The position numbers were made by a program, and so were the translations under genes. DNA of 21,893 nt, from the IMG/VR virus record IMGVR_UViG_3300035070_002684, positions 1 to 21,893 of that record. The stretch is one strand, 5' to 3'. The first letter of the stretch is position 1. Each line of letters opens with the position of its first letter. Shown here piece by piece: positions 1 to 21,893 of this stretch. The notes beneath the pieces were generated by a model. That model was not told the DNA's origin, made no database searches, and saw only the letters and a program-made list of their open reading frames with translations. Source of the DNA: a virus.

Positions 1-1
1 G

Positions 2-625
2 CCTTCAGAATCTATCTTTGCAAAAGCTGTGGATTCTAGAGCAGGGATTCAATACAAGAATCTACATGAAAACCAATGCAGTGAAGGGGAGCTTTCTTCT
101 GTTAAATACGCTGGAGAACTTTTAAGAGTAAAGAAGTTTTTTCATGAAGATCAACCTGGAATGAGCCTTTCAGCAATCGTATCAAAAGCAAGAATGCACT
201 GCTTAGCTCATGGCATTGATATAATTTATGTAGACTACCTCACCCTATTGAAGTCTGATAATAAACAGATCAACAAGCACTTACAGGTAGACGAGCTCTC
301 AAAAGGTTTACAGTACCTGGCCAGAGAACTAGAGATACCTATAGTTTGCTTAGCTCAGCTAAATAGATCAGTAGATAGCAGAACATGCAAGAGGCCAAAC
401 AAGTCCGACTTCAGAGAATCTGGAAGCATAGAGGAAGACGCTGACACAGTAATTTTGCTCTATCGACCTGGATATTATGACAAGAATGAAAAGCCCAACG
501 TGATGGAAGTCATAGTTGATAAGAATAGAATAAGGGACGACTTAGGAACTGTAAAGCTAGTGCTTAGAGAAGGAAGATTGCAGGAACAAAAACCGATAAA
601 CATTGAGGGACTTTATGACACCTAA
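2..625 (+). CDS. dnaB: Replicative DNA helicase, DnaB family, C-terminal part (5' end outside window)
   Basis: RecA-like motor domain of a hexameric replicative helicase that unwinds DNA at the phage fork using ATP. The frame is open to the window start, so the N-terminal domain and Walker A are missing. Visible family motifs, in order, are a Walker-B-like strand (IDIIYVDYLTLL), the segment ARELEIPIVCLAQLNRSVDS matching the DnaB 'LAKEL..PV..LSQLNR' block, then KRP, FRESGSIEEDADTVILLYR (family pattern 'LRESGAIEQDAD') and VDKNRIRDDLGTVKL (family 'KNRNGPTG'), which includes the arginine-finger region. The usual glycine of KNRNG is replaced (KNRIRDD). A GTG at 29 is not a plausible start, because homology-like sequence continues upstream. 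The stop overlaps the next gene by 11 bases, suggesting translational coupling. Confidence 0.93.
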   Translation, partial: PSESIFAKAVDSRAGIQYKNLHENQCSEGELSSVKYAGELLRVKKFFHEDQPGMSLSAIVSKARMHCLAHGIDIIYVDYLTLLKSDNKQINKHLQVDELSKGLQYLARELEIPIVCLAQLNRSVDSRTCKRPNKSDFRESGSIEEDADTVILLYRPGYYDKNEKPNVMEVIVDKNRIRDDLGTVKLVLREGRLQEQKPINIEGLYDT

Positions 626-785
626 AGAATTAGCAAAAAAAACAATTGAATTGATGGATTTAATAGAAAAAGATTTATATAAGTTTATAACTGGTAACGC
701 CATGGCAGGGCGTAGGGCTAGAGTTAAGCTTATCGAGCTTGAAAAAGTAGGTAAGGAGTTTAGGAAAAAATCCACAAAGGAATAA
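615..785 (+). CDS. Histone H1-like Hc1-type small DNA-binding protein
   Basis: A 56-residue, lysine-rich, all-helical protein resembling the N-terminal domain of the chlamydial nucleoid protein Hc1 (Pfam Hc1 family). The diagnostic segment is a first helix (LMDLIEKDLYK), then GN at residues 27-28, a basic turn (AGRRAR, 31-36), then IELEKVGKEFRKKS (40-53). Chlamydial Hc1 reads GNKAA..RVR...IKLEKVAK.YRKES at the same spacing, from family knowledge. The long KKA-rich C-terminal tail of Hc1 is absent, so this is the folded domain alone. ATG 615 is chosen because GAGGG lies 5-6 bases upstream; an upstream TTG at 603 lacks an SD. It sits between helicase and a putative ssDNA-binding gene. It may bind phage DNA or interfere with the host's own nucleoid protein; this role is inferred. 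Confidence 0.75.
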   Translation: MTPKELAKKTIELMDLIEKDLYKFITGNAMAGRRARVKLIELEKVGKEFRKKSTKE

Positions 786-787
786 GA

Positions 788-1102
788 ATGGAAATAAAAA
801 ACTTTAGAGCCGTAGATCATAAGACGGTGAAGGCAAACTTCAATATTTATATCAAAGCACTAGGTGGACTACACCTAAACAAAATGGTGTTAATGGAAAC
901 CGCTAAAGGAACTTTCGTTAGTGCTCCTTCTCAAAAGTATGAAAAGGATGGGGAGACAAAGTATTTCCCATATTGGGGCTTTGATAAAGAAGAGAACAAG
1001 AGATTTCAAGAGAAAGTGCTAGAACTATTAAAACCATTCTTAGCTGCTACTCCTGAATCTCAACCAGAGCCTACTTCTTATGACAGCGACCTACCATTCT
1101 GA
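788..1102 (+). CDS. SpoVG-like putative single-stranded DNA-binding protein with SSB-type acidic tip
   Basis: A 104-residue protein. Residues about 1-80 follow the SpoVG pattern: a strand with 'VKANFNIYI', then a strand ending in 'GTFVSAPSQ' (SpoVG: FV.MPS), a polar loop with 'KYFPYWGF', and a final helix 'KRFQEKVLELLKPF'. The last residues, YDSDLPF, follow a proline-rich linker and resemble the acidic DxDxPF tip by which bacterial SSB recruits repair and replication enzymes. SpoVG proteins are known nucleic-acid binders. With helicase upstream and a nuclease-like gene downstream, an ssDNA-binding role is likely but inferred. The start has AAAGGA 7 bases upstream, 2 bases after the preceding stop. 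Confidence 0.6.
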   Translation: MEIKNFRAVDHKTVKANFNIYIKALGGLHLNKMVLMETAKGTFVSAPSQKYEKDGETKYFPYWGFDKEENKRFQEKVLELLKPFLAATPESQPEPTSYDSDLPF

Positions 1103-1280
1103 AAAAAATAAGACGATAGCGGAAGTCCTGGAAGATTACAAAAATGGACTTTCGTTTTTAGAAGATTTAGAAATGAAAATAAAGGGATACCATGCACCAA
1201 GATATAGCCCATTATTACCTAGTATCGTACACGGAAAGAGCCGTTCCATTAGAAAAGAAAATGATCTTTCGCACGTTTAA
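1080..1280 (+). CDS. Small hypothetical protein, overlapping both neighbours
   Basis: A 66-residue reading frame that starts inside the 3' end of the SpoVG-like gene (23-base overlap) and runs 89 bases into the next gene. Residues about 8-38 (NKTIAEVLEDYKNGLSFLED...) look like a genuine amphipathic helix. The C-terminal half (PRYSPLLPSIVHGKSRSIRK) lacks pattern and coincides exactly with the overlap with the following gene. There is no convincing SD. It is either a real short gene with a non-essential tail, or the 5' half of a gene whose continuation lies in the +1 frame (see findings). I do not recognise a family. Confidence 0.4.
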   Translation: MTATYHSEKNKTIAEVLEDYKNGLSFLEDLEMKIKGYHAPRYSPLLPSIVHGKSRSIRKENDLSHV

Positions 1281-1548
1281 AGAGATTGAAACCCTCATTC
1301 AAAGAATACACTGTAAGGTTTCAGTGGAAAGAGTAGATTGCGCTGACTTTAATCAGCCAAGCAAGCCCTTTGAAGAGTGGAGAAGAAAAGCAAGTAAAGA
1401 AGTAGACCCAGAAAATCATGATGGGCTTACTAACGAACAATGCTTCTCAGAGCCTCACAATGAGCCTGTATTAAGACAACCTCCCTTGGGAAGGGAAATG
1501 AGCCAAGTAGAAAAGATAAACGCCTTAGAAGGGCTTAAAACAAGCTGA
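1192..1548 (+). CDS. Hypothetical protein, 118 residues
   Basis: Not recognised. The N-terminal half (YYLVSYTERAVPLEKKMIF, then FKEIETLIQRIHCKVSVERV) alternates strand and helix, like a small alpha/beta domain. The C-terminal half is polar and probably disordered. ATG 1192 has AAAGGG about 5-6 bases upstream, and an in-frame stop at 1180-1182 forbids a longer version. It sits in the early plus-strand run between the SpoVG-like and nuclease-like genes. It overlaps the preceding frame by 89 bases, which is long for this compact genome and raises the question of whether the two frames are one protein. Confidence 0.6.
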   Translation: MHQDIAHYYLVSYTERAVPLEKKMIFRTFKEIETLIQRIHCKVSVERVDCADFNQPSKPFEEWRRKASKEVDPENHDGLTNEQCFSEPHNEPVLRQPPLGREMSQVEKINALEGLKTS

Positions 1549-1556
1549 GCAGCCGA

Positions 1557-1751
1557 ATGAAAATAGGCAAGGTAATAGCTAAAGATTCACTCAAGCGCAT
1601 TAGGGAATTTATGATTGATGAATTTGGACAAGAAAATATTAGCCTTACCTTACTTGAATACTCTTCTTTTGATGAAGCAAAACCAAAGGATTTCATTGAA
1701 ACAATGGAGCACTTTGCTAAAAGGTATGGAGTGATAATTAAGTTTAAATGA
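1557..1751 (+). CDS. Small hypothetical protein, 64 residues
   Basis: Not recognised. Visible are two predicted helices (KDSLKRIREFMIDEFG and DFIETMEHFAKRYG) flanking a short hydrophobic strand (NISLTLLEY), ending in a beta-like VIIKFK. The upstream SD is weak. The stop overlaps the next ATG as ATGA, so the two are probably co-translated. Confidence 0.55.
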   Translation: MKIGKVIAKDSLKRIREFMIDEFGQENISLTLLEYSSFDEAKPKDFIETMEHFAKRYGVIIKFK

Positions 1752-2038
1752 ACCCAAGCGAAGATATGTTATTTATGCAGCCAAACAACAACTTTATCAA
1801 ATATTGCCGTGTCTTGCCCTGGCAAGAGGTGACTGAAGACGATGAAAAAAAAGATGTTGCATTGATTGTAATAGATTCAAATATAGGATATACAGTTTTC
1901 CGTGATGGCTCATACATAGAGCTTATTGACTGGTTTCCAGAGTTAGAGGATGCCATTGAATGCGCTGTGGAAAGGCTACATTATGAACACTCAAAACATG
2001 AACTACAACAACAAGAGGGAAGCGATGGAACAGTTTAA
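1748..2038 (+). CDS. Small acidic hypothetical protein, 96 residues
   Basis: Not recognised. The core alternates strands (KDVALIVIDS, IGYTVFRDG, SYIELIDWF) and ends in a helix (DAIECAVERLHYEHSKHEL), then a polar tail. ATG 1748 overlaps the preceding stop (ATGA) but lacks a good SD. ATG 1766 and ATG 1775 are alternative starts giving a slightly shorter protein. The stop lies 11 bases inside the next gene's likely start. Confidence 0.55.
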   Translation: MNPSEDMLFMQPNNNFIKYCRVLPWQEVTEDDEKKDVALIVIDSNIGYTVFRDGSYIELIDWFPELEDAIECAVERLHYEHSKHELQQQEGSDGTV

Positions 2039-2231
2039 ATTTTCAAGTATCAAAGAAAAGAAAGATGAAAAGCTAGCAGTCTTTAAAAGTGCCGCAAGAA
2101 TGGGACTCACTGAGATAAATATCACACTATCCACACAAGTAGAAGATGAATGCGAAGAGTTTCCAACTATGCTAGAAGGATTAAAAAAACAAGCTGCTGC
2201 TGATTTTAAACGCTCACTTCCTTCTTTTTAA
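2025..2231 (+). CDS. Small hypothetical protein, 68 residues
   Basis: Not recognised. It is mainly charged and helical (SSIKEKKDEKLAVFKSAARM, then TMLEGLKKQAAADFKRSL), with one short strand-like segment (EINITLST). The frame is open from 1950, but ATG 2025 is preferred because GAGGG lies about 5 bases upstream, and the earlier codons would only overlap the previous gene. The stop and the next start share TAATG, indicating coupling to the nuclease-like gene. Confidence 0.5.
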   Translation: MEQFKFSSIKEKKDEKLAVFKSAARMGLTEINITLSTQVEDECEEFPTMLEGLKKQAAADFKRSLPSF

Positions 2232-2533
2232 TGACGAAATACAACGCTATTCCCGTATTCATAGACGGCATTAGATTCCCCAGTAAGTTAGAGGGTCGGT
2301 ATTATCAGACGCTTAAGCTCAGGCTTTTAGCTAATGATATTAAATACTTTCTTACTCAAGTACCCTTTAGGCTTCCTGGCGGTATAAAATACGTTTGTGA
2401 CTTCATGATTGTTGAAAATGATAACTCTATTAGATACGTAGACACTAAGGGAGTTGAAACTGCTACTTTTAAATTGAAAAAGAAGCAGGTTGAAGCTCTT
2501 TACCCTGTAAAAATAGAGATAGTCAAGAGATGA
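2231..2533 (+). CDS. DUF1064-family PD-(D/E)xK nuclease-like protein
   Basis: A 100-residue protein with the DUF1064 signature seen in many phages: an N-terminal KYNA (3-6), DGIRFPSKLEGRYY (12-25), a central strand KYVCDFMI (53-60), and VDTKG (70-74) followed by FKLKKKQ. E21, D57 and D71-x-K73 fit the catalytic layout of the PD-(D/E)xK nuclease fold. The family has been linked to phage recombination and repair endonucleases, but its substrate is unproven, so a Holliday-junction or branched-DNA nuclease role is inference. It overlaps the previous stop (TAATG) and the next start (ATGA). Length is typical of the family, so it appears intact. Confidence 0.75.
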   Translation: MTKYNAIPVFIDGIRFPSKLEGRYYQTLKLRLLANDIKYFLTQVPFRLPGGIKYVCDFMIVENDNSIRYVDTKGVETATFKLKKKQVEALYPVKIEIVKR

Positions 2534-2679
2534 AACCAAAGAAAGAGAAAGTAAAGAAAGCTATGGCTAAGGGTAAGCATGGCCTACCCCGCCAAGGCTT
2601 CAATAAAGGTAAATCTCCGACAAACAAAGATTTTACGATCATTTCCACCAGTGGCAAAGCCGATGCTAAGATACGGTAG
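2530..2679 (+). CDS. Very small basic protein, 49 residues
   Basis: A reading frame starting ATGA over the stop of the nuclease-like gene. The protein is strongly basic: MKPKKEKVKKAMAKGKHG, then a glycine/lysine-rich stretch and a polar end. No family is recognised. It could be a nucleic-acid-binding peptide. Support comes from the coupled start and continuous frame; length is too short for statistics. Its last 14 bases overlap the 3' end of the convergent minus-strand gene, and its TAG lies in a hairpin. Confidence 0.4.
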   Translation: MKPKKEKVKKAMAKGKHGLPRQGFNKGKSPTNKDFTIISTSGKADAKIR

Positions 2680-2688
2680 TATCTGCAT
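2663..2688. repeat. Inverted repeat at the convergent gene junction
   Basis: ATGC (2663-2666), a 2-base bulge, AGATAC (2669-2674), loop GGTA, then GTATCT (2679-2684) and GCAT (2685-2688) form a ten-pair bulged hairpin. It contains the stop codons of both converging genes. There is no U-tract on either side, so it is not a classic intrinsic terminator. It may block or stabilise converging transcripts. Confidence 0.45.
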
Positions 2689-2854
2689 ACTCTAAAAGTA
2701 CAGGATTTAAACCTATCTTTTCAATAAATTGCTTGTCTCTATCCGATAGATGTTTCTTGCCTAACCAGTGCGCTATCGTCTCCGCCAACTCATTAGCTGG
2801 CTTAAACTCCTGACGACCGTAGTTTCTTACTTCTATAAGCTTAACTTTGACCAC
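2666..2854 (-). CDS. Small hypothetical protein, 62 residues
   Basis: Last gene of the minus-strand cassette; not recognised. A short basic strand (VKVKLIEVRNYG) is followed by a helix (ANELAETIAHWLGKK), a second helix (SDRDKQFIEKIG) and a hydrophobic end (NPVLLEYAD). I chose the GTG at 2854 because AAAGGAG lies about 7-8 bases upstream, just before the preceding stop, leaving a 4-base gap. An ATG start at 2935 is possible but would overlap the upstream gene by 77 bases. Confidence 0.5.
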   Translation of the reverse strand: MVKVKLIEVRNYGRQEFKPANELAETIAHWLGKKHLSDRDKQFIEKIGLNPVLLEYADTTVS

Positions 2855-2858
2855 TGTC

Positions 2859-3059
2859 TTACTCCTTTCTGCTTTCTTTGTTCTCTCTGATAATGTCATA
2901 AAACATTTCGTAAAGCTTGTCGCATCGAGCTTCATGCCTTTCTGATGAAGTCTTAATTTCCTGCCTCAAGCTATTGAAGCTAGTAGCAAAGTAACCAAGA
3001 ACCCCAGTTAAATACGTGATTACTACCGCATTATCTTTAATTAATTGTGACCAATCCAT
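2859..3059 (-). CDS. Single-pass membrane protein, candidate holin
   Basis: A 66-residue protein with one clear membrane segment near the N-terminus (NAVVITYLTGVLGYFATSF, about residues 10-28). A polar, probably coiled-coil tail rich in E, R and K follows (SLRQEIKTSSERHEARCDK...). Small proteins with this plan are often phage holins or accessory lysis proteins, but membrane-anchored superinfection proteins look the same, and no endolysin gene is visible in the window. The start has AGGAG 8 bases upstream, and that SD overlaps the TAG stop of the preceding gene. The operon is therefore very tight. Confidence 0.6.
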   Translation of the reverse strand: MDWSQLIKDNAVVITYLTGVLGYFATSFNSLRQEIKTSSERHEARCDKLYEMFYDIIRENKESRKE

Positions 3060-3070
3060 CGCCTTTACTC

Positions 3071-3250
3071 CTATTCAAATATTAATAATGCACTATAACT
3101 GACCCTTCCCTCTTCGTCGGAGGTAGTATTATATTTGATATCTATAAGCTTTCTATTGCAACCTCGTTCCGCTAAAACTTTATTCACCATCTTTTGAACT
3201 TCAGTTTCAAAAAACATTTCTCCATATTGGTGTACGTGCTTAATTATCAT
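3071..3250 (-). CDS. Small protein resembling the Cse60 family
   Basis: A 59-residue protein. The segment LIDIKYNTTSDEEGRVSYSA followed by LLIFE resembles the C-terminal half of the small sporulation protein Cse60 family (pattern 'dIkys......ysAlIiY'), preceded by a helix (FFETEVQKMVNKVLAERG). Cse60-like proteins are common in phages and Firmicutes, with no firm function known. ATG 3250 is preferred, with AGGGG about 7 bases upstream. An ATG at 3265 would add five residues and overlap the upstream gene. Confidence 0.5.
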   Translation of the reverse strand: MIIKHVHQYGEMFFETEVQKMVNKVLAERGCNRKLIDIKYNTTSDEEGRVSYSALLIFE

Positions 3251-3252
3251 GG

Positions 3253-3450
3253 CTAGCCCCTGCATTTGTTTTTATACTCGATTTCATACTCGATTTCATA
3301 AGTTATAAACTCTTCAAGTGTGTTAATTGCTTCTTCCTCTGTCATTTCTAAGCGACCAATCGCTTGATTGATATCTCTCTCAAGATTAGTGTCTACAATG
3401 TCCTCGAGAAACTTTTCGGCTTGTTCTATCAACTGTTCTTTACTAAGCAT
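3253..3450 (-). CDS. Small acidic hypothetical protein, 65 residues
   Basis: An acidic, helical protein: LSKEQLIEQAEKFLEDIVD, then RDINQAIGRLEMTEEEAIN, ending in YEIEYEIEYKNK. No family is recognised. The start has a strong AAGGAG 7 bases upstream. The C-terminal YEIEYEIEY is the product of a 12-bp in-frame tandem duplication in the gene. The gene heads the four-gene run 3450 to 2666, and a stem-loop lies in its leader. Confidence 0.6.
   Translation of the reverse strand: MLSKEQLIEQAEKFLEDIVDTNLERDINQAIGRLEMTEEEAINTLEEFITYEIEYEIEYKNKCRG
3274..3300 (-). repeat. 12-bp tandem duplication inside a coding region
   Basis: The 12-base unit ATACTCGATTTC occurs at 3274-3285 and again at 3286-3297, followed by ATA. 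It is in frame and encodes a repeated acidic tetrapeptide at the protein's C-terminus. It is probably a recent slippage product. Confidence 0.7.
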
Positions 3451-3476
3451 TTTATTACTCCTTTACATAGTTTACT

Positions 3477-3501
3477 AGCAGCAACTTAAAAAGCTACTGC
3501 T
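3477..3501 (-). other. RNA stem-loop in the leader of the minus-strand cassette
   Basis: Read on the minus strand, bases 3501 to 3477 form an eleven-pair hairpin with a three-base loop: AGCAG, U, A, G, CUU pair with AAG, U, U, G, CUGCU. Two of the pairs are G-U wobbles, which on the plus strand become mismatches, so the fold fits a minus-strand transcript. It lies about 27 bases upstream of the start at 3450, beyond the ribosome site. No U-tract follows, so attenuation, processing or stability control is more likely than simple termination. Confidence 0.5.
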
Positions 3502-3537
3502 GTGAATATTGTCTAACATTTAGCTAGCTGTTTTGGC

Positions 3538-3834
3538 TTAAAATGCTTGGATTATAAAGCCGTCTGTACCGCTTAGTTCGATTACTTGCGTGTGTTCTCT
3601 TAGCGTCTCAAGGTCGGGATATTCTTCTTTGTCGTATTCCCCTTGAAACTCTTTAAGGTTCTCATACTCTGCATAATCACAGCATAAGGCGATAGGGTCT
3701 AGCTCTAACTCGATTCCCATTTCCTCCTCCATTTCTTCAATGTATTCAAACAACGCTAGCTTGCCGTCATAGCTAAAGTTTTCCCTGTCTCCAAAACTAT
3801 CTATAAAATCGTGACGTGTAACTGTATTTTTCAT
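3538..3834 (-). CDS. Conserved small acidic phage/plasmid protein, unknown function
   Basis: A 98-residue acidic protein. It starts with a short helix (TRHDFIDSF), then FSYDGKLALFEYIEEMEEE and ELDPIALCCDYAEYENLKEF, and ends with a strand pair (HTQVIELSGTDGFIIQAF). I recognise the 'NFSYEGL..LFDYLEE ... ALCC.(F/Y)..Y' pattern from small unannotated proteins on many phages and plasmids; no function is assigned to them to my knowledge. It is the first gene on the minus strand, reading away from the terminase genes. Its SD (GGAG, 7 bases from ATG) sits in a duplicated 13-bp element. Confidence 0.7.
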   Translation of the reverse strand: MKNTVTRHDFIDSFGDRENFSYDGKLALFEYIEEMEEEMGIELELDPIALCCDYAEYENLKEFQGEYDKEEYPDLETLREHTQVIELSGTDGFIIQAF

Positions 3835-3837
3835 TTT

Positions 3838-3864
3838 ATTGCTCCGTTAAAATTGCTCCGTTAA
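3838..3864 (-). repeat. Direct repeat duplicating the ribosome-binding site
   Basis: ATTGCTCCGTTAA occurs at 3838-3850 and again at 3852-3864. On the minus strand this gives two successive TTAACGGAGCAAT copies upstream of the start at 3834, each with a GGAG. Only the nearer copy is correctly spaced as a Shine-Dalgarno. The second may be a slippage copy or an extra regulator/ribosome docking site. Confidence 0.65.
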
Positions 3865-3901
3865 TCTACAGTCTTTCCCTTGCTTTCAGCCCTTTTTACC
3901 T

Positions 3902-3917
3902 CTGTAGAATACTACAG
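3902..3917. repeat. Short inverted repeat in the divergent intergenic region
   Basis: CTGTAG (3902-3907), AATA, CTACAG (3912-3917): a perfect six-pair inverted repeat. A third copy of CTACAG lies at 3866-3871. It could be a regulator-binding site between the divergent cassettes. There is no direct evidence of function. Confidence 0.35.
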
Positions 3918-3938
3918 GCTTTGACCTTTTCGAAACGT

Positions 3939-3966
3939 TTGATTGTTCCTAGCTTAGGCTTATAAG
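3939..3966 (+). promoter_or_regulatory. Candidate sigma70-type promoter for the packaging genes
   Basis: TTGATT (3939-3944), a 16-base spacer, then TATAAG (3961-3966), about 110 bases upstream of the small terminase start. The spacer holds CCTA-GCT-TAGG (3948-3958), a possible operator. The -10 lies in the left arm of an imperfect hairpin (GCTTATA...TATAAGC, 3958-3986). The match is moderate and the intergenic DNA is AT-rich, so chance is possible. Confidence 0.35.
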
Positions 3967-4078
3967 GGTAAGTTATACCTATAAGCATAAAGAAAAACAA
4001 GGCTTATCTACACTTCCACAAAATAAAATAATCCCTTAGAGTTAAACTAAATTTAAATTAGTACTTAAAGAGGGTGAT

Positions 4079-4654
4079 ATGCCTGAGAAAAAAAAGCCTT
4101 TAACTAAAGCCAAAGCTAGGAAGGCAGTTAAGAAGGTGAAAGCTACTGGCACAGCAAAAAAGATTTCCACAGCTAGACCGCTCAAGCCTGGAGAGGGCAA
4201 CCAGAACGCAAGGAAGTGGGACAATGAGAAGCTTGAAGACTTAGCAAAGAGAATGCTTGAGAGTGTCGAAAAGGCAGATTGTTGGAGCCTATGCCAAGTG
4301 GCTAACGAGGTTGATATCCTCCCCAATTACCTGCTTGAACTCGCTAAAAGCTATGATGCTGTTTCTGGGGCATATGCGAAAGTTAAAGGAATCCTAAGCG
4401 CAAGGTACTCCTCTTTAGCTGCTTCGGGTGGAGGGCATGGAGTCTTTGTTATGAAGATGATTCCCTATTACAACAAACAATTCTATGACTTCGATCTTGC
4501 CTTGCTTGAAGCTCAAGAAGACACTAAAGCAAACGTTCGCATTAGAGAAAAGAGAGCGTTAGCCGAAAAGGTTGATGATGGTAACGGTAACGTGCTTGAC
4601 GAGTTTGACGAGTTCTTACAGTGGAAAGCTGCAAAGAAAGCTAGGAGCTTATGA
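4079..4654 (+). CDS. Terminase small subunit (putative) with histone-like basic N-terminus
   Basis: A 191-residue protein called by position directly upstream of, and overlapping (ATGA), the large terminase. Small subunits recognise phage DNA and control the packaging motor. Residues about 1-32 are a Lys/Ala tail (KKPLTKAKARKAVKKVKA) like the tails of bacterial H1-type proteins. Residues about 40-50 hold GEGNQNARKW, a motif often seen at the start of small terminases. A helical core follows (EKLEDLAKRMLESVEKADCW, VANEVDILPNYLLELAKSY), compatible with a helix-turn-helix. The C-terminus is acidic then basic (DEFDEFLQWKAAKKARSL). SD GAGGGTG directly precedes ATG 4079. The family is not certain, since small subunits diverge fast. 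Confidence 0.65.
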   Translation: MPEKKKPLTKAKARKAVKKVKATGTAKKISTARPLKPGEGNQNARKWDNEKLEDLAKRMLESVEKADCWSLCQVANEVDILPNYLLELAKSYDAVSGAYAKVKGILSARYSSLAASGGGHGVFVMKMIPYYNKQFYDFDLALLEAQEDTKANVRIREKRALAEKVDDGNGNVLDEFDEFLQWKAAKKARSL

Positions 4655-5946
4655 CTTCGACCCTATCAGACAAGCAAGAACGTGCTTACTTAGAGAGTAC
4701 AGCTAGGCAAAACCTTTTCCATGGCTCTGTTAGATCAGGGAAGACCTTCTCAAGCATCCTGCGCTTTGCTAAAGACTTAAGACACGCACCCCCTGGAGAC
4801 TTCTTAATATCTGGAGTTACAAGGGAGACGATTCAAAGAAACCTTGGTGCTGACTTCAAACGCATCACTGGCTTTGAGCTTCCCCCTGTGCATAGTAATT
4901 ACTTTAAGATATGGGGTAGAGCTGTTCACATCCTTGGAGCTTCAGACTTACAGGCAGAGCGCAAGATACAAGGCTCGACGCTAGCAGGTGCTTACGTTGA
5001 TGAAGCTGCTTTACTGCCTCATAGCTTTTACAAGATGCTCCTATCTCGACTCAGTGTAACAGGTGCTAAGCTCATTGCTACGATGAACCCACAAGGTCCA
5101 TATCACTGGATGAAAGAGAGTTACATAGATAGAGAGGACGAGCTTGACATGAAGGTCTTTCACTTCGTGCTTAACGATAACCCTAGCCTATCCGACCACT
5201 ATAAAGATAACTTGAGCAAGGAATACACAGGGCTTTGGTACAAGCGTTACATTGAGGGGCTTTGGGTTCTTGCTGAAGGTGTGGTTTATGATTGCTTCAC
5301 GGATGATAGCGTTATCTTAGCACCTCCTAGGCCAGCTCAATATCATGTAATAGGCGTAGACGTAGGCACAACCAACCCAACTTGCTTTGTGGCTATGGGC
5401 TACCATCCTGAAGGCTCTCCCCCTCTGTGGTGTGAGAAAGAGTTTTATTATAACAGCAAGAAAGAAGGAAAGACCAAGGCATACAGCGAGCTTGCAGAGG
5501 ATTTCATAGACTTCATCGAGGGCTTGAATGTTAGAGGAATTTATATAGATCCCTCAGCAGCAGCTTTTATTGCAGAGCTTAGGAAGCTAGGCGTTCAAAA
5601 CATCTATCCAGCCGATAACGACGTGCTCAACGGCATTCAGACACAATACACTTACTTGAGAGATGGAACTTATAAGGTATGCGCCAACTGTATAGAGACT
5701 AGGAGAGAGTACTCAGCTTATATCTGGGACGAAAAGCGAAGTGATAGGGGAGAGGACAAGCCAGTTAAAGAGCATGACCATACGAAGGACGCAGAGCGTT
5801 ACGCTATATATACTTTCTTTAGCAAAATACTAGGCTCACCCACTAGCAGCAAGGAAGAGTTAGACAGGCGATATAATAACTCAATGGGAAGGACAACAAA
5901 GCAGCTCCCTAAGTTTTTTCAAGACAATTCTTTCCCAATGCACTAG
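4651..5946 (+). CDS. terL: Terminase large subunit (packaging ATPase and nuclease)
   Basis: Motor that translocates DNA into the head and cuts it into genome lengths. The 431 residues are complete. Walker A is GSVRSGKT (25-32); Walker B is AGAYVDEAA with D117-E118; TMNPQGPYHW (about 145-154) is the coupling motif. The RNase H-like nuclease follows: IGVDVGTTNPT with D237, IYIDPSAA with D300, and DHTKDAERYA with D380, the three expected acidic metal ligands. Length and order match the PBSX/Terminase_3-type large subunits. It overlaps the small subunit by four bases and precedes the portal, the standard packaging order. Confidence 0.95.
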   Translation: MTSTLSDKQERAYLESTARQNLFHGSVRSGKTFSSILRFAKDLRHAPPGDFLISGVTRETIQRNLGADFKRITGFELPPVHSNYFKIWGRAVHILGASDLQAERKIQGSTLAGAYVDEAALLPHSFYKMLLSRLSVTGAKLIATMNPQGPYHWMKESYIDREDELDMKVFHFVLNDNPSLSDHYKDNLSKEYTGLWYKRYIEGLWVLAEGVVYDCFTDDSVILAPPRPAQYHVIGVDVGTTNPTCFVAMGYHPEGSPPLWCEKEFYYNSKKEGKTKAYSELAEDFIDFIEGLNVRGIYIDPSAAAFIAELRKLGVQNIYPADNDVLNGIQTQYTYLRDGTYKVCANCIETRREYSAYIWDEKRSDRGEDKPVKEHDHTKDAERYAIYTFFSKILGSPTSSKEELDRRYNNSMGRTTKQLPKFFQDNSFPMH

Positions 5947-5980
5947 TATTTAAAATTATAAATCTATAGAGGAAGCCACT

Positions 5981-8071
5981 ATGACCCTTCAAAACTTCCA
6001 AGATCCTAATTATCTTTCCTCTACGGATAGAGACAGAGGAATTTTAGAATATATGAATAGCATTTACGCGGATGCTGCTACTATAAACCAAAGCTTTTGG
6101 ACAGAGGCCGACCTAGACACTCGATTTAGAGCGGGCGATCAACAGCTCTGGAACTCAGTATATGGTAATATGCCAGCTAATAGGCAGAAGCATTTCAATT
6201 TCAATCGCATTAGACGCAATTGCAACATGATTTCAGGCTATCAGCGAGAGCACAGGAAAAGCACCACTGTTTTACCTATCGAAGGCAGCGACCAACAGAC
6301 TAGCGACGACTTTACCGACCTATTCTTTCATCTAAACACTAATGCAAACGTACTATTTAATATTTCAGAGGCTTTTGACCAGACCTTAACGACTGGCTTG
6401 AGCTTCCTTTGTCCATGGATAGATTTCAGAGATGACCCAATAAGCGGAGATATCAAGATAGATGTCGCACCATACAACGAGTTCTTAGTTGATCCTTACT
6501 TTAGAAAGAAAGATATGAGCGATTGTAATTTCTTTTGGCGCAGGAAGTGGATGACTAAGGACATGGCCAGGAGTCTTTACCCTAATGACAAGGAATTAAT
6601 TGATAGTCTCTATTGCGGTAACTCAAGCGATGGTAAGTTTCAATATATGCCTGAGTCGTACCAGAATGGAATGAAGAATTTACTTTATGTTGATGAGTTT
6701 TGGTATCGTTCAACACGCCCCAAGAAAGTCATAGTCGATCTAAAGACAGGGGAATCTATTGAATGGGTGGGAGAAGATCAAAACTTTCTTGATGAGTTCC
6801 AAAGAGATTTCCCTGAAACCCTAGTGATGGAAAGGGAGTGCTCAACTGTAAAGCTCTGCCTCAGCATTCAAGGAAAGGTTATATACAACGATGTAAACCC
6901 AATGGGAATTGATGAATACCCTATCGTACCCGTATGGGCTTACTACGAGCCTCACCTGTCTTACTATCCGTGGAGGGTTCAAGGCGTTTGTAGGGGGCTT
7001 AGAGATGCTCAGTATCTATACAATAGGCGCAAGGTGATTGAGCTTGATATATGCGAGGCTCAGATTACTAGCGGTTATATCTATAAAGAAAACTCTTTAG
7101 TCAATCCCGATGATGTCTTTATGTCGGGACAAGGTAAGGGACTAGCTTTGAAAGCTGAAGCTGATATGAATGATATTAGAGAGATTCAACCCCCTAATAT
7201 CCCTCAGTCTTTATTTGAAATGTCTGGGATTCTAGGACAAGAGTTGCAAGAGATTTCAGGCGTTAACGAGGAGCTCCTAGGCTCAGCCGTTGATGATAAA
7301 GCTGGGATTCTCTCAATGCTAAGGCAGGGAGCAGGGTTAACAACTCTTAAAGTCCTATTCGATCAACTCGATGAGAGTCAAAAGATTCTAGGAAAGCTAC
7401 TGCTGAAGATTATGCAACAGAATTACAGCTATGGGAAAGTCGAAAGGATTCTAGGCCGACCGCCTTCTCAACAGTTCGACAATAAAGCATTTCAAAAGTT
7501 TGATTGTGTTGTTGCTGAAGGAGCTGATACAGACACACAGAAGCAGCTTGAATTTGCTCAGCTATTACACCTAAGAGAAGCAGGTTTACCAATCACTGCG
7601 GAGGATTTAGCAGCAGCTTCAACTCTTCATAATAAGGCAGAGATGGCGGAGAAGTGGAAGGCTAGAGAGGAGAAAGCTCAGGAGATGCAGCAATTTACTG
7701 AGAAGTCTCAAATGGAAATGATTCAAGCACAGATTGAAGACTTACAGGCAAGGGCAACGGCTAATCATGGCTTAGGAATTGAGCGAGTGAGTCGCGTTAA
7801 AGAGAACGAAGCCTTTGCAATTGAAAGGATGGCAGAAGCTAAGAAGGACAGAACGGCAGGGCTATTGAATATCGTTAAAGTTATTCAAGAGCTTCAGACG
7901 GTAGACCTTCAACAGATAGAGAGCATGCTAGCAATAGCGGATAGGCTAGGAGAGAATGAGAATATGGAGGCTACTAGAGACGTAGCTACATTGACTAGCT
8001 CACAGCAGCCAGCGCAACAGTCAGCACAGCCGACCCAACAGCTAGCCCAACAGTTAACATCGAGTATATAG
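5981..8071 (+). CDS. Portal protein, P22-like
   Basis: Twelve-subunit ring at the unique head vertex through which DNA enters and leaves. The 696 residues are close to the P22 gp1 size (about 725) and larger than HK97-type portals. The N-terminal region has FNRIRRNCNMISGYQREHRK (about 75-94), a family hallmark, followed by WID...DVAPYNEFLVDPYFR (the P22-portal 'DP' block). Later come VYLYNRRK-like YLYNRRKVIELD and SGVNEELLG, then long helices (about 540-650) forming wing/barrel helices. The last 25 residues are Gln/Ser-rich. SD GAGGAAG precedes ATG 5981. It is followed by small genes, as in related phages where unknown proteins separate portal and scaffold. Confidence 0.9.
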   Translation: MTLQNFQDPNYLSSTDRDRGILEYMNSIYADAATINQSFWTEADLDTRFRAGDQQLWNSVYGNMPANRQKHFNFNRIRRNCNMISGYQREHRKSTTVLPIEGSDQQTSDDFTDLFFHLNTNANVLFNISEAFDQTLTTGLSFLCPWIDFRDDPISGDIKIDVAPYNEFLVDPYFRKKDMSDCNFFWRRKWMTKDMARSLYPNDKELIDSLYCGNSSDGKFQYMPESYQNGMKNLLYVDEFWYRSTRPKKVIVDLKTGESIEWVGEDQNFLDEFQRDFPETLVMERECSTVKLCLSIQGKVIYNDVNPMGIDEYPIVPVWAYYEPHLSYYPWRVQGVCRGLRDAQYLYNRRKVIELDICEAQITSGYIYKENSLVNPDDVFMSGQGKGLALKAEADMNDIREIQPPNIPQSLFEMSGILGQELQEISGVNEELLGSAVDDKAGILSMLRQGAGLTTLKVLFDQLDESQKILGKLLLKIMQQNYSYGKVERILGRPPSQQFDNKAFQKFDCVVAEGADTDTQKQLEFAQLLHLREAGLPITAEDLAAASTLHNKAEMAEKWKAREEKAQEMQQFTEKSQMEMIQAQIEDLQARATANHGLGIERVSRVKENEAFAIERMAEAKKDRTAGLLNIVKVIQELQTVDLQQIESMLAIADRLGENENMEATRDVATLTSSQQPAQQSAQPTQQLAQQLTSSI

Positions 8072-8136
8072 AATTTGTTTTACAACAAGTTTAAATTTTG
8101 TTTATCTAAGTAACCAAAGCCGAAGGAGGTTTCCCC

Positions 8137-8325
8137 ATGGCATCAGCAAAAGCAAGTAAGCAAGGTAAGTCTTACAAAAATAACATGTGCAATCTGCCAC
8201 AAGATGTAAAGCACGAGTTCTACCCTAAGCAGAGTTTTTCAGTGAAGGATAACGGGAAGTATCCCGATGATCTTTCTATGTTAGACGCTAATCATGCTAA
8301 GGATTCAAAGAAACTTGTGAGGTAA
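8137..8325 (+). CDS. Small hypothetical protein, 62 residues
   Basis: Not recognised. The protein is basic and polar, with a Lys/Ser start (ASAKASKQGKSYKNN) and a middle resembling a short extended region (DVKHEFYPKQSFSVKD). It contains one cysteine and no membrane segment. A very strong SD (AAGGAGG, about 7 bases upstream) supports translation. A TTGTT-TTAC-AACAA hairpin lies in the 65-base gap after the portal gene. Confidence 0.6.
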   Translation: MASAKASKQGKSYKNNMCNLPQDVKHEFYPKQSFSVKDNGKYPDDLSMLDANHAKDSKKLVR

Positions 8326-8328
8326 ATA

Positions 8329-8448
8329 ATGCTTCAGTGGGAAAAGCGTTTAAGAGAGTTAGAGAAATCAGCTCCTAAAGCTAAGAAGAAGCAGCCTCCT
8401 AAGAAGCCTTCTCCTATCAAAAAAGATAGGAGGGGCTATGTTGCTTGA
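8329..8448 (+). CDS. Very small basic protein, 39 residues
   Basis: Starts 3 bases after the previous stop with a GAGGT SD five bases upstream. The protein begins with an amphipathic helix (LQWEKRLRELEK) and continues into a lysine/proline-rich tail (APKAKKKQPPKKPSPIKKDRR). No family is recognised; the tail is like that of histone-H1-type or other nucleic-acid-binding tails. It overlaps the next start by 11 bases in a different frame, a coupled arrangement. Confidence 0.5.
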   Translation: MLQWEKRLRELEKSAPKAKKKQPPKKPSPIKKDRRGYVA

Positions 8449-8908
8449 TGATGTAAAGCCAACAGTTGGCGAAGAATCTTTAAAGCGAATTATGAGTGGT
8501 GACAAGCAAGAAGTTGGTGAGACTTCTGGCGCCATGAATAAGACGTATGAAGAGGAGCTGATGGAATGTGTTCATGAGTATCAGAAAAAACGCCTTGAGA
8601 ATGTAAAGCCGTTTTACGTTGTAGTTTTAGCAAAGAAAGAACGCTTAATGAAGAATGTTGTTAGACGTTACTTTTTTGGTAGAGAGTCAGAGCCTACACC
8701 TGAATATGATCAAGCTGTTTACGAGGTAAACCCTAAAGATCAACAGGTTAACTTTCAATGGCAGATTCCAGATATAGAGTCTTATCATGATATGGTATTC
8801 AATGGGCATCTATATGACATAGAGCAGCAGCAGCTTGTTTCATTTTGTAAAGCCATGCATGAAAATAGGCTTGCAAAGTTTCAGAGATTTAAAGTAATAA
8901 CTAGCTGA
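8438..8908 (+). CDS. Conserved phage hypothetical protein in the portal-scaffold interval
   Basis: A 156-residue protein. Residues about 55-150 look like a small protein that I recall between portal and scaffold in other P22/N4-like phages: KPFYVVVLAKKERLMKNVVR, RESEPTPEYDQAVYEV, FQWQIPDIESYHDMVFN, and a C-terminal helix with QQLVSFCKAMHENRLAKFQ. Its function is unknown; a structural or assembly role is likely only from position. SD AGGAGG lies directly upstream of ATG 8438. A strong terminator follows 45 bases after the stop, so this is the last gene of the packaging transcript. Confidence 0.65.
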   Translation: MLLDDVKPTVGEESLKRIMSGDKQEVGETSGAMNKTYEEELMECVHEYQKKRLENVKPFYVVVLAKKERLMKNVVRRYFFGRESEPTPEYDQAVYEVNPKDQQVNFQWQIPDIESYHDMVFNGHLYDIEQQQLVSFCKAMHENRLAKFQRFKVITS

Positions 8909-8953
8909 ATGCTTATTTTGATGTGTATCATTTTTTTCCATTCGTTTCCTTTT

Positions 8954-8985
8954 CGCTCTATTCTCCTGGGTAGAGCGTTTTTTTT
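8954..8985 (+). terminator. Strong rho-independent terminator after the packaging genes
   Basis: Perfect seven-pair stem CGCTCTA (8954-8960) and TAGAGCG (8971-8977) with a ten-base loop, followed by eight Ts (8978-8985). It works in the plus direction only. The convergent HTH gene's stop codon (8984-8986) lies at the end of the T-run. Confidence 0.9.
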
Positions 8986-9202
8986 ATTGAATCCTTTCCG
9001 AAAGCCACTCTATCAATAGATTCTTTGGATAGACAACTTTCCTAGTCCCCATTCTTACCCTTGGTGGACAGCATCCCCTTTTGAACTCATGGCATATATT
9101 AGATGGGGAATTGAACAGCCCTAGCTTGATCAAATCCCTTGATGTTAAAAAATCGGGGATATTCTTAAGAGATTCCTCTATAGATTCTTTATTTGAATAC
9201 AT
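8984..9202 (-). CDS. Winged-helix/HTH DNA-binding protein (AlpA/excisionase-like)
   Basis: A 72-residue putative transcription regulator. The pattern FLTSRDLIKLGLFNSPSNIC (about 18-37) is a helix-turn-helix opening, followed by HEFKRGCCPPRVRMGTRKVV and YPKNLLIEWL, the wing and last helix typical of MerR/AlpA/excisionase-like small HTH proteins ('..G..P....iG.R.v.y...dl..WL'). It is oriented against the structural genes on both sides. SD AAAGGA lies about 5 bases upstream of the ATG. Its start faces a promoter region with a 16-bp palindrome, so it probably controls itself and/or the capsid genes. It could instead be an excisionase-type DNA-bending protein. Confidence 0.7.
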   Translation of the reverse strand: MYSNKESIEESLKNIPDFLTSRDLIKLGLFNSPSNICHEFKRGCCPPRVRMGTRKVVYPKNLLIEWLSERIQ

Positions 9203-9314
9203 TTATTTTCCTTTGTTTTCTTCTGTAAACTATATATTTCAAAACCTAACGATATTGTTGTCATATTAACATTTCTAGGTGAGAGAAGTCTATTATTTTA
9301 TGGCTAATTTCTTT

Positions 9315-9344
9315 TTGACAAAATTGTTTACTAGCTAGTAAATT
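9315..9344 (+). promoter_or_regulatory. Candidate promoter for the scaffold-capsid transcript
   Basis: Perfect -35 TTGACA (9315-9320) with a candidate -10 TAAATT (9339-9344, 18-base spacer; four of six matches). Transcription would run into the scaffold gene at 9414. The placement after the terminator at 8954-8985 makes a promoter here necessary for high capsid expression unless transcription reads through. Confidence 0.55.
9327..9342. promoter_or_regulatory. Perfect 16-bp palindrome, candidate operator
   Basis: TTTACTAGCTAGTAAA is a perfect inverted repeat lying between the TTGACA and the -10 of the scaffold promoter. A repressor bound here would block RNA polymerase. The half-site TTTACTAG recurs at 3471-3478 in the leader of the minus-strand cassette. 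The divergent HTH protein is the obvious candidate ligand, but this is inference. Confidence 0.55.
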
Positions 9345-9413
9345 CAAATTGATTCTAGCAATGTTAGGGTCAGTGCTGTAACTGGACTCGCAATCCAAAT
9401 AATGAGGTTTTTA

Positions 9414-10127
9414 ATGTCAGAAGTAGAAGAAACGGTTGTAGAAGAGGGAATCGCCACCCCTGAAGCTGAAACATTAAACGCACAACTAGATGCAGGAACT
9501 TATGAAGAGCCCGTTGCACCTGAGGAAAACCCTCAAGACCGCAATTGGAAACAAGTAAGGGAACGTATCGAAGAGTTAGAACGCTCTAATAATCAATTGT
9601 CGAACGCAGTAAAGCAGCAGCATTCTAAACCTACGATGGAAGAATCTCTTCCCGACTGGGCGAATGTTGATGATGAGGATTTGCTTACTAAGAAGCAGAC
9701 TATGGGAGTTGCCGAGAAGGTAGCTGCTGAAGCTGTTAGAAAAGCTCTCCAGCAAAGAGAGTATGAGCAAGCCCCCAAGCTTATTGAAGATCAGATGAAA
9801 GACTATAACAGCGTTGTGACTCCTGAAAATGTTGAACGATTAAAACAAACGAACCCACGTTTGGCAGCGAGTTTAGGGGATGTAAAAGATCCCTATGCAC
9901 AAGGAGCTTTGGCTTACTCTTATATTAAGTCTCAAGGGATTTATAAAGAGAGTGATGAAGTTGGTAATCGACAAAGGGCATTAGCTAACGCTAAGAAGCC
10001 TTTGCCAGTATCAGCAGCTAAGCCAAGTAATGCGTTGGAATCAGCAAATGCTTATGCCAATGGTCTTACTCCCGAAGTTAAGAAACAACTTTTTGCGGAG
10101 ATGCAAGCTGCCATCAGAAAGGGTTAA
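9414..10127 (+). CDS. Capsid scaffolding protein (putative)
   Basis: A 237-residue, highly charged, helical protein immediately upstream of the coat protein, the usual scaffold position. The N-terminal 45 residues are acidic (EVEETVVEEG, EEPVAPEENPQD). A helix with coiled-coil character (QVRERIEELERSNNQLSNAV, about 48-67) follows, then a helical middle and a C-terminal amphipathic helix (TPEVKKQLFAEMQAAIRKG) that could contact the coat protein. ATG 9414 is preferred because GAGG lies six bases upstream; ATG 9402 would put the SD inside the gene. Scaffold sequences are poorly conserved, so the call rests on composition and position. Confidence 0.75.
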   Translation: MSEVEETVVEEGIATPEAETLNAQLDAGTYEEPVAPEENPQDRNWKQVRERIEELERSNNQLSNAVKQQHSKPTMEESLPDWANVDDEDLLTKKQTMGVAEKVAAEAVRKALQQREYEQAPKLIEDQMKDYNSVVTPENVERLKQTNPRLAASLGDVKDPYAQGALAYSYIKSQGIYKESDEVGNRQRALANAKKPLPVSAAKPSNALESANAYANGLTPEVKKQLFAEMQAAIRKG

Positions 10128-10147
10128 TAACTTTCTGAGGTAAAAAC

Positions 10148-11095
10148 ATGACCACTACTTCCAGTGTTCTACCGGCTCCAGTGCAGCAAAGTTTTGATAT
10201 GAAACTTTTGTCTGTGCCTACACCTAATTTTATTCATAAGATCCCTGCGATGCTTAAGAATATGCCAGCTAACGGTGGTACTACACTCCGTATGCGTAGG
10301 TATAATGCTTTAGCTTCTGCAACGGTACCTTTGGGGAATAGTGGTATTCATCCACCTCCTCAACAGCTAACAGCAGTCAATATTGACGCTGACATGGATT
10401 TCTACGGTACTTATGTACTTTTAAACGAACAAGTTACACTTCAGTCTCAAGACCCTGTTTTGAATGAAGCTGCTCGTCGTCTAGGAGTTTCTTTAAGACA
10501 AACCGAGGACGAATTATCCAGAAATATGCTCCAGTCAACCAGTAGTTTCATAAACGGTGTCGCAGGTACTAACGGCGATAATCCGACTGAGGCTGCTCGT
10601 GCCGACATGGACGTTATTATTCGTACTCTTGCTGGTGCTGACTGCATGACTATCGCAGACAACATCGAGGGCGAGGATAAATTTGGAACGGCTCCTGTAC
10701 GTGACGCCTATTTTGCACTAGGAAGCACTGATTTAATCGGTGACTTAGAGCAAGTAAATGGTTTCATTGCTAAGGCTCAATACCCATCACAAATGAACGT
10801 TCTTCGTTCTGAGTGGGGTTCTGTTTCTAACTTGAGATTCCTTCTTTCATCTGCTGGTTCTGTAAGTTCCGGTGCTTCGATGAATGCTGCTGATGTTTAC
10901 AACATCTTTTGCGTAGGAATGGAAGCTTATTGCTCTGTAGAGCAAGACGGTTACTCAGCTCAATTCATCTATAGACCACCTATTTACGATGGTCCTTTAG
11001 CTCTGAATGCTTCTGCTGGTTACAAGTTCGGAGAAGTGCCACGTATCACCAACGATGCTTGGGTTATTAACTATCGTGTAACCCTATCAGTTTAA
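10148..11095 (+). CDS. Major capsid protein, N4-gp56 family
   Basis: Main shell protein with the HK97 fold. The 315 residues match the N4-gp56-type pattern: an early ML..MPANGGTTLRMRRYN (about 35-53), ATVPLGNSGIHPPPQQLT, then YGTYVLLNEQVTLQSQDP (about 86-103), a helical spine with RLGVSLRQTEDELSRN, VRDAYFALGSTDLIGDLEQV (about 183-202), and SEWGSVSNLRFLLSS (about 221-235), which is a family hallmark. SD GAGGT precedes the start. It follows scaffold and precedes a two-repeat capsid-adjacent protein. There is no sign of a protease domain or a cleaved N-terminal extension. Confidence 0.88.
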   Translation: MTTTSSVLPAPVQQSFDMKLLSVPTPNFIHKIPAMLKNMPANGGTTLRMRRYNALASATVPLGNSGIHPPPQQLTAVNIDADMDFYGTYVLLNEQVTLQSQDPVLNEAARRLGVSLRQTEDELSRNMLQSTSSFINGVAGTNGDNPTEAARADMDVIIRTLAGADCMTIADNIEGEDKFGTAPVRDAYFALGSTDLIGDLEQVNGFIAKAQYPSQMNVLRSEWGSVSNLRFLLSSAGSVSSGASMNAADVYNIFCVGMEAYCSVEQDGYSAQFIYRPPIYDGPLALNASAGYKFGEVPRITNDAWVINYRVTLSV

Positions 11096-11105
11096 GGAGG
11101 ATATC

Positions 11106-12065
11106 ATGCCATACGGACAAGTAGAAGAAAGCGGTTCCTTCACTTCTGATGGAGCAGATCATTTCATCCCTTTAAGGGCTGACTTTGATTGGATGGAAGT
11201 TAAAAACTTCACTCAACAAGCAACTACTCAAAACCCTGGGCGAGGAATCGCTTTCAGTTGGCAGCGAGGAATGGCTGATGATGTTGGAATGATGGTTTCT
11301 AAAGAAAATGCAGCTAATACGGTGACGTATGAAACGCTTGCAAGTGGTGGTTTCCTTCGCATTGAAGAGAATCAAGCTGAATCTTTAGAGGCAGCACCAG
11401 CAAATGCTATTACAGCGATTACAGCAGCTAATCCTGCCGTAGTAAGTCAAGTGTCTCATGGTTATGTAACTGGTGATGTCGTAAGGCTAACTGGTACTAC
11501 AGGCATGTTGCAAATTGCTGGAATGGACTTTCATATTACCCGTGTTGACGCTAACAGCTATCAGCTCACTTATCTAGATGCTTCTGGATATGCTGCTGCT
11601 GCTACTGCTGGTGCTAGCCGTCGGTTCCTTTATGAGAATCCTTTCACACCACGTAAGAAATATATTAATTCTATTTCTTTAGCAGCTAGTGCAGTTGTCG
11701 AGTTCACAACTCTTCACGGCTATCAAGTCGGAGAGCGCATTAGTTTTAGGGTTCCTGCTGCTCTTGGAATGGTAGAGATGAACGGCCTTGTTGGTGAAAT
11801 CACAGCGATTTCTACTAACACAGTCACAGTCAATATCAATTCAACTGCTTTTACAGCTTTTGCTTTCCCTGCTTCTGGAAGCGTTCCTTTCACTCAAGCG
11901 CATGTTGTGCCTGAAGGTGAAGTTGGAAACGTTCTTTCTGGAGCAATTAGAAACTCAGCAAGATTAGTCATGCGTTTAGCTGCTGGGGTTGATTCTCCTG
12001 CTGGCTCAACTAGTGATGTTATTTACTGGAGAGCTGGGAAGTCAGATTTAAACACAGCAGAATAA
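11106..12065 (+). CDS. Capsid-adjacent virion protein with two FCCH-like beta-barrel repeats
   Basis: A 319-residue protein, coupled to the coat gene by a perfect SD (AAGGAGG). Residues about 99-172 (ITAITAANPAVVSQVSHGY, GDVVRLTG, VDANSYQLTY) match the small beta-barrel resembling the FCCH domain of ubiquitin-activating E1, which occurs widely in phage structural proteins. Residues about 185-265 are a second, diverged copy (FTTLHGYQVGERISFRVP, GMVEMNGLVGEIT). The N- and C-terminal parts (about 1-95 and 270-319) form a separate base, probably binding the shell. It is probably a decoration or head-fibre protein; it could also be a head-tail component. No ubiquitin activity is implied. Confidence 0.65.
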   Translation: MPYGQVEESGSFTSDGADHFIPLRADFDWMEVKNFTQQATTQNPGRGIAFSWQRGMADDVGMMVSKENAANTVTYETLASGGFLRIEENQAESLEAAPANAITAITAANPAVVSQVSHGYVTGDVVRLTGTTGMLQIAGMDFHITRVDANSYQLTYLDASGYAAAATAGASRRFLYENPFTPRKKYINSISLAASAVVEFTTLHGYQVGERISFRVPAALGMVEMNGLVGEITAISTNTVTVNINSTAFTAFAFPASGSVPFTQAHVVPEGEVGNVLSGAIRNSARLVMRLAAGVDSPAGSTSDVIYWRAGKSDLNTAE

Positions 12066-12077
12066 TTCTACTGAGGA

Positions 12078-12112
12078 GAGGGGAATTCTTTTCCCCCCCC
12101 CTCATTTTAATT
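12078..12112 (+). terminator. Possible weak terminator/attenuator with a nine-C tract
   Basis: GAGGGG (12078-12083) can pair with CCCCTC (12098-12103), or GGGGAA (12080-12085) with TTCCCC (12091-12096), followed by ATTTTAATTTT. A run of nine Cs spans 12093-12101. The tail is interrupted by A residues, so termination would be partial, which would reduce genes downstream of the capsid genes. Confidence 0.4.
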
Positions 12113-12127
12113 TTAAGGAGCAACTAA

Positions 12128-12733
12128 ATGGCTAATGATAAAAAAGTTACAAAAGAAAAGATAGAAACAGCAGCAGCAGATTTTCCGAAAGATGATAAAG
12201 CCCTGGATATGATGAAATTCCAAGATAGTCTTATCGCTAGACTTGAAGGCTTTGAAAAGAAGATGGAGTCACTTCAGGAAGAGAATGCTTTGCTTAACAA
12301 GCAGATTAAGCTTAAAGATCAACTTGGACAAGACCCTCTATCTTATACTAGCGGAGTTGCTGGTAAGAAGATTGAAGCCCCTAATGTTATTCCTTCCTAC
12401 AGTGCAAGATTGCTAAGAGCGATGGAAGAAGACGACCAGATTGTTGAAGGGAAGTTTGAGTTTAAAGAAATTACTAATCCTAAAGAAGCTAAAGGTTCAA
12501 CTGTGACGTTTCACTTCAGGAAATATCCAGGCAAACCAGTAGTAACATATACTTTAAAACACAATGAGATTAGACAGATTCCTCTAGGTGTTGCTAACCA
12601 TATAAACGGTCAACTTGGAGGCTGTAAGTATTCAGTTCACAAGCATGTGATGGATCAAAATGGCATTCCTAAAGTTGATAATGGATGCGATGAAGTACAT
12701 AGAATGGGTTTCCATAGCACTAAATTCATGTAA
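12128..12733 (+). CDS. Conserved phage protein with coiled coil and Cys/His-rich C-terminus
   Basis: A 201-residue protein. Residues about 28-67 are a strong coiled coil (MMKFQDSLIARLEGFEKKME, then SLQEENALLNKQIKLKDQ). A beta-rich domain follows (GSTVTFHFRKYPGKPVVTYT), then a conserved block (RQIPLGVANHINGQLGGC, about 149-166) that I recall from unannotated head proteins of related phages. The C-terminus carries C166, H171, H173, C187, H191 and H196, a possible metal site. The function is unknown; the position between capsid and tail-adaptor genes suggests a minor head or head-completion protein. SD AAGGAG lies 7 bases upstream. Confidence 0.6.
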   Translation: MANDKKVTKEKIETAAADFPKDDKALDMMKFQDSLIARLEGFEKKMESLQEENALLNKQIKLKDQLGQDPLSYTSGVAGKKIEAPNVIPSYSARLLRAMEEDDQIVEGKFEFKEITNPKEAKGSTVTFHFRKYPGKPVVTYTLKHNEIRQIPLGVANHINGQLGGCKYSVHKHVMDQNGIPKVDNGCDEVHRMGFHSTKFM

Positions 12734-12743
12734 GAGGTAAGAG

Positions 12744-13730
12744 ATGCCCCCACAAGTTCCGACATTGGCACGAATACGTACCAAGGTAAGAAGGTTAACA
12801 TCATCACCTAGCATTAATCAGTTGTCAGAGGCTGATTTAGACAATGCTATCAATGATTTCTATACCCTGAACTTGCCTGGGCATCTTCGTACTTTTAACC
12901 TTGAGAAGACATACACCTTTTACTGTGAGCCTAACGTTGATGTTTACGACTTTCCAAAAAATGATTATTCTTCTATCTCTCAGCCTCTTTTGATTGCTGG
13001 ATACCAAAGTGATTGGTATCAAGATAGAGAAAGTTTCTTTCGTCGCTATCCTATATGGGATTACGATCAGAATCTAACGACTGGAAATGGCACAGTTGGC
13101 CCTTACACTGGGACAATAACTAATGTTCCTATTTTAAGAAGAGGCCCTACTACGGGGGCAGATTATGACTCTAGGGTGCTTATCAGTGCAGTAGATTCTT
13201 CTGGGGCTTCTATAACCGCAGTTGATACTGCGGTGGTAGGAGATGTTGGGACTCTTACAGGTGATGGGGTAGCTTCTGGTACGGTGAATTATGTAACTGG
13301 TGCGGTATCTATTACGTTTGATAATACGATTGCTTCACCTAATGCAATCAATTCTCAGACGATTGGATATGTAGCAAGCCGACCTATATCGGCTCTTTTT
13401 TATAACGATCAAATAACTCTTAGACCTGTTCCCGATAAAGCATACAAGATTCAACTTAATGCTTACATTTTGCCTACGACTTTGCTTGCTGATGCTGATG
13501 TGCCAGAAATAGCTCAGTGGTGGGAGTTCATAGCCTTTGGTGCTGCAAAGAAAATCTTTGAAGAGCGTCAAGATATGGACGGATTACAAAGCATTTATGG
13601 TTCATACAAAGAGCAAGAAACAATCGCTTTGCGTAGGACTATCATCCAAAACAGTCAGAAGAGAGTCTCTACTATTTATGAAAATGGTGGTGGGAACAGC
13701 AATTCAGCAAATTATAGAGGGAGCTTTTAA
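12744..13730 (+). CDS. Head-tail adaptor (P22 gp4/tail-tubular-A-like) with an inserted beta domain
   Basis: A 328-residue protein. The N-terminus (LTSSPSINQLSEADLDNAIN, about 18-37) and C-terminus (WWEFIAFGAAKKIFEERQDM, then ALRRTIIQNSQKRVSTIYE) match the helical head-tail adaptor that sits below the portal in short-tailed phages. Between them, about residues 114-207, lies an extra beta domain of the type GNGT..YTG...ILRRG...GTLTGDG...GTVNYVTGAVSITF, a module common in phage structural proteins. Family members are often shorter without it. It begins after an SD (AGAGG). The position just before fibre and hub genes supports an adaptor role. The precise equivalence to gp4 is inferred. Confidence 0.7.
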   Translation: MPPQVPTLARIRTKVRRLTSSPSINQLSEADLDNAINDFYTLNLPGHLRTFNLEKTYTFYCEPNVDVYDFPKNDYSSISQPLLIAGYQSDWYQDRESFFRRYPIWDYDQNLTTGNGTVGPYTGTITNVPILRRGPTTGADYDSRVLISAVDSSGASITAVDTAVVGDVGTLTGDGVASGTVNYVTGAVSITFDNTIASPNAINSQTIGYVASRPISALFYNDQITLRPVPDKAYKIQLNAYILPTTLLADADVPEIAQWWEFIAFGAAKKIFEERQDMDGLQSIYGSYKEQETIALRRTIIQNSQKRVSTIYENGGGNSNSANYRGSF

Positions 13731-13733
13731 AAT

Positions 13734-14324
13734 ATGACTTACAATCCGGGTATACCGCAGGCAAACGAATTTATCTCTCAAAGTCAGGGACAGATTCTCA
13801 CGAACTTCTCTCAGCTTGACACTGTTTTTGCTCAAGACCATATAGAGCTTGATGATGCTACAGTTGCGGATAGAGGTAAACATAAGCAGGTAACTTTAAA
13901 AGAACTCGCTGCTGGCCCTGCTACGACTTCAACAGAGATAGCTCTCTATAGCAAAGATGTATCAGGCTCGACTCAATTATTTTATAGACTGCCTAGTAGT
14001 GGAACTGAAGTCCAGATGACAGGTTCATTTTTAGCAGCTCAGAATGGACATGCTTTATTATTTGGTGGGATAAAAATTGTTTGGGGTAGAGATACAATTA
14101 CTGCTGGAGGAACTACAAAAGCTGTGACCTTTGTCTCTGCATTTAGTGGAGCTCCCTATTCAATAGTCGCTACACCTTATGCAAGTTTAATAACAGGAAG
14201 TTCTCCTAGAGAGTTTGGAGTAGTAGATGCAACGATTGCACTCGGTGGCTTTACAGCTCAATCTTTTAACGGGCCTGTGCCTGGGAATGTACCATTTGGA
14301 TATTACGCAATAGGGCCTGCTTAA
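13734..14324 (+). CDS. Small tail-fibre-like protein with gp53-like C-terminal fold
   Basis: A 196-residue protein. Residues about 1-60 are an attachment segment (NPGIPQANEFISQSQGQILT, HIELDDATVADRGKHKQVTL) that I associate with phage fibre bases. Residues about 115-196 (GIKIVWGRDT...KAVTFVSAFSGAPYSIVATP... and a closing NVPFGYYAIGPA) fit the compact beta domain that ends many tail fibres (gp53-like C-terminal domain: 'W......v.Fp.aF....y.v......WiAiG'). It probably binds a receptor or caps the tail. It lies between adaptor and hub, with TAATG overlap into the hub gene. Confidence 0.6.
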   Translation: MTYNPGIPQANEFISQSQGQILTNFSQLDTVFAQDHIELDDATVADRGKHKQVTLKELAAGPATTSTEIALYSKDVSGSTQLFYRLPSSGTEVQMTGSFLAAQNGHALLFGGIKIVWGRDTITAGGTTKAVTFVSAFSGAPYSIVATPYASLITGSSPREFGVVDATIALGGFTAQSFNGPVPGNVPFGYYAIGPA

Positions 14325-16558
14325 TGAGTTTACAACCCATAACAATTAATGATTTTAAAGTTGGTTTAAAGCGTGACCAAGAGGAATTCCTTTTGATGAA
14401 CGATGCTTTTCCGACTATGCAAAACATGTACAATTGGCGTGGTAGACTTAAAAGAAGACAGGGATTTGACAAACTTGGGACTTCTGGTAGGCTTAGAAGA
14501 GAAATAACAGCAGCAGTTACTGGAACAATTGATATGAGTTCTAGTACAACAGCAACCTACAATATTATTACTGCTCTAGGAGTTGCAGCTACAGAGCCTA
14601 ACGCTAGCATAGAGCTTGGAAGTCTTACGAATATCCAGGTAACAATTCAAGGAAGTGTAGCCAATGCGACATTGGATATTACAACAGATACTGAAGTTTT
14701 CACAGTTACTGCTGCTGGGACTCCTAATATATCTGCTGCTACATTGGATTACTCGAACGGTACTATTGCCATTACTCATTCTGTTAATGACCTAGCTGCT
14801 GCTAATGTTACGCTAACGCTGGCTTACTATCCTGCTCTTCCAGTGATGGGTATTTCACAACAAAACTTGCCTCTCATAAATTCTGAGCAAACCGTTGCTT
14901 TTGATACCAAGTATGCTTACCTTTTCAATAATACTTCTGATGATTGGGAAGAATGGATACCTGGAACGACTTGGAGCGGAACGAACTCAAATTTCTTCAT
15001 GGATTTGAACTACTGGTATAGTGCGACTAATTTAGGGCTTTTCTGGGCGACTAATTTTTCAGGTACTGGGGGGGACCCCATGAGGTATACTGATGGTGCT
15101 GCCTGGACAAACTTCCTCCCTGTAATTAATGGAACGAATGAAGTTCATCAATGTCGCTTCTTTGTCCCGTATAAAGGCCGTCTGCTGGCTTTTAATACTT
15201 TTGAAGGTGGAACGTTAGCTACAAGCGTTCACTTCCCTCAGAGGCTCCGATATAGCCAGAATGGAGACCCTACAGATCAGGTAAACGGATGGTTAGATGA
15301 TACTCCTGGAAGAGGGGGTTTCATTGATTGCCCTACTAACGAACATATAATTGCTTATGGGTTCATACGTGACCAGCTTTTAATCGGGATGGAACGCTCT
15401 ATTTGGGCTGTTCGATACACTGGAAATGAAATTCTTCCCTTCGTATGGGAAAGGATTAATAGCGAATTTGGATGGGAGAGCATGAGAAGCCCTATTCAAT
15501 TTGACCAGGGTGTAATCGGTATTGGAAAGAAAGCAGTTAGTGTGTGCGATGGTGTCTCAGTTCAAAGGATTGATGAAGAAATACCTGATGAAGTCTTCAA
15601 TATTCATAATGAAAATGAAGGCTTACAGAGAGTAGCAGGTATTAGAGACTTCAATAACGAACTCGTCTATTGGACTTTTACTAATTCAGATGAGAACGGA
15701 ACTTTCCCTGATAGGATGCTAGTCTACAACTACAGAAATAAAGGATGGGCATTCTTTAAAGATTCTTTTACTTGTTTTGGTGAATGGCAACGTTTTAGTG
15801 ATGTCATATGGTCAGGCATTGATGAGCCTTGGCAAGAGTATAATAACACATGGAATGCTGCATTTGAACAAGCTCAATTTCCTAATATCGTCGGTGGAAA
15901 TCAGCAAGGCTACGTACATATTCTAAATACTACAGTGGGAAATGACCCTTCTATTTCAATTTCTTCACTATCAGATAGTCCTACTGTAATCACAGCAATC
16001 AACCATAACTTTGAGAATGGGGATATTGTTAGACTTAGTGGAATTCTTGGAACTGCTAGCACAATGAATAACTTGATTGGGGAAGTTTCAAATGTAACAG
16101 CAGATACTTTTCAGGTAAGCATACCTTTAGCTGCGGGATTTACATACTTTGGCGGTGGAGAAGTCGAAAGATTCTCAAACTTCAGTCTAAAATCAAAGAA
16201 GTTCAACGCACTCGATCAAGGTCAAAGCCTTAGCCTCTCTTATATAGACTTTCAGACTGAAGCAACTGAAAACGGTCAATTTACCTGTGAGATTTTAGCT
16301 GATTACAGTAATACGCCTATCAATACAGGTAATGATAATTTCTTTAATACTATCGTTGATACAGTCCCTAGCGGATTTGAAATTTCAGACTCAGATAAAA
16401 CATTTCATAGGTTCTATTGCAATAATCATGCTCGGTTCTCTCAGTTCGAACTAAAGCTATCTGATGCTCAAATGGTAGATAACGATATCAATAAATCCGA
16501 AGTTCTCATTGATAACATCATTCTTTGGGTTAAAGCTGGAGGAAGGATAACATCATGA
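14324..16558 (+). CDS. Tail hub/stabilisation protein, beta-propeller type (P22 gp10-like)
   Basis: A 744-residue protein. The N-terminus MQNMYNWRGRLKRRQGF (about 27-43) is typical of tail hub proteins of short-tailed phages, followed by propeller-like repeats (RLLAFNTFEG, FIRDQLLIGMERSIWAVRYT, GVIGIGKKAVSVCDG, NNELVYWTFTN, ILVY-like MLVYNYRNKGWAFFKDS). Two extra beta modules are inserted. One at about 60-175 resembles the GTxxY..G.xxIT domain of the adaptor; the other at about 553-620 (GDIVRLSG, MNNLIGEV) is the same FCCH-like barrel as in the capsid-adjacent protein. P22 gp10 is about 470 residues, so the extra length is largely explained by the insertions. It seals the head after packaging. 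A run of seven Gs at 15068-15074 lies in the coding sequence. Confidence 0.7.
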   Translation: MSLQPITINDFKVGLKRDQEEFLLMNDAFPTMQNMYNWRGRLKRRQGFDKLGTSGRLRREITAAVTGTIDMSSSTTATYNIITALGVAATEPNASIELGSLTNIQVTIQGSVANATLDITTDTEVFTVTAAGTPNISAATLDYSNGTIAITHSVNDLAAANVTLTLAYYPALPVMGISQQNLPLINSEQTVAFDTKYAYLFNNTSDDWEEWIPGTTWSGTNSNFFMDLNYWYSATNLGLFWATNFSGTGGDPMRYTDGAAWTNFLPVINGTNEVHQCRFFVPYKGRLLAFNTFEGGTLATSVHFPQRLRYSQNGDPTDQVNGWLDDTPGRGGFIDCPTNEHIIAYGFIRDQLLIGMERSIWAVRYTGNEILPFVWERINSEFGWESMRSPIQFDQGVIGIGKKAVSVCDGVSVQRIDEEIPDEVFNIHNENEGLQRVAGIRDFNNELVYWTFTNSDENGTFPDRMLVYNYRNKGWAFFKDSFTCFGEWQRFSDVIWSGIDEPWQEYNNTWNAAFEQAQFPNIVGGNQQGYVHILNTTVGNDPSISISSLSDSPTVITAINHNFENGDIVRLSGILGTASTMNNLIGEVSNVTADTFQVSIPLAAGFTYFGGGEVERFSNFSLKSKKFNALDQGQSLSLSYIDFQTEATENGQFTCEILADYSNTPINTGNDNFFNTIVDTVPSGFEISDSDKTFHRFYCNNHARFSQFELKLSDAQMVDNDINKSEVLIDNIILWVKAGGRITS

Positions 16559-17046
16559 CCTTTCTTCCTGCAAATGCTCAACAGGCTTATATACCTCCCT
16601 CTGTAATTCTTCCTGAAGACCCTGCATTACTTCGTATTACTTTAACTGAGAAGCTACAGCGATTGATTGAAGCTCTGAATGATAAAGAGATTGGTCAATA
16701 CAACACAGTTGAATTGCTCAATGGTCAACTTTTCTTTACAGATGGCAATCCTAACAAATTTAAGCAAGTTTATAGAAAAGTTATTGATTTTGGAGCGTTG
16801 CCAAATACAGGAACTAAGAACGTTGCACATGGAATTACTTGGAATGCAAATACTAGGTTTACTCGAATCTATGGTACTGCTACTGATCCTTCTACATCTG
16901 CAATACCACTCCCTTATGCCGATGCTAATGTTGTAACTAACTGTGTTCGATTATCTGTAGATGCAACAAATGCGATTGTTGAAACATCTGCAAACTTCAG
17001 TGGATACACGACTACATACATTATACTTGAATACGTTCAAGAATGA
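16555..17046 (+). CDS. Small tail-associated fibre protein
   Basis: A 163-residue protein overlapping the hub gene by four bases (ATGA). Residues about 20-65 are a helix and strand (ITLTEKLQRLIEALNDKEIG, VELLNGQLFF). The C-terminal domain (YRKVIDFGALPNTGTKNVAH, then TRFTRIYGTATDPST and ending in TYIILEYVQE, about 74-163) is a compact beta domain common at the ends of phage tail-associated proteins, where it probably forms a trimeric tip. The exact role is unknown. It closes the tail group just before the ejection proteins. Confidence 0.6.
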   Translation: MTFLPANAQQAYIPPSVILPEDPALLRITLTEKLQRLIEALNDKEIGQYNTVELLNGQLFFTDGNPNKFKQVYRKVIDFGALPNTGTKNVAHGITWNANTRFTRIYGTATDPSTSAIPLPYADANVVTNCVRLSVDATNAIVETSANFSGYTTTYIILEYVQE

Positions 17047-17076
17047 GTGTAAATTAAAAATAAAATTGGAGATGAT

Positions 17077-17625
17077 ATGTCTAGATTTACAGAGTTTATG
17101 ACCTGGGGGCCACTGGGTAAAGACAAAACTAAAGAACTTCTCTTTGGTAAAGATGCTGAAGAGCTTCAGATGTCTACTATGACTCCTGAACAGCAGCAAG
17201 TTTTGCAGCAACTTCTCGGTGGACTAGGGGAATCAACTCCTCAAATGTTTGATTATCTAACTCAACTTTTATCTGGAGATAGTCAGTCATATAAAGATTT
17301 TGCAGCACCTATGATGAGACAGTTTGAAGAAGAGACTATACCAGGCATTGCAGAAAGATTTGGTGGAATGGGAGCGCAATCAAGTTCAGGTTTTCAGCAG
17401 TCTTTAGGCAAAGCTGGAGCTGGACTACAAGAAAATTTAGCGGCTCTTAGGTCACAATTACAGATGCAAGCAAGCGGTCAACTACAGGGAATGCTAGGTC
17501 AAGGATTGGGAGCTAAGTCTTTTGAAAATCTTTATATGCCTGCACAACCTGGAATGATTCAAGGCTTGGCTCAAGGTGCTGGTCAGGCAATGGGCCAGGC
17601 TGGTGCAAGCGCAATGATGGCTTAA
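17077..17625 (+). CDS. Ejection (internal virion) protein, small, Gln/Gly/Met-rich
   Basis: A 182-residue helical protein. The central part (MMRQFEEETIPGIAERFGGM, then SSSGFQQSLGKAGAGLQENL, about 85-125) matches a protein commonly found before the large ejection protein in P22/T7-like phages. Flanks are rich in glutamine, methionine and small residues (QQQVLQQLLGGLG, GLAQGAGQAMGQAGASAMMA), as expected for proteins that pass through the tail unfolded and cross membranes. It probably leaves the virion with the DNA. SD GGAG precedes the start. It is followed 10 bases later by the giant protein. Confidence 0.65.
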   Translation: MSRFTEFMTWGPLGKDKTKELLFGKDAEELQMSTMTPEQQQVLQQLLGGLGESTPQMFDYLTQLLSGDSQSYKDFAAPMMRQFEEETIPGIAERFGGMGAQSSSGFQQSLGKAGAGLQENLAALRSQLQMQASGQLQGMLGQGLGAKSFENLYMPAQPGMIQGLAQGAGQAMGQAGASAMMA

Positions 17626-17635
17626 GGAGATTACT

Positions 17636-20600
17636 ATGGTTCAGATTGTTAATAGACCTCCTACAGCAGGTCAGCTCTTAGGTCAAGGCTTAGGAGAAGG
17701 ATTTTCTCAGACTCTTACTCAACGATTACAAGAGAAGCAAAGCTCCCAAAAGAGACAGAACGCTTTAGATTTGCTAGATGCTGATGGCACGTTTATGGAC
17801 CTTCCCTTCATGGAACAGCAAAAGAGACTTTTTGCTTCAGGTTTAGACCCAAAAGATGCTCAACAAATCTCTCAGAATCTTCAGTTGCATCAAAAATATG
17901 AGATGGAAGGTAAGGCTAAAGAAGCTGCTGCTGCAAAAGCTGCAAAAGTCGAAGAAAGAGCAGCTTCTAAAGAAGCTAGAGAGCAAGAGAAGTTTGAGCT
18001 TGAGAAAGCCAAACCTGCTAAATCTGGCGCACAAAGCGTTCGTGAAAAGAAAATGGATGAGAAGGCCATTGCTTATTATGACGATATTGTAAGAGGTCAG
18101 GATAAGGCTAAACGTTCTGAGAATACTATAGATCGCCTTTGGGAATTGTCAGGTAAAACAGAGGGATTATGGGGGTATGTACAAGCAACTTTTGGTAGTG
18201 AGGCAGTATCAGAATTAAGAGCTCTGGGACTTTCAGCTACGGATGCCGTAATTGCAGCTCTTTTCCCTAATAGAGTTACAGATGCAAAATTTAAAGCAGT
18301 TCAAGAAAAGTTTGCTCTTTCCCCTTGGGATAGTTCAAGAACACAACGAGGTAAACTTAGAGCTTTAAAGACTTTTTCTAATGAAGTTGCTGCTCGTGGA
18401 AAACGAATGGATGCTCTTATAGAAGAGTATGGAGGGAATATTGATAACGTTCCTTCTAGCAAGATTCTTGAATTGCAAAGACAAGGTGAAACTTTTGATT
18501 TAGATGAAATTGACGCTAAATCGGATTGGATTATAGAACAGTCTGCTAAATCAGTTGAACAAGAAGATCTACAGCAGCCTCCTACTCAAGAACCTCCTCA
18601 ACAGCAGGTAGCTCCAGTTCCTATAGCACCTCAGCCTGTAGAAACTCCTAGCAAACGAGAAAAAACTCCTAGCAGTGAGCCAAAGACTCCTAGCAAAAAG
18701 GAAGAAGCCCCTGAAAAGAAAAGACAGCTTCTACCACCACAACCTTCTCCTCAAGGTGGAGTACCTACTAGACAAGCTGCAAAACCTAAAGCACCTCCTG
18801 ATGAAGGTTCTTTAATTCCAAAAGAAGGTTCCGCACGACTTAAACGTCGCCTTGGTGCTTTAGAGAAAGTAAGACAAACTATGGACCCTAAAAAGTTCGA
18901 TGTTCTCTTTGCTGATGAGATTATTGATGCTTATTCCGAAGAAGGCATCACTAGAGGGTATGGAATTACTGGAAGAGCTGCTGCTAAAGGTATTGGTGGA
19001 TTAGCTGATTTTGGTAGTTTTCTTGCAAGACTTGTCACTGGAAGTGGTGCTCCTATAGAAGAATTTACTGAGAAGAACTTCGGTAAGAAAATGGGTTTTA
19101 CTGAGCTTGCTGAAAAGAGCTATGACCTTTTAACGAGTGATGAATTTGTTCCTAAAGGGGCCGTAGAAAGAACGTATGAAAAAGGCGTTCAAATGGGAAC
19201 AGAGTTCGCTAGTCCAGCAGCTATGATGAAGTCAGCAAAAGCTGGTACTTTGTTTTTAGAAGGAGCCACAGCAGGAACTTTATCTAATACAGCTAAAGAA
19301 GCAGGTTTAGGTGCTGTAGCTCAAACTATACCATATTTCCTTAGTCCACTGGCTGCTATTAGTAAAAAAGGGGCCACATTAGCAAGAGAAGTTGCTACCA
19401 ATCCAGCAGTAATGAAGGAGTGGTGGAAAGGTATAAAAAACTGGATGTCTGAAGCAAAAGAATCTGTAAAAGAAGCTGCTAAGACACCTTTTGCTAGAGT
19501 TGCTGTAAAAAAGTTTGGTTTAGATGAAGCATCTATAAAAGCAGATCGTATTGCACAACTCCAGAAAAGAGGAATGAAAAGAAGTCCTCTGAGTGAAGTC
19601 TTTGAAAGTGAGCCTATATATGAGCTTGAAGCAAAGATAGCATCACAGCCTGAAGCAGCAGAGATTTATAAGCCACTTCTTGAAGAGTTGAATACTGAGA
19701 GATTAGAAAAATACGGAGAATTTATTGCATCTACTGCTGCTCAAAAAGGACAAGAAATTCTTGGTCAGGTTTCGCATCCAAGCGGACGACAAGAAATTAA
19801 AAATGTATTTGAGCATTTAGCAACAGGTGAAAGAAGCAGATTAGCTAAGGAAGTTGGTTTAGGATATGACGTTCTACACACTCTACGCAATTCAAAAGAT
19901 AGAGCTAGCTGGAAAGACACGAAATATATTCTTGATGGAATAGAGAGAAGTCGAGAGAAGATCAAAATGGGTGGTATTGGCCCTAACGATGAAGCTGTAT
20001 TAAAATATTTAGACAGTCTAGAGAAACGTATTCTTAAGAAGTCTCCTCAAGCACAAAAAAGAATTAATGAACTCGAATCTGAAATAGAAGCAATGGGATT
20101 TATAAAGCCTGGTTCTCCTGGACACACTAAAAATGTGAAGCCTAGGGAGAAAGAACTAGCAGGACTCATGCAACAAGGAGCATCTATTGAAGAAATAGAA
20201 GCTGCTCATAGAGTTATTAATGCTGGAATGAACTGGGACAAAGCATTGAAATTCCCTCAGCACATGAAGATTGAGGCTAAAAAGAACATCGAAAGAGCCA
20301 TTACAAATTATGGCACTACAGGGAAAAGGGGTAAAAAATACTCCGATATGTTCTTCAAGACAAAAGCTAAGTACAAAGATGCCAAAGAGACTGTAATGTC
20401 GGATATGCTTTGGAATGTACGCTTAGGTCAAAAGCCTGAGTTAGTTATGAGCCTACTAGATAAACCAGATGGAGTACGCTGGTTCAAGAAAAACATAATG
20501 ACAAGTGTAGATTTGCAAACTAGTGCTGCTGGAAGGGAACTCATAACTTCAAAAGTTCACGAGATTCTTTCGTCTAAAGTTTTAAATGCTGAAGGTCAAG

Positions 20601-21115
20601 TCAGAGGTAAAGTAGGAAAACTTTCTATACGAGAACAAGACCTATTAGAATCTTTGATTGGGAAAAGAGGATATAACAATTTTGTTCAATTGTCTGAGTC
20701 TTTAGGAGAAAACCAAAAGAAAGTTAATTCTTATATCAATGCTAGTAAAACTCACAGTAGAGCAAGGAGCGATACTAAAGCATTAGCACAGGCTTCTGGA
20801 TTTTGGAATGTCGCTAGAGGATTCGCTAGAGTTTTTACAGGAAAAGCTGGCAAAGGTCTTACAGATATAGCTACGGGAACAGCTAAGATTGCTGGTTCAC
20901 ATGTTGACAGAGTGACTGCAATGCTTCTTACAGATCATTCAGTTCAAGAAGCTATGATTAAGGTCATTAAAGAAAGTAAGAAAGCAAAACCTTCTATAGG
21001 GCCAATGAACAAATTTGCAGCGGTTATTAAGAAGAGACTTGAAAAGTCAGGTAAGACAGCATCTTTATCAGATGTGCTAGGGATAGAGGAAGGATTATAT
21101 CCTGAAGATAAATAG
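17636..21115 (+). CDS. Large ejection (internal virion/DNA transfer) protein, 1159 residues
   Basis: The largest gene here. It has a Gly/Gln-rich N-terminus (QLLGQGLGEGFSQTLTQRLQ, 13-32), then a charged Ala-rich coiled coil (about 88-125), a globular helical part, and a Pro/Thr/Ser/Lys linker (about 310-400, including three heptapeptide repeats TPSKxxK). Gly/Ala-rich hydrophobic segments at about 446-470 (AAKGIGGLADFGSFLARLVT) and 537-585 could insert in membranes. Long charged helices continue to the end, and the C-terminal third is rich in lysine. There is no lysozyme motif (no clear catalytic E or D pattern). The size and order (after a small Gln-rich protein, before the fibre) match the P22 gp16/gp20 or T7 gp16 class, which form the DNA-injection channel. 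SD AAGGAG. Function is inferred from context and composition. Confidence 0.65.
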   Translation: MVQIVNRPPTAGQLLGQGLGEGFSQTLTQRLQEKQSSQKRQNALDLLDADGTFMDLPFMEQQKRLFASGLDPKDAQQISQNLQLHQKYEMEGKAKEAAAAKAAKVEERAASKEAREQEKFELEKAKPAKSGAQSVREKKMDEKAIAYYDDIVRGQDKAKRSENTIDRLWELSGKTEGLWGYVQATFGSEAVSELRALGLSATDAVIAALFPNRVTDAKFKAVQEKFALSPWDSSRTQRGKLRALKTFSNEVAARGKRMDALIEEYGGNIDNVPSSKILELQRQGETFDLDEIDAKSDWIIEQSAKSVEQEDLQQPPTQEPPQQQVAPVPIAPQPVETPSKREKTPSSEPKTPSKKEEAPEKKRQLLPPQPSPQGGVPTRQAAKPKAPPDEGSLIPKEGSARLKRRLGALEKVRQTMDPKKFDVLFADEIIDAYSEEGITRGYGITGRAAAKGIGGLADFGSFLARLVTGSGAPIEEFTEKNFGKKMGFTELAEKSYDLLTSDEFVPKGAVERTYEKGVQMGTEFASPAAMMKSAKAGTLFLEGATAGTLSNTAKEAGLGAVAQTIPYFLSPLAAISKKGATLAREVATNPAVMKEWWKGIKNWMSEAKESVKEAAKTPFARVAVKKFGLDEASIKADRIAQLQKRGMKRSPLSEVFESEPIYELEAKIASQPEAAEIYKPLLEELNTERLEKYGEFIASTAAQKGQEILGQVSHPSGRQEIKNVFEHLATGERSRLAKEVGLGYDVLHTLRNSKDRASWKDTKYILDGIERSREKIKMGGIGPNDEAVLKYLDSLEKRILKKSPQAQKRINELESEIEAMGFIKPGSPGHTKNVKPREKELAGLMQQGASIEEIEAAHRVINAGMNWDKALKFPQHMKIEAKKNIERAITNYGTTGKRGKKYSDMFFKTKAKYKDAKETVMSDMLWNVRLGQKPELVMSLLDKPDGVRWFKKNIMTSVDLQTSAAGRELITSKVHEILSSKVLNAEGQVRGKVGKLSIREQDLLESLIGKRGYNNFVQLSESLGENQKKVNSYINASKTHSRARSDTKALAQASGFWNVARGFARVFTGKAGKGLTDIATGTAKIAGSHVDRVTAMLLTDHSVQEAMIKVIKESKKAKPSIGPMNKFAAVIKKRLEKSGKTASLSDVLGIEEGLYPEDK
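18644..18706 (+). repeat. Three tandem 21-bp units in the linker of the large ejection protein
   Basis: ACTCCTAGCA occurs at 18644, 18665 and 18686, exactly 21 bases apart. The encoded units are TPSKREK, TPSSEPK and TPSKKEE. The rest of each unit has diverged, so the expansion is not very recent. It forms a flexible basic/proline linker of about 337-357. Confidence 0.7.
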
Positions 21116-21149
21116 AATTTGAATTTATGATTATAAGGAGATTTTAATC

Positions 21150-21893
21150 ATGGCAGAAACAGACAGATCAGGAGCCGATCCTCTAGCTTATCAAGGGGTA
21201 GAGGCTAAGTCACCACCAAATGTAGTGTTAGCTCAAAGAGCACCTACAACTTCAGATACGAGACACCAAATTGGTGACTTTTGGATTGATAGAGCAAATA
21301 GTGCAGGATACCAATATATCGGGTCAGGTGCTTGGGAATCATCAAGTGTTGACGCTGCTTCAACGACAAACTCAGGTATCACTCGTTTAGCGACAGTTGC
21401 TGAAACGACAACTGGAACGGCAACAGATATTGCGACTACACCTGCTGGTGTTGCTGCTGTAGCCATTGCTGGTGCTGCTGATGCCACTACTACTACTAAG
21501 GGTATCGCTGAGTTAGCAACAGACGCAGAAGCCGTTACTGGAACAGACACAGCAAGAGTGATTGTTTGTTCTTCTCTAACTGCAAGACTAGAAGCTCCTG
21601 GTGCTATCGGTGGAACTACACAGGATACTGCTGAGTTTACAACACTAGATACTAATGGAGCTGTCACTATGATAGGTGGTGCTCTTAATCTAGGTTCTGA
21701 TAATGCAGCAGATGCGGTCAATCTAGGTGTAGGAACAACAGCAAGAGCTATCGGAATTGGTAACTCAGCAGCAGCTCATACAATTACAATTGGTTCAGCT
21801 ACTGGAGCAGCCTCTTTAGATTTGCTTGCCGGTACAGGTAACTTCAGCATAGATGGTGCAGCTACAACTACAATGGCAGTTGGAGCATCATTA
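21150..21893 (+). CDS. Tail fibre/appendage protein, repeat-rich (3' end outside window)
   Basis: Open frame from ATG 21150 to the window edge (248 residues so far, no stop). SD AAGGAG lies nine bases upstream. The N-terminus (QIGDFWIDRANSAGYQYIGS, then GAWESS, about 41-66) is a linker motif seen at fibre bases. Two fibre repeats follow: SGITRLATVAETTTGTATDI (about 75-94) and KGIAELATDAEAVTGTDTAR (about 117-136), the 'tkGi..LAT..E' repeat of the Phage_fiber_2 type. From about residue 180, short LG/IG beta-helix repeats (NLGSDNAADAVNLGVGTTAR, AIGIGNSAAAHTITIGSAT) begin, as in large spike proteins. It is probably the main host-binding fibre, and its C-terminal receptor domain is not in view. 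The Ala/Thr/Gly-rich composition differs from its neighbours. Confidence 0.75.
   Translation, partial: MAETDRSGADPLAYQGVEAKSPPNVVLAQRAPTTSDTRHQIGDFWIDRANSAGYQYIGSGAWESSSVDAASTTNSGITRLATVAETTTGTATDIATTPAGVAAVAIAGAADATTTTKGIAELATDAEAVTGTDTARVIVCSSLTARLEAPGAIGGTTQDTAEFTTLDTNGAVTMIGGALNLGSDNAADAVNLGVGTTARAIGIGNSAAAHTITIGSATGAASLDLLAGTGNFSIDGAATTTMAVGASL

Follow-up and report, generated by a model that had tools for sequence, protein, structure and literature searches.

A reverse-oriented winged-helix gene and predicted leader pseudoknots at the boundary between packaging and capsid genes in uncultivated phages with P22-like portals

The ratio of capsid to scaffold protein must be right in a phage, and the way in which phages set this ratio is known in few systems. 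The scaffolding protein of P22 is autoregulated, and control is known to be exerted at scaffold expression. Morons of tailed phages are extra genes that lie between two genes adjoining each other in a relative and have a promoter and a terminator of their own. At the RNA level, the mRNA of T4 gene 32 carries a pseudoknot operator, an RNA structure located upstream of a phage translation start (PMC535899, PMC3014915). At the DNA level, Apl of coliphage 186 and related winged helix-turn-helix (wHTH) proteins acting as recombination directionality factors or regulators are very small excisionase-type DNA-binding proteins; the site of action of Apl lies near opposed promoters and consists of direct repeats 10–11 bp apart (PMC7498355). 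BldC, a bacterial developmental regulator of about 70 residues, is a wHTH domain only, MerR-like, with neither a coiled coil nor a dimerisation domain, and recognizes AATT-type direct repeats (PMC5859096). Binding to direct repeats is cooperative for both BldC and Apl (PMC5859096, PMC7498355). TnrA and GlnR, MerR-like wHTH proteins also devoid of a coiled coil, dimerise via N-terminal residues and bind as homodimers (PMC5859096).

The window analyzed here, a partial viral genome of 21,893 bp, is the entire IMG/VR record IMGVR_UViG_3300035070_002684. Terminase, a P22-like portal protein (PF16510, E 1e-72), scaffold, and a major capsid protein (MCP) of phrog_1357 were encoded in it according to Pfam and PHROGs. 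The final gene of the packaging-side transcript was the small gene “pre” (8438–8908, plus strand), which follows the portal gene and lies upstream of the scaffold gene in most relatives. A preliminary description of this DNA had a terminator closing this transcript, and an intrinsic terminator (stem of 10 pairs, tail of 8 T) was indeed present at 8954–8977 (plus strand). The scaffold promoter TTGACA-18-TAAATT was located at 9315–9344 (plus strand; −35 at 9315–9320, −10 at 9339–9344). It was followed by the scaffold gene (9414–10127, plus strand), a homolog of which precedes the MCP gene in the majority of 80 relatives, and by the MCP gene itself (10148–11095, plus strand; E 6.7e-26). ATG 9414 is more likely the scaffold start than ATG 9402, because positions 9402–9407 overlap the SD sequence GAGG. 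A cassette of small minus-strand genes was located upstream of the terminase gene (2666–3834); among the genes of the cassette tested, only that at 3538–3834 had a family match (phrog_9974, function unknown).

The small wHTH gene running backwards between the terminator and the scaffold promoter, another element of the preliminary description, was found as an ORF of 72 codons at 8984–9202 (minus strand) with a purine-rich ribosome-binding site. Judged by its homologs, this ORF is a real gene, because proteins with 34–36% identity were retrieved with E values that ranged, according to the search used, from 1e-8 to 1e-13. They were encoded in four related phage contigs: L099 (36%), L100 (34%), L101 (36%), and L102, where the homolog is a 206-aa protein with two domains. 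These four loci were recovered using a three-sequence alignment as the query; a scan of viral contigs with the single window protein gave no homolog. We failed to find homologs in GTDB genomes, and the window protein had no significant match in Pfam, PHROGs, PDB sequences, or annotated phages. In particular, it did not match Pfam HTH_17, with which the homolog L097 scored 13.7 bits, below the cut-off of 27. Repeats of the GGATCC/GATCCGACAGG type were seen immediately upstream of the HTH homolog in L100 (4770–4880).

The AlphaFold2 model of the protein (pLDDT 83) was a MerR-like winged helix with an N-terminal helix, HTH helices at residues 21–26 and 33–41, a wing at 49–59, and a further helix at 60–71. 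According to AlphaFold2 and Foldseek, the protein is a single MerR-like wHTH domain without a dimerisation coiled coil, in a class with a range of about 60–90 aa. The best PDB match was GIsul2 excisionase (probability 1.00, TM 0.63), followed by RdfS, with BldC also near; all three matches had high probability but weak E-values. Viral Foldseek matches carried the names AlpA, excisionase, and PrtN, with E 5.8e-4 for viral AlpA. These models support a genuine small wHTH DNA-binding protein with a predicted fold of the AlpA/Xis/BldC class. It thus resembles Apl in fold class and very small size, and BldC in its length of about 70 residues, its single wHTH domain, and its lack of a coiled coil. 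The locus likewise has putative opposed promoters: a candidate promoter of the HTH gene, TTGTCA-18-AATAAT (9292–9321, minus strand), has a −35 that overlaps the scaffold −35 on the opposite strand; it matches the consensus at 10/12 positions and does not exceed what shuffles of the region give (3.4). Unlike Apl, the window gene is located in a head module, and the window has a palindrome and no direct repeats: none of at least 8 nt were found at 9180–9420, a search that weak repeats would escape.

This arrangement was compared with that of the closest relative, L002 (MCP 95% and scaffold 80% identical). In the equivalent gap, L002 had a terminator of different sequence, the −35 block, and a normally spaced −10, followed by the scaffold gene; the HTH gene and the palindrome were both missing. 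The 16-nt neighbourhood of the scaffold −35 (TCTTTTTGACAAAATT) was identical in the two phages; the promoter of L002 has a spacing of 17 and the −10 TACATT, versus 18 and TAAATT in the window. The gap is 183 bp long in L002 without the HTH gene and 493 bp in the window with it. L109 looked like L002, having the terminator and the promoter and no HTH gene. Because the terminator–promoter–scaffold layout exists in L002 without the HTH gene, the scaffold promoter is independent of the regulator, and the simplest reading is that it also predates it. The proposal that the regulator was placed there to time capsid production fits poorly with L002 and L109, and also with L099, where the HTH homolog is encoded in the gap on the plus strand, its start overlapping the stop of the preceding reading frame.

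Two further homologs were located at other head-module sites, beside the terminase gene in L101 and upstream of the portal gene in L100. Unrelated ORFs of 88, 100, 68, and 119 aa occupied the gap in L012, L018, L056, and L076, respectively; in other relatives it was empty or contained unrelated ORFs in either orientation. As far as these sequences tell, the gap is a hot spot for accessory genes. The varied gap content, the scattered sites of the homologs, and the lack of palindromes near them support the HTH gene being an ordinary mobile accessory gene, moron-like and inserted in reverse. The idea of a moron, raised in the preliminary description, agrees with the position of the gene between two genes adjacent in L002, with its opposite orientation, and with its own candidate promoter. 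The difference from morons is that no terminator-like site was found on the minus strand near 8984.

A perfect 16-bp palindrome, TTTACTAGCTAGTAAA, was present at 9327–9342, as had been described; it is not confined to the region between the −35 and the −10 of the scaffold promoter, since it extends over the initial 4 nt of the best −10. It is the sole perfect palindrome of at least 14 bp in the window. Under a first-order Markov model, 0.49 perfect palindromes of 16 bp or longer are expected per window, and the 80 related loci, 749 kb in all, contained 27 (0.79 per 21.9 kb). The exact 16-mer occurred in 14 other IMG/VR contigs, in none of which a convincing HTH homolog was found, and because of this the palindrome looks like background. 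The half-site TTTACTAG also recurred as described, isolated at 3471–3478 (plus strand) ahead of the minus-strand cassette; its proposed link with the HTH system is attributed to chance (the window has four matches, two contributed by the palindrome, and 1.3 were expected). Clustering of CTAG around the promoter was considered and rejected (P 0.59).

A classic repressor–operator pair, in which an HTH dimer would sit on the palindrome over the scaffold −10, shut off the capsid genes early, and perhaps tune its own divergent promoter, is an unlikely explanation of the locus. The dyad does overlap the −10 and the spacer of the promoter it would control, the probability of such a palindrome within the 199-bp gap between the HTH and scaffold genes is low (P = 0.007, for a gap picked after the palindrome was seen), and the homodimers of TnrA and GlnR formed via N-terminal residues (PMC5859096) offer a precedent for a protein with a predicted N-terminal helix. 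Yet palindromes this long are expected about once per window, no perfect palindrome of at least 14 bp was found within 500 bp of the four other HTH homologs, and the nearest folds, those of excisionases and BldC, bind direct repeats (PMC5859096, PMC7498355). The check suggested earlier, whether relatives lose the gene and the palindrome together, came out positive in L002; this co-absence is a single case, and promoter spacers diverge freely. The palindrome as an operator of the HTH protein is therefore suggestive and unproven, and may well be due to chance. It is rather more plausible, while still doubtful, that the HTH protein takes no part in capsid control, being a moron or a protein of the recombination-directionality type, and that the palindrome is unrelated to the gene. 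The GIsul2 excisionase and RdfS matches, the homologs scattered over several sites in both orientations, and the chance-level palindrome agree with this. Against it, the HTH gene starts about 113 bp from the scaffold promoter and may share a −35 box with it, which makes an effect of the protein on that promoter likely. The case calls for caution: a palindrome beside a regulator resembles an operator, yet the closest relative indicates that the promoter came first.

The mRNA leader of the scaffold gene was particularly analyzed. The scaffold leaders of the window's clade had very different sequences and a common shape. Their 3′ part was computed to form an H-type pseudoknot with the order stem 1, loop, stem 2, short loop, stem 1′, usually A, and stem 2′. 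In the window, RNA folding gave a first hairpin at 9348–9374 (plus strand), a shortened form of the P1/P2 element of the clade, followed by the predicted pseudoknot unit UGC.UGUAAC.UGGA.CUC.GCA.A.UCCA (9374–9397, plus strand), located 40 nt ahead of the scaffold start codon, with the position and features seen in the clade leaders. Nine of the 14 clade leaders contained an exact unit, positioned at −33 to −40 relative to the start codon (0.94 in shuffles), with stem-1 and stem-2 sequences differing among the leaders; such a unit was missing in the other five. The window copy fits a relaxed definition, the background of which is near one per kb, and its membership therefore rests on position and homology.

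A covariance model of four leaders (R1) located the leader of L002 with E 3e-5 among 628 kb. The second model (R2), with L002 included, was run unfiltered on eight further sources, and its top match fell on the scaffold leader in seven of them, although the scores were modest (E 0.002 to 0.69). The window was among the seven; its leader is shortened, and its best match (9349–9403, 13.6 bits, E 0.52) was weak. The covariation score of the five leaders was 0.535 versus 0.207 in shuffled alignments (0/500) and 0.07–0.16 with the structure slid; the alignment had been fitted to the structure, which favours this score. Single-sequence folding energies of the leaders were unremarkable (z −1.7 to 0.8). 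RNAalifold found no consensus structure in the MAFFT alignment of all 14 leaders, which itself failed as an alignment. A test of own versus cross pairing of the leader stems was set aside, since the strands had been picked by eye. No family of Rfam 15 matched the leader element at the gathering score; matches far below the threshold (E 1.8–3.6) were recorded for the L019 and window leaders.

The scaffold gene of most other relatives came directly after the gene upstream of it, and similar pseudoknot units, often in tandem, were located before the MCP gene. Five such units were found in L019 (about 5796–5920), for example GGCG.UAU.UGGAC.CU.CGCC.A.GUCCA; tandem arrays 50–330 nt upstream of the MCP gene were also present in L023, L067, L077, L080, L195, L201, L211, and others. 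At sites selected by sequence anchors, with no pairing requirement, the outer stem-1 positions paired in 188 of 258 cases versus 123 on average and at most 145 in 5000 shuffles, and the mean length of stem 2 was 3.81 versus 2.67 in shuffles. In a fixed-offset test, stem-2 pairs 2–4 were above all shuffles and the outer pairs were not, because the offset of the stem varies. Upstream of MCP genes (28 kb), the strict pattern had 80 matches; the remaining 791 kb of the plus strand had 4 (2.8 versus 0.005 per kb), and the minus strand had 6 in 820 kb. At least one strict unit was present in 45 of 69 MCP leaders. Applied unchanged to 30 contigs that had not been used for the definition, the pattern gave 37 matches in 17 contigs versus 0.06 in shuffled sequences and one match on the minus strand; since these contigs are related to those of the first set, the check is held-out rather than fully independent. 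Of the ten other matches in the held-out set, six were located about 800–900 nt upstream of the MCP gene. Strict units of L200 (−868, −829) and of L220 and L221 (−876, −809 from the MCP gene) are perhaps pre-scaffold units or were displaced by an inserted gene.

It is very improbable that the leader hairpins lack a specific knotted fold and are no more than terminator debris or generic stems with a stabilising effect. The unremarkable folding energies and the lack of a consensus from MAFFT and RNAalifold alone would agree with such stems; on the other side, covariation of both stems of the unit exceeds that of shuffles, and the several hundred-fold, strand-specific enrichment also held on contigs outside the definition set. 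The conserved element of the region, to judge from these comparisons, is a small knotted RNA, often in tandem, which appears to be undescribed; no description of pseudoknot arrays in capsid leaders was found in the open literature searched. The computed element is like the T4 gene 32 operator in its place upstream of a phage translation start and differs from it in sequence, in its tandem arrays, in the genes concerned (scaffold and capsid), and in having no known binding protein. The window phage belongs to the P22-like portal group; we saw no sign that the scaffold protein binds the leader. We regard it as fairly probable that the tandem pseudoknots of capsid and scaffold leaders represent a new RNA family of a large uncultivated phage group with P22-like portals, setting capsid dosage as a translational operator or stabiliser, the window retaining a reduced single unit. 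A covarying pseudoknot unit in up to five copies before the capsid gene in dozens of contigs is a concrete, testable element.

The boundary, the inserted wHTH gene, and the covarying pseudoknot leader are established by computation. Taken together, they probably reflect an ancestral boundary between packaging and capsid genes, made up of a terminator, then the scaffold promoter, then a structured mRNA leader, into which a wHTH gene of the AlpA/Xis/BldC class would have entered in reverse as an accessory gene. Under this reading, the synthesis of capsid and scaffold proteins would be set mainly post-transcriptionally via the leader, which, lying just upstream of the ribosome-binding site, would most simply act as a translational operator or mRNA protector. 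Since the candidate promoters share the −35 region, the HTH protein may also influence scaffold transcription; it probably modulates the overlapping divergent promoters through cooperative binding, to which the palindrome, as a putative HTH site, may contribute.

Several features of the head modules of relatives were recorded in addition. In L017, a possible HNH-type endonuclease gene (4504–5067, recognized by eye) was located among the head-module genes, and the “pre” gene was on the opposite strand. The MCP gene of L106 (3821–5898) was split by about 1.1 kb containing a 299-aa ORF on the opposite strand with LAGLIDADG-like motifs (YTAGYIDGDGCF), which resembles an intron with a homing endonuclease; L100 (429–962 plus 112–339) and L231 (MCP match 228 bp too long) looked similar. 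L106 (PLSG01000101.1), a 6.5-kb contig in a Parachlamydiaceae MAG, was also the sole GTDB match to the MCP, weakly suggesting either that chlamydiae are hosts of this phage group or that binning brought a phage contig into this MAG.
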